A DNA stretch of 64,000 nucleotides from Caldinitratiruptor microaerophilus (GTDB taxonomy: Bacteria; Bacillota; Sulfobacillia; Symbiobacteriales; ZC4RG38): positions 2,418,001 to 2,482,000 of the forward strand of contig NZ_AP025628.1 in assembly GCF_025999835.1 (NCBI RefSeq). The letters are read 5' to 3'. The position numbers were made by a program, and so were the translations under genes. Of this stretch, positions 1 to 64,000 are shown in pieces (the stretch's first letter is position 1; each line of letters begins with the position of its first letter). The notes under the pieces were generated by a model. The model had not been told where the DNA came from. It was given only the letters and a program-made list of their open reading frames with translations, and made no database searches.

Positions 1-458
1 GTGAAGATGGGCTCGGGCAGCCGGGCGTTGAGGGAGAGCCCGGCCGGGAGCTTCACGCCGCAGACGGCGCCCGTCTGGCGGTACTCCTTCCACCCGGAGC
101 CCGCCAGGTAGCCGCGCACGACGCACTCCACGTCGATCCGCCGCGCCCGCCGCACGACCACGGACCGGCCGGCCAGGAGGGCCTCGTGTTCCGGACGCAG
201 GCCAAGGCCGGCCACCGAGGTCGTCACGACATGGTTGGGGACGATCGACTCCGTCGCGCGGAACCACAGCACGCTGAGCTCGGTCAGCACCCGGCCCTTG
301 CCGGGGATGCCGGTGGGAAAGACCACGTCAAAGGCAGAGAGGCGGTCGGTCGCCACCATGAGGAGGCGGTCGCCCAGGTCGAACATCTCCCGGACCTTGC
401 CGCGGTGCACGAGGGGCAGCCCGAGGTCCGGGCACGTGAGAAGGACATCGCCGTTCAC
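1..458 (-). CDS. purC: SAICAR synthase, N-terminal part, cut by window edge
   Basis: Phosphoribosylaminoimidazole-succinocarboxamide synthase ligates aspartate to CAIR in de novo purine synthesis. Reading the minus strand from GTG at 458 gives the family N-terminus: HRGKVREMFDLGDRLLMVAT, then DRLSAFDVVFPTGIPGKG and ECVVRGYLAGSGWKEY, which form the ATP- and substrate-binding region. About 152 codons are visible and the rest lies beyond position 1. The start is set by an AGGAGGTG ribosome-binding site 7 bases upstream. It follows purB in the same orientation with about 200 bases between them, so it is likely the last visible gene of the permease-purE-purB-purC operon. Confidence 0.95.
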   Translation of the reverse strand, partial: MNGDVLLTCPDLGLPLVHRGKVREMFDLGDRLLMVATDRLSAFDVVFPTGIPGKGRVLTELSVLWFRATESIVPNHVVTTSVAGLGLRPEHEALLAGRSVVVRRARRIDVECVVRGYLAGSGWKEYRQTGAVCGVKLPAGLSLNARLPEPIF

Positions 459-481
459 CGAGACACCTCCTGGAGGACGGA

Positions 482-638
482 TCAGGAAAGGTAGGTGGAG
501 AGCAGCAGGGCGACCCCGAAGCCGGCCAGGGCCGCGAGGACGGCCCGCAGGTGGACCGGCCAGCGCCGGGGCCAGACGAACATCAGGAGGACCGTGGCCA
601 GAAGCCCGGCCAGAGCGCCGACGAGGAGACCGACCAAC
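482..638 (-). pseudogene. Tiny membrane protein ORF with an apparent 1-base frameshift
   Basis: From TTG at 638, preceded by a GGAGG site, the minus strand encodes a hydrophobic run LVGLLVGALAGLL. The frame then becomes non-hydrophobic. Removing one T in the stretch near 600 restores a second hydrophobic run (ATVLLMFVWPRRWPVHL, then a further membrane-like helix) ending at a TGA at 482-484. The product would be about 51 residues with two membrane segments. The pattern fits a small membrane protein gene with a single-base insertion, a sequencing error, or programmed slippage. I do not recognise the family. It sits between purB and purC. A chance pair of hydrophobic frames in GC-rich DNA is a real alternative. 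Confidence 0.35.
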
Positions 639-665
639 GGGTACACCTCCGGGGACCGGCGCGGC

Positions 666-1973
666 CTAGATGAGACCCAGCCGGCGGAAGATCGTGTCCA
701 CGTGCCGGAGGTTCCTGCGGTCGTCGAAGCAGGCCGCGATCTCCTCCGGGGTCAGGCGCGCGGTCACCTCCGGGTCCCGGGCGACCCGCTCGCGGAAGCT
801 GACCGGGCTACCCCAGGCCTCCATGGCCAGGCGCTGCACCCGCGCGTAGGCCTCATCCCGCGACATCCCCTTCTCGACCAGGGCGAGGAGCACCCGGCCG
901 GAGTGCACCAGTCCGCCCGTGAGGCCGGCCACGGCCTCCATGCGTTCCGGGTAGACGTGCATGTTCTCCACGAGCCAGACGGTGCGGTCCAGCAGGTAGT
1001 CGGCGAGGATGGTGCTGTCCGGAAGGATGATCCGCTCCACCGAGGAGTGGGAGATGTCCCGCTCGTGCCAGAGCGCGATGTCCTCCAGCGCCGCCACGGC
1101 GTTTGCCCGCAGCACGCGGGCGAGCCCGCAGATCTGCTCCGCACCCACAGGGTTGCGCTTGTGGGGCATGGCGGACGAGCCCTTCTGACCGGCCGCGAAG
1201 GGCTCTTCCACCTCCCGGCCCTCGGTCCGCTGAAGGAGCCGCACCTCGAGGGCGATCTTCTCGAGGGTGCCGCCGAGGATGGCCAGGGCAGTCATCAGCT
1301 CGGCGTGGCGGTCCCGCTGCAGCACCTGGGTGCTGATGGGCGCGGGGGCCAGCCCCATCTTCTCGCACACGTACTGCTCGACGAAGGGGTCGATGTTGCC
1401 GTAGTTCCCCACGGCCCCGGAGATCTTGCCGACGGCGATGCCGCGGCGGGCCCGCTCGAGGCGCTCCCGGTTCCGCTGCATCTCGGCGTACCACAGGGCG
1501 AGCTTGAGACCGAAGGTGGTGGGCTCGGCGTGCACGCCGTGCGTGCGGCCCATGATCAGGGTGTCCTTGAACTCCACCGCGCGGCGCGCGAGCACCGCCA
1601 GGAGGCGATCGGCGCCCGCCAGGATCTCGTCCATCGCCTCCACGAGGAGGGCGGACAGGGCCGTGTCCACGACGTCGCTCGATGTGAGCCCGTAGTGGAC
1701 GAAGCGCGCGGCCGGGCCCATGCGCTCGGCAACGGCCTGCACGAAGGCGATCACGTCGTGCCGCGTCTCCCGCTCGATCTCGGCGACCCGCTCCACGAAC
1801 CGGGCGTCGACGGGGAAGCGCCTCTGCCGGATCTCCTCCACGGCCTCCCGGGGGATCCGGCCGAGCTCCGCCCACGCCTCGCAGGCGTACAGCTCGACGT
1901 CGAGCCAGCGCTCGAAGCGGTGCTCCGGGGACCAGATGCGGCGCATCGCCGGTCGGGTATAGCGCTCGATCAC
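666..1973 (-). CDS. purB: Adenylosuccinate lyase
   Basis: A 435-residue protein of the fumarase/aspartase superfamily. It acts twice in purine synthesis: it cleaves SAICAR to AICAR, and adenylosuccinate to AMP, releasing fumarate each time. The superfamily signature SSAMPHKRNPVGAEQI is intact around residue 260, and the catalytic histidine region GRTHGVHAEPTTFGLK lies near residue 140. The length matches bacterial PurB (about 430). It starts at ATG 1973, roughly 100 bases after purE, in the order permease-purE-purB-purC. Confidence 0.97.
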   Translation of the reverse strand: MIERYTRPAMRRIWSPEHRFERWLDVELYACEAWAELGRIPREAVEEIRQRRFPVDARFVERVAEIERETRHDVIAFVQAVAERMGPAARFVHYGLTSSDVVDTALSALLVEAMDEILAGADRLLAVLARRAVEFKDTLIMGRTHGVHAEPTTFGLKLALWYAEMQRNRERLERARRGIAVGKISGAVGNYGNIDPFVEQYVCEKMGLAPAPISTQVLQRDRHAELMTALAILGGTLEKIALEVRLLQRTEGREVEEPFAAGQKGSSAMPHKRNPVGAEQICGLARVLRANAVAALEDIALWHERDISHSSVERIILPDSTILADYLLDRTVWLVENMHVYPERMEAVAGLTGGLVHSGRVLLALVEKGMSRDEAYARVQRLAMEAWGSPVSFRERVARDPEVTARLTPEEIAACFDDRRNLRHVDTIFRRLGLI

Positions 1974-2071
1974 AGGCCATCGCCCCCATCACGGCAATCC
2001 CGCGGCTCCGGTCGGCCGGCCGGCTGGCGTCCCGCGCCGGGCCTGGCCTGCCTCCCGGCGTGCGGCGGCGG

Positions 2072-2593
2072 TCAGCCCGCCGTACCCGGCGAGCCGGCCG
2101 CCCCCCGGTCCCTGTAGCGGGCGAACGTCTCCTCCGCCTTCGCCGCCAGCGCCGCCTTGTGCCGGCGGACGCGCTCGCGCAGGGCCGGGTCGGCCACGGC
2201 GAGGATCTGGGCGGCCAGGTGCGCCGCGTTGCGGGCGCCGTCGACCGCCACCGTGGCCACCGGCACCCCCGGCGGCATCTGCACGATGCTGTAGAGGGCG
2301 TCCACGCCGCCCAGGCTGCTTCCGCCCAGCGGCACGCCGATGACCGGCAGGGGGGTCCACGCCGCCACGACACCGGGCAGGTGCGCGGCCATGCCGGCCG
2401 CGGCGATGATCACCTCCAGCCCCCGGGCCTCAGCCCCGCCGGCCCACTCCTGCACCAGGCGGGGGGACCGGTGGGCCGACGCCACGGCGAGCTCGTAAGG
2501 GATCCCGTACTCCTCCAGGATGGCCAGGGCGTCCTGCATGCGGGGCAGGTCGCTCTCGCTGCCCAGGATGACGCCAACCCGAGCCCGTGCCAC
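2072..2593 (-). CDS. purE: N5-CAIR mutase, PurE class I
   Basis: The 173-residue catalytic subunit of phosphoribosylaminoimidazole carboxylase converts N5-CAIR to CAIR. The N-terminal motif GVILGSESDLPRMQDAL and the ASAHRSPRL loop, which carries the catalytic His, are both present, as is the glycine-rich GVPLGGSSLGGVDALYSIVQ segment. The protein normally works with PurK, which is not visible in this window. It lies directly downstream of the purine permease (46 bases) and upstream of purB. Confidence 0.95.
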   Translation of the reverse strand: MARARVGVILGSESDLPRMQDALAILEEYGIPYELAVASAHRSPRLVQEWAGGAEARGLEVIIAAAGMAAHLPGVVAAWTPLPVIGVPLGGSSLGGVDALYSIVQMPPGVPVATVAVDGARNAAHLAAQILAVADPALRERVRRHKAALAAKAEETFARYRDRGAAGSPGTAG

Positions 2594-2639
2594 GAGACGG
2601 ACACCTCCGCCTTGCGCCTCTATTGTACCGCCGTGAGGT

Positions 2640-4052
2640 TTACCGGAAGATGAACTGCCACAGGCCGAACAGCTCGACGGTGAAGAGGGCCGACACCACC
2701 CACAGGAGCGGGTGCACGTCCCGCGCCCTGCCCCGGAAGAGCTTCAGCAGCACGTAGGACACGAAGCCGAGGCCGATCCCGTGGGAGATGTTGAACGTGA
2801 GGGGCATGCCCAGGAGGGTGAGGAACGCCGGGATGCCGTCCTCCGGGTTTCCGAACTCGATCTCCCGCACCACGCTCATCATCAGGAAGCCCACGATGAT
2901 GAGGGCCGGAGCTGTTGCCGCCGACGGCACGATCCCCACGACCGGGGCGAAGAAGATCGCCAGCAGGAAGAGGAGCCCGGTGACGACGGACGTCAGGCCG
3001 GTGCGGCCGCCCTCGCCGACGCCGGAGGCCGACTCGATGTAGGTCGTGATCGAGGAGCAGCCCAGAAACCCGCCCGTGACGGCGGCGAGCGAGTCCACCA
3101 AGAGGACGTTCCGCAGCCGGGGCACCGTCCCGTCCGGGCGCAGGTATCCGGCCTCTCCGCCGACCGCCACCACGGTTCCCATCGTGTCGAAGAAGTCGGT
3201 CATGAGGAAGGCGAAGATGAACGACCAGGCGCTCAGGTTCAGGACCACGGAGAAGTCCAGCCGGCCGATCGTGGCCAGGGACTCGGCCGTGGGCAGGCTC
3301 AGCCACGTTTCGGGAAGCCGGGCCTGACCCGTGAAGAAGGCGACCAGGGTGGTGCCCAGGATCCCCAGGAGAAGCGCCCCGCGAACCCGCCGCACCACGA
3401 GCAGCAGCGTCAGCGCCAGGCCGAAGAGCGCCAGGAGCGCCGCCGGCTCCCGCAGGTTGCCGAGCGCCACGTACGTCGGGTTGGAGATCACGGGCTGCCC
3501 GCCCGGCCCCGGCACGATGGTTGCCGTGTGCGTGATGATCCCCGCGTTCTTGAGCCCGATGAAGGCGATGAAGAGTCCGATGCCGACGCCGATCGCGCGC
3601 TTCAGGTTAGCCGGGATCGCGTTCATCACGGACTCGCGGGCGCCGGTCAGCACGAGCAGGGTGACGAGCAGGCCCTCCCAGAACACGATCCCCATGGCCT
3701 GCTGCCAGGTGTATCCCGCGCCCAGGACGACGCCGAAGGCCAGCACGGCGTTGAGGCCCATGCCGGAGGCGAGAGCGAGCGGGTAGTTGCTGGCCAGTCC
3801 CATGAGAATCGTCATGACCCCGGCGCCGAGCGCCGTGGCGACCGCCGCCGCCTGCCGGGGGACGCCCGCCGCGCCGAGGATGTCCGGGTTGACGAAGATG
3901 ATGTAGGCCATCGTCATGAACGTGACGATCCCGGCGATGACCTCCGTCCGGACGTCGGTGCCGGCTTCCCGCAGCCGGAACCACCGGTCCAGGGCCCCCG
4001 ATCCGCCCACCGCCTTCGGCGCGCCTCGCTGCTCCAGAGCTTCCCGAGCCAC
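2640..4052 (-). CDS. NCS2-family purine permease (guanine/hypoxanthine type)
   Basis: A polytopic membrane protein of about 470 residues from the AzgA/PbuG branch of nucleobase:cation symporters. Family features include TEVIAGIVTFMTMAYIIFVN in the first helix, the GMGLNAVLAFGVVLG substrate region, and FLMTDFFDTMGTVVAVGGEA in the centre. I chose GTG 4052 because an AAGGAGGG site lies just upstream; longer readings run into the terminator and aptamer. It is the first gene of the pur operon here, so import of free purine bases and de novo synthesis are co-expressed under the upstream leader. Substrate preference (guanine, hypoxanthine or adenine) cannot be fixed from sequence. Confidence 0.9.
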   Translation of the reverse strand: MAREALEQRGAPKAVGGSGALDRWFRLREAGTDVRTEVIAGIVTFMTMAYIIFVNPDILGAAGVPRQAAAVATALGAGVMTILMGLASNYPLALASGMGLNAVLAFGVVLGAGYTWQQAMGIVFWEGLLVTLLVLTGARESVMNAIPANLKRAIGVGIGLFIAFIGLKNAGIITHTATIVPGPGGQPVISNPTYVALGNLREPAALLALFGLALTLLLVVRRVRGALLLGILGTTLVAFFTGQARLPETWLSLPTAESLATIGRLDFSVVLNLSAWSFIFAFLMTDFFDTMGTVVAVGGEAGYLRPDGTVPRLRNVLLVDSLAAVTGGFLGCSSITTYIESASGVGEGGRTGLTSVVTGLLFLLAIFFAPVVGIVPSAATAPALIIVGFLMMSVVREIEFGNPEDGIPAFLTLLGMPLTFNISHGIGLGFVSYVLLKLFRGRARDVHPLLWVVSALFTVELFGLWQFIFR

Positions 4053-4127
4053 CGGATGCCCTCCTTCGCAGGGTAAGCCTAGTGTGTGGAGACGCCGGGC
4101 CGGCCATCGCGGCGGCCCGAATGAAGA

Positions 4128-4168
4128 CCCGGGCGAGGTGGTTTCGTCGTGAAACCTCCCCGCCCGGG
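4128..4168 (-). terminator. Rho-independent terminator/expression platform of purine leader
   Basis: A long GC-rich hairpin: the arms CCCGGGCGAGGTGGTTTC and GAAACCTCCCCGCCCGGG flank a short loop. In the minus-strand reading it is followed by a modest T-rich stretch. Its upstream arm overlaps the conserved AAAAGCCCGGG 3' end of the aptamer at 4160-4320. Ligand binding would therefore compete with terminator formation, as in an ON-type switch. Confidence 0.7.
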
Positions 4169-4320
4169 CTTTTGTCCCGCCGGTGTAGCGCCGCAAGGCC
4201 GGCGCCTGTGCCGCTCGGTCGCAGCCGGGTGGCCCGCCCCGGCGGAGTTGCCCCGCCCGCCGGCCACCCGCGGAACCCTAGGCACACTTTCACCCGACTA
4301 TGCGGTTGGACTGCCGGCTG
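4160..4320 (-). promoter_or_regulatory. ykkC-family riboswitch, probably PRPP class
   Basis: The minus-strand leader of the purine operon contains the hallmark ykkC blocks in order: CTAGGGTTCCG (complement at 4271-4281), a CGACCGAG block resembling the GGUCCGAGAG element (about 4203-4226), and GGGACAAAAGCCCGGG (4163-4178). The ykkC fold has guanidine, ppGpp and PRPP subclasses. PRPP aptamers are known to precede purine synthesis and purine transport genes in Firmicutes. The downstream permease-purE-purB-purC operon therefore favours PRPP. The distinguishing nucleotides were not modelled. Confidence 0.75.
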
Positions 4321-4396
4321 CGCCCGCGCGAGCGCCCGGCACGAGAACATCGTAGCGGACCTCCCGATGAAATGTCAACCTCAAGGGGCGAATGTT

Positions 4397-5146
4397 TTAG
4401 TGCTGCAGGCGGCTTTTGTTCGGAACCAAGGCGTATGGAACCAGTTCGTCGCCCGCCAGCGTGAAGAGGCGGGGGGAGATCCGGTACCGGGTGGCGCGGT
4501 ACACCTCCCGTACCATCTGCGCCACGTCCTCCACCACCGACCGGTCCGCGTCGCCGAGGGCCACCAGGAAGTCACGGCCGGGCACGGCCACGACGAGCCG
4601 CCCCTCTACCTCCTGCCGCAGGGCCTGGATCTGCTCCCGCAGGAGGAGCCGGCTGGCGTCGTACCCGTCGAAGGACTCGCACACCATTCGGAGCCTGGGG
4701 CCGTGACCCAGCCGCTTCCACGGGATGCGCGGGGTCGAGCGGGCCAGGTTCTCCACGGCCGTCGGGAGCAGCTCCTGGAAGCGCTTCCCCCAGCGCTCGA
4801 GGACACCCTGCGTGACGAAACGGTACCCGTGGGCGGCGTCCACCACCAGGGCAACGCAGAGCCCGGGCGCAAGGGGGTGCGTGGGCACCGTCCGACGTGC
4901 ACCGAGCCAGTTCGCGCCCCACCGCGCGGGGATGATCTGCGGGCGGATCGACGCCACCTCGGGCGACGCGCCCGCGGACAGATTCGCCGGGCTCCGCACC
5001 TGGGCCCGACGGGAGATGAGGTGCACGGGACTCGTCCCGGTGGCCGGCGAAGGCCGGCGATGGAGGTCGCCCCACAAACCACGTCCCTCCCTTTGCCTCG
5101 GAGATCGGGATCTTCTCGGCCGGCACCGTGTCAGCGACAGCCTCAT
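4397..5146 (-). CDS. DUF1444-family protein (YtpQ-like)
   Basis: A 249-residue protein whose second half matches the DUF1444/YtpQ family: YRFVTQGVLERWGKRFQELL, then the near-invariant DGYDASRLLL around residue 165, VVAVPGRDFLVALGD, and a C-terminal YALVPNKSR. The first 90 residues are rich in Arg and Pro and weakly conserved, so the true start may be internal. However, a GGGGGG site lies 5 bases before ATG 5146. Function is unknown in the family; proteins are soluble. It stands alone between guaA and the purine leader, in the same direction. Confidence 0.75.
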   Translation of the reverse strand: MRLSLTRCRPRRSRSPRQREGRGLWGDLHRRPSPATGTSPVHLISRRAQVRSPANLSAGASPEVASIRPQIIPARWGANWLGARRTVPTHPLAPGLCVALVVDAAHGYRFVTQGVLERWGKRFQELLPTAVENLARSTPRIPWKRLGHGPRLRMVCESFDGYDASRLLLREQIQALRQEVEGRLVVAVPGRDFLVALGDADRSVVEDVAQMVREVYRATRYRISPRLFTLAGDELVPYALVPNKSRLQH

Positions 5147-5251
5147 CCGGCCCCCCGTCCACCAAGCAAATACGAAAAGCGGGCCGCCGGGTTCGCTCCG
5201 CCTCGGGCCAGGGCCAGCCCGGCAGACCGCCTTCCTGCCGTCCGGGAACGG

Positions 5252-6793
5252 TCACTCCCACTCGATGGTACCCGGCGGCTTCGTCGTGATGTCGTACACC
5301 ACCCGGTTCACGTGCGGCACCTCGCCCACGATCCGGCTCATGATCCGCTCCAGGACCTCGTACGGGAAACGGAAGAAGTCCGCCGTCATCCCGTCCTCGC
5401 TGGTCACCGCCCGCAGGACGATCGGGTACGCGTAGGTGCGCCCGTCCCCCATCACTCCGACGCTGCGGACGTCCGGAAGCACCGCGAAGGCCTGCCAGAT
5501 CCGGTCGTAGAGACCGGCACGGCGGATCTCCTCCAGAAAGATCGCGTCGGCCTGGCGCAGGATGGCGAGGCGCTCCGGGGTCACCTCACCCAGGACCCGG
5601 ATGGCCAGCCCCGGGCCCGGGAACGGGTGCCGCCCCACCAGCTCGTCCGGAAGGCCCAGCGCCCGGCCGACCTCGCGCACCTCGTCCTTGAACAGCAGGC
5701 GCAGCGGCTCGACCAGCTCCAGGCCCAGGTCCTCCGGGATGCCGCCGACGTTGTGGTGGGTCTTGATCACGGCCCCCCCGCCGGACGCGCCGGACTCGAC
5801 CACGTCCGGATAGATCGTTCCCTGCACCAGGAAGCCGACCTCGCCGAGGCGGCGCGCTTCCTCCTCGAAGACCCGGATGAACTCCCGGCCGACGATGCGG
5901 CGCTTCTCCTCCGGGTCGGTGACTCCCCGCAGCCGGGCGAGGAACCGGTCGGCAGCGTCCACGTGCACGAGCGGGATGTGGAAGTGGTCGCGGAAGGTGC
6001 GGGTGACCTGCTCGGCCTCACCCGCACGCAGGAGCCCGTGGTCGACGAAGATCGCCGTGAGACGGTCGCCGATGGCCCGGTGCACCAGCACGGCCGCCAC
6101 CGAGCTGTCCACCCCGCCGGACAGGGCCACGAGGGCGCGGCCCGTTTCTCCCACCTGCCGGCGCACGGCGGCGACCGCCGAGTCGATCACGCTGTCCACG
6201 GTCCAGTCCCCGCGCAGGCCGCACACCCGGAACAGGAAGTTCTCCAGCACCTGCTTGCCCTGGACCGTGTGCACGACCTCCGGGTGGAACTGCACGCCGT
6301 ACAGGCGCCGGGCGGGGTCGCCGATCACCGCCGTCGGGGTGGCGTCGGTTCGTGCCAGGACCTGGAAACCGGGGGGCGGGCTGATGACCGAGTCCCCGTG
6401 GCTCATCCACACCTGGGTGACCGGGTCGAGCCCGCGCAGGAGCGGGGAGTCCGGCACCTCCACCGACAGCATGGCCTTGCCGTACTCGCCGCGCTCGGCG
6501 CGGCGCACGTCGCCCCCGAGTTCGTACGCCATGAGCTGCATGCCGTAACAGATGCCCAGCACCGGGATGCCCAGTTCGAACACCGCCGGGTCGATGCGCG
6601 GGGCGCTCTCGGCGTACACGCTGGCCGGACCGCCCGACAGGACGATCGCCCGGACGTTTCGCGCCCGGTACTGCTCCACCGGCGTAGTGGGCGGCCAGAT
6701 CTCGCAGTACACCCGGCTCTCGCGGATGCGGCGGGCGATCAACTGGTTGTACTGGGCACCGAAGTCCACGACGACGGTGAGTTCCGAAGACAC
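5252..6793 (-). CDS. guaA: GMP synthase (glutamine-hydrolysing)
   Basis: A 513-residue enzyme converting XMP to GMP with ATP and glutamine. The N-terminal class I glutamine amidotransferase carries the nucleophile motif [15 protein letters not shown] near residue 85, with His/Glu later in FHPEVVHT. The ATP-pyrophosphatase P-loop is [13 protein letters not shown] at about residue 225. The C-terminal dimerisation domain ends in the family signature [11 protein letters not shown]. It lies 12 bases downstream of hpt, giving a guanine-nucleotide salvage and synthesis pair, and completes the IMP-to-GMP route with guaB. Confidence 0.98.
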
Positions 6794-6805
6794 GCCCTGC
6801 CACCC

Positions 6806-7429
6806 CTACTCCTGGCCGGCCGCCGCGTACACTTCCGGCCGCAGCACGCAGATTGCCCGCAGGTTCCGGTACTTCTCGTTGAAGTCGAGCCCCATCCCCA
6901 CCACGAACCGGTCGGGGATCTCGAACCCCCGGTAGTCGATCGGCACGTCCACCTGGCGCCGGGACGGCTTGTCCAGGAGCGCGGCCACCCGGAGGCTCGC
7001 CGGGTTGCGCGGGAGGAGGTAATCCCGCAGGAAGCGGAGCGTGAGCCCCGTGTCGACGATGTCCTCCACCACCAGCACGTCCCGGCCGTCAAGCTCGTAC
7101 TCGAGGTCGAGCAGGACCCGGTGCACGCCCGTGGTCCGGGTGCCTGCGTAACTGACGATGCGCATGAAGTCCAGAGAGGCAGGGACACGGATCCATCGGA
7201 ACAGGTCCGCCGTGAACAGGGCCGCCCCCTTCAGAATGCCCACCACCACGAGGTCGCGGCCGCGGTAGTCCTCCGTGATCGTCTCCCCGAGCTCTTGGAT
7301 CCGCTTCTGCAGCTGGTCTTCCGGAATCAGGACCTCAGCGATGTCCTCCCAGAGGTCGTGGCCCACCGGTGCCGCCTCGCCTTCCGCCCTCGAACTTGCC
7401 GCGTTCTCCAGCACGTCCCTATCGTACAC
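6806..7429 (-). CDS. hpt: Hypoxanthine phosphoribosyltransferase
   Basis: A 207-residue type I phosphoribosyltransferase that salvages hypoxanthine or guanine with PRPP. The PRPP-binding motif VLVVEDIVDTGLTLRFL is intact, with the upstream VVGILKGAALFTADL loop and the C-terminal FVVGMGLDFNEKYRNL hood typical of HPRT. The family usually begins close to DIAEVLIPEDQLQ, so the first 20-30 residues may be over-extended: GTG at 7366 is an alternative to GTG 7429. A perfect inverted repeat, ACACGT-TTC-ACGTGT, covers 7426-7440 at the 5' end. It sits between the YyaC gene and guaA. Confidence 0.93.
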   Translation of the reverse strand: MYDRDVLENAASSRAEGEAAPVGHDLWEDIAEVLIPEDQLQKRIQELGETITEDYRGRDLVVVGILKGAALFTADLFRWIRVPASLDFMRIVSYAGTRTTGVHRVLLDLEYELDGRDVLVVEDIVDTGLTLRFLRDYLLPRNPASLRVAALLDKPSRRQVDVPIDYRGFEIPDRFVVGMGLDFNEKYRNLRAICVLRPEVYAAAGQE

Positions 7430-7475
7430 GTTTCACGTGTGGCTGTGTAGGCAAGGAGGGGACGGCGAACCCACC

Positions 7476-8222
7476 TCAGAAACCGTATGGACGGGGGGCG
7501 TACCCTACCCCCGACCGGAGGCGGCCCCAGCCCGGCAAGGTCGAGCGAGCCATCGCCGGAGCGGCGAGCGGGCACACCGCCGGTCGCCTGCCCAGCGCAG
7601 GCTCGTCTCGTACCGGGCCTGGCTGGCCGGCCGCCGGCTGGAGGTCGTCCGAGCCGCGGTAGAGCGACCAGAAGACGATCGCCGCGTCGGCGATCACCTC
7701 GGCCATCCCCACGGTGCGATCCAGTTCGGCGAACCAGATCCCGAAGGGGACCGTGGCGACGCCCGCCATGACGTGCACGTGGCCGACCGGGGGTAGCGCC
7801 TTGCCCATCCCGGCGCCGGGCCGGAGCGGCCCCCGGTTCACGGTGACCTGCCCGGCCCGCCCGACCGCCGCGTCGACGGCGACGAGAAACGGTTCCCGGC
7901 CGTAGGGGGCCGCGCGCTCCCACACCTCCTTCACCCGCTCGCCGATGTTCGCGGCGTGAACCGGGTCGCTGAGGTCTCCCAGCCAGGGGCCGCCAAAGCC
8001 CTTGCGGCGGAGGAACCACCCGACGAAGGGTCCCACGGCGTCACCCGTCGAGCTGTTCGCCCCGACGAGGAGGAACACGGGAACGGACGGCCCCGCCCGT
8101 TCCGCGAGATACGCCTCGTAGAGCGCCCGCCCGAGAAGCTCGGACGCGCCCGCATCCTGGTAATGAACGTCCGCCACCAGGGCGGCGGGCCCTCGCGGCG
8201 TCCGCGCCCGCTCCCGCTTCAC
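7476..8222 (-). CDS. yyaC: YyaC-like (DUF1256) sporulation protein
   Basis: A 248-residue protein of the germination-protease-like YyaC family. The conserved core is VFLLVGANSSTGDAVGPFVG (near residue 50), then DPVHAANI, FLVAVDAAVGRAGQVTVNRG and GPLRPGAGMGKALPPVGHVH. Known members are about 200 residues; here a Pro/Arg-rich tail of about 50 residues follows the core. B. subtilis YyaC is forespore-expressed and of uncertain activity. The start is GTG 8222. A strong sigma-A-like promoter at 8303-8331 drives it, which is unusual for a strictly forespore gene. hpt and guaA follow and may be co-transcribed. Confidence 0.82.
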   Translation of the reverse strand: MKRERARTPRGPAALVADVHYQDAGASELLGRALYEAYLAERAGPSVPVFLLVGANSSTGDAVGPFVGWFLRRKGFGGPWLGDLSDPVHAANIGERVKEVWERAAPYGREPFLVAVDAAVGRAGQVTVNRGPLRPGAGMGKALPPVGHVHVMAGVATVPFGIWFAELDRTVGMAEVIADAAIVFWSLYRGSDDLQPAAGQPGPVRDEPALGRRPAVCPLAAPAMARSTLPGWGRLRSGVGYAPRPYGF

Positions 8223-8302
8223 CCGGCTCTCCCCCCACGCGCCTGATCGGCGTTGTCTGGTGCAAAGCGGATTGGCAGAGAATCTGCTGTTTTTCTGGTA
8301 TT

Positions 8303-8331
8303 AGAATACAGGAACTGGCAGGTGTTGTCAA
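8303..8331 (-). promoter_or_regulatory. Sigma-A-type promoter for yyaC-hpt-guaA
   Basis: On the minus strand TTGACA (8326-8331) and TATTCT (8303-8308) are separated by exactly 17 bases. It lies about 80 bases upstream of the GTG start at 8222, in a locally AT-richer stretch. Confidence 0.8.
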
Positions 8332-8443
8332 GCGCGGTGGGACGTTTGCGTTCCCCGTCCCACGACCTGTCCCCGAGGCCGGATCTGCCCCACAATGAAA
8401 CCGGCCGGACGCGCCGGCGCCCGGTCGGAGAGGGGGGACGTGC

Positions 8444-9001
8444 TTGAAGCTGCGGATCGCGGTGGGCTCCACGAACCCGGCCAAGGTGGCGGCGACCCGG
8501 GCGGTGCTCGAACGGGCGTTCCCCCAGGCGGAGGTCGTCCCGGTCGAGGTCCCGAGCGGGGTCCCGGCGCAACCCGTCGGTGAGGACGAGACGGCGGCCG
8601 GCGCCCGGCAGCGCGCCCGGCTCGCCCTGGCGGCGGTTCCGGGGGCTTTCCTCGGCGTCGGCCTCGAGGGGGGCATCGACCGGGAGGGCCACCTCCTCAA
8701 CTGCTGCGCCATCGCCACGCCGGATGGGGCCGTGCACGTCGCCTGGGGGGTGCGGTTCCCGCTGCCGCCCCTGGTCGTCCGCCGCGTCCTGGCCGGCGAG
8801 GAGCTCGGGGCCGTCATGGACGAGGTGAGCGGCATCCCGAAGAGCCGGCAGACCCTCGGGGCGGTCGGGATCCTCACCGACGGGCTCCTGACCCGCGACG
8901 CGATGTGGCAGCCGGCGATCGCCTGCGCGCTCGCCCCGGTGCTGCACCCGGAACTCTACGATCCCGGCGGACGGGCCGCCCGGCCCGGACCGCGCCGTTA
9001 G
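8444..9001 (+). CDS. yjjX: Inosine/xanthosine triphosphatase (YjjX/DUF84 family)
   Basis: A 185-residue house-cleaning NTP phosphatase expected to hydrolyse non-canonical ITP and XTP (or related nucleotides). It begins with IAVGSTNPAKVAATRAVLER, the family nucleotide-binding N-terminus, followed by VGEDETAAGARQRARLAL and GVGLEGGID with the acidic metal-binding residues. The C-terminal tail is Arg/Pro-rich. The start is TTG 8444, supported by the AGGGGGGA site. It is divergent from yyaC and convergent with the membrane-protein operon; a shared hairpin follows at 9034-9054. Confidence 0.85.
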   Translation: MKLRIAVGSTNPAKVAATRAVLERAFPQAEVVPVEVPSGVPAQPVGEDETAAGARQRARLALAAVPGAFLGVGLEGGIDREGHLLNCCAIATPDGAVHVAWGVRFPLPPLVVRRVLAGEELGAVMDEVSGIPKSRQTLGAVGILTDGLLTRDAMWQPAIACALAPVLHPELYDPGGRAARPGPRR

Positions 9002-9033
9002 GCCCCGCGGCGCGGGGACCGGCAGACGAACGA

Positions 9034-9054
9034 CCCCCCGGTCGGACCGGGGGG
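9034..9054. terminator. Bidirectional hairpin terminator
   Basis: A perfect GC-rich hairpin, CCCCCCGGTC-GGACCGGGGGG, lies between the convergent ends of yjjX and the 9080-9436 gene. The minus-strand side is followed by a short T-rich tract. No gene overlaps it. Confidence 0.6.
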
Positions 9055-9079
9055 CCGGCAGATCGCCTTGCCCGCGACA

Positions 9080-9436
9080 CTACTGCTCGAAAGCCAGGAA
9101 GACCGGCGGGAACGTCAACAGGAACCCCAGGGCGACAAGGATCAGGGTCCACCGCCACGCCTTGTGGAAGTCGATGTCCACGCCGCGCCAGCGGTTGGCG
9201 GCCACCGCCCAGGCCACGAGCCAGACGATCACCGCCCCGAGAGCCTTTCCGGAGAGCGGCCCCACCGGGTCCGACCAGGTCAGGAAGGCCTTGAACCCGG
9301 CACTGATCTCCGTCAGCGTCGTGAACAACCCGAGAGCGAACGATCCGATTCCCGCCGCCACCAGGGCTGCCGCCGCCGGCCCGTTGGGCCGGGAGGCCGT
9401 CTCCGGACCATCGGTTGGGTTACGGCTGATGCCCAT
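9080..9436 (-). CDS. Small membrane protein of unknown function (downstream partner)
   Basis: A 118-residue protein with about three membrane segments: AAAALVAAGIGSFALGLFTT, LGAVIVWLVAWAVAANRW and WTLILVALGFLLTFPPVFLAF. I do not recognise the family. It begins at ATG 9436 just after a GGAGGAT-type site and lies 28 bases downstream of a second membrane protein in the same direction, so they are probably co-translated partners. The pair follows a histidine kinase and response regulator. One His (DIDFHKAW) lies near the last helix. A respiratory or redox membrane complex is possible but unproven. Confidence 0.7.
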   Translation of the reverse strand: MGISRNPTDGPETASRPNGPAAAALVAAGIGSFALGLFTTLTEISAGFKAFLTWSDPVGPLSGKALGAVIVWLVAWAVAANRWRGVDIDFHKAWRWTLILVALGFLLTFPPVFLAFEQ

Positions 9437-9464
9437 CGTGATCCTCCTTCCGGCGGGATCGCCG

Positions 9465-9977
9465 TCACCGGGTGGGGGCCATCTTGTTCAGGAAGGCCCC
9501 GAAGACGCCGGCGACCCCAGCTGCGACGAAAGCGAGCGAGTAGAGCACCATCGCGACCTTGCGGACCCGGTCCTCGTGGGCCAGCCGGCGGCCGTAGTAC
9601 CAGATGACGTACGCAACCGCCGTGGCCAGGATCGGAGCAATCCAGGCGACGTGCTCCTTCCACTCCATCCCGAACTCGTGCCAGAGCTTGGTGCTCTCGT
9701 TGGCCAGAAGCAGGGAACGGGGGCTGTCGGGCGTCTTGGCGCGGTACCACGGGTACACGATGAAGGTGCCGGAGAAGACCGTGAGCCAGGCGGTCACGGC
9801 CATGATCCAGGTGCCGGCCACGAGCCGGCCCATGCGCTCGCGGATGCCCTCCGGCGTCACCAGCTCCGGCCGCAGGCTCCACAGGCCGGCCAGTCCACCG
9901 CCGAAGGCCAGGAGGAACAGCGTGCCCAGGATCAGACCGTGAAGAACCGTCCAGGTCTCCCGAACGGACAGTTCCAT
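9465..9977 (-). CDS. Four-helix membrane protein of unknown function
   Basis: A 170-residue protein with four predicted membrane segments, beginning MELSVRETWTVLHGLILG. Histidines occur in the first helix (VLHG) and just before the third (LWHEFGMEWKEHVAW), a spacing that could ligate haem, though no known cytochrome signature is present. ATG 9977 is preferred because a GGGAGTGAGG site precedes it; longer readings have a Pro-rich, non-membrane start. It follows the two-component system by about 140 bases and precedes another small membrane protein. The pair may be the target of that system. Confidence 0.72.
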   Translation of the reverse strand: MELSVRETWTVLHGLILGTLFLLAFGGGLAGLWSLRPELVTPEGIRERMGRLVAGTWIMAVTAWLTVFSGTFIVYPWYRAKTPDSPRSLLLANESTKLWHEFGMEWKEHVAWIAPILATAVAYVIWYYGRRLAHEDRVRKVAMVLYSLAFVAAGVAGVFGAFLNKMAPTR

Positions 9978-10091
9978 GACCTCACTCCCCCTCGGACCGC
10001 CAGGTTGGACGGCAGGGGTCGGTCGCGGCGCCGCTACCGTTCCCTCTGTCCCCATTCTCCAGCCGGCAACACCCCCGGCCCAGTGTCGGAC

Positions 10092-10111
10092 GTCCCCGAG
10101 AACCGTGGGAC
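10092..10111. promoter_or_regulatory. Inverted repeat between response regulator and membrane genes
   Basis: GTCCC (10092-10096) and GGGAC (10107-10111) are arranged as an inverted repeat with a 10-base gap. It lies in the 140-base interval upstream of the 9977 gene and directly after the LuxR-type regulator. It is a plausible but untested operator for that regulator. Five-base arms are short for such GC-rich DNA. Confidence 0.3.
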
Positions 10112-10116
10112 ATCTG

Positions 10117-10869
10117 TCACCTTCCCGGACGCAGCCCGGGGCCGGCGATGCCCGCCCGCACCGCGTACGCGGCTGCCTCGGCGCGGTTGCGGAAACCGTA
10201 CCGGCCCAGTATCTCGCTGAGGTAGTTGCGGACCGTCTTCTCGCTCAGGAAGAGGGTGCGCCCGATCTCCCGGTTGGTCATCCCCCGAGCGACGCACTCG
10301 AGGATCCGGCGCTCCTGGGCAGTCAGCCGGGACGGGTCCGGGCCCATCGCGGGCGGCTCCGCCGATCCGCGCGCCGGCGCGGCCCCCGCGCCCCGAGCCC
10401 CCTGCATGGCCTCGGCCAGCATCGGCCCGAGTGACGGGTCCAGAGCCATGCCGCCGCGGGCCACGGTGCGAATGGCGGCAAGGAGAGCGCCGTTGTCCAG
10501 GTCCTTCAGGATGTATCCCCGCGCGCCCGCCGTGACGGTTTCGACCAGTGCGTGCCGATCGGCGAACGACGTCAGGATGACCACCCGTACCTCGGGAAAC
10601 CGCCGGTGCAACTCCCGGCAAACGGAGACCCCGTCGCGGTCGGGAAGGCGCAGGTCGAGAAGCACCACGTGGGGCTGCGATCGCTGCGCCACGGCAAGGG
10701 CCTCCTCACCGGTGGCGGCCTCTCCCACCACCTCGATGTCCGGCTCCCGGGCCAGCAGCGCGCGCAGGCCCAAGCGGACGACCCCGTGGTCGTCGACCAC
10801 GATGACCCTGACCTGCTGGGCGGCAGGCGAGGAGGTTTCAGCCGGCAGCGGTGTGGAGTTCGGTGCCAC
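10117..10869 (-). CDS. NarL/LuxR-family response regulator
   Basis: A regulator of about 250 residues. The receiver domain contains VRVIVVDDHGVVRLGLRALL, the phospho-acceptor Asp in VVLLDLRLPDRDG, and the conserved Lys in GARGYILKDL. After a Pro/Ala-rich linker comes a C-terminal LuxR helix-turn-helix, LTAQERRILECVARGMTNRE then FLSEKTVRNYLSEIL. GTG 10869 is chosen from the GGGGGG upstream; it overlaps the end of the kinase gene by 32 bases, implying translational coupling. It probably controls the two membrane proteins downstream or respiratory genes elsewhere; the signal is unknown. Confidence 0.92.
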   Translation of the reverse strand: MAPNSTPLPAETSSPAAQQVRVIVVDDHGVVRLGLRALLAREPDIEVVGEAATGEEALAVAQRSQPHVVLLDLRLPDRDGVSVCRELHRRFPEVRVVILTSFADRHALVETVTAGARGYILKDLDNGALLAAIRTVARGGMALDPSLGPMLAEAMQGARGAGAAPARGSAEPPAMGPDPSRLTAQERRILECVARGMTNREIGRTLFLSEKTVRNYLSEILGRYGFRNRAEAAAYAVRAGIAGPGLRPGR

Positions 10870-12382
10870 GGCGCATGCCCCCCAGGTCCCCGGCTTCGAA
10901 TTCGCCCAGCGGCAGGTAGGCGACCACCTGCGCGCCCTCACCGGGCGCGGAGTGAACCTGCCACACCCCGCCGCGCGCCTCCACTCGCTGGCGCATGTTG
11001 TCCAGGCCCTGACCCTGACTGGCGCTTCCGGCCACGAACCCCCGGCCGTCGTCGGACACGCGCACCAGGAGCGTGGCCTCCGACCGGGCGACCACCACCC
11101 GCGCCCGCCGGGAGCCCGAGTGCCGGACCACGTTCGACAGCGCTTCCCGCAGCAGGGCGATCACGTCGTCCCGCAGTGCGCGGGGCACGGGCGGCTCTGT
11201 AGCGCCGGAGCCGGAACTGGCGGGCTCGAGCCCGTCGAACTCGAGGTCGACCACCAGTCCCGTCAGGCAGGATACCTGCCGGACCAGGGCGCCGATCTCG
11301 GCGGCCAGCTCGTTCCAGGTCAGGCTCGTCACCCCGGTCCGCAGGCCTTGTACGTAGCCGCGCAGTTCTGTCACGGCTGCCGACAACGCGTCGGCAGCCT
11401 CGCGCACCAAGGTCCGCGCGCCGGCCAGGCTCTCATCCCTCCTGGCATCGTCCGGCCCCGCCGGGCCGCCGCCGAGGTCGTCGAGCACCACCCCGACCTG
11501 CCGGAGGGCGAGACCCGCCCCGTACAGCGTCTGCATGATCCCGTCGTGAAGCTCCCGGGCGATCCGCGTGCGCTCGCACAGGACGGCCCGCTCCTCCTCG
11601 GCCCGACGGAGTCGCGCTTCCACTTCCCACCGGAAGATCTCCAGAAGCCGTAGCATGCAGAAGGCGACACCCAGGCCCGCCGCCCCGCGCACGAGTTTCA
11701 CCGGGAACCCGAACACGGCGAGAAACGACTCCTCGTTCATGACGGACGCAGGGAAGAAAGCCTGGCGGGGGACCACAAGTCCCCCCGCAAGGGCGTAGGC
11801 GGCGAAGGAGAGGCTCGCGCCGCGCAGATATGGTAGCCACCGTCCGCGGTCCAGCCGGCCGATCTCCCCTCCCTGCCTGGAGAGCCCGACCGCAGCCAGC
11901 GCCGCCGCAGGGAAACCGAGGAGATACCGTGACCAGACCTCCGCTGCGGCGAACCAGCTGTGCAGCTCCACCCCGGGACGGATGAGCGGGTAGGCGAGGA
12001 AGAACACGATCCACACGGCGACGACGGCGACGGGCACCCCCGTGGTCCGGCGCTCGGGCGGGTGTTCGCCGGACACGAGCAGGATGCCGAAGCGGAGAAG
12101 GAAGCCGAACGAGAGTGCGGTGGCGACGGTCTTGAGTCCGACCAGCAGGGGGACCAACCGCTCCGCCGCGGAACCGTAGTACAGGGGAATGAAGACCGCG
12201 CCCCAGTCGGCCGCTGCGTGCACGATGGCGAACGCCGCCAGCGCGGGCAGGGACCGCGCCAGGGTGAACCGGGTCTGCCAGAGTCGCCCCTGCAGGGCAA
12301 TGCCCACGCCCAGGGTGAAGAAGGCCAGCGCGTAGGCGAAGTTGACGGCCGGCATGTTGGCGTCCCAGAAACCGCTCGACAC
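10838..12382 (-). CDS. Sensor histidine kinase (HisKA_3 class) with multi-pass membrane sensor
   Basis: A 514-residue kinase. Roughly the first 290 residues hold seven or eight membrane segments (for example VNFAYALAFFTLGVGIALQG and VAVVAVWIVFFLAYPLIRPG), with no separate extracellular domain, so it may sense within or near the membrane. The phospho-acceptor is in ARELHDGIMQTLYGAGLALR. The ATPase domain has EALSNVVRHSGSRRARV (N box) and VSDDGRGF (G1). The start is GTG 12382, 10 bases after AAGGAGGG. It pairs with the overlapping response regulator gene. The ligand cannot be read from the sequence. Confidence 0.9.
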   Translation of the reverse strand: MSSGFWDANMPAVNFAYALAFFTLGVGIALQGRLWQTRFTLARSLPALAAFAIVHAAADWGAVFIPLYYGSAAERLVPLLVGLKTVATALSFGFLLRFGILLVSGEHPPERRTTGVPVAVVAVWIVFFLAYPLIRPGVELHSWFAAAEVWSRYLLGFPAAALAAVGLSRQGGEIGRLDRGRWLPYLRGASLSFAAYALAGGLVVPRQAFFPASVMNEESFLAVFGFPVKLVRGAAGLGVAFCMLRLLEIFRWEVEARLRRAEEERAVLCERTRIARELHDGIMQTLYGAGLALRQVGVVLDDLGGGPAGPDDARRDESLAGARTLVREAADALSAAVTELRGYVQGLRTGVTSLTWNELAAEIGALVRQVSCLTGLVVDLEFDGLEPASSGSGATEPPVPRALRDDVIALLREALSNVVRHSGSRRARVVVARSEATLLVRVSDDGRGFVAGSASQGQGLDNMRQRVEARGGVWQVHSAPGEGAQVVAYLPLGEFEAGDLGGMRRGTELHTAAG

Positions 12383-12530
12383 GATCCGGCTTCCCTCCTT
12401 CTCCCGGCGAGCGCCGCCCGGGCTCACTTTACTGAATAACGCACGGCGAGGTAGACCCGTATGGTCCGAAGGAAGCGGCACGATCGTTCAGTCGGGGGAG
12501 TCCACCCACCGGACGGGCTGCCGCACGCGG

Positions 12531-12561
12531 GGACCCCCGCCGGCCTGGCCGGCGGGGGTCC
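12531..12561 (-). terminator. Hairpin downstream of sigma factor gene
   Basis: The arms GGACCCCCGCCGG and CCGGCGGGGGTCC around a 5-base loop form a near-perfect hairpin 18 bases past the sigma factor stop. It separates that gene from the histidine kinase gene. There is no clear U-run, so efficiency is uncertain. Confidence 0.55.
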
Positions 12562-12578
12562 TCAGCCACTCCGGCAAG

Positions 12579-13094
12579 CTAGGCGCTCAGCGCCCGCCGG
12601 ATGCGGCGGAGTCCCTCCTGGTACTTGCGCGAGATGTGGCTGCCGTGGCATCCTGCCTCCCTCGCGAGCTCCACTGCCGACCGGCCGTACACGAGCCGGG
12701 CCTCGACGACGGGTCCGCCCACCTCGCGGACGAGGCGAACGAGGTCCTCGTACTGGACCCCGGCCGCCAGGTCCGGTTCGTAGGCGATGAGGCCCGCGTA
12801 GGTGAGGTGATCCGTCTCCGGCACCTCCTCCTCCAGCGAGATGATCACGCCGGGGGGATGCCAGCGGCGCAAGCGCCGCATGAACATGCGCACCTCGTTC
12901 GTGATCACTGGCCACGCGTAGGCCGAGAACGGCACGTTGCGGCCGGAGTCATACGTCCGGCAAGCCTTCCACAGACCGACCAGCGCTTCGTTGCGGATGT
13001 CGTCGTGGTGCATCGGGAGTGCCCTGGACAAGAACCGTGCCGCGACTGCATACGCGAGGGGGACGTTTGCCACGAACCGCTCCTCTGGTGTCAC
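12579..13094 (-). CDS. RNA polymerase sigma factor, sigma-70 family (region 2 plus region 4)
   Basis: A protein of about 171 residues. Region 2 is seen in MHHDDIRNEALVGLWKACRT then FSAYAWPVITNEVRMFMRRL, which contains the core-binding and -10 recognition helices. The C-terminal region 4 is SAVELAREAGCHGSHISRKY followed by a basic helix, resembling the helix-turn-helix of small sporulation or alternative sigma factors. GTG 13094 is preferred because GGAGGTGAG lies 4-8 bases upstream. No anti-sigma gene is adjacent. The specific regulon cannot be named; the presence of spore genes elsewhere makes a sporulation or stress role plausible. Confidence 0.8.
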   Translation of the reverse strand: MTPEERFVANVPLAYAVAARFLSRALPMHHDDIRNEALVGLWKACRTYDSGRNVPFSAYAWPVITNEVRMFMRRLRRWHPPGVIISLEEEVPETDHLTYAGLIAYEPDLAAGVQYEDLVRLVREVGGPVVEARLVYGRSAVELAREAGCHGSHISRKYQEGLRRIRRALSA

Positions 13095-13435
13095 CGGGCT
13101 CACCTCCCGCAGCGGGGGGCTGCGACGCTGGAGACGAGGGGCAGCAGAGGTACGATTGCGGCTGGGGATCGGGAACCGGCCTCCACGAGCGGTAGGGTCC
13201 CGTGGAGGCCCGTCCTGTCCTCGCAATTCCGGCAATTTGGCTTACAGCAGTGCTCCGGGGAGGTGACCTGGGTCCAGTATACCAACCGGCGGGCCCGGGC
13301 GGCGGCCGGCCTGGGGCGCCTGGCAGCGCGTTGAAGCGGATGGCGGGCCGAGCGAACCGCTATGGCCGGCGTGGAACGTCGGCGGCAGCCTTTTCGCGGC
13401 CTGAGGCGGCCGGTGGCACGTCGCCAGCGTCCTTC
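13095..13435. other. Intergenic region without recognised gene
   Basis: These 341 bases separate the sigma factor start from the DinB-like stop. The minus strand has a TATACT hexamer near 13275, but no convincing -35 at 17 bases. A short open frame there encodes a Cys-rich stretch (EHCCKPNCRNCED) without a supported start. I see no RNA gene. Confidence 0.5.
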
Positions 13436-13912
13436 TCACCACGTGTCCCCGCCACCGGGCGGGGGCCAGGCCCCGAGCATGCGTCGCAGGAGCACGACCT
13501 GGCCGGCGTGGTAGCTGTTGTGGGCAGCGATCATCTGCAAGCTCTCTGCCCGCGTCCGGCCGGGGCGGGCGTGGATCTCGGCGGTGAGGTCCCCCTTCGC
13601 CAGCCGCATGGCCTCGTCGAGCCCGGCGATGAAGCGCTCGACCGCCCGCCGCCACTCCGCCTCGTCCCGCGGCGCCTCCTCCTTCGGCCAGGATTCCTCC
13701 GCGTGCTCGGGTACAGGGGGGTCCTCCCCCCGCAGCTGCGCCAGGGAGAAATCCTGCCAGAAGATCATGTGGCCGAGAATCTGCCAGATGCTGTGCGGAC
13801 TGCCGCCAGGCCGCAGGCCCACGAGCCGCCAGTCGAGCCCCTCGAACACCCTGGCGGGTTGCACGTGTGCACCGCGTCCCGCCAGGGCGTTTCGCAAGGT
13901 CCGGGACTGCAT
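13436..13912 (-). CDS. DinB-like (YfiT/DUF664) putative metal-dependent protein
   Basis: A 158-residue protein of the four-helix DinB superfamily. The metal-binding histidines appear as SIWQILGHMIFWQDFSLAQL (His in helix 2) and AAHNSYHAGQVVLLRRMLG (HxxxH-like pair near the C-terminus). Members act in damage responses or thiol (bacillithiol or mycothiol) chemistry, but the substrate is not predictable here. ATG 13912 follows a GGGGGTGGG site. It is a single gene flanked by an intergenic inverted repeat upstream. Confidence 0.75.
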   Translation of the reverse strand: MQSRTLRNALAGRGAHVQPARVFEGLDWRLVGLRPGGSPHSIWQILGHMIFWQDFSLAQLRGEDPPVPEHAEESWPKEEAPRDEAEWRRAVERFIAGLDEAMRLAKGDLTAEIHARPGRTRAESLQMIAAHNSYHAGQVVLLRRMLGAWPPPGGGDTW

Positions 13913-13966
13913 CTGCCCACCCCCAGCCCGACGCCTCAAACCTGTACGCCGCCTGACCCGGTCCAG

Positions 13967-13997
13967 TGTATCGCCTTTTTGTAATACTGACGATACA
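13967..13997. repeat. Inverted repeat upstream of DinB-like gene
   Basis: TGTATCG (13967-13973) and CGATACA (13991-13997) form a perfect 7-base inverted repeat around a 17-base AT-rich spacer. Its position, about 60-80 bases before the DinB-like start, suits an operator or an extended promoter element. It contains no open frame. Confidence 0.5.
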
Positions 13998-14122
13998 AAT
14001 GGCCCGAAGGTTCGCCGAAAAGCCAGGAAAAAAACGGAAGTCCCGCCTCGACCGCACCGGTTTCGAGGCCGGCGGCCCCGCCGTCCCGGCCGTCCCGGGG
14101 AGCCTTCCGGCGTCAAGAAACC

Positions 14123-14150
14123 GGCCGGGGCAGCTTCCGCTGCCCCGGCC
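14123..14150 (-). terminator. Terminator of the tRNA operon
   Basis: GGCCGGGGCAGC-TTCC-GCTGCCCCGGCC is a perfect 12-base stem. On the minus strand it is followed by GGTTTCTT. It lies 9 bases beyond the last tRNA (Ala). Confidence 0.8.
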
Positions 14151-14159
14151 TCACCGGTC

Positions 14160-14235
14160 TGGTGGAGCTGAGGGGAGTCGAACCCCTGACCTCGTGAATG
14201 CCATTCACGCGCTCTCCCAACTGAGCTACAGCCCC
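14160..14235 (-). tRNA. tRNA-Ala (GGC)
   Basis: The minus strand gives a full cloverleaf. The acceptor GGGGCTG pairs with CAGCTCC, the D arm is AGCTCAGTTGGGAGAGC, the anticodon GGC sits in stem GTGAAT/ATTCAC, and the T arm holds GGTTCGACTCC. CCA is encoded. It is the last gene of the five-tRNA operon. Confidence 0.97.
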
Positions 14236-14284
14236 GGGTCCTCGACCCGGGGCCGGCACCCGGAAGGTGCCGGCCCCGAAGCGC

Positions 14285-14360
14285 TGGAGCGGGTTACGAG
14301 ACTCGAACTCGCGACCTCCACCTTGGCAAGGTGGCGCTCTACCAACTGAGCTAAACCCGC
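14285..14360 (-). tRNA. tRNA-Gly (GCC)
   Basis: The acceptor GCGGGTT pairs with AACCCGC, the anticodon is GCC within CCACCTTGCCAAGGTGG, and the T loop is GTTCGAGTC. The 3' CCA is encoded. A spacer of about 50 bases separates it from tRNA-Ala. Confidence 0.97.
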
Positions 14361-14445
14361 CCGAAGCGAGACACCGGCGGACGCCCACCGGGGGACCGAG
14401 CCGCCGGGTCCGCTCCTCACGGACCCGACGCCCGGCCAAGCTTCC

Positions 14446-14521
14446 TGGTGGACCGCGTAGGACTCGAACCTACAACCGTCCGATTAAGAGTCGGATGCTC
14501 TACCAATTGAGCTAGCGGTCC
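14446..14521 (-). tRNA. tRNA-Lys (CTT)
   Basis: The acceptor GGACCGC pairs with GCGGTCC, the anticodon loop CTCTTAA reads CTT, and the T arm holds GGTTCGAGTCC. CCA is encoded. The D arm is AGCTCAATTGGTAGAGC. Confidence 0.97.
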
Positions 14522-14527
14522 GTGTCT

Positions 14528-14603
<76 letters not shown>

Positions 14604-14642
14604 ACGGCGGACCGGCGGTTCCGCCGGCCCGGCCTCTTGTTC

Positions 14643-14717
14643 TGGCTCCGGCAGCAGGATTCGAACCTGCAACCCTCCGGTTAACAGCCGGATGCTCTAC
14701 CGTTGAGCTATGCCGGA
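14643..14717 (-). tRNA. tRNA-Asn (GTT)
   Basis: The acceptor TCCGGCA pairs with TGCCGGA, the anticodon GTT sits in CCGGCTGTTAACCGG, and the T loop is GTTCGAATC. CCA is encoded. It is the first gene of the operon, about 50 bases after the promoter. Confidence 0.97.
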
Positions 14718-14765
14718 ACGCTGCCCGGCGGGCACCCCGTGGCGCTCCCCGGAATCGCAACCTGG

Positions 14766-14794
14766 ATTGTACCACAGCCCTGGCGGTCGTGCAA
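14766..14794 (-). promoter_or_regulatory. Sigma-A promoter of the tRNA operon
   Basis: On the minus strand TTGCAC (14789-14794) and TACAAT (14766-14771) are separated by exactly 17 bases, about 50 bases before tRNA-Asn. Confidence 0.85.
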
Positions 14795-14865
14795 CCGGAA
14801 AAGCCCGCCAAAATGTTTTTGCAACGATCGGACGCCGCCCGCGTGCCGGGACCCCGCGGACCGGC

Positions 14866-15762
14866 TCACACGAGCCGGGCGATCCAGCGGTCGCGATCGC
14901 CGGGCAGGAGGTCGACCGGCGAAATCTCCACGAGCGTGTAGGCTCCGGGGTCCAGCCGCAGCGCGGCGCGGGCCGCGGCCACCATCACCTGGGCCGTGAG
15001 CGCGGGGTTGTGGATCCGCATCTCGAACCGCAGGAGCTGGTTGTGGGCCCCAGCCGAGACTCCCTTGCGCTCCACCACCACGCCGTGCCCCATGTCGGTC
15101 AGGTCGTCCACGTTCTCGACCCGGTACACCCGGGTCTCGTCGTGGACGAAGTACGGGTCGGTCTGGATGGCCGACTCGACCCGGTCGAAGTCGGCCCCGG
15201 GCTCGAGCTCCACGTACACGGCGCGGCGGTGCCGGCCCTGGCCCGCCGGCAGGGTCAGCGACAGGGCCTTGCGCACCCCCGGGATCGCCTTGACCGCGGC
15301 CGTGTGTCCCATGCTCATGCCGGGTCCGAAGTTCGTGTACGTGATGCCGCGGGAGGTCATCACCTCGAAGAGCGCCCGTATCACGGAGTCCGTCCCCGGA
15401 TCCCAGCCGGCCGCCAGGACGGCCACCGTCCCGCGGTCCCGGGCCAGGCGGTCCAGTTCCCGGCGCAGGGCCGGGATCTCCCCGTGGATGTCGTAACTGT
15501 CCACCGTGCGGATGCCCAGGCCCAGATAGTGGCGCGCGTGCTCCGGCACCTGGCGGCTGGGCACGGTGAGGAGCGCCACGTCCACCGGCCCCAGCTCGGC
15601 AGGGTCCTGCACGACCTTCACCCCGGGGAGGTCCGGAGCCGCCCCCGCCGCGGCGCGGCGCACCACGCCGGCCAGCTCGAGGTCGGGCGCCTGTCGGAGC
15701 GCCTCCACCGCGTACCGACCCACGTTGCCCAAGCCCACGACCGCTACCCGGCCCAGTGCCAT
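14866..15762 (-). CDS. ddh: meso-Diaminopimelate dehydrogenase
   Basis: A protein of about 298 residues catalysing NADPH-dependent reductive amination of tetrahydrodipicolinate to meso-DAP, a one-step route to lysine and the peptidoglycan cross-linker. The N-terminal Rossmann motif is VAVVGLGNVGRYAVEALRQ. Family blocks include VDSYDIHGEIPALRREL, LAAGWDPGTDSVIRALFEV and TNFGPGMSMGHTAAVKAI. The length matches known Ddh enzymes, including that of Symbiobacterium. ATG 15762 follows GGGAGGA; the upstream ATG at 15798 lacks a ribosome-binding site. It is a single gene between the tRNA operon and carB. Confidence 0.93.
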   Translation of the reverse strand: MALGRVAVVGLGNVGRYAVEALRQAPDLELAGVVRRAAAGAAPDLPGVKVVQDPAELGPVDVALLTVPSRQVPEHARHYLGLGIRTVDSYDIHGEIPALRRELDRLARDRGTVAVLAAGWDPGTDSVIRALFEVMTSRGITYTNFGPGMSMGHTAAVKAIPGVRKALSLTLPAGQGRHRRAVYVELEPGADFDRVESAIQTDPYFVHDETRVYRVENVDDLTDMGHGVVVERKGVSAGAHNQLLRFEMRIHNPALTAQVMVAAARAALRLDPGAYTLVEISPVDLLPGDRDRWIARLV

Positions 15763-15855
15763 CTCCGAGCGTTCCTCCCGCCCCTTCACGATTGACATCT
15801 TGACACAGACAGGATACCAGGTGGACCCGCCGCGGAAAAGGGCCCGACGGACGGC

Positions 15856-18800
15856 CTACACCACGCCGACCCGCCCGCCGTAGGGCAGCGGCGGGACCAC
15901 CTGGGCCACCGTCCAGTCCTGCAGGGCCTCGACCGTGATCTCGTCGCCCTCCCGCAGGGCGGAGAGAACCTGGACCACGGCCCGGGCGGTGTCCAGGCTG
16001 GTGAGGACGGGAACGCCGCTTTCCACCGCCGCCCGCCGGATGAGGAAGCCGTCCCGGTCGACCTCCCGGCCCCGGCTCAGCGTGTTCACCACGAGGTCGA
16101 CCGCCCCCTGGCGGATGAGGTCCGGGATGTTGGGCGCGCCCTCGCTGACCTTGTTCACCCGCTCGACGGGGATCTTGCACGCCGCCAGGGCGGCCGCCGT
16201 CCCGGCGGTGGCGAGGAGGCGGAAGCCCAGTGCGGCGAAGTCGGCGGCGATGGCCATGGCCTCGGGCTTGTCCTTGTCGGCGACCGTGAAGAGGACCGTC
16301 CCCCGCCGCGGCACCTGCAGGCCGGCGGCCAGCAGCGCCTTGTACAGCGCCCGCGGGAAGTCGAGGTCCGAGCCCATCACCTCGCCCGTCGACTTCATCT
16401 CCGGCGACAGGGCGACGTCGACGGTGGTGAGCTTCTGCCACGAGAACACCGGCGCCTTGACCGCCACGCGCCTGGGCTCGGGCCACAGCCCGCCGCGGTA
16501 GCCGAGTTCGGCCAGAGTGCGCCCCGCCATGATGCGGGCCGCGATCCGGGCCAGCGGCAGGCCGGCCGCCTTGGCCAGGAAGGGCACTGTCCGGCTCGCC
16601 CGCGGGTTGACCTCGAGCACGTACACCTCCCCGCCGTACACGACGTACTGGATGTTCACCAGCCCCCGCACCCGGAGCGCCAGCGCCAGGCGGGTCGTGT
16701 AGTCGATCACCTGCTGTCGCGCCCGGTGCCCGAGGCCGAGCGCCGGGTAGACGGCGATGCTGTCGCCGGAGTGCACCCCGGCCCGCTCGACGTGCTCCAT
16801 GATGCCCCCGATGAGCACCTCGTGCCCGTCGGCGACCGCGTCGACCTCGACCTCCTTCCCCTGGAGGTACTTGTCGACCAGGACGGGGCGGGACTCCGAG
16901 ACCTCGACGGCGCTCTGCATGTACTCCCGCAGCTCGTCCTCGCCGTGCACGATCTCCATGGCCCGGCCGCCCAGGACGTACGAGGGCCGCACGAGCACCG
17001 GGTAGCCGATGCTGGCGGCGATCGCCGCCGCCTGGTCCACGGTGAGCGCCGTGCCGCCCGGGGGCTTGGGGATCCCGAGCTCGATCAGGAGCCGGTCGAA
17101 CTTCTCCCGGTCCTCCGCCCGGTCCATCTCCTCGACGGGCGTGCCCAGGACCGGGACCCCGGCCGCGGCCAGCGGGCCGGACAGGTTGATCGCCGTCTGG
17201 CCGCCGAACTGGCAGACTGCGCCCTCGATGTCGAGGGCCGAGCCGCCGGCCGCCACGCCTCCCTCCTCCTCGATCACGTTCATGACGTCCTCGAAGGTGA
17301 GGGGCTCGAAGTAGAGGCGGTCGGAGGTGTTGAAGTCGGTCGAGACCGTCTCGGGGTTGTTGTTGACGATGACCGACTGCACGCCCTCCTCCCGCAGGGC
17401 CCAGGCGGCGTGCACGGCGCTGTAGTCGAACTCGATGCCCTGCCCGATGCGGATCGGGCCGGACCCCAGGACGACCGCCTTGCGGCCGGGCCGCGGCCGG
17501 GCCTCGTTCTCGCCCTCGTAGGTGCTGTAGTAGTACGGCGTGGCGGCCTCGAACTCCGCCGCGCAGGTGTCGACCATCTTGTAGACCGGGCGCACCCCCA
17601 GCGCCTGGCGCCGGTGCCGCACCGCCATCGGGTCCATGCCCACGAGCCGCCCGATGGTCGTGTCGCTCAGGCCCAGCCGCTTCGCCCGCAGGAGCCGCTC
17701 CCGGGTCAGGCCCTCCGGACCGGCGGCGGCGAGCTCCTGCTCCATCGCCACCACCCGGCCGATCCCCTGGACGAAGAACCGGTCGATGTCGCTCAGGGCC
17801 GCCACCCGGTCGACGCCCCAGCCCCGGCGGAGCGCCTCGGCGACGGCGAACAGGCGCTCGTCGTTCGGCACCGCGAGGAGGCGCTCGAGGTGGACGTCGT
17901 CCAGCGCCGCCATGCGGGGGTGGGCGAGCCCGTCCCGCCCGACCTCCAGCGAGCGGATCGCCTTGAGGAGGGCGGCGGGGAAGGTGCGGTCGATCGCCAT
18001 GACCTCGCCGGTCGCCTTCATCTGCGTGCCCAGCGTCCGGCTAGCGGTGGCGAACTTGTCGAAGGGGAAGCGGGGGATCTTGACGACCACGTAGTCGAGG
18101 GCGGGTTCGAAGGCGGCGTACGTCGTACCGGTGACGGGGTTGCGGATCTCGTCGAGCCGCAGTCCGGCGGCGATCTTGGCGGCCACCTTGGCGATGGGGT
18201 AGCCGGTGGCCTTCGAGGCGAGCGCCGAGGACCGGCTCACCCGCGGGTTCACCTCGATCACCACGTACTCCCGGCTCTTGGGGTTCAGGGCGAACTGGAT
18301 GTTGCACCCGCCCTGGATGCCGAGCGCGCTGATGATCCGCAGCGCCGCCGAGCGGAGCATCTGGTGCTCCCGGTCGGTGAGCGTCTGGGCCGGGGCGACC
18401 ACCACGGAGTCGCCGGTGTGCACGCCGACCGGATCGACGTTCTCCATGTTGCAGACGGTGATGACGCTGCCGGCCCCGTCGCGCATCACCTCGTACTCGA
18501 TCTCCTTCCAGCCCGCGACGCTGCGCTCCACCAGGCACTGCCCGATGGGCGACAGGCGCAGGCCGGTGCTCACGATCTCGACCAGAGAGGCGGCGTCGCG
18601 GGCGATGCCTCCGCCGGTGCCGCCCAGGGTGTAGGCCGGGCGGACGATGAGGGGGAAGCCGACCCGCTCCGCGAAGGTGAGCGCCGCGCCCGCCGTGGTC
18701 ACGATGGTCGACTCCGGGATCGGCTCGCCGATCGCCTGCATGAGGGCCTTGAACTCGCCCCGGTCCTCGGCCCGGCGGATCGCCTCGAGGGGGGTGCCGA

Positions 18801-19146
18801 GGAGTTCGACGCCGTAGCGCTCCAGCACGCCCGACTCGGCCAGCTCCCGGGCGAGGTTGAGGCCCACCTGGCCGCCCAGGGTCGGCACCAGCCCCTGGGG
18901 CCGCTCCTTGGCAATGATCCGCTCGACGAACTCGGCGGTGAGGGGCTCGAGGTACACCCGGTCGGCGATCTGGGCGTCGGTCATGATGGTGGCCGGGTTC
19001 GAGTTGACCAGGACGACCTCCAGCCCTTCCTCCCGGAGGGCCTGGCACGCCTGCGTGCCGGAGTAGTCGAACTCGGCGGCCTGGCCGATCACGATGGGCC
19101 CCGACCCGATCACCAGCACGCGCCGGAGATCCTTCCGCTTCGGCAT
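15856..19146 (-). CDS. carB: Carbamoyl-phosphate synthase large subunit
   Basis: A 1096-residue enzyme with two tandem carboxyphosphate/carbamate ATP-grasp halves. Each half opens with a glycine-rich motif ([20 protein letters not shown] near residue 10; [19 protein letters not shown] near 560). ATP-grasp loops [19 protein letters not shown] and [18 protein letters not shown] are both intact. The C-terminal allosteric MGS-like domain ([20 protein letters not shown]) is present. It makes carbamoyl phosphate for arginine and pyrimidines from glutamine delivered by CarA. Its ATG overlaps the carA stop by one base (TGATG), so the two are translationally coupled. Confidence 0.98.
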
Positions 19147-20405
19147 CAGCGCTCACCCCCCTTCGCCGGCCGGGCGCCCCCGGCGGGGCGGTCGCCCCGG
19201 TCCTGGCTGCGCATCAGCTCCAGGAACCGATCGAAGAGGAAGCGGGACTCCTCCGGCCCGGGGCACGCCTCGGGGTGGTACTGCACCGAGAAGGCCGGGC
19301 GGCCCTCAGCGGCAATCCCCTCGACGGTGCCGTCGCTGACGTTGCGGTGCGTGACGGTGACGCCGGGAGGGAGCGAGGCCTCGTCGATGGCGTAGCCGTG
19401 GTTCTGGGTCGTGATGAACACCCGCCCCGTGGCCAGTTCCTGGACGGGGTGGTTCACGCCCCGGTGGCCGAACTTCATCTTGTAGGTGTCTGCCCCGAGG
19501 GCCAGGCCCAGGACCTGGTGGCCCAGGCAGATGCCCATCGTGGGGACCCGGGCCTCCAGGAGCCCCCGGGCGGTCTCGATGGCCGCCCGGGCCTCCTTCG
19601 GGTCGCCGGGGCCGTTCGAGAGGAGCACCCCGTCGGGCGCCAGGGCCAGGATCTCTCCGACGGGGGTGTCCGCCGGCACCACCGTCACCTCGCAACCCAG
19701 CTGGACCAGGCTGCGGACGATGTTCTGCTTCGCGCCCAGGTCCACCATCACCACGTGGGGCGCCCCGGGGCCCCCGGCCCGGCCGGCAGGCCCCCGGGTT
19801 CCCCCGGGACCCACCCGGTACGGTTCCTGGGGCGTGACCGCCGCCACGGCACCGGTAAGGCGGAAGTCGCGGGCCTCCCCGACGAGGGCGAGGAGCCACG
19901 TGCGGAGGGCCGGCGGCAGGGCCACCCGCCATTCGCCGGCGAGGGCCACCAGCCCTCCCGGCGCGTCGAGATCCTGGGCGGCCTCGCCCGGCACCTCCCC
20001 GCCGGCAGCCGTCACGATCACCCCGCCCATCGCGCCGTGGATGCGCAGCACGCGGGTGAGCGCGCGCGTATCGACCCCGGTGAGCCCCACCACGCCGTGG
20101 CGTTCGAGGTAGCCCGCCAGGGTCTCCGTGGCCTGCCAGTGGCTGGGCTCCGTGCACAGCTCCCGCACGACCAGCCCGCGCAGGTGCGGCCGCCCCGATT
20201 CGAAGTCCTCCGGGTTGATGCCGGTGTTTCCCACCAGGGGGTAGGTGTTGACCACGATCTGTCCCCAGTACGAGGGGTCCGTGATCTCCTCCTGGTAGCC
20301 GGTCATCCCCGTGGTGAAGACCACCTCCCCGGTCGCCCGGCCGGGGGCGCCGAAGGCATCCCCCTGGAAGATGGTCCCATCCGCCAGCACAAGGTACCCC
20401 TTCAC
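19146..20405 (-). CDS. carA: Carbamoyl-phosphate synthase small subunit
   Basis: A 419-residue glutaminase subunit. The N-terminal CPSase domain contains [20 protein letters not shown] and [20 protein letters not shown]. The class I amidotransferase domain has the Cys nucleophile in [15 protein letters not shown] and the His/Glu dyad in [15 protein letters not shown] somewhat longer Gly/Pro-rich linker (near residue 200) joins the domains. It begins with a GGAGGG site, 65 bases after argH, so carAB can be transcribed with argH from the ARG-box promoter at 21987-22021; no separate ARG box is visible here. Confidence 0.97.
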
Positions 20406-20470
20406 GTGTGTTCCCTCCTGTCCGCCGCCCGAGCCGGGCGGCGACCGCCGGTGCGCCTCACGGGACGCTT

Positions 20471-21919
20471 TTACCGTCGTCGGGGGACGGGGCGGTCGTC
20501 TTCGGTTTTGGTGTCCGATCCTCCTTGCGTCTGTCCGCTGTTCTTCGCCGCCAGGATCGCCCGGGCCTTCTCCAGCTGGCGGGCGACCTCGGCCGGCGCG
20601 GTGCCGCCGTACGAGGCCCGCCCTTCCACCACCGCTTCGGGGGTCAGGGCGGCGTACAGGTCCTCGCCGATGCGATCGCTGAACTGCCGGTACTCCTCGA
20701 GGCTCAGTTCGCCGAGGTACTTGCCGCGCTCGATCGCGTACAGCACGATCCGCCCGGTGACCTCGTGCGCCTCCCGGAAGGGCAGGCCCTTGCGGGCCAG
20801 GTAGTCGGCCAGGTCGGTGGCGTTCGAGTAATCCCGGCGCACCGCCTCGCGCATGCGGTCCCGCCGGAACCGGAGCGTGGCCAGCATGCCGGCGGCGACG
20901 GCCAGGGAGGCCTTCAGCGTGTCGGCGGCATCGAAGAGCCGCTCCTTGTCCTCCTGCAGGTCCGTGTGGTAGGCGAGCGGCAGCCCCTTGAGCACGGTGA
21001 GGAGCGCCACCAGGTCGCCGTACACCCTCCCGGCCTTGCCCCGCAGGAGCTCCGCGACGTCCGGGTTCTTCTTCTGGGGCATGATCGAGCTGCCGGTCGC
21101 GAAGGCGTCGTCCATCTCGACGAAGCCGAACTCGGCGCTCGACCAGTTGACCAGTTCCTCCCCGAGCCGGCTGAGGTGCATCTGGCAGATGGCCGCCGCG
21201 GCGAGGAACTCCACGATGAAGTCCCGGTCGCTGACGGCGTCGATGCTGTTCTCGTACACCGCCGAGAAGCCCAGGTCGGCCGCCGTGACGTGCCGGTCGA
21301 TGGGGAACGTGGTCCCGGCCAGGGCCCCCGCCCCGAGCGGGCTCACGTCCGCCCGCCGCGCGCAGTCGGCGAAGCGGCCGTCATCCCGCTCCAGCATCCA
21401 GAAGTAGGCCAGGAGGTGGTGGGCCAGGAGCACCGGCTGAGCCCGCTGCAGGTGGGTGTAGCCCGGCATGATCGTGCCGGTCTCCCCGGACGCCCTGTCC
21501 AGGATAACAGCCTGCAGGTCGCGGATCAAGCCCCGGATGGCCGCGACCTCCTCCTTCACGTACAGGTGCACGTCTGTGACGACCTGGTCGTTGCGGCTCC
21601 GGGCCGTGTGGAGCTTGCCGCCCACCGGACCGATCTTCTCGATCAGCCGCTTCTCGATGTTCAGGTGGATGTCCTCGTATTCCTGCCGGAACGGGAAGGT
21701 GCCATCCTCGATCTCCCGGGCGATCTCCTCCAGCGCGCGGACGATGGCCTCCACCTCCTCCGCGCGGAGGATGCCCTGCCGTCCCAGCATCCGGGCGTGC
21801 GCGATGCTCCCCCGGATGTCCTGGTGCCACAGGCGCCGGTCGAACCCGATGGACGCCGTGAATCCTTCAGCCAGCTTGTCCGCGGCCTTCGTGAACCGGC
21901 CGCCCCAGAGCTTCTTCAC
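20471..21919 (-). CDS. argH: Argininosuccinate lyase
   Basis: A protein of about 482 residues in the fumarase/aspartase superfamily that splits argininosuccinate into arginine and fumarate. It opens [19 protein letters not shown], carries [16 protein letters not shown], the [20 protein letters not shown] block, and the signature [20 protein letters not shown]. The C-terminal tail is about 20 residues longer and hydrophilic compared with typical 460-residue enzymes. The start is GTG 21919, after AAAGGA. The gene is preceded by a paired ARG-box promoter and followed by carAB. Confidence 0.97.
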
Positions 21920-21986
21920 CGGTGACCGTCCTTTCCCCAGTCGGCCGGACCGGAGGCCCGGCTTCACCCCGCCGGACGCCGGTCCT

Positions 21987-22021
21987 CGCATAAGTATACG
22001 TGGTTGTGTATAACTATGCAA
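21987..22021 (-). promoter_or_regulatory. ARG-box-controlled promoter of argH-carAB
   Basis: On the minus strand TTGCAT (22016-22021), 17 bases, then TATACT (21993-21998) form a sigma-A promoter. Two ARG-box-like 14-mers, TGTATAACTATGCA (22007-22020) and CGCATAAGTATACG (21987-22000), lie 6 bases apart and cover the two hexamers. Binding of ArgR/AhrC with arginine would block polymerase. The same geometry recurs before argG and argC. Confidence 0.85.
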
Positions 22022-22258
22022 CCCGGCAAGGCCGGCGTGCGACGTCCGCAGACCTGTGCTACAATGCGGGGTCGGCCACCCCCGGGGGTGGCCGCCACGC
22101 CGCCGGTCCGCCCGGCGGGACCTGCACCGTCCGCCCGGGGCGCAGCCCCGCCGGCCCTCCCCGGCCGGATGACCTTCCGGCACCGGTAGGAGATGCATGC
22201 CGATGACTCGAATTCCACAAGCTGGCGGTCTCCAGCCCCACGACCACCGGGAGGCCCG

Positions 22259-23590
22259 ATGAGCGCACGCCAGCTCTTCCTCCTCTTCTTGCCGCTCGCC
22301 TTCTCCAACGGCCTCATGGCCCTCGGCGAGACCGTCGTCGGGGCGAGCCTGAGCCGGTGGCCGGACCCCGTGATCGCCCTGGCGGCGTTCGGGAGCGCGT
22401 TCAACGTCGCCCTGGTGATCGAGGGCCCGGTCATCATGCTGCTGCACGCCTCCAACGCGCTCGTGCGGGACCGCGCGACCTACCGCCTGGTGCGGGGCTT
22501 CACCATCGCCCTCGGCGCCTCCCTGGCCCTCCTGCACGCGCTGGTGGCCTTCACCCCCCTGTACGACGTGATCTTCCGGTCGGTCCTGCACCTGCCGGCG
22601 CCGGTGGCCTCGGAAGCCCGCGCCGCGTTCATCGCCATGCTGCCGTTCACGCCGGCGGTGGGCTGGCGCCGCTTTCTCCAGGGAATCATGATCCGGCAGG
22701 GCCGGACAACCCCGGTGGGCATCGGGACCGTGGTGCGCTTCGGTACGCTGCTCACGGTGGTCGCCGCCGGCTCCGTCGCCGTACGTTCCGCCGTGGTCCC
22801 GAGCGCAGCGGTGGGCGCGTTCGCCCTGTCCATGAGCGTGGTGGCCGAGGCCGCCTACACCCACCGGGTGGCCCGGCGGGCCGTGCGGGCCGTTCCGGCC
22901 GAAGCCGCAGGAACTCCGGCGGGCAGCGCTTCCCTCACCTGGGGGCAACTGCTCCGCTTCTACTGGCCGCTGGCGAGCACGAGCGTCGTCGTCTACCTCG
23001 CCCGCCCGGTGGTCACCGCCGCGCTGGCGCGGGGCGTGGCCGTGCAGGCGTCCCTGGCCGGCTGGCCCGTTCTCACCAACACGCTCTTCCTCTTCGTCGA
23101 CTCGCTGTCGATGCTGCAGCAGCTCGTCATCCCTTACGCCGAGGGGCCGACGCGGGCAGTCGTCCGCCGGGTCGCCGTGCGGCTGGCGCTGGCCGCCGGC
23201 GCGGCCATCGCCCTGCTCGGGCTGAGCCCGCTGGGCGAACTGTACCTGAGCCGGGTGATCGGCCTGCGCGGGGAGGTGCTGCAGCTGGTGGGGACTGCCC
23301 TGGGCCTCGCCGTGCCGTACCCCGCCGGCCTGGTGCTGCAGAGCTGGTTCCAGGGCATCCTCGTCCGCCAGAAGTGGACCGCCGCCATCACGGCCGGGGC
23401 CGTCATCAACCTCCTCGTGCTGAGCGCGGTGTCCTACACCGGCGTGGCGGTCACCCGTCTCCCCGGGCTCTACCTGCTCACCGCCGGCATGATCCTCGGG
23501 CTCCTCGCCGAGGGGGCGTGGCTCGCCCTGGTCGCCCGCGCCGCGGAGGGCCAGACCCGTGCCCCCGTGACCCGAGGACTCCCCGGGTGA
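22259..23590 (+). CDS. ANKH/MATE-like multi-pass membrane transporter
   Basis: A 443-residue polytopic protein with about 12 membrane helices, resembling the bacterial progressive-ankylosis (ANKH) branch of the MOP flippase superfamily. Conserved-looking stretches include [37 protein letters not shown] and [19 protein letters not shown]. Substrate is unknown; eukaryotic ANKH moves pyrophosphate, ATP or citrate, which should not be assumed here. ATG 22259 follows GGGAGG. The gene is divergent from argH, sharing an intergenic region that contains the ARG boxes, and convergent with argG. Confidence 0.7.
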
Positions 23591-23642
23591 GCGGACGCCA
23601 GCCCGGGTAGCGGGGGGTCCGGCGGAGGGGCAGAGACATGGA

Positions 23643-23674
23643 GGCGCCCCGGCGGCTCGTGCCGCCGGGGCGCC
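23643..23674. terminator. Bidirectional terminator between transporter and argG
   Basis: GGCGCCCCGGCGGC-TCGT-GCCGCCGGGGCGCC is a perfect 14-base stem between two convergent genes. No long T-tract is seen on either side. Confidence 0.65.
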
Positions 23675-23708
23675 GGCGTGAGGCCGTTGGCGTGCCACGG
23701 AGGCGGCA

Positions 23709-24932
23709 CTACACCCCGACCTTCTTCGCCGCGGCCTCCTTCTGCACCGCCGCGTAGACCTTGGTGGGCAGGCCGAAGATGTCGATGAACCCCTTGGCCG
23801 CCTTGTGGTCGAACTTGTCGGCGCTGTCGTAGGTGGCGAGGTCGTAGGAGTACAGGCTGACGGGAGACTTCCGGCCCACGGCCGTGGCCGTGCCCTTGTA
23901 CAGCTTCACCCGCACCGTGCCGGTCACGGTCTCCTGGCTCTTCCGGACGAAGGCGTCGATGGCCTCCTTGAGCGGGTGGAACCACAGGCCGAAGTAGACG
24001 AGTTCGGCGTACTTCTGCTCCAACCCCATCTTGAAGTGGTGCAGCTCCCGAGGGAGCGTGATGGTCTCGAGTTCCCGGTGCGCCAGGGTGAGCACGGTGG
24101 CGGCGGGCATCTCGTAGACCTCGCGGCTCTTGATGCCGACCAGCCGGTTCTCCACGTGGTCGATCCGTCCCACCCCGTGGGCGCCGGCCAGCTTGTTGAG
24201 GCGCTCGATCAGGGTCACGAGGTCGAGCGCCTCGCCGTTCAGGGACACCGGCACGCCCTGCTCGAAGCCGATCTCCACGTATTCGGGCTCGTCCGGCGCG
24301 GCCTGCGGCGACACGGTCCAGGCGAAGGCCTCCTCGGGGGGCTCCACCCAGGGGTCCTCCAGGACGCCGGCCTCGCAGGACCGGCCCCACAGGTTCACGT
24401 CGATGGAGAAGGGGTTCTCCTTGCCGACCGGGATCGGGATCCCGTGCTCCAGCGCGTAGTCGATCTCCTGCTCCCGGCTCCACGCCCACTCCCGGACCGG
24501 CGCCAGGACCTTGAGCGAGGGGTTCAGGGCGGCGGCCGACACGTCGAAGCGCACCTGGTCGTTGCCCTTCCCCGTGCAGCCGTGGGCGATGTACTCCGCC
24601 CCCTCCTCCTCGGCCACCCGCACCAGGTGCTTCGTGATGAGCGGCCGGGACAGGGAGGCGCTGAGGAAGTACTTTCCCTCGTAGACGGCGTTCGCCTGGA
24701 GGGTCGGCAGGACGTAGTCGTAGGCGAACTCCTTCTTGGCGTCGTAGGTGTACGCCTTCACGGCCCCGACGCGGAGGGCCTTCTCACGGATGAAGTCCAG
24801 GTCCTTCTCCTGCTCGCCCACGTCGATGGTGAGGGCGATCACGTCCACGTCGTAGTTCTCCGCCAGCCAGCGGATGGCCACGGAGGTGTCCAGTCCGCCG
24901 GAGTAAGCCAGTACGCACTTCTTCTTCGCCAC
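23709..24932 (-). CDS. argG: Argininosuccinate synthase
   Basis: A 407-residue ATP-pyrophosphatase enzyme that joins citrulline and aspartate. The N-terminal P-loop is [19 protein letters not shown]. Other family blocks are [17 protein letters not shown], a [20 protein letters not shown] loop and [20 protein letters not shown]. The length is normal. It is a monocistronic gene with its own ARG-box promoter (24962-24996) and a terminator shared with the opposite transporter gene. Confidence 0.98.
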
Positions 24933-24961
24933 GGCAGGCGCCTCCTGGAGGAACCATCATG

Positions 24962-24996
24962 TGCATAAGTATACTTGTCGCCGTATAGATATGCAA
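24962..24996 (-). promoter_or_regulatory. ARG-box-controlled promoter of argG
   Basis: TTGCAT (24991-24996), 17 bases, TATACT (24968-24973) on the minus strand. ARG boxes TGCATAAGTATACT (24962-24975) and CGTATAGATATGCA (24982-24995) are 6 bases apart and overlay the -10 and -35. It lies about 35 bases from the argG start. Confidence 0.85.
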
Positions 24997-25587
24997 TCCC
25001 CCGGTCCTGCTCTCACGGTCGTGCTCCGTCGTGCGCTGCGGTGCTTCCGGGCCGCGGCGCCCTGCGGCGGTGCCCGCGGGGCCCCGTCCGCGGAGAACCG
25101 GCACCCGCTGGGCACCCCGGCCGGGGCGGGTGCCTGCCTTCCGGAGCGGAAGACGCGCCGGAGAGTCCCATTGTGTGCCATGTCTGGGTCGATTACCCTC
25201 AAAGAGGCAAGAAACAGCAGGGAACGGAACCTGTAGACTGGCACCGATTGCCTGACGGACCTTCGCCAGCGACTGTCGGTCCCGTTACGACCGCCTCGTT
25301 GTCGACATAACGCCGTGTTCCGGTAGATCTGGCGCCCGATCACCTGCCGTCTCGGCCGGCGCGGCCGGTCCGCGTGGCAAGATGTGAGGGTCAACGCCGA
25401 CGCTTGTATATCACGGATTGCCACACGCACCGTCTGGTGGAACGGCGTCACACATCGCGGAACCCCTCAGGCACGAACGACCTCCTGACCGCTAGATCCG
25501 GAGCAGAACAGCGCCAACCCCTTGGCATGCCCGGGGCCAGCCGCCCACAAGACCGGCCGGGAACTCCGGGAGATCCCGGCTCCCGCC
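24997..25587. other. Long intergenic stretch, no gene recognised
   Basis: These 591 bases between argD and argG have lower GC than the neighbours, particularly 25180-25450. Short frames on both strands lack ribosome-binding sites and the G/C-ending codon pattern of real genes here. No tRNA, repeat or clear terminator is seen. It may be a decayed gene or a spacer. Confidence 0.5.
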
Positions 25588-26781
<1,194 letters not shown>

Positions 26782-26795
26782 GGAAAGCCCCTCCC

Positions 26796-27671
26796 TCACC
26801 GCACGACCATGGTCCCGACGCCCTGGTCCGTGAAGACCTCGAGGAGCAGGGCGTGGGGCACGCGCCCGTCCACGATGTGCACCCGCCGCACCCCCGCCTC
26901 GAGGGCCCGCAGGCACGCCTCCACCTTGGGGATCATGCCACCCTCGATGCGCCCGGCGGCGAGCCAGTCCCTCAGGTCCTCGGCGGCGATGCGGCTGACC
27001 CGGCTGCGGGGGTCGGCCGGATCGGCGCGCAGGCCCTCCACGTCGGTCAGGAGGACCAGCTTCTCGGCCCGGAGGGCGGCGGCGACCTCGGCGGCCACGG
27101 TGTCGGCGTTGATGTTGTACGGCTGGCCGTCGGCCCCCAGCCCGATCGGGGCGATGACCGGCACGAAGCCGGACGCGGTGAGGGACTCGATCACCTGGGC
27201 GTCGACCGCCGCCACGTCCCCGACGAAGCCCAGGTCGACCAGTTCGCCGTCCCGGCCGCGGTGCAGGTGCCGGGTGGCCCGGATGAGACCCCCGTCGTGA
27301 CCGCTCAGGCCGATCGCCTTCGCCCCCTGCGCCACCAGCGCCCCCACGATCTCCCGGTTCGTCTTGCCCACCAGCACCATCTGGGCGATCTCCATGGTGG
27401 CGGCGTCCGTCACCCGGAGGCCGTCGACGAACCGGGGGGTCATGCCGAGGCGCTCCATGAGCGCCGACACCTCCGGCCCCCCGCCGTGCACGACCACCGG
27501 GTTCATGCCGACGAACCGCATGAGCGCCACGTCCTGCATGACGGCGTCCCGCAGGCCGGCCGCGGCCATGGCCGCCCCGCCGTACTTGATGACGACCGTC
27601 TTGCCGGCGAACGTCCGGATGTACGGCAGGGCCTCCACCAGCACGGCCGCCTTGTCGATGTACTCCTGCAC
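26796..27671 (-). CDS. argB: Acetylglutamate kinase
   Basis: A 291-residue amino-acid kinase. The N-terminal FAGKTVVIKYGGAAM contains the phosphate-binding Lys and Gly pair, followed by VVVHGGGPEVSALMERLG, YNINADTVAAEVAAAL and the C-terminal EGGMIPKVEACLRALEAG. It phosphorylates N-acetylglutamate and is the usual arginine feedback target. The N-terminal helix (QEYIDKAAVLVEALPYIRTF) is the extension seen in arginine-inhibited hexameric forms, so feedback inhibition is plausible. The start is GTG 27671, 11 bases after the argJ stop. Confidence 0.96.
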   Translation of the reverse strand: MQEYIDKAAVLVEALPYIRTFAGKTVVIKYGGAAMAAAGLRDAVMQDVALMRFVGMNPVVVHGGGPEVSALMERLGMTPRFVDGLRVTDAATMEIAQMVLVGKTNREIVGALVAQGAKAIGLSGHDGGLIRATRHLHRGRDGELVDLGFVGDVAAVDAQVIESLTASGFVPVIAPIGLGADGQPYNINADTVAAEVAAALRAEKLVLLTDVEGLRADPADPRSRVSRIAAEDLRDWLAAGRIEGGMIPKVEACLRALEAGVRRVHIVDGRVPHALLLEVFTDQGVGTMVVR

Positions 27672-27682
27672 GCCCGTGCCCC

Positions 27683-28903
27683 CTACGTGCGGTAGTCCGC
27701 GTTGATCTTCACGTAGTCGTAGCTCAGGTCGCAGCCCCACGCCGTCGCCGACGCCGGACCGGCGTGCAGGTCGGCCCGGATGACGACCTCGTCCTGCTCG
27801 AGGACCCGGCGCGCCTCATCCTCCGGAAACGCCAGCCCGGCCCCGCCGGCCATGACCTGGACGTGCCCGAGCCACAGGTCGACCCGGTCGGGGTCGAACT
27901 CGGCGCCCGAGTAGCCCATCGCCGCCAGGACGCGGCCCCAGTTGGGGTCGCGCCCGAAGACGGCCGCCTTCACGAGGTTCGACGCCGCCACCGCCCGGGC
28001 CGCCAGGCGGGCGTCCCGCAGGGTGGGGGCGCCCTCCACCCGGACCTCGATGAGCTTCGTGGCCCCCTCCCCGTCCCGGGCGACGGCCCTCGCCAGGTGG
28101 ACCAGGAGCTGCTCCAGCCCGGCGGCGAACGCCTCCCAGTCCGGGGTGCCCTGGACGATCGTCTCCCCGCCGGCCAGTCCGTTGGCCAGGACGAGGACGG
28201 TGTCGTTGGTCGAGGTGTCGCCGTCGACGCTGATCATGTTGAAGCTCGCGTCGACCCCCCGCTCCAGCGCCGCCCGGAGCGCGGCCGGGGCGATCGGGGC
28301 GTCGGTGGTGATGAAGGCGAGCATGGTGCCCATGTTCGGGTGGATCATGCCGGAGCCCTTCGCCATCCCGCCGATCGTCACGGCCCGCCCGCCGCTCAGC
28401 TCGACCTGGAGGGCCCACTCCTTCGGGAACGTGTCGGTGGTCATGATCGCCTGGGCGGCGGCCGCGTTGCCGTCCGGCGCCAGGACGGCCGCCGCGGCGC
28501 GGATGCCGGCCTCTACCCGGTCCATCGGCAGCGGCACGCCGATCACCCCGGTCGACGCCACGGCCACGAGCTCGGGGGCGATCCCGAGCGCCTCGGCGGC
28601 CACCTGGGCCATGCGTTCGGCGTCCCGCATGCCCTGCTCGCCCGTGCAGGCGTTCGCGTTGCCGCTGTTCGCCACGATGGCCTGCAGGCGCCCGCCGGCG
28701 ACCCGCTCCTCGCACAGGCGCACGGGCGCGGCCTTCACGCGGTTGCGCGTGAACACGCCGGCGGCAGCCGCCGGCACCTGCGAGAAGACCAGGGCGACGT
28801 CCTTCTTCAGGCCGCCCTTGCCCTTCACGTTGGCGTGCACCCCGGCGGCAAGGAAGCCCCGGGGGGCGGTCACCCCGCCCAGGCCCTTGATGGTGTACGG
28901 CAC
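27683..28903 (-). CDS. argJ: Ornithine acetyltransferase / glutamate N-acetyltransferase
   Basis: A 406-residue self-cleaving enzyme that recycles the acetyl group from acetylornithine to glutamate. The opening TAPRGFLAAGVHANVKGKGG and ANSGNANACTGEQGM are typical. The autocleavage site is in GMIHPNMGTMLAFITTDAP, where the Thr nucleophile of the beta chain follows the Met. The C-terminus has GRDPNWGRVLAAMGYSG and GCDLSYDYVKINADYRT. The cyclic pathway is thus in place, alongside the short ArgA upstream, which suggests ArgA replenishes acetylglutamate. Confidence 0.97.
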   Translation of the reverse strand: MPYTIKGLGGVTAPRGFLAAGVHANVKGKGGLKKDVALVFSQVPAAAAGVFTRNRVKAAPVRLCEERVAGGRLQAIVANSGNANACTGEQGMRDAERMAQVAAEALGIAPELVAVASTGVIGVPLPMDRVEAGIRAAAAVLAPDGNAAAAQAIMTTDTFPKEWALQVELSGGRAVTIGGMAKGSGMIHPNMGTMLAFITTDAPIAPAALRAALERGVDASFNMISVDGDTSTNDTVLVLANGLAGGETIVQGTPDWEAFAAGLEQLLVHLARAVARDGEGATKLIEVRVEGAPTLRDARLAARAVAASNLVKAAVFGRDPNWGRVLAAMGYSGAEFDPDRVDLWLGHVQVMAGGAGLAFPEDEARRVLEQDEVVIRADLHAGPASATAWGCDLSYDYVKINADYRT

Positions 28904-28910
28904 GAATGTG

Positions 28911-29432
28911 TCACCCCCGGATCCACAGCGGAAGCTCGACCAGCGGGATGTCGCCGTCCTCCCCGGGCGCGGGCGGCGCGCCCAGGTAGCGGATCATGGC
29001 GATCTCGTCGCAGGCGTGGAACTTGTCGCAGTACACGCATTCCTTCCAGACCTTCTGGGGCAGCTTCTCCTTCGGGACCACGGCGAAGCCGCACTTCTCG
29101 AAGAAGCCCACCTGGTAGGTGAGCGCCATGACCCGGCGCAGCCCCAGGGCCTCGGCCTCCGCCAGGAGGAACTCGACCAGCCGGCGCCCGACCCCTCCGC
29201 CGGTGCGGGCGGGGTCGACGGCCAGCGACCGGATCTCGGCCAGGTCGTGCCAGAGCACGTGCAGCGCCCCGGTGCCCACCACGACGCCGTCCTCCACGGC
29301 GACGGCGAAGTCCCGCACGTTCTCGTACAGGAGCATCAGCGGGCGGCGGAGCATGAGGCCCTGCTGGGCGTAGTCGTTGACGAGCCGGTGGATGTGGGGG
29401 ACGTCGGCCATGACGGCCTTGCGGATCTCCAC
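28911..29432 (-). CDS. argA: Short GNAT-type N-acetylglutamate synthase
   Basis: A 173-residue GNAT-fold acetyltransferase. The acetyl-CoA motif is IRSLAVDPARTGGGVGRRLV. The C-terminal Cys-containing block KVWKECVYCDKFHACDEIAM is characteristic of the stand-alone NAGS found in Firmicutes and Actinobacteria. It lacks the kinase-like domain of classical ArgA, so arginine inhibition, if any, differs. It begins 66 bases after argC and its stop is 7 bases before the argJ start, supporting an arginine role over a generic GNAT. Confidence 0.85.
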   Translation of the reverse strand: MEIRKAVMADVPHIHRLVNDYAQQGLMLRRPLMLLYENVRDFAVAVEDGVVVGTGALHVLWHDLAEIRSLAVDPARTGGGVGRRLVEFLLAEAEALGLRRVMALTYQVGFFEKCGFAVVPKEKLPQKVWKECVYCDKFHACDEIAMIRYLGAPPAPGEDGDIPLVELPLWIRG

Positions 29433-29498
29433 GGGAAAGGCCCTCCTGCGGGGTGGCCGCGCCCCGCCGGGCGCTCGGCCCGGCCTGCGGGCGGCGGC

Positions 29499-30545
29499 CT
29501 ACGGGTAGACGGGAAGCGCCTCGAGCCCCAGGGTCTCGGGCAGCCCGAAGAGGAGGTTCATGTTCTGGACCGCCTGCCCGGCGGCGCCCTTCACGAGGTT
29601 GTCGAGCACCGCCACGACCAGGACCCGGCCGGTGCGGGCGTCGACCTCCACGCCGATGTCGCACCGGTTGGACCCCCAGACCTCCTTCGTCTGCGGGAGG
29701 TTGCCGGCCGGGCGGACGCGGACGAAGGGCGCACCGCGGTAGAAGTCCCGGAAGACCTCCAGCACCGCCTCCCGGCTGACCGGCTCCTTCAGCTGGAAGT
29801 AGGCCGTGGTGAGGATGCCCCGCGTCATCGGCACCAGGTGGGGGGTGAAGGTGACCCGGATCGCCTCGCCGGCCAGGTCGGAGAGGGTCTGCTCGATCTC
29901 CGGCGTGTGCCGGTGGGTACCGGCGACGCTGTACGCCTTGAAGTTCTCGTTGACCTCGCCGAAGTGGACCCCCAGGCTGACCCCCCGCCCGGCGCCGGAG
30001 ACGCCGGACTTCGAGTCGAAGACGATCCCCCGGGTCTCGACGAGGCCCGCCTTCAGGAGCGGCGCGGCGGCCAGGGCGCACGAGGTGGGGTAGCACCCGG
30101 GGTTGGCGACCAGCCGGGCCGGGCGGATCGCCTCGCGGTACAGTTCCGGCAGGCCGTAGGCGGCCTCGGCGAGGAGTTCCGCCGGCGCCGGGTCGTGCCG
30201 GTACCAGGCCCGGTACGCCTCCGGATCGCGCAGGCGGAAGTCGGCGCCGAGGTCGATGACCTTGACGCCCTCCGCCACCAGGGCCGGCGCCACCGACCCG
30301 GCCACCCCGTGCGGGAGGGCCAGGAAGACGACGTCGCACGCGGCCGCCAGCCGCTCCGCCTCGAGGGGCAGAAGCTCGAGCGCCCCCGCCTCCTCACCCA
30401 GGTGCGGGAAGACGGCTCCGAGGGCAGAGCCCTGGTACTGCTCGCTCGTGCCCGCCACGATGCGCACCTGCGGGTGGCGGCTCAGGATGCGTACCAGCTC
30501 GACGCCGGTGTACCCCGTGGCTCCCGCGATGCCGACGCGGATCAA
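29499..30545 (-). CDS. argC: N-acetyl-gamma-glutamyl-phosphate reductase
   Basis: A 348-residue NADPH-dependent dehydrogenase. The N-terminal GIAGATGYTGVELVRIL is the dinucleotide motif. The catalytic cysteine is in VANPGCYPTSCALAAAPLL. Further family blocks are SGVSGAGRGVSLGVHFGEVN and HRHTPEIEQTLSDLAG. The start is TTG 30545 with a GGGGGG site. It is the first gene of argCAJBD and lies under the ARG-box promoter at 30608-30642. Confidence 0.97.
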   Translation of the reverse strand: MIRVGIAGATGYTGVELVRILSRHPQVRIVAGTSEQYQGSALGAVFPHLGEEAGALELLPLEAERLAAACDVVFLALPHGVAGSVAPALVAEGVKVIDLGADFRLRDPEAYRAWYRHDPAPAELLAEAAYGLPELYREAIRPARLVANPGCYPTSCALAAAPLLKAGLVETRGIVFDSKSGVSGAGRGVSLGVHFGEVNENFKAYSVAGTHRHTPEIEQTLSDLAGEAIRVTFTPHLVPMTRGILTTAYFQLKEPVSREAVLEVFRDFYRGAPFVRVRPAGNLPQTKEVWGSNRCDIGVEVDARTGRVLVVAVLDNLVKGAAGQAVQNMNLLFGLPETLGLEALPVYP

Positions 30546-30607
30546 GCCGATCCCCCCCGGCGCAGCCGGAAAGTGGAGTGCCCCCCGGCCCGTCGGGGGG
30601 CACGCTC

Positions 30608-30642
30608 TGTATGACTATAACATGAGCTGCATAAGTATGCAA
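30608..30642 (-). promoter_or_regulatory. ARG-box-controlled promoter of argCAJBD
   Basis: TTGCAT (30637-30642), 17 bases, TATAGT (30614-30619) on the minus strand. The 14-mers TGTATGACTATAAC (30608-30621) and TGCATAAGTATGCA (30628-30641) sit 6 bases apart over the hexamers. It is the third copy of the same operator-promoter arrangement. Confidence 0.85.
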
Positions 30643-30899
30643 CCAGGATCGCGACCCGCCTCCTTCCTCGGCCACCTCCGTGTGGACGTTCTCGCCCCCC
30701 GCCAGGATGCTCCGACCTGCGCCCGGTCCTCCCGTTCGCGGCCGTTTCACCGATCGATGCTGCCCTGCACGCCCATCCTGACGGGGGTGCCCACTCCACG
30801 TGTCCCAGCCCGCGCGGGGGGTACGGCAGGCGACGCCGGCGGCAGGCACCCGGACGCTCCGGTCCGCGGCCCGGTGGTTCCACTGGGTAGCGTTATCGT

Positions 30900-30923
30900 C
30901 TCGTGCTATATTGATGTCATGAG
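30900..30923. promoter_or_regulatory. Promoter/operator candidate of vapBC
   Basis: An imperfect inverted repeat, CTCGTG ... CATGAG, encloses a TATATT -10-like hexamer about 25 bases before the antitoxin start. A GAGGTGA ribosome-binding site overlaps its right edge. Autoregulation by the ribbon-helix-helix antitoxin through such a site is typical of TA operons. No good -35 is seen. Confidence 0.45.
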
Positions 30924-30933
30924 GTGATAGCGA

Positions 30934-31161
30934 ATGACGACGGTCAAGAAGATCGTCTACCTGACCGAGGCCCAGGAGCAGCTCCTCAAGCGACTGGCCG
31001 AGGAGGAAGGGCTCAGCGAGACGGAGATCGTCCGTCGGGCCATCGAAGCATACAGCCGGGTCCGCACCCGCGACCCGCTCCTGGATACCATCGGCATCGC
31101 CCGGGGCGGCCCGGAGGACGGGGCGGTGAACCATGACCGCTACCTTTTCACCCGGGAGTAA
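30934..31161 (+). CDS. VapB-like antitoxin, ribbon-helix-helix
   Basis: A 75-residue protein. Its N-terminal half, KKIVYLTEAQEQLLKRLAEE then LSETEIVRRAIEAY, is a CopG/ribbon-helix-helix DNA-binding fold. The acidic/flexible C-terminus would bind and neutralise the toxin. The GAGGTGA site supports ATG 30934. The PIN toxin gene overlaps its 3' end by 29 bases, the usual arrangement for a TA pair. Confidence 0.85.
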   Translation: MTTVKKIVYLTEAQEQLLKRLAEEEGLSETEIVRRAIEAYSRVRTRDPLLDTIGIARGGPEDGAVNHDRYLFTRE

Positions 31162-31576
31162 GCTCTTCATCGACACCGGGGCGTTCATCGCCCTGGCCAA
31201 CGCCGCCGACCGGATGCACGGCGGCGCAGCCTCGTTCTACCGGTCGGTGCCCCCGCGAGTTCCGCGGCTGACGACCGCAGCCGTCCTGGGGGAGACGTAC
31301 ACCTTCCTGCGGTACCACCTTGGGCGGGTACCCGCTCTCCGGTGGCTGGACGGGATCGAGGACGCGGTCGCAACCGGCCACCTGAAGGTGATCTACCCGG
31401 ACGCAGCCGCGGACAAGGCCACGCGGGACACGCTCCGACGCTACCCCGACCAGGACCTCTCCTACACCGACGCCCTGACCCTCGTGGTGCTCGACATGGA
31501 GTCCGTCGAGTACGTCTTCGGCTTCGACCACCACCTTGCACTGACCGGGCGGGTGCTCGTGCCGGGTCCCTCGTGA
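31133..31576 (+). CDS. PIN-domain ribonuclease toxin (VapC-like)
   Basis: A 147-residue PIN-domain protein. Metal-binding acidic residues are seen in LFIDTGAFIALANAAD (first Asp), AAVLGETYTFLR (Glu), DLSYTDALTLVVL (Asp) and VFGFDHHLAL (last Asp), so the nuclease appears intact. VapC toxins cleave tRNA or rRNA; the target cannot be inferred. It is coupled to the antitoxin by overlap. The pair sits between argCAJBD and an ECF transporter region. Confidence 0.85.
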   Translation: MTATFSPGSKLFIDTGAFIALANAADRMHGGAASFYRSVPPRVPRLTTAAVLGETYTFLRYHLGRVPALRWLDGIEDAVATGHLKVIYPDAAADKATRDTLRRYPDQDLSYTDALTLVVLDMESVEYVFGFDHHLALTGRVLVPGPS

Positions 31577-31629
31577 ACCCGTCGGCGGGTGGGGGGTGTC
31601 GGGACGAGGTCCGCACCACCGTCTCTGAG

Positions 31630-31804
31630 CCCGGGATGCCTGTATGCCAGCGGTCCAACGACGCGTACGCTGGCGGTCCTCGCCCACCAGAGCCAGCACA
31701 TCTACCTGCCGCACGCCCTCTACGGCGACCTGGTCCGCCACTACGCCCACGTGAGCGGCGCCGGCATCTGCCGCTACGGCGAGAGCCTGTACCGGTTGCT
31801 CTGA
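31630..31804 (+). pseudogene. Coding-like 3' fragment of unknown gene
   Basis: The plus-strand frame ending at the TGA at 31802-31804 reads LAVLAHQSQHIYLPHALYGD and onward to a Tyr/His-rich tail ending ESLYRLL. From about 31668 every codon up to the stop ends in G or C, the pattern of genuine genes here, while the upstream part of the same frame loses that pattern and has no credible ribosome-binding site. It looks like the C-terminal end of a gene truncated at its 5' side, next to the TA operon. I do not recognise the family. Its end overlaps the 3' end of the minus-strand membrane protein by about 30 bases. Confidence 0.4.
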
Positions 31805-32418
31805 AAGGCCAGGTCCACGCTCATCGGCCACAGGACGGCCGCGCCGACCCGGAGGGTGAGGTAGGCCGCGCCGACACCGTTCAGGATGAGCCGCGGGAGA
31901 TCCCCGATCCCCGGGGGCAGGAGGCCGAAGATCACCTGGCGGGCCAGGAAGAAGGGCACCGCCCACAGGTAGATCGCCCACAGCGCGGCTGCGGCGGGAC
32001 CGGCCCCGGCCCGCGCCCGGCTCCCGCCGGCAAGGGACCCGGGAGGCCGGCGCCAGGCTGTGACGGCCATGGCGAGCAGCGCCAGCGCCAGTGGCGCGGC
32101 CGCCTGGGTCAGCACGTACCCGATGAAGGTCCCCTCCGCCCCCGGTAGCCCGGCCCGCAGGGCGATCATCCGGCCGCGGCCGAAAACGGGCCAGAAGGAC
32201 CCGGCCCAGGCCAGCAGCCCCAGACCCCCGGCCAGCCAGGGGGGCGCCCGGCGCGCCGCCAGGCCGGCGAGGGCGTAGAGCACCTGAAAGGGCAGGGCGA
32301 AGAAGATGCCGGCCAGGAACGACGCCCCACCGGTCGCCAGGCCGCCCACCAGCCGGGGTGCCAGCCAGCCCACCAGGCCTGTGGCGAGAAGAAGCACGGC
32401 CTCCCGGACCAGAACCAT
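31774..32418 (-). CDS. Multi-pass membrane protein of unknown function, ECF-linked
   Basis: A 214-residue hydrophobic protein with about six helices, for example VREAVLLLATGLVGWLAPRL, GIFFALPFQVLYALAGLAAR and GPAAAALWAIYLWAVPFFLA. No family recognised. ATG 32418 follows a GAGGGGG site. It lies downstream of the ECF S-component in the same direction, but a strong hairpin (32471-32511) lies between them, so it may be expressed at a lower level. A second transporter subunit or an accessory membrane protein is possible. Confidence 0.6.
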   Translation of the reverse strand: MVLVREAVLLLATGLVGWLAPRLVGGLATGGASFLAGIFFALPFQVLYALAGLAARRAPPWLAGGLGLLAWAGSFWPVFGRGRMIALRAGLPGAEGTFIGYVLTQAAAPLALALLAMAVTAWRRPPGSLAGGSRARAGAGPAAAALWAIYLWAVPFFLARQVIFGLLPPGIGDLPRLILNGVGAAYLTLRVGAAVLWPMSVDLAFQSNRYRLSP

Positions 32419-32470
32419 CCCGTTTCCCCCTCGAGACTCTCGAGTACCTGGCCCGCCCCGCCGCACAGAC

Positions 32471-32511
32471 GAGGGGGCGGCGAGGGGAGGTGCGCCCCTC
32501 GCCGCCCCCTC
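32471..32511 (-). terminator. Strong hairpin after ECF S-component gene
   Basis: GAGGGGGCGGCGAGGGG and CCCCTCGCCGCCCCCTC form a 17-base perfect stem around a 7-base loop. There is no clear T-run, so it may attenuate rather than end transcription. Confidence 0.55.
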
Positions 32512-32539
32512 GTGGTACAGAACTGCGTACGCGGACGTG

Positions 32540-33382
32540 CTAGCGCCCGGCCGCCCGCAGGCCCAGCCGGGGCCGGGCCGTGAACAGGACGAGCAGGAGC
32601 GCCAGCATGAAGGGCACGAGGCTCCAGATCACGAGCCCGGTGCCGACCAGGCTCGGATCGCCCTGGCGGGCGAAGCCCGCGGCGAACGCCGGGGAGCCGA
32701 GCACCCCAATCGACAGCCAGTTGCCGACCACGAACGCCCCGAACGAGCCGACCACCGCGAGCAGGGTACCCAGGGCGCCGCTCCCGCGGGAGATGTCCGC
32801 CTCCGGCATGATGTCAGTCCACAGAAGGCCCCAGCGCTTGACCCGCCCGTACAGGAGACCCAGGAGCACGGGACCCAGCACCGCCGGGAAGAGGAAGTTG
32901 TTCAGGGTGATGATGTTCCCGAGCACCGCGAACGGGAACAGCCGCAGCACCTCGAGGCCCCAGGCGATGATGACCGCGCAGGCGACGGCGCTGATGAGGG
33001 TCAGGATGATGAACTCCAGCACCTGCCGGCCGCTGCGCATGGCCGGTTCCTCACCGGAACTGAAGGGGCCGAGCCGCCCCCAGAGCGCGTAGGGAATGAG
33101 ACCGAGGTAGAAGTTGCCGACGAACCCGAACGCGCTGCCGGGGCCGAAGGTTCCGCCCTGGATGTCTCCGATCAGGTTGCCGATCGCGGTCCCCCAGGCG
33201 GCCGCGGGGCCGAAAAGCAGCGAGAAGACCGGCGGAATCACCTGGGCCACCCGCACCTCCGTGATGCCGGGGATGAGGGGGAAGGCCTTGAAGGGGATGA
33301 GCACGGCCGCGTAGAGCGCGGCGCTGAGGGCCACCAGGACGATCATGCGGGTGTGGCGCCACATCGTGAACAGTTCCTTCAC
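32540..33382 (-). CDS. ECF transporter S component, substrate unknown
   Basis: A 280-residue membrane protein. The N-terminal RMIVLVALSAALYAAVLIPF is the helix typical of S-components that contacts EcfT. ITEVRVAQVIPPVFSLLFGP and GTAIGNLIGDIQGGTFGPGS follow, the latter a family-like glycine-rich loop. Six to seven helices are predicted. The length is above the usual 180-200, with an extra C-terminal part. The EcfT and EcfA genes lie directly upstream. The substrate (a vitamin, metal or queuosine-type compound) cannot be assigned. Confidence 0.78.
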   Translation of the reverse strand: MKELFTMWRHTRMIVLVALSAALYAAVLIPFKAFPLIPGITEVRVAQVIPPVFSLLFGPAAAWGTAIGNLIGDIQGGTFGPGSAFGFVGNFYLGLIPYALWGRLGPFSSGEEPAMRSGRQVLEFIILTLISAVACAVIIAWGLEVLRLFPFAVLGNIITLNNFLFPAVLGPVLLGLLYGRVKRWGLLWTDIMPEADISRGSGALGTLLAVVGSFGAFVVGNWLSIGVLGSPAFAAGFARQGDPSLVGTGLVIWSLVPFMLALLLVLFTARPRLGLRAAGR

Positions 33383-33452
33383 CTTGCAAACCCCCCTTGC
33401 TCAGGTTGCCTGCATGCCCGCGCGGAGCCCGAACGGCCCCGCCACCACCTCC

Positions 33453-34232
33453 TCACCGCACGAGACCACTCAGGCTGCCCGCACCGGTGAACCGCAAGTA
33501 GAGGGCCACCGCCGCTCCGACGGCCGCAGCGGCACTCCACAGCCAGTCCCGGAGGGTGAACCGGAGCTGCAAGTAGTCGGTGCGCCGGGGCCGCGCGCCG
33601 AAGCCCTTGGATTCCAGCGCCATGGCGAACTGGTTCGTGGAGCGCAGAGCCGAGGCGAAGACCGGTACCATGAGCGGCAGGTGCTTGCGCATCCGGGTGA
33701 TGAGGCCGCCGGACTCCACGTCGAGCCCCCGGGACTTCTGCGCCTGGATGATGGTGACCCCTGCCCCCACGAACGTCGGCACGAGCCGCAGCGCGGTGGA
33801 GAACGCAAACCCCACGGAATACGGCACGCCGAGGCGGATGAGCCCGGCGGCGATCTCCTCGTTGCGAGTGGTCGCCAGGAAGAGCACGGAGGAGACGATC
33901 ATCGCCGACAGCTTGAGGCCCGTCGCCACCCCGAACAGGACCGACTCGACCTCGACCGGCCCGAGAAGCGGCGTCCGGCCCTGCGCCAGCAGCGACCACA
34001 TCCCCATCGACACGGTGAAGACCGTCCCGACCAGCACCCGCACCCGCCGGAGAGCCGGCCACGCACGGGCCACCGCCGCTCCCAGAAGGCTCGCCGCCAC
34101 CAGCGCCCCGGGCAGGAGCGGGGTGTCCGTGGCGACGGCCAGGAGCAGCACCGCCAGGAGGAGGAACATCTTGGTCCGGGGGTCCAGGCGGTGGAGAATG
34201 CTGTCCCCGGGAACGTAGAAGTAGATGTCCAT
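33453..34232 (-). CDS. ecfT: ECF transporter transmembrane component EcfT
   Basis: A 259-residue membrane protein, CbiQ/EcfT family. It opens YVPGDSILHRLDPRTKMFLL, the typical start. The two cytoplasmic coupling motifs that dock into the ATPases are AQKSRGLD and ALESKGFGA, matching the Ala-Arg-Gly pattern of EcfT. Its start is only 3 bases from the ATPase gene stop, implying translational coupling. It links the energy unit to the S-component encoded 70 bases downstream. Confidence 0.9.
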   Translation of the reverse strand: MDIYFYVPGDSILHRLDPRTKMFLLLAVLLLAVATDTPLLPGALVAASLLGAAVARAWPALRRVRVLVGTVFTVSMGMWSLLAQGRTPLLGPVEVESVLFGVATGLKLSAMIVSSVLFLATTRNEEIAAGLIRLGVPYSVGFAFSTALRLVPTFVGAGVTIIQAQKSRGLDVESGGLITRMRKHLPLMVPVFASALRSTNQFAMALESKGFGARPRRTDYLQLRFTLRDWLWSAAAAVGAAVALYLRFTGAGSLSGLVR

Positions 34233-34235
34233 CGC

Positions 34236-36008
34236 TCACGCCTCCTCCCGGGCCAACCGGGAGTCTCCCCTGCGCAGCACCGCCAGGCACTCGTCCAGGC
34301 TGAGGAGCGTGCCCCCCAGGCGGTTGGAGATCCGAACCAGCTGCGGTGGCCGCAGGTGGGCCTCGAGGAGTTCGGGCTCCCGCGCCATGACCTGCCGGGT
34401 GGGCCCGTCCATCCAGATGCGGCCGTCCCGCACCACCACGGTCCGGTGGGCGTACTCGGCCACCACCCACATCGTGTGGGTGACGAACAGGATGGTATGG
34501 CCCGCCTCGGAGAGCCGCCGCACCAGGTCCATCATCCGCCGCTGCTCCCGGTAGTCGAGCCCGGTCGTCGGCTCGTCCAGGATGATCACCCGGGGCCGGG
34601 TGGCAAGGACCGAGGCGACCGCCACGCGCTGGCGCTCGCCCTTGGTCATGGCGAACGGGTCCTCCTGCTCCCGCCCGGCCAGCCCCACGGCCTCCAGCGC
34701 CTCCGTGACCCGCTGCCTGAGTTCGGCCCCGGTGACGCCGTGATTGCGGGGGCCGAAGGCGACCTCGTCGAAGACCGTCTCGGCAAAGATCTGGTGGTCC
34801 GGGTTCTGGAACACGTAGCCGACCGTCCGCCCGAGCTGGAGCACGCTCTGGCCGGCCGTGCTCACCCCGGCGACACGGACCTCCCCGGCGGTAGGGCTCA
34901 GGAGCCCGTTCATGTGCTTCACCAGGGTGGTCTTGCCGCTCCCGTTCTGGCCCACGACCGCCACGAACTCCCCCGACCGGATGGTGAGGTTCACCCCGGC
35001 CAGCGCCAGCAGGCCGTTGGCGTAGCGATGTTCCAGGTCCCGCACCTCGATGATCGGCTCGCCGTAGCTTTCGGCCCGCCGGGCGTCGGCCTCGACGAGG
35101 CGGCGGTACGCCTCCGGGTCGATGGCCCAGCCGGCGGCCCTGAGCCGCCGCACGGCTTCCTCGACGTCGAGGGCCGGCTCCTCTCCGAGCCGCGCCAGCA
35201 ACTGGGCGGCCCCGAGGGGCTGGACGCCGCGCGCCTCCAGCCAGTCCGGCCGGGTGAGGACCTCGGAGGGCGGTCCGTCCGCCACCACCCGGCCGTCCTC
35301 GAGGACGACGACCCGGTCCGCCACGGCCGCCTCCTCGACCTCGTGCTCGGCGATGACGAGCGTCACGTCGTCACGGGCCCGGAGGTCCCGGGCCACGGCG
35401 AAGACGCCTTCCTTGCCGACGGGGTCCAGGTCCGTGGTTGGCTCGTCCATGACGAGAAGGCGGGGGTGGATGCTGAGCACCGAGGCGATGGCGAGCCGCT
35501 GCTTCTGCCCGCCGGACAGGGTGGCAGGCTCGCGGCGCTCGAGCCCCGTGAGCCCCACGGTGGCCAGGGCCTCTGCCACCCGGCGGCGGATCTCCTCGAC
35601 GCTCACCCCGAAGTTCTCCGGCCCGAAGGCGACCTCGAGCTCCACGTTGGTGGAGAAGAGCTGGGCCTCGAAGTCCTGGAACACGAGCCCCACCAGTTCG
35701 GCCAGCTGGTTCACCCGGCGGCCCCGGGTGGAGACCCCGAAAACCTGCACGTCCCCTTCCAGGTGGCCCCGCAGGAAGTGGGGGATGAGGCCGTTCAGGC
35801 AGTAACAGAGGGTGGACTTCCCCGCGCCGCTGGCCCCCAGGATCACGACGAACTCCCCGGGGTTGAGGGTGAGGTTGACGTCTCGGAGCGCGGGCTTCCT
35901 ACCGCCCCGGTAGGTGAACGTGACGCCGCTCAGGGCCGCAACGGGTGCCCGGCGACCCTCGGGGCCCGCCGCCAGACTGCCGGTACCCTCGTTGAGCTGT
36001 GGGATCAA
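34236..36008 (-). CDS. Fused double ECF ATPase (EcfA1-EcfA2)
   Basis: About 590 residues with two ABC ATPase domains in one chain. Domain 1 has Walker A GASGAGKSTL, a Q-loop VFQDFEAQLF, signature LSGGQKQRL and Walker B LLVMDEPTTDLD. Domain 2 has Walker A GQNGSGKTTL, VFQNPDHQIF, a non-canonical signature MTKGERQR and VIILDEPTTGLD. It energises uptake with EcfT and the S-component. The start is uncertain: TTG 36008 or TTG 36026, since no ATG or GTG precedes the first domain in frame. The upstream DNA is hairpin-rich. Confidence 0.88.
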   Translation of the reverse strand: MIPQLNEGTGSLAAGPEGRRAPVAALSGVTFTYRGGRKPALRDVNLTLNPGEFVVILGASGAGKSTLCYCLNGLIPHFLRGHLEGDVQVFGVSTRGRRVNQLAELVGLVFQDFEAQLFSTNVELEVAFGPENFGVSVEEIRRRVAEALATVGLTGLERREPATLSGGQKQRLAIASVLSIHPRLLVMDEPTTDLDPVGKEGVFAVARDLRARDDVTLVIAEHEVEEAAVADRVVVLEDGRVVADGPPSEVLTRPDWLEARGVQPLGAAQLLARLGEEPALDVEEAVRRLRAAGWAIDPEAYRRLVEADARRAESYGEPIIEVRDLEHRYANGLLALAGVNLTIRSGEFVAVVGQNGSGKTTLVKHMNGLLSPTAGEVRVAGVSTAGQSVLQLGRTVGYVFQNPDHQIFAETVFDEVAFGPRNHGVTGAELRQRVTEALEAVGLAGREQEDPFAMTKGERQRVAVASVLATRPRVIILDEPTTGLDYREQRRMMDLVRRLSEAGHTILFVTHTMWVVAEYAHRTVVVRDGRIWMDGPTRQVMAREPELLEAHLRPPQLVRISNRLGGTLLSLDECLAVLRRGDSRLAREEA

Positions 36009-36164
36009 ACCCCTGCCCTGGTTCAAAAAACTCGACTGTTTCTGTCCAACAGCCAAGCCGGCCCCCAGACCAGGTCTTCGCCTCCTTCCCGACACTTGAC
36101 TTGCCCCTCCCGGGGCACGGCGACAGGGGGCCTCGGCCCGGGAGTCCCACCCGGAGCCCGGACA

Positions 36165-36230
36165 GGGTGGTGTCCCACCCTCTTGCCCAGGGCCCGTGCT
36201 GCTCCGCACGATACGGGGTTGCCTGGGCAA
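36165..36230 (-). ncRNA. Hairpin-rich leader or relic mobile-element RNA
   Basis: Upstream of the fused ATPase gene lies a long nested stem: TTGCCCAGG (36183-36191) pairs with CCTGGGCAA (36222-36230), enclosing CCCGT/ACGGG (36193-36197 and 36213-36217). A second hairpin, GGGTGG-TGTC-CCACCC, occupies 36165-36180. It could be the ligand-sensing leader of the ECF operon, or the structured right end of the TnpB-like element at 36266-36800. It matches no riboswitch class I can recall. Confidence 0.4.
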
Positions 36231-36265
36231 CGGCTGCCGCCGCCCGGACCGCCCTGTCAGGGCGC

Positions 36266-36800
36266 CTACCGGTTCTTCCCGCTACCGGCCAAACGGGGTC
36301 GCCAAAGTGCCAGGGCCAGCCGCCTGAAGTCCGGCCAGATACTTCGCCGCCCTTGCTGCTGCCACCGGGCAAGCCCGTTGTGCAGCCAGAGCCGGCGCTC
36401 GCCCAGCCGCCTCAAGGCGGCCCTGGTCCTCCGGGTCATCCCGGTTCCTTTCCCGGGAACCGTGCGGATGCACCTGTCGGGCCGAGTTCCTCCTCCACTC
36501 CACGACACGCCGCCGCAGCGCACGGGGGATCTGCTCCCGAAACCCCATCGCCCGCCGGGCGATCACCCGCGCGGCCGCCTCATGGATCGATCCACCGTAC
36601 CGCTCCCGGTACTTCCAGTGCCCGACGGTGAACGTGTGGGCCGGGGGCACCAGCCGGCTGAACTCGCCCCTCTCCGCTGTCCGAAGCACCCGGCCCAGCC
36701 CGCGGCGGGTCAGGCTCAGCCCCGATGCCACATCGCTGTACTCGCCCCGAATCTTGTATCCGCGCCCCGTGGCGCACTCGGGAAGGCGTTCCAGTTACCG
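36266..36800 (-). pseudogene. Decayed TnpB-like (IS605-family) transposase remnant
   Basis: Minus-strand fragments in two frames resemble TnpB-related proteins. One frame has ATGRGYKIRGEYSDVASGLS followed by LVPPAHTFTVGHWKYRERYG and EAAARVIARRAMGF. A different frame continues ALRRLGERRLWLHNGLARW then QQQGRRSIWPDFRRLALALW. The switch lies near 36480, and a stop (TAA) interrupts the upstream part near 36785. No tnpA gene is nearby. It is therefore a truncated, frameshifted relic, lying between the ECF operon and the next plus-strand gene. Confidence 0.65.
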
Positions 36801-36936
36801 CTGGGGATTTCCCCTCTGCCATAAGTTCTTCGACTCCCGCCCGGGGAATCCTGGCCCTGTGCAAGCCCTTCGTTCGGAAGGACCGGGCTACTTCGCGAGG
36901 AACCTTCTCTTCACCACGCAAGGGCAGGTGTCTGGT

Positions 36937-37872
36937 GTGGACGTCTTCACCCACGGCCTCCTGGGCCTCACGGTGGGCCGGGTCAAGGGACCCGAGCAAG
37001 GGCCGACGCCGCGGGCGGTGGCCTGGGCCGCGGTGCTGGCCTCGCTGGCGCCTGACCTGGACGTGTTCTACGGCCGGAACGAGGCCCTGGCCGCCTTCAA
37101 GTATCACCGGGCCTACACCCACTCCTTCCTTCTGGCCCCCCTCATGGCGGCGGCCGTGACGGGGGTCGTGAAGCTGGCGTTCCCGAAGGCCCGGCCTCTG
37201 CCCGTCTACGGGTTCAGCTTGCTCTCCCTTCTTCTCGCTCACATCGTTCCGGACATCTGGACCGGCTGGGGCACCATGGCGCTCCTCCCCTTCAGCAGCG
37301 TTCGCCTGGGTCTGGACTGGGTGTCGATCGTCGACCCGCTCCTCACGGGCCTCGTCGTGGCCGCCCTCCTCTGGGGCCGGCTGCGGCCCGGGGTGCGCCG
37401 GCAGGCGGCCCTGGCCGGCCTCGTGGCGGTGTATGCCTACGTCGGGATGCGAGGCGTGCAGGCGCAGGTGCTGCGGGCCCGGGTTGCTGCCGCCTACCCC
37501 GCTGCCAGCCGCATCCAGGTGTGGCCGACCTTCAATTCGTTCGGCGCCTGGCAGTACGCGGCGGAGCTGTCCGGCACCTATGCCACGGGCCGTGTGGGAC
37601 CGTGGAGCGGGGTGGCGCAGGACCAGGAGCTGCCAGCCGCCGACAACCCCCGGGTCCTCGAGGCGCTGCGTCGCTCTCCGGACCTGACGCCGCTCCTCCG
37701 GTTCGCCCGCTTCCCGCTCGTGATCAGCCAGACGCTTCCTGACGGCAGCCTGGCCGTCTCGATCCAGGACCTCCGTTACAACTACGCCCGGTACCGAGCG
37801 GTGCTCGGTGCGGGTCTCGAACTCCGGGGTCTTGAGGTCGAGCGGGTGCGGCTGCACTTCGGCCACCGGTAG
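36937..37872 (+). CDS. Membrane-bound metal-dependent hydrolase (YdjM/DUF457)
   Basis: A protein of about 311 residues. It opens VDVFTHGLLGLTVG and has SLAPDLDVFYGR and FKYHRAYTHSFLLAPLMAA, with the family His/Asp residues proposed to bind metal, then four to five membrane helices and a soluble C-terminal region of about 120 residues. Substrate is unknown. GTG 36937 is favoured by an AGGGCAGG site 8 bases upstream; GTG 36928 is possible. It is a single gene flanked by the transposase relic and a low-GC spacer. Confidence 0.8.
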   Translation: MDVFTHGLLGLTVGRVKGPEQGPTPRAVAWAAVLASLAPDLDVFYGRNEALAAFKYHRAYTHSFLLAPLMAAAVTGVVKLAFPKARPLPVYGFSLLSLLLAHIVPDIWTGWGTMALLPFSSVRLGLDWVSIVDPLLTGLVVAALLWGRLRPGVRRQAALAGLVAVYAYVGMRGVQAQVLRARVAAAYPAASRIQVWPTFNSFGAWQYAAELSGTYATGRVGPWSGVAQDQELPAADNPRVLEALRRSPDLTPLLRFARFPLVISQTLPDGSLAVSIQDLRYNYARYRAVLGAGLELRGLEVERVRLHFGHR

Positions 37873-38161
37873 TCGCGGCTGCGGCGACACCGACCTGCCC
37901 GCTGGCGGCGGCCGGCCCTGTGGGCCGGCCGCCGGCGCGCGGCCGGATCGGGCGCGCGTCCGACCCGGCCTGCCCGGGTGTAGGTTCAACAATCGATTAA
38001 CTTGTCTCGGGAAATCCGTTTCCAACCGAGGAAAGGCACCAGGCATGTATCTTAAATTTAGTCGTTCAAGGCGGCCACAAATAAGCCGTTAGTGTCATAT
38101 TCAGCCCGCTACCCCCTCCACTAGAATTACGAGTGCGGGAACACATGGTCCTAACTGGTGA
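37873..38161. other. Low-GC intergenic spacer
   Basis: These 289 bases include 37980-38160, which is markedly AT-richer than the rest of the window. It shows no open frame with a ribosome-binding site and no tRNA. It could hold the promoter of the exporter operon (a TAGAAT hexamer lies near 38121) but no partner -35 is convincing. Confidence 0.5.
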
Positions 38162-39403
38162 ATGCACGTTAACCTCGGCGGGCAGGTGTCGGGATTGTCG
38201 GCGGATCGCATCGGCCTCCTCTACCTGGCGGCCCAGAACCTGCGCCGGCGGCCGGCGCGCAGCGCCGTGAGCGTCCTCGGCGTGGTGCTGGCGACGGCCA
38301 CCCTGTTCGCCGTCCTCCTCGGACTCTTCGGCGCCAGGCGCAGCGCGACGATCGGGCTGGAGCGCCTCGGCGCCGACCTCCTGGTGGTCCCTGCGGAGCA
38401 CCGGCATGAGACGCAGGAGGCGCTCCTGATGGGCGCCCCGACCAGCTTCTACATGGACGGCTCGCTCGAGGAGCGGGTCCGGGCCATTCCCGGGGTGAAG
38501 CAGGCGAGCGGCCAGATCTTCATCGAGACACTCGAGTCCGCCGCCTGCTGCACCGGCCGTGTGTTCGTGGTCGCCTTCGACCCGCAGACGGACTTCACCA
38601 TCCTGCCGTGGCTCAGTACCGCCCTGAAGAGGCCTCTCCGCGACGACGAGGTCGTGGTCGGCCGCTTCATCCTGCCCCTGGTCGGCGAGAAGGTGAAGTA
38701 CTACGGCCGCGAGTTCACCATCGCCGGGAAGCTGTACCGGACGGGCACGGGCATCGACGAGACGGTCTTCATGACCCGGCAGGCGGCCCACGAGATGGCC
38801 GAGGTGTCGAAGACCCGGGCCACCCGCCCGCTCGACATTCCGCCCGGGGCGGTCTCCGCCATCCTGGTCCGCCTGCAGCCGGATGCCGACCCGGCCGCGG
38901 TGGCGGCGGCGATCGAGAAGCTCGCACCCGGTCTCAGCGTCATCGCCCGGGACGAGGTGTCCCGGACGGTGGCAGAGGGTTACGCCCGTGCGGTGGAGTG
39001 GGTCCTGATCGCCGCCGGGGCGGCGCTCCTCACGTCCCTCCTCATGGTGGCGGTGCTCTTCATGGCGATCGTCACGGAGCGCCGGCGCGAGCTCGGGCTC
39101 CTGCGGGCGATGGGCGCCTCCCGGCACAGCGTCCTCTCCCTCATCCTGGCGGAGGCGGTGCTCCTCTCGCTCACCGGCGGCGCGGTCGGCGTCGCGGTGG
39201 GGGCGGGTGCGTTCATCCTGTACGAGGACCTCATCCGCCAGACGCTCCAGATCCCCTACATCTGGCCGGCCGTCTGGCAACTGGCGCTCCTGGTGGCGGG
39301 CAGCCTGCTGGCGGCGGCCCTGGTCGGACTCGTGGCCGCCGGCTACCCGGCCGCGCGGGCGGCGACCCTGGAGCCCTACGCGGCCATCCGGACGGGCGAG
39401 TAG
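38162..39403 (+). CDS. MacB/FtsX-type ABC transporter permease
   Basis: A 413-residue permease with one N-terminal membrane helix (SAVSVLGVVLATATLFAVLL), a large extracytoplasmic domain (about residues 60-270), and three C-terminal helices with the FtsX motif ERRRELGLLRAMGASRHSV. This topology matches the MacB/LolCE mechanotransmission class, which drives periplasmic or extracellular processes rather than classic import. ATG 38162 has no clear ribosome-binding site; TTG or GTG near 38186-38195 may be the start. The ATPase gene follows 17 bases later, then a multicopper oxidase. Confidence 0.85.
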   Translation: MHVNLGGQVSGLSADRIGLLYLAAQNLRRRPARSAVSVLGVVLATATLFAVLLGLFGARRSATIGLERLGADLLVVPAEHRHETQEALLMGAPTSFYMDGSLEERVRAIPGVKQASGQIFIETLESAACCTGRVFVVAFDPQTDFTILPWLSTALKRPLRDDEVVVGRFILPLVGEKVKYYGREFTIAGKLYRTGTGIDETVFMTRQAAHEMAEVSKTRATRPLDIPPGAVSAILVRLQPDADPAAVAAAIEKLAPGLSVIARDEVSRTVAEGYARAVEWVLIAAGAALLTSLLMVAVLFMAIVTERRRELGLLRAMGASRHSVLSLILAEAVLLSLTGGAVGVAVGAGAFILYEDLIRQTLQIPYIWPAVWQLALLVAGSLLAAALVGLVAAGYPAARAATLEPYAAIRTGE

Positions 39404-39420
39404 GCGAGGGGGTGCGGGCC

Positions 39421-40119
39421 GTGCTGGCGCTGGAATCCGTGAGCAAGGTGTACCGGCACGGGGATGGATCCGTGGCGGCGCTCGACCACGTGAGCCTCGA
39501 GGTGGCCCCCGGCGACTTCGTCGTGATCACTGGGCGATCGGGCAGTGGCAAGACCACGCTCCTGGCGGTCTCGGGTGGGCTGACCCGGCCCGACGCCGGG
39601 CGGGTGCGGGTGGACGGGGTCGACCTCTGGAGCCTGACGGACGACCGCCGCACCGCGCTGCGGGCCGAGAAGCTGGGCTTCGTCTTCCAGTTCGCCAGCC
39701 TCGTCCCCACGCTGACGGTGCTGGAGAACGTGCTGCTGCCGACGGCTTTCCTGCCCGCACGCCGCACGATCGGGGCGCGCGCCCGGGCGCTCGAGCTTCT
39801 CGAGCGGGTGGGGCTGTCCGACAAGGTCGGAAGCTACCCGTGGCAGCTGTCCGGTGGCCAGCAGAAACGCGTGGCCGTCGCCCGGGCTCTTCTGGGCCGG
39901 CCCGCCCTTCTCCTCGCCGACGAGCCCACAGGCGACCTCGACGAGGAGACCGAGGCCGACATCGTGGACCTGTTCCGGACCTGCAACGCTGCCGGGACGG
40001 CCGTCCTCATGGTGACCCACAACACCCAGCTGGCCGCTCAGGCCACCCGCCACCTGCGGATGAGCCGTGGCCGGCTGCACGAGGCGGGGGACGCGGAGGC
40101 CCGCTCCCGCCCGGCCTGA
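39421..40119 (+). CDS. ABC transporter ATPase (MacB/LolD type)
   Basis: A 232-residue ATPase. Walker A GRSGSGKTTLLA, Q-loop FVFQFASLVPTLTVLENVLL, signature LSGGQQKRVAVARAL, Walker B LLLADEPTGDLDEETE and switch His in VTHNTQLAAQ are all intact. It pairs with the FtsX-like permease just upstream. GTG 39421 follows GAGGGGG. The substrate of this pair is unknown; the next gene is an exported multicopper oxidase, suggesting a copper or envelope-stress context. Confidence 0.92.
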   Translation: MLALESVSKVYRHGDGSVAALDHVSLEVAPGDFVVITGRSGSGKTTLLAVSGGLTRPDAGRVRVDGVDLWSLTDDRRTALRAEKLGFVFQFASLVPTLTVLENVLLPTAFLPARRTIGARARALELLERVGLSDKVGSYPWQLSGGQQKRVAVARALLGRPALLLADEPTGDLDEETEADIVDLFRTCNAAGTAVLMVTHNTQLAAQATRHLRMSRGRLHEAGDAEARSRPA

Positions 40120-40232
40120 CCTCTCCCTCCAATCGAGCTTCTCCGTGACCGGTCTCCTGGGCCCGGGCCGGCACGGTGAAGTGGAGCGACGGTTCCATCG
40201 AGCCGGACGCACATCCCTCAGGAAAGGAAAGG

Positions 40233-41288
40233 ATGACGCGCATGGTGTCCCACAAGACGACCCGCCGCAACCTCCTCAAGACCGTCGGTATCGCCGCTGG
40301 CGCCGGGCTGGCTGCCTCCTACCTGGGGGCGTGTGCCCGGAAGGAGGACACGAAGCCGGCTGCTGCGGGCGGGACCGCCCAGGAGATGGCGTCCCAGCAG
40401 TCATCCGGCACCTCCGGGGAACTGACGCCGGACCTGATCGACAAGGCCCACGAGACCGTCGTGAAGCAGTTCCCCGCCAAGACGGAAGGCGAGGGCTGCT
40501 TGCCCTTGGAGCCGAAGATCGACGGGGACGTGAAGGTTTTCGAATTGACGTGCAAGGAGGTCGACTGGGAGGTCAAGCCGGGCATCAAGATCAAGGCCTG
40601 GACGTACAACGGGACGGTTCCCGGCCCGCTCCTCCGGTTCAAGGAAGGTGACAAGGTCCGCATCGTCATCAAGAACGAACTGCCGGAGTCCACGTCCCTG
40701 CACCTGCACGACCTCCGGGTGCCGAACAAGTTCGACGGCGTCACCTACGTCACCAACCCGCCCATCAAGCCCGGGGAGACCCAGGTCTACGAGTTCGTGG
40801 CCACCGCGCCGGGTTCCCACATGTACCACTCGCACCACAACGCCTACGAGCAGATCACCCGGGGTCTGGCCGGCGGCATCATCGTTGACCCGAAAGACGG
40901 CCGCAACTACGGAGAAACTCAGGACATCATGATCCTGCTGAACGACGGCGCCCTGGGGTACACCATCAACGGCAAGCAGTTCCCCGCTACTAAGCCGATC
41001 GTGGCCAAGAAAGGCGAGATCGTGCGGCTGCGCTTGATGAACACCGGCCAGTTGTACCATCCGTTCCACCTGCACGGGCTGCCCATGAAGATCGTGGAGA
41101 TCGACGGATTCCCCCTCGCCAACCCGTGGATGTGCGACACCATTTCGCTCAACCCGGGTAACCGCTATGACGCCATCGTGAAGGCCGACAACCCTGGCGT
41201 GTGGGCCTTCCACTGCCACGTGCTCACCCACGCCGAGAGCCCGCAGGGCATGCACAGCATGGTCACGGTGTTCATCGTACAGGAATGA
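40233..41288 (+). CDS. Tat-exported multicopper oxidase
   Basis: A protein of about 351 residues. The N-terminal TTRRNLLKTVGIAAGAG is a twin-arginine signal, followed by a lipobox-like LGAC, so it may be a Tat-dependent lipoprotein. Copper sites are evident: SLHLHDLRVP, MYHSHHNAYEQ, LYHPFHLHGLP and FHCHVLTHAESPQGMHSM, giving the trinuclear cluster and a T1 site in the second domain. Two cupredoxin domains only, as in small laccase-like enzymes; nitrite reductase-like function is less likely because the T1 Cys-His pair is in the C-terminal domain. Likely role: copper or phenolic/metal oxidation outside the membrane. Confidence 0.85.
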   Translation: MTRMVSHKTTRRNLLKTVGIAAGAGLAASYLGACARKEDTKPAAAGGTAQEMASQQSSGTSGELTPDLIDKAHETVVKQFPAKTEGEGCLPLEPKIDGDVKVFELTCKEVDWEVKPGIKIKAWTYNGTVPGPLLRFKEGDKVRIVIKNELPESTSLHLHDLRVPNKFDGVTYVTNPPIKPGETQVYEFVATAPGSHMYHSHHNAYEQITRGLAGGIIVDPKDGRNYGETQDIMILLNDGALGYTINGKQFPATKPIVAKKGEIVRLRLMNTGQLYHPFHLHGLPMKIVEIDGFPLANPWMCDTISLNPGNRYDAIVKADNPGVWAFHCHVLTHAESPQGMHSMVTVFIVQE

Positions 41289-41318
41289 GGTCGCACACCT
41301 GACCACTCTGTGCGTCGA

Positions 41319-42395
41319 TCACCGGCCCGCCGGCCCGTCGCCGGCGGGCCGGTCCCGTTCGCGCCCTCCCGGTTCACCCACGTACAGCCGGAGGTGCGGG
41401 ATCGGGATCTCGATGCCCTCCCGGTCGAAGGCCTGCTTCACCCGGCGCCGGAACTCCCGGCCCACGTCCCACTGCTTGAGCGGCACGGTCGTCCACATCA
41501 CCCGGATGACCACGCCGGAGGCGGCGAAGTCGTCGACCCCGAGGATCTGCAGCGGCTCCAGGATGTACGGCGCGAAATTCGGATCGGCCGCCAGTTCCTC
41601 CCCCACGCGGCGCAGGACCGCCATGACCCGGTCGACGTCCTCCTTGTACGCGACCGTGATGTCGACGAGGTACCGGGACCAGTTCTTCGTCAGGTTGCTG
41701 ACCGTCGTGATCTGGCCGTTCGGGATCACGTGCACCGTTCCGTCCAGCGCCCGCAGCACCGTGGTCCGCAGGCCGATCTCCTCCACCACCCCGCTGGCAT
41801 CGCCGATCTTCACCACGTCCCCGACCCGCATCTGGTCCTCGGCCAGGATGAAGAAGCCGCCGATGAGGTCGCGGACCAGGCTCTGGGCGCCCAGGCCCAG
41901 GGCGACGCCGCCGACCCCCGCGGCGGTCAGGATGGGGCGGATGTCGACGTCCAGCCGGTTCAGGATGACGAGCGCGGCCACCCCTCCCACCGTGACCTCG
42001 ACGAGCCGGCGCAGGACGCGCACCATGGTGCCCAGCCGGCGGTCCTGATCCGAGGGCAGCGCCCCGGCAGGCCGCAGCGCCTCCCCGAAGGCCTCCACCG
42101 CCCGGCCGCCCACGCGCACGGCCGCCCAGGACAGGGCCGCGATGGCCAGCACGCTGACCCACGGCCCGAGGTCGGCCCCCAGGCGGCGGAGGAGCGCCCC
42201 CACCCCCCACACGGCGATCCCGATCTGCACCCCCGGCACGGTCGCCTCCAGGGCCGGCCCCATCGCAGGGTGGGTCCGGGGGCCCAGGCGGCGGACGGCC
42301 CGCCGCAGAAGCCAGGGCACGGCGACGACCCCGGCCAGGGTCGCCACGACGACGGGGGCGGTGCGGGCGAGCAGCAGGTGCACGGACTCGGGCAT
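41319..42395 (-). CDS. MscS-family small-conductance mechanosensitive channel
   Basis: A 358-residue channel with N-terminal helices (LLLARTAPVVVATLAGVVAV and following) and the pore-lining TM3 region GVGGVALGLGAQSLVRDLIG, the MscS hallmark. The beta domain has VGDVVKIGDASGVVEEIGLR and RALDGTVHVIPNGQITTVSN. The C-terminus is short and polar. It releases solutes under osmotic downshock. ATG 42395 follows GGGAGGGG. It lies downstream of groEL with a hairpin between, so it is probably a separate unit. Confidence 0.9.
   Translation of the reverse strand: MPESVHLLLARTAPVVVATLAGVVAVPWLLRRAVRRLGPRTHPAMGPALEATVPGVQIGIAVWGVGALLRRLGADLGPWVSVLAIAALSWAAVRVGGRAVEAFGEALRPAGALPSDQDRRLGTMVRVLRRLVEVTVGGVAALVILNRLDVDIRPILTAAGVGGVALGLGAQSLVRDLIGGFFILAEDQMRVGDVVKIGDASGVVEEIGLRTTVLRALDGTVHVIPNGQITTVSNLTKNWSRYLVDITVAYKEDVDRVMAVLRRVGEELAADPNFAPYILEPLQILGVDDFAASGVVIRVMWTTVPLKQWDVGREFRRRVKQAFDREGIEIPIPHLRLYVGEPGGRERDRPAGDGPAGR
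41321..41353. terminator. Hairpin between multicopper oxidase and MscS gene
   Basis: ACCGGCCCGCCGG-CCCGTCG-CCGGCGGGCCGGT is a perfect 13-base stem 32 bases after the oxidase stop, overlapping the 3' end of the convergent MscS gene. Confidence 0.6.
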
Positions 42396-42454
42396 GTCCA
42401 CCCCTCCCGGTCGTATCTTCGGCACCGCCGGGCCGGGGCCTCTCGCGCCGCGAC

Positions 42455-42483
42455 GAAGGGGGAGCGCCACGCGCTCCCCCTTC
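42455..42483 (-). terminator. Terminator of groESL
   Basis: GAAGGGGGAGCGC-CAC-GCGCTCCCCCTTC is a perfect 13-base stem 16 bases past the groEL stop. No pronounced T-run. Confidence 0.6.
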
Positions 42484-42498
42484 CGGCCGGCAGCCTGA

Positions 42499-44145
<1,647 letters not shown>

Positions 44146-44436
44146 CTACTGTACGATCGCGAGGATGTCCCGCTCGGCATCCAGGATGAGGTAGTCCTCA
44201 CCGTCGATCTTGATCTCGGTGCCGGCGTACTTGGAGAAGATCACGGTGTCACCCTCGCTCACCTCGACCGGCACCTTCTGGCCGTTCTCCAGGGTGCGGC
44301 CGCTTCCGACCGCGATGACCTTGCCCTGCTGCGGCTTCTCCTTGGCGGTGTCCGGCAGGACGATCCCGCTCTTCGTACGCTCCTCCCGCTCGAGGGGCTT
44401 CACCAGGACCCGGCCGCCAAGCGGCTTGACGTTCAT
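44146..44436 (-). CDS. groES: Co-chaperonin GroES (HSP10)
   Basis: A 96-residue protein: [20 protein letters not shown], then [20 protein letters not shown] and [19 protein letters not shown]. The mobile loop that docks on GroEL is in the TKSGIVLPD region. ATG 44436 follows GGAGGGACG. A CIRCE element lies 38 bases upstream, and a sigma-A promoter just beyond it. Confidence 0.98.
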
Positions 44437-44474
44437 GGAGCAGCGTCCCTCCTTGCCCTGCAGGTCACGTGTTG

Positions 44475-44501
44475 TTAGCACTCGGCCAGACCGAGTGCTA
44501 A
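44475..44501. promoter_or_regulatory. CIRCE operator (HrcA-binding)
   Basis: TTAGCACTC (44475-44483), nine bases, GAGTGCTAA (44493-44501). It is a perfect match to the CIRCE consensus, so HrcA repression with heat induction is expected. The hrcA gene is not in this window. Confidence 0.97.
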
Positions 44502-44512
44502 GGCCACCTAAA

Positions 44513-44541
44513 ATAATAAGTGGCTGCCCTGGGACCGTCAA
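44513..44541 (-). promoter_or_regulatory. Promoter of groESL
   Basis: On the minus strand TTGACG (44536-44541), 17 bases, TATTAT (44513-44518), just upstream of CIRCE. CIRCE therefore lies at about the transcription start. Confidence 0.85.
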
Positions 44542-44644
44542 CCCCCTGGAGGTCCGGAATTTGGGGGCCCTGGTCCTCCCCCGCCTTCCGGCCGCTCCCA
44601 GTTTTCCCGCGCGGCTGAGCCGCCATGCGTGGCGGACCGGCCCC

Positions 44645-45121
44645 TCACTCGCGTTCCCAGGTGCCGCTCTTGCCGCCCGTCTTGCGGACCAGGCGCACGT
44701 TCTCGATGGTCATCCCCTTCTCCAGCGCCTTGGCCATGTCGTAGATGGTGAGCGCCGCCACGCTGACGGCCGTGAGCGCCTCCATCTCGACCCCGGTCCG
44801 GGCCACCGTCGCCACCCGGGCCTCGATCTCGATCGCGCTGCGCTCCCGGTCGAGCCGGAAGTCCACCTCGGCCCGGGTGATGGGAAGGGGATGGCACAGG
44901 GGGATGAGCTCCCCCGTCCGCTTGGCGGCCAGGATACCGGCGATGCGGGCGGCGGCCAGCACGTCGCCCTTGGGCACGTCGCCGGCCGCGATCCGCTCCA
45001 GGGTCTGCGAGGACATCCGCACCTCGCCCCGCGCCACCGCCTCGCGGGCGGTCTCGGGCTTGTGCCCGACGTCCACCATCCGGGCCCGGCCCTGTTCGTC
45101 GATGTGGGTGAGCTCGCCCAA
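44645..45121 (-). CDS. moaC: Cyclic pyranopterin monophosphate synthase
   Basis: A 158-residue enzyme converting the MoaA product to cPMP in molybdopterin synthesis. Family blocks are [79 protein letters not shown] and the Lys-rich C-terminal [14 protein letters not shown]. The start is TTG 45121, supported by GGGAGGCGG. It follows the spore protein gene in the same direction, in the run moeA-moeA/PBP-moaA-ssp-moaC. Confidence 0.96.
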
Positions 45122-45197
45122 ATGCGCCGCCTCCCGTCACCTGCGGCCGATCGCGACAGGACCCCGGCGGGGCCGGGGTCCAGTGCTCGACGAGGGG

Positions 45198-45530
45198 TCA
45201 CACCAGCCGGCCAGGCGTCACGCCGCGGCGGAGGTCCTCCTCCGCCAGGGCGATCATCCGGCGGACCATCTGGCCGCCCAGCCGCCCGCCCAGCCGGCCC
45301 CCGATGGCCCCGGCGTACCGGCTGGGCAGGTCTCCGTTGTACCCGGCCCGAAGCGGGATGCCGAGCTCGCGGGCCACGTCCCAGCGGGCCTCGGCGATCC
45401 TGTTCCGGAGGTCCGTGAGGTCGGCCGGGTTCCAGCCGATCTCGCGGGCCACCTCGAGCTTGAGGGCGTCAAGCGCCGGCGCGGCGCCGGGCACGAGGAG
45501 GTCGAACTCGCTGCGGCGGCTTCGGGGCAT
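45198..45530 (-). CDS. Alpha/beta-type small acid-soluble spore protein
   Basis: A 110-residue DNA-binding spore protein. The first conserved block is ALDALKLEVAREIGWNP; the second is GGRLGGRLGGQMVRRMIALA, the SASP signature near the C-terminus. The central insert (NRIAEARWDVARELGIPLRA) makes it longer than the usual 60-75 residues. It would coat and protect spore DNA. It lies between moaA and moaC; whether it is read through from that operon or has its own forespore promoter is not clear, as no sigma-G-like site was identified. Confidence 0.85.
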   Translation of the reverse strand: MPRSRRSEFDLLVPGAAPALDALKLEVAREIGWNPADLTDLRNRIAEARWDVARELGIPLRAGYNGDLPSRYAGAIGGRLGGRLGGQMVRRMIALAEEDLRRGVTPGRLV

Positions 45531-45601
45531 GTGCCATCCCCCCTGTCGGCGGAAGGATGCGCGCCCCGCCGCGCCGCCATGCCCGGCAACAACCGGTACG
45601 G

Positions 45602-46591
45602 CTAGCCGCCGATGCCGTGCATGATCCGCAGCCGGTACTCGCCCTCGACCTGGTCGAAGTTGTGCTCCAGCGGCTTCTTGTGGATGGCCGCCGCCATCGC
45701 CGCGATGAGGTCGTCCTCCGTATGGGTCGGGTCGCGCAGGACCGGCTTCAGGTCGTGCTCGGTGACGTGACCCAGGCAGGGGTTGATCTTGCCGTCGGCC
45801 GAGAGGCGGACCCGGTTGCAGCCGCCGCAGAAGCACTCCGTCATCGCCGAGATGAAGCCGACGGTGCCCAGCGCCCCGGGGATCCGCCAGTAGCGGGCCG
45901 GCCCGTTGCCTGGGACCCCCTCCCGCACCGGCTCGAGGTCGCCGAAGGCGTCCATCAGGCGCTCCCGGATCTCCGCCGACGGCACCAGGACGTCCGGGGC
46001 GAACTCGTACGCCTCCGAGAAGGGCATGACCTCGATGTAGCGGACGTGCAGGGGCCGCTCCAGCGTGAGGCGCGCCATGTCGACGACCTCGTCGTCGTTC
46101 CAGCCCCGCATGACGACCATGTTGATCTTCACGGGGTGCATCTCCAGTTCCAGCGCGGCGTCGATAGCATCGAGGATCGGCTGGGGGTCCGTGACGATGC
46201 GGGCGATCTGCTTCAGGCGCTCGGGGCGGAACGTGTCCAGGCTGATGTTCACGCGGTCGAGGCCCGCTCGCTTCAGGTCGGGGGCCATCTTCGCGAACAT
46301 GAGGCCGTTGGTGGAGAGGGACAGGTCCGTGACCCCTGCCGCCTTGATGTCCCGGCACAGGTCGACGATCCCGGCCCGGACCAGCGGCTCGCCGCCGGTC
46401 AGGCGGATCCGGTCGATCCCGAGCTTCACGCCCGCGCGCACGACCTCCACGATCTCGTCATGCGTCAGGTATTCCTCCCGGGGCCGGAGCTGCACGCCCT
46501 CCAGGGGCATGCAGTAGACGCACCGGAAGTTGCAGCGGTCCGTGACCGAGATCCGCATGTAGGTGATCTTCCGCCCGTACTGGTCGATCAT
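45602..46591 (-). CDS. moaA: GTP 3',8-cyclase MoaA (radical SAM)
   Basis: A 329-residue radical SAM enzyme for the first step of molybdopterin synthesis. The SAM cluster is CNFRCVYC near residue 20; the second 4Fe-4S cluster is in the C-terminal CFCGGCNRVRLSADGKINPC. GGEPLVRAGIVDLCRDIKAA is the SAM-binding GGE motif. The C-terminal Gly-Gly (IMHGIGG) that reaches the active site is present. ATG 46591 lies after a long structured leader. The gene follows the moeA/PBP fusion and precedes an ssp gene and moaC. Confidence 0.97.
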   Translation of the reverse strand: MIDQYGRKITYMRISVTDRCNFRCVYCMPLEGVQLRPREEYLTHDEIVEVVRAGVKLGIDRIRLTGGEPLVRAGIVDLCRDIKAAGVTDLSLSTNGLMFAKMAPDLKRAGLDRVNISLDTFRPERLKQIARIVTDPQPILDAIDAALELEMHPVKINMVVMRGWNDDEVVDMARLTLERPLHVRYIEVMPFSEAYEFAPDVLVPSAEIRERLMDAFGDLEPVREGVPGNGPARYWRIPGALGTVGFISAMTECFCGGCNRVRLSADGKINPCLGHVTEHDLKPVLRDPTHTEDDLIAAMAAAIHKKPLEHNFDQVEGEYRLRIMHGIGG

Positions 46592-46617
46592 GCGGGATCG
46601 CCCCCGTGAGACGGAAA

Positions 46618-46643
46618 GTGGCGCTCCGGAAAGGAAGCGCCAC
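46618..46643 (-). terminator. Attenuator-like hairpin before moaA
   Basis: GTGGCGCT (46618-46625) pairs with AGCGCCAC (46636-46643) around a 10-base loop. On the minus strand it precedes TTTCCGTCTC, 27 bases before the moaA start. It may act as the expression platform for the structured leader upstream. Confidence 0.5.
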
Positions 46644-46865
46644 GTCAGCCCGCCGGCATCCCGGCACGGCCGCGTGACCCCTTTCCGATGCCCCGCGCGG
46701 GCGGGGCGGGAGGCGCAGCCGTTTCCGGCCACACCCTCGGCAGGGCCACGCCGGCCCTGCCTCGGCCTGACGCCCCACCGGGGCGGCGCCGCCACGGCGC
46801 CACCGGGAGGAAGCGGCAGGCTCGGAGTCGCGCAGACGATCTGCTCTTGGCAGGGTTCTTCGTCA
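46644..46865 (-). promoter_or_regulatory. Structured leader, candidate Moco (molybdenum cofactor) riboswitch
   Basis: The 220-base minus-strand leader of moaA contains CTCCGAGCC, TCCTCCCGGTGGCGCC, GGCCGAGGCAGG, a GCCG-GAAA-CGGC hairpin with a GNRA tetraloop (46718-46729), and GCGCCTCCCG. This mixture and the position before moaA resemble the Moco RNA motif, but I did not align it. Alternatives are a tungsten-cofactor variant or an unrelated structured leader. No protein-coding frame with a ribosome-binding site is present. Confidence 0.5.
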
Positions 46866-46889
46866 CCGGCCCGGGAAATTCCTCCCGGC

Positions 46890-48866
46890 TCAGACCTCGC
46901 GCACCCGGCCGGCATCCCGGAGGTCGTACCCGCCGAGCGCTTCGGCCTCGGCCCGGAAGGCCGGGTCGGTCAGGAGCTCCCGGATCGCCTGCACCCCGGG
47001 GTGGTCCCAGTGCTCCAGCGGGATGCAGAGCTCGTACTCCTCCTGGGTCACCGGCACGAAGTCAAGGCCCAGGGCGCGGGCCGCCGCCCGGATCCCGAGC
47101 CCGCAGTCGGCGGTCCCCGACGCCACCGCCGCGGCGACGGCGAGGTGGGTGAACTCCTCTCGCCGGTAGCCATCGACCTGGGCCGGGTCGACCCCTTCCT
47201 GCTTCAGGTGGTAGTCCAGCAGGATCCGGGTTCCCGCCCCCCGCTGGCGGTTGACGAAGCGCACGTCCGGCCGGGCCAGGTCCCCGAACCCCCGGATGCC
47301 CTTGGGGTTGCCCGGCTGCACCATGAACCCCTGGTCCCGGCGGCCGAGGAGCACCAGCCGGGCCGGCCGGCCCAGGTACCGTCGCACGTAGGCGACGTTG
47401 TACTCGCCGCTCGCCTCGTCAAGCATGTGGACGCCGGCCACGTGGGCCTCGCCCCGCCGCAGGGCCACCAGGCCCCCCAGGCTACCGGCGTGAGCGGACG
47501 AGAGGCCCAGACCTCGCCGCCGGAGGTGGCTTTCCACCAGGTCCAGGATGATGTCGTGGCTGCCCACGGCCACCAGGCTGCGGAGGACCTCCTCCCGGGG
47601 GCGCAGGAGCTCCACCTCCACGGGAGCGCCCTCCTCCAGCCCCTCCCGGTCGGGAGGGATGAAGAAGACCCCGTCGGCCCGCACCAGGGACGAGATCACT
47701 CCGGCCCCCCGCCCCATGGGGGTCGCCACCACCCGGTCGCCCACCTGGCCCACCTTCACCCGCACGAACTCCAGCACGCCCATGGGCGAGGTGAGCCGGC
47801 GGGTGAGCTGCGCCTGGAGGCGGGGCCGGGAGGGCACCGGCAGGCCGAGGAAGCGGTACACGAGGGGCTTCAGGAACAGGTCGGCCGTGAGCCAGGTGGA
47901 GACGGGGTACCCGGGCAGACCCAGGACCGGCTTCCCGCCGACGACCGCCGCCATGAAGGGCTTGCCGGGGCGGATCGCCACGCCGTGGACGAGCACCTGC
48001 CCCAGCTCGCCCAGGACGTGCACCGAGTAGTCCTGGCTGCCCGCGCTGGAGCCGGCGTTCACCACGACGATGTCGCTCGTCTCCACCGCGGCGGCGACCG
48101 CCGCCTTCAGCGCCTCGTAGTCGTCCCGGACGATCTCGTGCCGGCGTGGCTCGCCGCCCCATTCCTGCACGAGGCTCAGCACCACGCGGGAGTTGAACTC
48201 GATGATCTCGCCGGGACCCGGGTCGGGCCGGGGCTGGACGAGCTCGTCGCCGGTCGGGATGAAGGTGACCACGGGGCGGCGGCGCACCGGCACCGCCACG
48301 TTCCCGGTCGCCAGGAGCGCCCCGATCTCCTGGGGCCGCAGGACGGTCCCCGCCGGCACCACGAGCTCGGTGGCGACCACGTCCTCCCCGATCGGCCGCA
48401 CGTTCTGCCACGGCGCGGCGGCAGCGTAGATCTCGACCTGCCCGTCCGGCAGGCGGTTCAGGTCCTCCACCATGATGCAGGCGTCCCGGCCCGGCGGCAG
48501 CGGGTCGCCGGTGTCGACCCAGACGTACTGACCAGGCCCCAGGCGCACGGGGCTCGTCTCGCTGGCGCCGTACGTGTCGGCGGCCCGCACGGCGATGCCG
48601 TCCACCGCCGCCGCCGGGTAGTGGGGCGACGAGATGCGGGCCGTCACGCCCTCGGCCGTCACCCGCCCGAGGGCCTCGGCGACCGGGATCACCTCGGCGG
48701 CAGTGCCCCAGCCAGCCGCCTCCAGCGCCGCGGTCAGGCGGGCCACCGCCTCTTCGGCCGTGATCGTCTCCAGGTAGATCTTCCGCCGCTCCGCCACCGC
48801 ATCCCACGCTCCCGGGCTCGGACTGGCCGCCGGCGCCGCCGGCAGCCCGGACGCGCCAACGGTCAT
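46890..48866 (-). CDS. MoeA-type molybdotransferase fused to periplasmic-binding-like domain
   Basis: A 658-residue protein. Residues 1 to about 420 form a MoeA domain with ISSPHYPAAAVDGIAVRAAD, FIPTGDELVQPRPDPGPGEI, VVNAGSSAGSQDYSVHVLGE and PVLGLPGYPVSTWLTADLF. After about residue 430 comes a substrate-binding fold (SHDIILDLVESHLRRRGLGL, then GTRILLDYHLKQEGVDPAQV), a MoeA-PBP fusion known from Firmicutes and archaea. The domain may sense molybdate or guide metal insertion; the function is unproven. ATG 48866 is 8 bases after the previous moeA stop. The two MoeA paralogues may handle molybdenum and tungsten separately. Confidence 0.9.
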   Translation of the reverse strand: MTVGASGLPAAPAASPSPGAWDAVAERRKIYLETITAEEAVARLTAALEAAGWGTAAEVIPVAEALGRVTAEGVTARISSPHYPAAAVDGIAVRAADTYGASETSPVRLGPGQYVWVDTGDPLPPGRDACIMVEDLNRLPDGQVEIYAAAAPWQNVRPIGEDVVATELVVPAGTVLRPQEIGALLATGNVAVPVRRRPVVTFIPTGDELVQPRPDPGPGEIIEFNSRVVLSLVQEWGGEPRRHEIVRDDYEALKAAVAAAVETSDIVVVNAGSSAGSQDYSVHVLGELGQVLVHGVAIRPGKPFMAAVVGGKPVLGLPGYPVSTWLTADLFLKPLVYRFLGLPVPSRPRLQAQLTRRLTSPMGVLEFVRVKVGQVGDRVVATPMGRGAGVISSLVRADGVFFIPPDREGLEEGAPVEVELLRPREEVLRSLVAVGSHDIILDLVESHLRRRGLGLSSAHAGSLGGLVALRRGEAHVAGVHMLDEASGEYNVAYVRRYLGRPARLVLLGRRDQGFMVQPGNPKGIRGFGDLARPDVRFVNRQRGAGTRILLDYHLKQEGVDPAQVDGYRREEFTHLAVAAAVASGTADCGLGIRAAARALGLDFVPVTQEEYELCIPLEHWDHPGVQAIRELLTDPAFRAEAEALGGYDLRDAGRVREV

Positions 48867-48874
48867 CGTACCGC

Positions 48875-50107
48875 TCAGATCGGGTGGACGTCCACCCACT
48901 CGCCCGCCAGGAGGCCTTCCTTCTCCTCCCGGATGATGACCGCCCCGTCCGCCCGCGTGAGCGTGGTGATGAGGCCGCTCTTGCCCTGGACGGGCTCCGC
49001 CCACAGCTCGCCGTCCCTGGCCTCGAGCGCCACGCGCAGCACGTCCACCCGCCCGGCGGCCGAGGCCACGTTCTTCGCCATCCGGGCCCGGACGGCCGGG
49101 CGGTGCCCCGGGAAGGGCGGAAGGCCGAGCAGGCGGCGCAGCAGAGGGGAGACGAACAGGGCGAACACCACCTGGGCGCTGACGGGATGGCCGGGCAGGC
49201 CCACGACCGGGCGGCCGTCCACCACGGCCAGGATGGTGGGCTTGCCGGGCTTCAGGTTCACCCCGTGCACGAGGATGCCCAGCCGGCCCAGGCCGCCGAT
49301 GATCTCCGCCGTCATGTCCCGCGCGCCGACCGATGACCCCCCGGACACCAGCACGACGTCGTACTTCAGCGCCTCGCGCAGCTTCGCCTCAACGGCGTCC
49401 CGCACGTCCGGAGCCCGGCCCAGGAACACGGGCTGGCCTCCCTCCTCCGCCACCAGGGCCCGCAGGGCGAAGCTGTTCGACTCCCGGATCTGGCCGGGCC
49501 CCGGCTCCTCGCCGGGGTCCACCAGCTCGTCGCCGGTGGCCACGATGGCCACGCGGGGCCGCCGGGCGACCCGCACCCGCAGGACGCCGGCATGAGCCAG
49601 GAGGGACAGCTCCTGGGCGCGCAGCGGGCGGCCCGCCGGGACGAGCACCCCTCCGGCAGGGCAGTCCTCACCGCGCCGCATCACGTTCTCGCCCGGGGAC
49701 ACCGCCCGCAGGACCCCCACCTCGTCTGCCGCCAGGTGCTCCGTGTGTTCGATCATGACCACGGCGTCCGCCCCGTCCGGCAGCATCCCGCCGGTGGCGA
49801 TGCGGGCGCATTCGCCGGGGCCGAGCCGCCGGGCGGGCGCCCGTCCCATCGGGATCTCTTCTACCACCCTCAGGTAGGCCGGCAGCCCCTCCGACGCGCC
49901 GAACGTGTCCCCGGCCCGCACGGCGTAACCGTCCACCGAGGAGCGGTCGAAGGCCGGAAGGTCGCCGGCGCTCCGCACGTCCTCGGCCAGGCACCGGCCA
50001 TGCGCCTCGAGGAGGTCCAGCTCCTCGACCCCGAGCGGCCCCTTCGGACAGGCCTCCAGGAAGAGGCTCTGGGCTTCGTCCACTCGCCGGAGCTGGAAGA
50101 ACTCCAC
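48875..50107 (-). CDS. moeA: Molybdopterin molybdotransferase MoeA
   Basis: A 410-residue stand-alone MoeA that inserts molybdate into adenylylated molybdopterin. Blocks: LPAFDRSSVDGYAVRAGDTF, GPGECARIATGGMLPDGADA, VAIVATGDELVDPGEEPGPG, VVLVSGGSSVGARDMTAEII and PVVGLPGHPVSAQVVFALFV. The start is GTG 50107 with an AAGGGGG site. It is first in the minus-strand Moco run, divergent from the YkvI-like gene. Confidence 0.95.
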   Translation of the reverse strand: MEFFQLRRVDEAQSLFLEACPKGPLGVEELDLLEAHGRCLAEDVRSAGDLPAFDRSSVDGYAVRAGDTFGASEGLPAYLRVVEEIPMGRAPARRLGPGECARIATGGMLPDGADAVVMIEHTEHLAADEVGVLRAVSPGENVMRRGEDCPAGGVLVPAGRPLRAQELSLLAHAGVLRVRVARRPRVAIVATGDELVDPGEEPGPGQIRESNSFALRALVAEEGGQPVFLGRAPDVRDAVEAKLREALKYDVVLVSGGSSVGARDMTAEIIGGLGRLGILVHGVNLKPGKPTILAVVDGRPVVGLPGHPVSAQVVFALFVSPLLRRLLGLPPFPGHRPAVRARMAKNVASAAGRVDVLRVALEARDGELWAEPVQGKSGLITTLTRADGAVIIREEKEGLLAGEWVDVHPI

Positions 50108-50256
50108 TCCGCCAACCCCCTTCCGCTCCGGTGTCAAGGAGCCGTTTCCTCCTATTCTAGCGTTGTTTTCCGCCGGCGGCACGCTGTGCCGCGGCATGTC
50201 CGGGGCTGCGCCACGGCTATACTAACCGCGCAAGGGAACGGCCAGGGGGGCCGGGC

Positions 50257-51405
50257 ATGGGGCGGACGGCCCGGGTTCTGCAGGTGGCGGCCACCTACAT
50301 GGGCACGGTGGTGGGCGCCGGCTTCGCGAGCGGCCAGGAGGCGCTGCGCTTCTTCGCGTCCTTCGGGCGGGCGGGCCTGTGGGGCATCGCCGTCACCACC
50401 GTGCTCCTGTGCGCCTTCGGCGCCCTCGTGATGGACCTCGGGCGCCGGCTCGGCGCGCGCTCGCACCGCGAGCTGCTCCACCACGTCCTCGGCCCCCGCC
50501 TGGGCGCGGCCGCCGACACCGTGGTGTCCGCCTTCCTGTTCGCCGCCCTCGCCGTGATGCTGGCGGCCAGCGGGGCGATCGCCGCCGAGCAGCTGCGGCT
50601 CCCCGCCTGGGTGGGGGCGGGCCTGGGGGCGGCCCTGACCCTGGCCACCATCTGGAGCGGGCTGACCGGCCTCCTGACCGCCAACGGGGTCGTCGTGCCC
50701 CTCCTCGTGGCCTCCGTCCTGGGGCTCACCGGGGCCACGATCTACCGGGCGAGCCTCGGGGGCCCCCTCGCGCCCGGCGCCGGCGCGCCCGCCCTGGCCG
50801 CGGCGCCGGACTGGTTCACGTCGGCGTGGGTCTACGCCGGTTACAACATCGTCCTCGCCCTCGCGGTGCTGGCCCCCCTCGGAGCGGAGATCCCGGACCG
50901 GGCGGTCCTCGTCGCCGGCGGGGTCCTGGGCGGACTGGGCCTCGGGGTGCTCGGGGTCGGGCTCCACCTCGCCATCAGCGCGCACCTCCCCGAGGCCGCG
51001 AACTGGGAGGTGCCGATGCTCTACCTGGCCCGGCTCTACCGGCCTCCCGTCCCGTCCCTGTACACGGCCGTCCTGTGGGCCGAGGTGTACACGACGGCCG
51101 TCTCGAGCGCCTTCGGCCTGGCCCGGCGCCTGGCGCCCCACGTCCCCGTACACGTGCCGGCCCCGGCGCGCCGCGGGGGCCTCCCCGGAGGCGGGGCCCG
51201 GTCGCCCGGCGCGGCCGGGGGGCCGGAGCCGGACGCCCCCCGCTTCGCGGACCCCGCCTACCGGACGGCGGCGCTCGCCACCGTGGCGCTGGCCCTGGCC
51301 CTCAGCCCCTTCGGGTTCGCCCGCCTGGTGGCGACGCTCTACCCGCTCTTCGGATACGCCAGCGTGGCCATTCTCCTCGTCTTGCTGCTCCGGACGTGGT
51401 CCTGA
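50257..51405 (+). CDS. YkvI-family membrane protein
   Basis: A 382-residue polytopic protein of the APC-superfamily-like YkvI group. It opens VAATYMGTVVGAGFASGQEA, the family's glycine-rich first helix, and has 10-11 helices, for example VVPLLVASVLGLTGATIYRA. A Pro/Gly-rich cytoplasmic stretch (about residues 300-330) precedes the last two helices. Substrate unknown; B. subtilis YkvI is uncharacterised. ATG 50257 follows GGGGGG. It is a single gene between the divergent moeA and the convergent dehydrogenase operon. Confidence 0.8.
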   Translation: MGRTARVLQVAATYMGTVVGAGFASGQEALRFFASFGRAGLWGIAVTTVLLCAFGALVMDLGRRLGARSHRELLHHVLGPRLGAAADTVVSAFLFAALAVMLAASGAIAAEQLRLPAWVGAGLGAALTLATIWSGLTGLLTANGVVVPLLVASVLGLTGATIYRASLGGPLAPGAGAPALAAAPDWFTSAWVYAGYNIVLALAVLAPLGAEIPDRAVLVAGGVLGGLGLGVLGVGLHLAISAHLPEAANWEVPMLYLARLYRPPVPSLYTAVLWAEVYTTAVSSAFGLARRLAPHVPVHVPAPARRGGLPGGGARSPGAAGGPEPDAPRFADPAYRTAALATVALALALSPFGFARLVATLYPLFGYASVAILLVLLLRTWS

Positions 51406-51415
51406 CCCCCGACCC

Positions 51416-52306
51416 CTAGGCCCGGAGCCGGACGGCCGGCACCCGGGAGCCGTCCGCCTCGTAACGGTAGAACCCCTGCCCCGTCTTGCGTCCGTGGTGG
51501 CCCGCCTGCACGAGCTGCACCAGGAGCGGGCACGGCCGGTACTTGGGGTCCTTGAACCCCTCGTACAGGACGTTCAGGATGTACAGGCACGTGTCCAGGC
51601 CGATGAAGTCCGCCAGCTCCAGCGGCCCCATCGGGTGGTTCATCCCGAGCTTCATCACGGTGTCGACGTCCTCGACCGAGGCGATCCCCTCGTACACCGC
51701 GAACATCGCCTCGTTGAGCATGGGGAGGAGCACGCGGTTGGAGACGAAGCCCGGGAAGTCGTGCACCTCCACCGGCGTCTTGCCCATCCGCCCGGCCAGG
51801 TCCCGGATCGCCGCGTAGGTCTCCTCCGACGTGTCCAGCCCGCGGATGATCTCCACGAGCTTCATCACCGGCACGGGGTTCATGAAGTGCATCCCGATGA
51901 ACCGGTCGGGCCGGCGGGTGGCCGTCGCCAGGTCGGTGATCGGCAGGGACGAGGTGTTGGAGGCGAAGATGGCCCCCGGCGGCGCCAGCCGGTCGAGTTC
52001 GGCGAAGAGGGACCGCTTGGCCTCCCGGTTCTCCACGATCGCCTCGATCACGAGGTCGACCCCGGCGGCCGGCCCGAGATCGAGGGTCGGGTGGATCCGG
52101 CCGAGGATCGCCTCCCGCTCCTCCGCCGTCTTGCGCCCCTTCTCCACGTCGCGGTCGAGGTGCTTGCGGATCGTGGCAAGCCCTCGCTCGACGAAGCGTT
52201 CCTCCACGTCCCGGAGCCAGACCTCGAGCCCCGCCTGCGCCGCCACCTGGGCGATGCCGGAACCCATCTGCCCCGCGCCCGCGACCATGACCTTCCGGAA
52301 CTCCAC
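51416..52306 (-). CDS. hbd: 3-Hydroxybutyryl-CoA dehydrogenase
   Basis: A 296-residue NAD(P)-dependent enzyme. The Rossmann motif is [19 protein letters not shown]; the active-site region is [20 protein letters not shown], and the C-terminal domain contains [20 protein letters not shown]. It reversibly reduces acetoacetyl-CoA, so with the thiolase in the same operon it makes or degrades C4 acyl-CoA. GTG 52306 follows GGGTGGG. The cupin gene lies 58 bases upstream in the same direction. Confidence 0.95.
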
Positions 52307-52364
52307 GGTTTCCCACCCCACGCCATGACAGGACTGCTTGCCGCTGCCTGTGCCCCCGCTCCGC

Positions 52365-52685
52365 CTACCGGTAGTCCTCCCGCTGCGGGTGGAACACCTC
52401 GACCAGGACCGTGTCGGCCTCGGCCCAGGCCTCGTGTTCGACCCCGCCCGGGATGCCGTACGCGTCGCCCGGATCAAGGCGCCGCTCCTCGCTGCCGATC
52501 CGCAGGCGCAGCGATCCGGAGACCACGTACCCGATCTGCTCGTGCGGATGACTGTGGGCAGGCACGTGTGTCCCCGACCGCAAGGTCATCTCGCACAGCA
52601 TCATGCCGGCGGTCGTGCTCATGGTCTTGCGGAAGATTCCCGGGATCATCTCCACCGGCGTGGGTTCGCCCTTGCCGACGAACAC
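52365..52685 (-). CDS. Small cupin-domain protein
   Basis: A 106-residue single cupin. Metal-ligand motif 1 is [20 protein letters not shown], including the His residues and Glu; motif 2 is [15 protein letters not shown]. Its role is unknown; such small cupins can be regulators, isomerases or dioxygenase-like. GTG 52685 follows a GGGGGG site, 18 bases after the thiolase stop, so it is co-transcribed with thiolase and hbd. Confidence 0.85.
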
Positions 52686-52703
52686 CTTCCCACCCCCCTC
52701 GCC

Positions 52704-53897
52704 TCAGTCGACACGGACGACCGTGGCCTCGCCCTGTCCGCCGCCGGAGCAGATCGCGGCCAGCCCGTACCCGCCGCCGCGGCGGCGGAGCTCGTAGACG
52801 AGGGTCATGAGGATGCGACCGCCGCTGGCGCCGATCGGGTGGCCGATGGCCACGGCGCCGCCGTTCACGTTCACCCGCTCCGGGTCGAAGCCGCCGATCT
52901 TGATCGAGGTGAGGGTGACCGCCGCGAACGCCTCGTTGATCTCGACCAGCGCCAGGTCCCGCGGGCTCAGGCCGGCCTTCTGCAGCGCCTTCAGGCCGGC
53001 CCGCGCCGGGACGGTGTGGAGGTAGCGCGGCTCCTCGGACACCTGCCCCTGGCTGACGATGGTGGCGAGCACCTCGAGCCCGAGCTCGCGCGCCTTCTCC
53101 CGCGACATGATCACCAGGGCCGAGGCGCCGTCGTTCACCGGCGGCGCGTTGCCGGCCGTGACCGTGCCGTCCGGGGTGAAGACCGGCTTCAGGGCGGCGA
53201 GCTTCTCCAGGGAGGTGTCAGGGCGGATGGACTCGTCCCGCTCCACGCGCCGCACCTCGCCCTTGCGACCGGGCACCTCGACGGGCACGACCTCCTCCTG
53301 CATGCGGCCCTCCTCCCAGGCCGCCAGGGCGCGCTGGTGGCTCCGGAGCGCCCACTCGTCCTGGGCGCGGCGGTCGATGCCGAACTCGGCCGCCACCTCG
53401 GACCCGTACACGCCCATGTGGACGTTGCCCCAGGCGCACCAGAGGCCGTCGTGGATCATGGCGTCGACCAGCTCGCCGTGCCCCATGCGCATCCCCCAGC
53501 GGGCGCCGCGCACGAGGTACGGGGCGTTCGACATGCTCTCCATGCCGCCCGCCACGGCGATGTCGATGTCGCCGGCCCGGATGAGGGCGTCGGCGATGTT
53601 CACCGCCCTCAGGCTGGAGGCGCACACCTTGTTGATCGTGTCGGAGGGCACCGAGAAGGGGATCCCGGCCCGGTGGGCGGCCTGGCGCGACGGGATCTGG
53701 CCGGCCCCGGCCTGCAGCACCATGCCCATCGCCACGTAGTCGACCCGGTGCTCCTGACCGGTGAGCCGGGCGCGGCGGAGCGCCTCCCGGATCGCGATGC
53801 CCCCCAGCTCGACCGCCGGGAGGTCCCGGAGACCCCCGCCGAAGCTCCCGAAGGGCGTGCGCACCGCGCTGACGATCACGGCCTCCCGCTGTGCCAT
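52704..53897 (-). CDS. Acetyl-CoA acetyltransferase (thiolase)
   Basis: A 397-residue thiolase. The acyl-accepting Cys is in [20 protein letters not shown]; the second and third active-site motifs are [14 protein letters not shown] with [11 protein letters not shown], and the C-terminal [14 protein letters not shown] holds the general-base Cys. It condenses two acetyl-CoA or splits acetoacetyl-CoA. ATG 53897 lies 12 bases after AGGAGGA. It is the first gene of thiolase-cupin-hbd; a TetR-class operator-like sequence lies at 53941-53956. Confidence 0.95.
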
Positions 53898-53940
53898 GGC
53901 GCCACTCACTCCTCCTGCGTGCGGGTATCCGACTGGACGC

Positions 53941-53956
53941 AAACGAACGGTTGGTA
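53941..53956. promoter_or_regulatory. Operator-like sequence upstream of thiolase
   Basis: AAACGAACGGTTGGTA matches 12 of 16 bases of the TACCGACCGTTTGGTA element beside the TetR gene (63824-63839) and is about 45 bases from the thiolase start, a suitable place for repression. Confidence 0.45.
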
Positions 53957-54025
53957 GGGGGACGGGCCACGAGGGCTCCTGCGTGGGTGGCCGCTTGGGG
54001 GCCGGGCCGGCTGCTCCCGGGGGGC

Positions 54026-54592
54026 TTACCGCCGCACCAGGTCGGGCCGCGGGGCCACGGGCTCGGTCAGGTCCATGTGGCCCAGGGTCTCGAGGGGCCT
54101 GCCCTCCACGGTCAGGCGCACCGCGGTGATGCCCGGAAGCTCCGCCAGCGAGTTGGCCAGCGAGTACACCAGCATGAGCTCGCCGGCCGAGCCACCGCCG
54201 AAGTTCTTCTGCAGGTCCGCCGAGAAGTCGACCGTGGCCACCCCGCCCGCGAGGGTGACGCCCCGGAGCTGCGTGCCGGGCGGGAAGGTCGGGCGCAGGT
54301 CCTTCTCCTCCGCCGTGGGCCCGGCGAGGAGCGCCAGCACGATGCCGGCCGCCGGCCGGTCCGCCGGCACCTCCCGCCGGGCGGGGCGAAGGTACATCGC
54401 CTGGGCGTCCGCGAAGTACACGGTGACCGTTCGGTTCTTCTGCGCCGGCGCCTGCGGTTCCTCCCGGACCTCTCCGGCCCCGGGAGCGGGCGGGGCCGTG
54501 GGGCCGGGCGCGCGGGAGCCGCCGGCCCGGCAGCCGGCCGCCAGGGCCAGCCCGACAAGCAGGAGCGCCGCCACGGCGAAGCGGAGACGCAT
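54026..54592 (-). CDS. GerMN-domain lipoprotein
   Basis: A 188-residue secreted lipoprotein. The signal peptide [21 protein letters not shown] has a lipobox (LAAGC), then a Pro/Ala-rich linker and a GerMN domain with [36 protein letters not shown] and [17 protein letters not shown]. GerM is a sporulation/germination protein, and single-domain versions are widespread in Firmicutes. ATG 54592 is 11 bases after the murA stop, so it is co-transcribed with murA. It would sit on the outer face of the membrane, engaging peptidoglycan. Confidence 0.88.
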
Positions 54593-54603
54593 GACGGCTC
54601 ACC

Positions 54604-55863
54604 TCACGCCCGCACGCGCTCGATGTCGGCCCCCAGGGAGCGCAGCTTCTCCTCGATGCGGTGGTAGCCCCGGTCGATGAAGCGCACCCCGTGCACCTCC
54701 GTGGTCCCCTCGGCGACCAGCCCGGCCAGGCAGAGGGCGACCCCCCCGCGCAGCTCCCGGGCCTCCACCGGCGCGCCGGTCAGCCGGCCGACGCCGCGGA
54801 TGATCGCCGAGTTGCGGTCGACCTTGATCTGGGCCCCGAGCCGGATCAGCTCGTTGGTGAAGCCGAACCGGTTCTCGAAGATCGTCTCCGTGACCACGGA
54901 CACCCCGTCGGCCACGGACATCAGGGTAACCCAGGGGGACTGCAGGTCGGTCGGGAAGCCGGGGTAGACCTGGGTTTCGACGTCGGCCGGCTGGATCGGC
55001 CGCCGGCCGCGGCAGCGCAGGGTGTCGAGCCCCACCTCCACGTCCATCCCGGCCTCCCGCAGCTTCGCGATCACGGTGCCCAGGTGCTCCGGGATGCAGC
55101 CCTCCACCGTGACGTCCCCTCCGGTCAGCGCGCCGGCGATGAGGAACGTGCCGGTCTCCAGCCGGTCGGGGATGATCTCGTGGCGGGCCCCCCGGAGGCG
55201 CTTCACGCCCTCGATCCGGATCGTCTCGGTGCCGGCGCCCCGGACCCGGGCGCCCATCGAGTTGAGGAAGTTGGCCAGGTCGACCACCTCCGGCTCCCGG
55301 GCGGCGTTCTCCAGCACCGTGGTGCCGGGGGCCAGGGAGGCGGTGATCATCATGTTGATCGTCGTGCCGAAGCTGGCGCGGTCGACGTAGAAGCGGTTGC
55401 CGCGCAGCTGCACCTTGCGGGCGATCATCGAGCCACGCTCGATCTCCACCTCGGCCCCGAGGGCCTTGAAGCCTTTCAGGTGGAAGTCGACGGGCCGGGC
55501 GCCGATGTCGCACCCGCCAGGGCATGCCACCTCGCCGCGGCCGAGCCGGGCCAGGAGCAGGCCCATCACGTACGTCGAACCCCGCAGCTTGCGGGCGAGC
55601 TCGTAGGGCGCGACGTGGCCGCTGAGCTCGGCCGCCCGCACCCGGAGCGTGCCCGGCTCGACCTCCTCGATCTCCGCCCCGAGGGCGCGGAGGATGTCGC
55701 ACAGGTCCCGGATGTCCGTGTAGTCCGGAACGTTCTCGAGGATGCTCTCGCCCTGGCTGGCGAGCGCCGCGGCGGTGATGATGGGAAGCGCGCTGTTCTT
55801 GGCCCCGTTGGCGTGCGTACGTCCGCTCAGACGGCGGCCTCCGCGGATCACGAACTTCTCCAC
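54604..55863 (-). CDS. murA: UDP-N-acetylglucosamine 1-carboxyvinyltransferase
   Basis: A 419-residue EPSP-synthase-fold enzyme for the first committed step of peptidoglycan synthesis. It opens [20 protein letters not shown], has the Cys of the fosfomycin-sensitive loop in [20 protein letters not shown], and [20 protein letters not shown]. The Cys implies fosfomycin sensitivity in principle. The start is GTG 55863, with GGGAGA about 9 bases away. It lies between guaB and gerMN. Confidence 0.97.
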
Positions 55864-56028
55864 GGGGGGATCTCCCTGTCCCGACTGGGCCGCGCCGGCA
55901 GTCCTGGTAGAGGCTGTGGGCTTTACAGGGAACGGCAGGACGGACATCTTCCGCTGTTCTCCTCCATCCCTGGCGCGACGGGGCCCGCCGTGCGGGAGCG
56001 CAGGGAACCGGCGGGCCCGGGTGCCCGT

Positions 56029-57540
<1,512 letters not shown>

Positions 57541-57548
<8 letters not shown>

Positions 57549-58947
57549 CACTCCGGAGCCGCTGGCCGTAGTCGCGCGCGACCCGCCAGATGTCGCCGGC
57601 GCCGAGGGTGATCACCAGGTCGCCGGGGCGCGCCTCGCGGAGAAGGAAGCGCACGATCTCCTCCGGGTCGCTCAGGAGGTGCACCGCCGCGCCCCGGGCC
57701 TGGCGCACCCGTTCTGCCAGCACCTGCCCGGAGACGCCGGGGATCGGACGCTCGCCCGGAGGCGAGTAGATCTCGGTCAGCACGACCACGTCGGCGTCGC
57801 CGAAGGCGTGGCCGAACTCGTCGAGGAGACTGGCCGTGCGGGTGTAGCGATGGGGCTGGAACACGGCGATCACCCGCCCCGGCGGCCCGACCACCTCCCG
57901 GGCAGCCCGCAGGGTCGCGCGGATCTCCGTGGGGTGGTGGGCGTAGTCGTCCACCACCCGGATGCCCCCTGCCTCGGCCAGGACCTGGAACCGGCGCCTT
58001 GCCCCGCGGTACCGCGCCAGGGCCGCCGCCATGCGGGGGAAGGGTACGCCGAGCAGGTGGCCGACGGCCAGCGCCGCCAGGGCGTTCTGCACGTTGTGCC
58101 GGCCGGGGACGCCGAGCCTCACCTCCCCGGCGGGCCGGCCCTGGTGCACGGCCGTGAAGACCGGGCCGGCCGGCTCGACCCGCACCCCGGACGCGGTCCA
58201 GTCGGGGGCGGGCTCAGGCCCCGCGCCCAGCCCGTAGAGGACGACCCGGACCCGCCCCGCCTCGGCGCGGGCGAGCTCCAGGGCCCGGGGGTCGTCGGCG
58301 CACGCCACGATGGCGCCGCCGGGGCGGACCTGGCCCAGGAAGCGGCGGTAAGCGTCGACCACGTTGGCGAAGTCGCCGCCGTAGTGCTCCAGGTGCTCCG
58401 GCTCGATGTTCGTGACCACCGCGATCCGGGGCGTGTAGCGGAGGAAGCTGCCGTCGCTCTCGTCCGCCTCCGCCACCACGTAGGGCCCGCGGCCCACCTT
58501 CGCGGTACCCCCGAAGTGGTCCACCTCGCCCCCCACCAGCACGGTGGGGTCGAGGCCGCCCTCTTCCAGGATCGTCGCGGTCATCGCCGTGGTGGTCGTC
58601 TTTCCGTGGGTCCCCGTGACGGCGATGCCCTCGCGGTCGTTGACGAACCGAGCCAGCAGCTCCGACCGGTGAAGCAGGGGGATCCCCGCCTCCCGGGCGG
58701 CGACCCGCTCGGGGTTGTCCGCGGGGACGTCGGTCGAGTACACCACGACGTCGGCGCCCTGCACGTGCGCCGGGTCGTGCCCGATGTACACGGTCGCCCC
58801 CAGGCGCTCGAGCGCCTCGGTGCGGTCGCTCCGGCGGGCGTCGCTGCCGGTGACCACGTGCCCCGTCTCCAGGAGCACGCGCGCCAGCCCGCTCATCCCG
58901 TACCCGCCGATGCCGATGAAGTGCACCCGCTGCCCCACGCTCACCAC
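57541..58947 (-). CDS. murC: UDP-N-acetylmuramate--L-alanine ligase
   Basis: A 468-residue Mur ligase. The N-terminal UDP-binding domain opens [20 protein letters not shown], the central ATP-binding domain has [20 protein letters not shown], and the substrate domain has [18 protein letters not shown]. It adds L-alanine to UDP-MurNAc. The start is GTG 58947, one of two tandem GTG codons. It sits upstream of guaB and downstream of the hexapeptide proteins, not in a full mur-fts cluster. Confidence 0.97.
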
Positions 58948-59008
58948 TGCCCAGCACCTCTAAGGAAGGAGTCTTGCCCGGCGTCCGGATCGCAAACCGG
59001 CGGCCGCC

Positions 59009-59524
59009 TCAGCGCTCCTCCCGGTACGCCCTCGCCAGTTCTTCATATGCCCGGGCGCCCTCGTGGACCAGGCGGCGCACCTCCTCCTCCGACAGGACCC
59101 GCACGGCCCGGGCCGGCACGCCGACGACGAGCGATCGGGCCGGGAATTCCTTCCCTTCCGGGACGACCGCCCCGGCGGCGACGACGCAGCCCTCGCCCAG
59201 TCGCACCCCGTTCATCACCACGGCGCCCATGCCGATCAGGCAGTGGTCGCCCACCGTGCAGCCGTGCACGATCGCCCGGTGGCCGACCACGCACCCCTCG
59301 CCGATCGTGCACGGAAAACCCGGGTCCGCGTGCAGCACCGCCCCGTCCTGGATGTTGGTGCGGGCCCCGATGCGGATGCGGTCCTCGTCCCCCCGCACCA
59401 CGGCGCCGAACCAGATGCTCGCCTCCGGCCCCACCTCGACCTTTCCAATGACGTATGCCCCGTCCGCGACGAAGGCCGAGGGGTGGATCACCGGAGCCTC
59501 TCCCCGAAACGCCCTGACCGGCAT
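59009..59524 (-). CDS. Gamma-class carbonic anhydrase-like protein
   Basis: A 171-residue left-handed beta-helix protein. Repeats such as GKVEVGPEASIWFGAVVRGD and RIGARTNIQDGAVLHADPGF form hexapeptide turns, and the metal-site histidines appear in AVLHAD, GHRAIVHGCTVGDHCL. The C-terminal helix (SEEEVRRLVHEGARAYEELA) closes the trimer. The group includes CamH-type enzymes and proteins of unproven activity (YrdA-like). It lies just after the acyltransferase and before murC in the same direction. Confidence 0.85.
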   Translation of the reverse strand: MPVRAFRGEAPVIHPSAFVADGAYVIGKVEVGPEASIWFGAVVRGDEDRIRIGARTNIQDGAVLHADPGFPCTIGEGCVVGHRAIVHGCTVGDHCLIGMGAVVMNGVRLGEGCVVAAGAVVPEGKEFPARSLVVGVPARAVRVLSEEEVRRLVHEGARAYEELARAYREER

Positions 59525-59549
59525 GTGCCGCCTCCTCCGTTTCCTGACG

Positions 59550-60083
59550 TCAAATGTGTTCGACGCCGCCCCGGACGCTCGGGGGGTCGTCCGCCCCGTC
59601 CGCTCGCCGGATGGGCCGCGCGGGGACGCCGCCCACCACCGCCCCCGGGGGGACGTCGCGGTTCACCAGGCTCATGGCCGAGACCGTCGCCCCCTTGCCG
59701 ATGACCACCCCGGGCAACACCGTGCAGTTCGCGCCGATCATCGCCCCTTCGCCGATGACCACCGGCCCGGTGCGCCAGCCGTCGACCAGGAACTCGTGGC
59801 AGAGGACGACCGTGTTGTAGCCGATCACCGCGTTGTCCTCGATCGTGATGAGCTGCGGGAAGAAGATGTCGAAGACCGCCGCCAGGCCGACGGACACGTG
59901 CCGCCCCACCCTCATCCCCGTCAGCCGGTAGAGGAAGTTCTTGAGCGTCAGGGAAGGGCTGTAGCGGGCGGCGTAGATGCAGAGGAAGTTCCAGACGACC
60001 CGCAGCGGATGCACCATCCGGGGCCAGGACTGGAGCGAGTTGTAGGGGCCCCGGTTCTGGTGGTAGGTGAGGCGCCGGGCCAC
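59550..60083 (-). CDS. Hexapeptide-repeat acyltransferase
   Basis: A 177-residue protein with a left-handed beta-helix and no signal peptide. The N-terminal part (VHPLRVVWNFLCIYAARYSP) is hydrophobic and may be peripheral membrane, followed by LITIEDNAVIGYNTVVLCHE and the acyltransferase active site GPVVIGEGAMIGANCTVLPG, then GATVSAMSLVNRDVPPGAVV. It resembles LpxA/serine acetyltransferase-like enzymes that modify envelope glycans. The acceptor is not known. It lies 6 bases after the tsaD stop and precedes the gamma-carbonic anhydrase-like gene. Confidence 0.75.
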   Translation of the reverse strand: MARRLTYHQNRGPYNSLQSWPRMVHPLRVVWNFLCIYAARYSPSLTLKNFLYRLTGMRVGRHVSVGLAAVFDIFFPQLITIEDNAVIGYNTVVLCHEFLVDGWRTGPVVIGEGAMIGANCTVLPGVVIGKGATVSAMSLVNRDVPPGAVVGGVPARPIRRADGADDPPSVRGGVEHI

Positions 60084-60089
60084 GTCCCC

Positions 60090-61094
60090 TCATCCCTCCA
60101 GGATGCCAAGGTTCGGGTCCACCGCCAGGTCGAGCCCGTCCACCCGGCCGCCGTGGCGCCAGACGTGATAACCCGCCGCGGCGATCATGGCGGCGTTGTC
60201 CGTGCACAGGGCCGGCGGCGGGTACAGGACCCGGATGCCGAGCGGCGCCGCCCGCTCCTCCACGGCCTGCCGGAGCGCCTGGTTCGCCGCCACCCCGCCC
60301 GCGAGGAGGAGGGTCCGCACCCCGCGTTCCCGGGCCGCCCGGACCGCCTTGGTGGCCAGCACCTCCACGACGGCCGCCTGAAAGGCGGCGGCGATGTCCT
60401 CCCGCCGGTGGCGCTCCGGCTCGTCGCGCACCATGTACAGGACGGCCGTCTTGAGCCCGCTGAAGCTGAAGTCGTACGAGCCCTCCAGCCACGGCCGGGG
60501 CATGGGCACTGCGCCGGGGTCGCCGTCGCGGGCCAGGCGCTCGAGGTGGGGGCCGCCCGGGTAGGGCAGGCCGAGGAGGCGCGCCACCTTGTCGAACGCC
60601 TCGCCGGCGGCGTCGTCCCGGGTGCGGCCCAGAAGTTCCATCTCGCCGTGTCCTGCCATGTAGACCAGGTCCGTGTGGCCACCGGAGACCACGAGGCAGA
60701 CGAGGGGGAACTCCGGCGGATCGGGGCGGAGGAAGTTCGCGTAGATGTGACCCTGCAGGTGGTTGACCCCGACCAGGGGCACGCCGAGGGCGAAGGCGAT
60801 GGCCTTGGCGGCCGAGACCCCGACCAGCAGGGTTCCGACCAGTCCGGGCCCCGCGGTCGCCGCCACCAGGTCAATCCCCCCCAGGTCGACGCCGGCCTGT
60901 GCCAGGGCTTCGCGCAGGGTGGGGACGATGTTTTCCAGGTGCTGGCGCGACGCGACCTCGGGCACCACCCCCCCGTACTTTCGGTGCAGGTCGGCCTGGG
61001 TGGCGATCACACTGGCGAGCACCCGCCGGCCGTCCTCCACGACGGCCGCGGCGGTCTCGTCACAGGAGGTCTCGATCCCGAGGACCCGGGTCAC
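60090..61094 (-). CDS. tsaD: tRNA N6-threonylcarbamoyltransferase
   Basis: A 334-residue Kae1/Qri7 family protein of the t6A37 pathway. The metal ligands are in [14 protein letters not shown] and the later CTDNAAMIA; it opens [20 protein letters not shown] and has [20 protein letters not shown] with [12 protein letters not shown]. It works with TsaB, TsaE and TsaC, which are not in this window. The start is GTG 61094; it overlaps the end of rnhA by 35 bases. The upstream gene rnhA shares its direction. Confidence 0.97.
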
Positions 61095-61548
61095 GCTGCC
61101 CCCGCACCTCCTCCTCGGCGCGCCGGGCCGCCGCACGGGCCAGCGCGTCGCATCGCTCGTTGTACGCGTGCCCCGCGTGGCCCCGGACCTTTCGCCACTC
61201 GACCTGGTGGACCGTCACCAGCTCCAGAAGCCGCTCCCACAGGTCGCGGTTCTCCACCGGCTGCCTGTCCGCGGTCCGCCAGCCCGTGCGCCGCCAGCGC
61301 TCCAGCCAGCCCTGGCGGAAGGCGTTGACCACGTAGGCGCTGTCCGAGTACAGCTTGACCCGGCAGGGCTCCTTCAGCGCCTGCAGCCCCTCGATGGCCG
61401 CGCGGAGCTCCATGCGGTTGTTGGTCGTGCTCGTCTCGTACCCGCTCAGCTCCTTCTCGTGCGGGCCGTAAACGAGGATCGCTGCCCAGCCCCCGGGGCC
61501 GGGGTTTCCGGAGCAGGCGCCGTCCGTGTAGATCTCAACCTCGCGCAT
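61060..61548 (-). CDS. rnhA: Ribonuclease HI
   Basis: A 162-residue RNase H that degrades RNA in RNA-DNA hybrids. The catalytic carboxylates lie in [20 protein letters not shown], then [31 protein letters not shown] and [15 protein letters not shown] (with the flexible His loop). The basic C-terminal tail is longer than in E. coli RNase HI. ATG 61548 is 10 bases after the hypothetical gene's stop. Confidence 0.96.
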
Positions 61549-61558
61549 TACTCAGATT

Positions 61559-61876
61559 CTACCACAGCTCCACGCGGACCGTGCCCCCGGCCCCGTACCC
61601 GCCCTCCGCGCCGTCGAGCCACGGCAGGCGCGCCATGCGCGCCACCTCCAGGACCGGCGCGGGCTCCCCCTCCACCTGCCCGCGCAGGTCCCCGGCGGCG
61701 CGCGCCAGCCTGCCCGCGTACACGTCGAGAGTGACCCGGCGGCTGCGGAGGAGCACGACCGCCTCTCCCTTCCCGTTCACGAGGGCGTGCGTGGCGCCGG
61801 AGACGGGCTGCCCGGCGAGGGGCACCACCCGCCCGGTCGCGGCGAACGTTGACCCCAGGCGGTGCGACTTCACCAC
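61559..61876 (-). CDS. Small hypothetical protein upstream of rnhA
   Basis: A 105-residue protein with no recognised family. It has no signal or membrane segment; the middle is VSGATHALVNGKGEAVVLLR, then a mixed strand/helix region. Codons mostly end in G or C, as in genuine genes here. GTG 61876 is the first supported start. It lies 10 bases before rnhA, so it is probably co-transcribed with rnhA and tsaD. The 5' end lies beside the divergent aminotransferase gene. Confidence 0.6.
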   Translation of the reverse strand: MVKSHRLGSTFAATGRVVPLAGQPVSGATHALVNGKGEAVVLLRSRRVTLDVYAGRLARAAGDLRGQVEGEPAPVLEVARMARLPWLDGAEGGYGAGGTVRVELW

Positions 61877-61996
61877 CCCCCGTCACGTGTCCCCTGCTTC
61901 CACCTATGCGCCGCCCGGACCCGGGGTGCCCCCGTCCCCGCGGGGCAGGGGACGCCGGCGACGATGTCCAATTCCAACGGCAGGGAGGTGGGCCCC

Positions 61997-63187
61997 TTGG
62001 AGCGGCCGTCACGTCTGCGGCAGCTCGCCAGCAGCGTCTTCGCCCAGATGGACGAGGCCCGGCGGCGCGCCGTCCGGGCCGGAATGGACGTCATCAACCT
62101 CAGCGTCGGATCGCCGGACCTCCCGCCTGCCCCCCACGTGGTGGAAGCGCTCCGGGAGGCGGCCCTCGATCCCCACGCGTACGGGTACCCGCTGCGGGAC
62201 CTGCCCGAGTTCCGGGAGGCGGTGGCCGCCTGGTACCGGAGCCGGTTCGGGGTCGACCTCGACCCGGACACCGAGGTCCTCGGCCTCATCGGCTCCCAGG
62301 AGGGGCTCGGCCACCTCGCCCTGGCGCTGACGGACCCCGGGGACCTGGTCCTCGTGCCCGACCCCGGCTACCCGATCTACACGGCGGGCCCGGTGCTCGC
62401 CGGCGCCCGGCTGTACCCGTATCCGCTGCGGCCGGAAAACGGCTTCGTGCTCGACCCGGAGGACATCCCGCCGGACGTCTGGCGGCAGGCGAAGCTCCTC
62501 CTCGTGAACTACCCGTCCAACCCGCTCGCCGCCGTGGCGGACCGCGACTTCTTCGCCCGGATCGTCGAGTACGCCCGTCGCTACCGCGTGGTCGTGTGCC
62601 ACGACAACGCCTACTCCGAGCTCGCCTTCGACGGATACCGCCCGCCCAGCTTCCTCGAGGTGCCGGGAGCCCGGGAGGTCGGGATCGAGATCAACTCCCT
62701 GTCGAAGACCTTCAGCATGGCGGGGTGTCGCGTCGCCTACGCGGTGGGCAACCGCGAGGTGATCGCCGCTCTGGCCGAGGTGAAGGGCCACCTCGACTAC
62801 GGCATCTTCCGCCCGATCCAGCGGGCCGCCATCGCTGCCCTGACCGGTCCGCAGGACAGCGTGCGGCAGGTGGCGGCCACGTACCAGGAGCGGCGGGACG
62901 TGCTCGTCCGCGAGCTGCGGGCCGCCGGCTGGGACGTGCCCTCGCCGCGCGCCACGATGTTCCTCTGGGCGCCGCTTCCGCCGGGGCACCGCGACTCGGC
63001 GGCCTTCGCCGCCGCCCTGCTGGAGCGCACGGGGGTCGCGGTCACGCCGGGCGCCGGGTTCGGCCCCCGGGGTGAGGGATACGTGCGCATCGCCCTCGTG
63101 CAGCCGGCCGAGCGGCTGCGGGAGGCGGCGCGCCGCATCCGGGAATCGGGGGTGCTGGCCGGGGCGGGGGCCGCGGCGGCGGGCTGA
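61997..63187 (+). CDS. Class I/II aminotransferase, LL-diaminopimelate aminotransferase-like
   Basis: A 396-residue PLP enzyme. Family blocks: NLSVGSPDLPPAPHVVEALR, the AYGYPLRDLPEFREAVAAWY region, PDPGYPIYTAGPVL, VNYPSNPLAAVADRDFFARI and the PLP lysine in EINSLSKTFSMAGCRVAYAV. This resembles DapL and PatA-like enzymes; the substrate is not proven. TTG 61997 follows a strong GGGAGGTG 6-8 bases upstream; ATG 61964 is an alternative. It is divergent from the hypothetical gene and convergent with the TetR gene. Confidence 0.8.
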   Translation: MERPSRLRQLASSVFAQMDEARRRAVRAGMDVINLSVGSPDLPPAPHVVEALREAALDPHAYGYPLRDLPEFREAVAAWYRSRFGVDLDPDTEVLGLIGSQEGLGHLALALTDPGDLVLVPDPGYPIYTAGPVLAGARLYPYPLRPENGFVLDPEDIPPDVWRQAKLLLVNYPSNPLAAVADRDFFARIVEYARRYRVVVCHDNAYSELAFDGYRPPSFLEVPGAREVGIEINSLSKTFSMAGCRVAYAVGNREVIAALAEVKGHLDYGIFRPIQRAAIAALTGPQDSVRQVAATYQERRDVLVRELRAAGWDVPSPRATMFLWAPLPPGHRDSAAFAAALLERTGVAVTPGAGFGPRGEGYVRIALVQPAERLREAARRIRESGVLAGAGAAAAG

Positions 63188-63199
63188 CCCCGGGCCGCG

Positions 63200-63772
63200 C
63201 TAGCGGACCACGATGCCGTTGAACAGCACGTCCACGAAGAAGTCGGCCATCTCCTCGAGGCTCATCCGGCCGCCGGGACGGTACCACCGGTAGAACCAGT
63301 TGCAGGCGCCCAGCACCGTGCGGATCACCAGCGGGGGGTCGAGCGGGCGGAAGACGCCCTGTTCGACCCCTTCCTGGTAGATTCTCTCCACCAGGCGGTT
63401 GTACCGCTCCGTCTCCCGCTTCACGATGGCCTGCTGCTCTGGCGTGAGGGCGTAGGCCTCCCGCAGGAAGATCGTCAGGTGGCCCAGGTTCGTGGCGATC
63501 CCCATGAGGTGGTGGCGCACGGCCTGGGCGAACTTCTCCCGCGGGGGCAGGTCGCTCGCGGCGATCTCCGCCAGACGGCCGATGTACTGGTCCAGCGCCT
63601 CCTGGATGATCATGACCAGGAGGTCTTCCTTGCTGGAGATGTAGTGGTACAGGCTGCCCTTCTGCAGCCCCACCGCGTCGGCGATATCCTGCATCGACGT
63701 GGCGTGGTAGCCCTTCTTCATGAACAGCTCGACCGACGCGTTCACGATGTCTGTGAGCTTGTTCGTCGACAT
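63200..63772 (-). CDS. TetR-family transcriptional regulator
   Basis: A 190-residue regulator. The N-terminal helix-turn-helix is GYHATSMQDIADAVGLQKGS then LYHYISSKEDLLVMIIQEAL, typical of fatty-acid/acyl-CoA-type TetR proteins such as FadR and PfmR. The C-terminal ligand domain is all-helical. ATG 63772 follows GGAGGGGG. A palindromic operator candidate lies 52 bases upstream (63824-63839). It is divergent from a plus-strand gene starting at 63970. Confidence 0.9.
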   Translation of the reverse strand: MSTNKLTDIVNASVELFMKKGYHATSMQDIADAVGLQKGSLYHYISSKEDLLVMIIQEALDQYIGRLAEIAASDLPPREKFAQAVRHHLMGIATNLGHLTIFLREAYALTPEQQAIVKRETERYNRLVERIYQEGVEQGVFRPLDPPLVIRTVLGACNWFYRWYRPGGRMSLEEMADFFVDVLFNGIVVR

Positions 63773-63823
63773 CGGTGCCCCCTCCGCGGGCACGGTACGG
63801 GACCGGCGTGTCCGGCCGGCCGT

Positions 63824-63839
63824 TACCGACCGTTTGGTA
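63824..63839. promoter_or_regulatory. TetR operator candidate
   Basis: TACCGACCGTTTGGTA is a pseudopalindrome in the divergent intergenic region between the TetR gene and the partial gene at the window end. From memory it fits the TACCGACCGNTNGGTN consensus described for the Thermus PfmR-type repressor. A related copy lies upstream of the thiolase gene. Confidence 0.6.
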
Positions 63840-63969
63840 GGAACCGTTTCGGGAATTCGAGCCCGGCCGCCGATTCCCTGCGCCGGGCGATCGCCGGGCT
63901 GCCGTGGGCTGGCGCCGGGATAGCATGGGCGGCGGGCCGGGAAAGATTCGAGCCGGAGGTGAGGAGCGC

Positions 63970-64000
63970 GTGCACCCCAAGCAGGAAGCGCTCCGCTTCA
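63970..64000 (+). CDS. Unidentified gene start, cut by window edge
   Basis: A GGAGGTGA site lies 8-10 bases before GTG 63970, and only ten codons (VHPKQEALRF) are visible. It is divergent from the TetR gene and probably regulated by it. Ten residues are not enough to assign a function. Confidence 0.45.
   Translation, partial: MHPKQEALRF

Follow-up and report, generated by a model that had tools for sequence, protein, structure and literature searches.

A probable PRPP-type ykkC riboswitch ahead of a purine permease and purine synthesis operon in Caldinitratiruptor microaerophilus

The window analysed here is a stretch of 64,000 nucleotides (64 kb) within the closed 3,599,694-base contig of Caldinitratiruptor microaerophilus, a hot-spring bacterium related to Symbiobacterium that grows at 60 C and has a G+C content of 71% (strain JCM16183; PMC9933637). 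On the minus strand, a leader lies between a gene for a DUF1444 protein (4397-5146), which is immediately upstream of it, and a gene for an NCS2-family permease (2640-4052). Further upstream on the same strand, outside the operon of the leader, are guaA and hpt, and upstream of hpt is a gene for a DUF1256 protein (YyaC-type, sporulation-related; 7476-8222, minus strand). Five tRNA genes are clustered at 14163-14717, also on the minus strand. The features of the leader and of the genes that follow it are these.

4378-4349, minus strand: promoter-like site of the sigma-A type, TTGACA-18-TACGAT, in the gap that separates the aptamer from the DUF1444 gene
4295-4146, minus strand: ykkC subtype 2b (PRPP-type) aptamer, P0-P1-P1a-P1b-P2-P3, matched by a PRPP covariance model over the full model length
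4293-4287, minus strand: 5' side of P0, GUGAAAG, of which GUGAAA (4293-4288) pairs with UUUCAC (4154-4149)
4218-4212, minus strand: CCGAG[C]G (CCGAGCGG), in which C4213 is the pyrimidine at site 49, a position held by A in guanidine-I
4183-4160, minus strand: P3 and S-turn, CCGGCGGGACAAAAGCCCGGGCGG, with G4164 aligned to the PRPP-defining G96
4171-4124, minus strand: terminator-like hairpin, the 5' arm of which consists of the 3' strands of P3 and P0
4052-2640, minus strand: NCS2-family (xanthine/uracil/purine) permease (PF00860, 5e-35; annotated homologues are named "NCS2 family permease")
2593-2072, minus strand: purE (TIGR01162, over cut-off)
1973-666, minus strand: purB (TIGR00928, over cut-off)
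458-1, minus strand: 5' part of purC, the rest of which lies beyond the window

The promoter-like site agrees with the consensus at 10 of 12 positions, where 0.0 (sd 0.2) such sites were expected from shuffled sequence, and from it transcription is predicted to start near 4342 on the minus strand. The initial annotation had described a permease-purEBC operon and went no further because the window ends there. That description was confirmed, and the operon now takes in the de novo pathway in full: the gene order is permease-purE-B-C-S-Q-L-F-M-N-(90-aa ORF)-nudix-purH-purD, all on one strand, and these genes supply every step from PRPP to IMP, with purB in addition. The 90-aa ORF, membrane-bound by its look, and the nudix hydrolase gene lie between purN and purH (L192:6335-7070, minus strand). 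The permease reading frame opens with GTG, with AAGGAGGG at 4066-4059; no NCBIfam model named its substrate, which is presumed to be a purine.

The leader contains a complete ykkC-fold aptamer at 4295-4146. Both of the ordered ykkC blocks that had been noticed at the outset were located on the minus strand, CTAGGGTTCCG at about 4281-4271 followed by GGGACAAAAGCCCGGG at 4178-4163, and full-length matches to the Rfam family RF00442 and to our PRPP model support the P1-P1a-P1b, P2 and P3 elements of the fold. The P1b helix exceeds that of the RF00442 family by about 30 nt but is still paired. The ends of the aptamer are joined by a P0 helix of six pairs, GUGAAA/UUUCAC. In the ppGpp and PRPP classes such a helix is formed by the aptamer ends, whereas it is absent from guanidine-I aptamers, and the two groups differ likewise at site 49, which is A in guanidine-I and a pyrimidine (C49) in the ppGpp and PRPP aptamers (PMC6031431, PMC5912903). 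The residue at site 96 is G in more than 97% of PRPP aptamers and is not conserved as G among ppGpp aptamers (PMC6031431, PMC5912903), and the single change G96A, for which loss of PRPP binding and gain of ppGpp binding are reported in T. mathranii, swaps ligand specificity (PMC6031431). G4164 is equated with this site through a numbering inferred from two sources, a long-range C-G pair in the Rfam model and the contacts described in PMC6031431.

Downstream, the aptamer overlaps the terminator-like hairpin. This hairpin has a computed energy of -35.7 kcal/mol, against a mean of -20.2 for shuffled sequences (z -5.5), and since its 5' arm is made of the 3' strands of P3 and P0, the aptamer and hairpin folds are mutually exclusive. 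When the aptamer has just been completed, the ligand-competent fold (-81.6 kcal/mol) lies within 1.6 kcal/mol of the free minimum (-83.2); once the 3' arm of the hairpin has been transcribed, the hairpin state is favored by about 25 kcal/mol. PRPP riboswitches are ON switches in which P3 acts as an antiterminator (PMC5912903), and the energetics along transcription fit an ON switch of this kind, in which PRPP would hold P3 and P0 and so block the hairpin. The overlap proposed in the initial annotation stands, but the U-tract that a terminator would carry is weak: the tail after the hairpin, UCUUCAUU, is U-poor, with 4 T in 9, and a scan for consensus terminators did not report the hairpin at 4171-4124. 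The strong terminator-like hairpins of permease leaders from the order to which the window belongs (L006, L007, L008, L010 and L011) are also followed by tails with 3-5 T in 9, whereas most PRPP leaders outside this order have 5-8. Termination is therefore less certain here than in other Bacillota.

We also considered whether the aptamer might be specific for PRPP while the OFF state is something other than simple intrinsic termination, brought about by Rho, by pausing, by RNase or by a switch later in the leader. The poverty of T residues, which this leader shares with most of the order's permease leaders, would be accounted for in this way. Against this, the hairpin has been kept and overlaps P3 and P0 in the manner of characterised PRPP switches, the Shine-Dalgarno sequence follows the hairpin at a distance of about 60 nt without being part of it, and the terminators of thermophiles with 71% G+C are poorly characterised. 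We consider a departure from intrinsic termination unlikely, and retain the reading in which the hairpin would act as a terminator that PRPP prevents from forming.

The choice of ligand was approached through covariance models, as the initial annotation had proposed. At the Rfam gathering threshold there was no ykkC match in the 64-kb window. With an E-value threshold, and a search restricted to 551 bases, RF00442 (Guanidine-I, the parent family) matched 4292-4159 with 40.5 bits (E 7.1e-6), short of its gathering score of 63, and it was the sole riboswitch family in Rfam to match the leader. The shortfall is likely due to the longer P1b. Rfam thus yields the parent alone, and the proposed check does not separate the subclasses; a better score for guanidine-I, which had been named as grounds for abandoning PRPP, consequently does not refute it. 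Because the Rfam match was weak and to the parent only, subclass models were built from ykkC loci gathered by pattern and family searches and labelled from their downstream genes, loci with purE, purB, purC, purL or purF being taken as PRPP and those with ilv, leu, glt or liv as ppGpp. Every locus of the window's own order and every locus with a permease as first gene was kept out of the training. In the PRPP alignment RNAalifold found P0, P1, P1a, P1b, P2 and P3 unaided, and the training alignment held 143 cells changed on both sides of a pair, compared with 45.5 in shuffles, mostly in P1b and P2.

The covariance models were built from full aptamers. With the one for PRPP the leader scored 72.2 bits (E 3.9e-17 for a search of all 64 kb), and there was no second match to this model in the window up to an E-value of 10. 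The ppGpp model gave 60.4 bits, a margin of 11.8 bits for PRPP, and a profile of the three core blocks put PRPP (80.1 bits) ahead of ppGpp (63.2) by 16.9 bits; both comparisons are between classes whose training labels come from gene context and not from assays. When each training locus was left out in turn, this block profile assigned 34 of 35 PRPP loci and 28 of 28 ppGpp loci correctly, the one misassigned being the PRPP-labelled locus L074. All 21 permease loci favored PRPP on the profile, by 12.2 to 22.6 bits. Individual motifs divide the labelled loci in the same manner. Of the two motifs of the P0 strands, GAAAG occurs in 29/31 PRPP-labelled and 0/21 ppGpp-labelled loci, and AGGTTTC in 31/31 and 0/21; both are present in the leader. 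Conversely, CACCGTG is found in none of the 31 PRPP-labelled loci and in all 21 of the ppGpp-labelled ones, and the leader has CACCGGC. The G96-type motif is found in 31/31 PRPP-labelled loci but also in 5/21 with the ppGpp label, so that the G96 site alone is not decisive. As for site 49, loci fetched by a pattern that demands Y there give no evidence on this position, while the leader's own C does. When the PRPP model was run against the class, it returned many weaker matches, and the 12 that were inspected all had ppGpp-type cores (10 with ilv/leu genes nearby); a PRPP score must therefore be compared with that of the ppGpp model.

One alternative is that the leader belongs to the ppGpp riboswitches (subtype 2a) and activates the purine genes in the stringent response. 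Purine synthesis would be an unexpected target to be switched on in that response. The two classes differ little, and the covariance margin between them is 11.8 bits; the ppGpp riboswitch has the leader's general fold, its P0 helix and its pyrimidine at site 49, and the ppGpp model still gives 60.4 bits. Its own features are, however, CACCGTG, AGGTTCC or AGGTCCC, and ilv, leu, glt or liv genes downstream, and the leader lacks CACCGTG, carries AGGTTTC and GAAAG, and scores lower for ppGpp both on the covariance models and on the block profile. Moreover, sister genomes possess separate elements of the ppGpp type, with the other signature, in front of ilv/leu genes (L013-L015, L223). We regard a ppGpp ligand as very improbable. 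A guanidine-I riboswitch, which shares P1, P2 and P3 and the blocks CTAGGGTTCCG and GGGACAAAAGCCCGGG with the leader and is favored by the sole Rfam match, can practically be dismissed, since that match falls below gathering, site 49 is C and not A, a P0 helix is present where guanidine-I has none, there is no gene for guanidine export or a carboxylase nearby such as accompanies that class, and the order's own guanidine-I-type leaders (L004, L005), which reach 89-90 bits on Rfam, have CCGAGA and no P0 strands. The preference for PRPP over guanidine and ppGpp that had first been expressed from the downstream genes is supported by the sequence of the aptamer itself.

As a whole, these results make it very probable that the leader contains one ykkC riboswitch of subtype 2b, without a tandem partner, which responds to PRPP by switching the operon on. 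At low PRPP, the hairpin at 4171-4124 would capture the 3' strands of P3 and P0 and transcription would stop. PRPP would accumulate, for example, when purine bases and nucleotides are short, and its binding in the P3/P0 pocket would stabilize P0 and P3, block the hairpin and allow transcription to continue. The read-through product, if it is a single transcript, would encode the NCS2 purine-type permease, all of the enzymes from PurF to IMP, and PurB. In this way both of the routes to purines that consume PRPP, base uptake and synthesis de novo, would be switched together.

The assignment of the leader to an already known class, as a further PRPP-type riboswitch, is well supported by its sequence. 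It shares the P0 fold, the pyrimidine at site 49 and the G at the G96 site with the PRPP riboswitches described from Heliobacterium modesticaldum (purB) and, as an aptamer structure, from Thermoanaerobacter mathranii, as well as the predicted P3 antiterminator, the single aptamer, the purine genes downstream and a host in the Bacillota (PMC5912903, PMC6031431). It differs from them in the extra length of P1b, the weak U-tract and the NCS2 permease as first gene. With the tandem guanine-PRPP riboswitch it has the PRPP-type aptamer and a terminator-like hairpin in common, but that arrangement is recognised by a guanine aptamer 5-7 nt upstream and none was detected upstream of the leader; there was no guanine-riboswitch match at the gathering score in the window, or with E-values up to 10 in 3950-4500. 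A permease as first gene was found at 21 loci across the Bacillota in our samples. Outside the window's order there are 14 of these, and in 6 of the 14 pur genes follow the permease within the fetched stretch. In other Bacillota a permease and then purE, purC, purF or purL stand behind PRPP-type leaders at L117, L120, L127, L148 and L158, and L050 has a PRPP-type leader, a permease and, further on, purE. In the paper on the PRPP riboswitch, PMC5912903, the main text has 0 occurrences of the word "permease", and a literature search of incomplete coverage, with supplementary alignments outside it, returned no report that joins a PRPP riboswitch to a permease or ykkC to a purine permease. The association may therefore be little described, and would be a modest extension of what is known of the class. 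It implies that one PRPP-type leader can head an operon that combines base uptake with the complete IMP pathway. The leader also shows that the Rfam parent model can miss PRPP riboswitches of high G+C content at its gathering score while a subclass model finds them clearly, so that such leaders are probably under-annotated.

The same genome possesses a second ykkC RNA, which precedes an ORF resembling the large subunit of glutamate synthase (L003:2371-2491; G000:C1:999870-999990, plus strand). The core of this gltB leader, CACCGGG..CCAGGGCGGGGAGG, is PRPP-like, with +8.7 bits on the block profile and covariance scores of 70.3 versus 62.5 bits, although it lacks GAAAG and AGGTTTC. Elsewhere gltB leaders are of the ppGpp type. 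Tentatively, and with less conviction than we attach to the purine leader, both ykkC RNAs might be placed in one PRPP regulon that includes the glutamate synthase gene; if this were so, the nitrogen supply through glutamate and glutamine would be coupled to PRPP, contrary to the ppGpp-type rule for glutamate synthase genes. Variants of another kind were encountered in Fervidicola and Thermovorax (L052, L079), where ykkC RNAs with a shortened S-turn (CCCTCGGAAGG) precede a gene outside the labelled clusters and are nearer to ppGpp on the block profile, although weakly.
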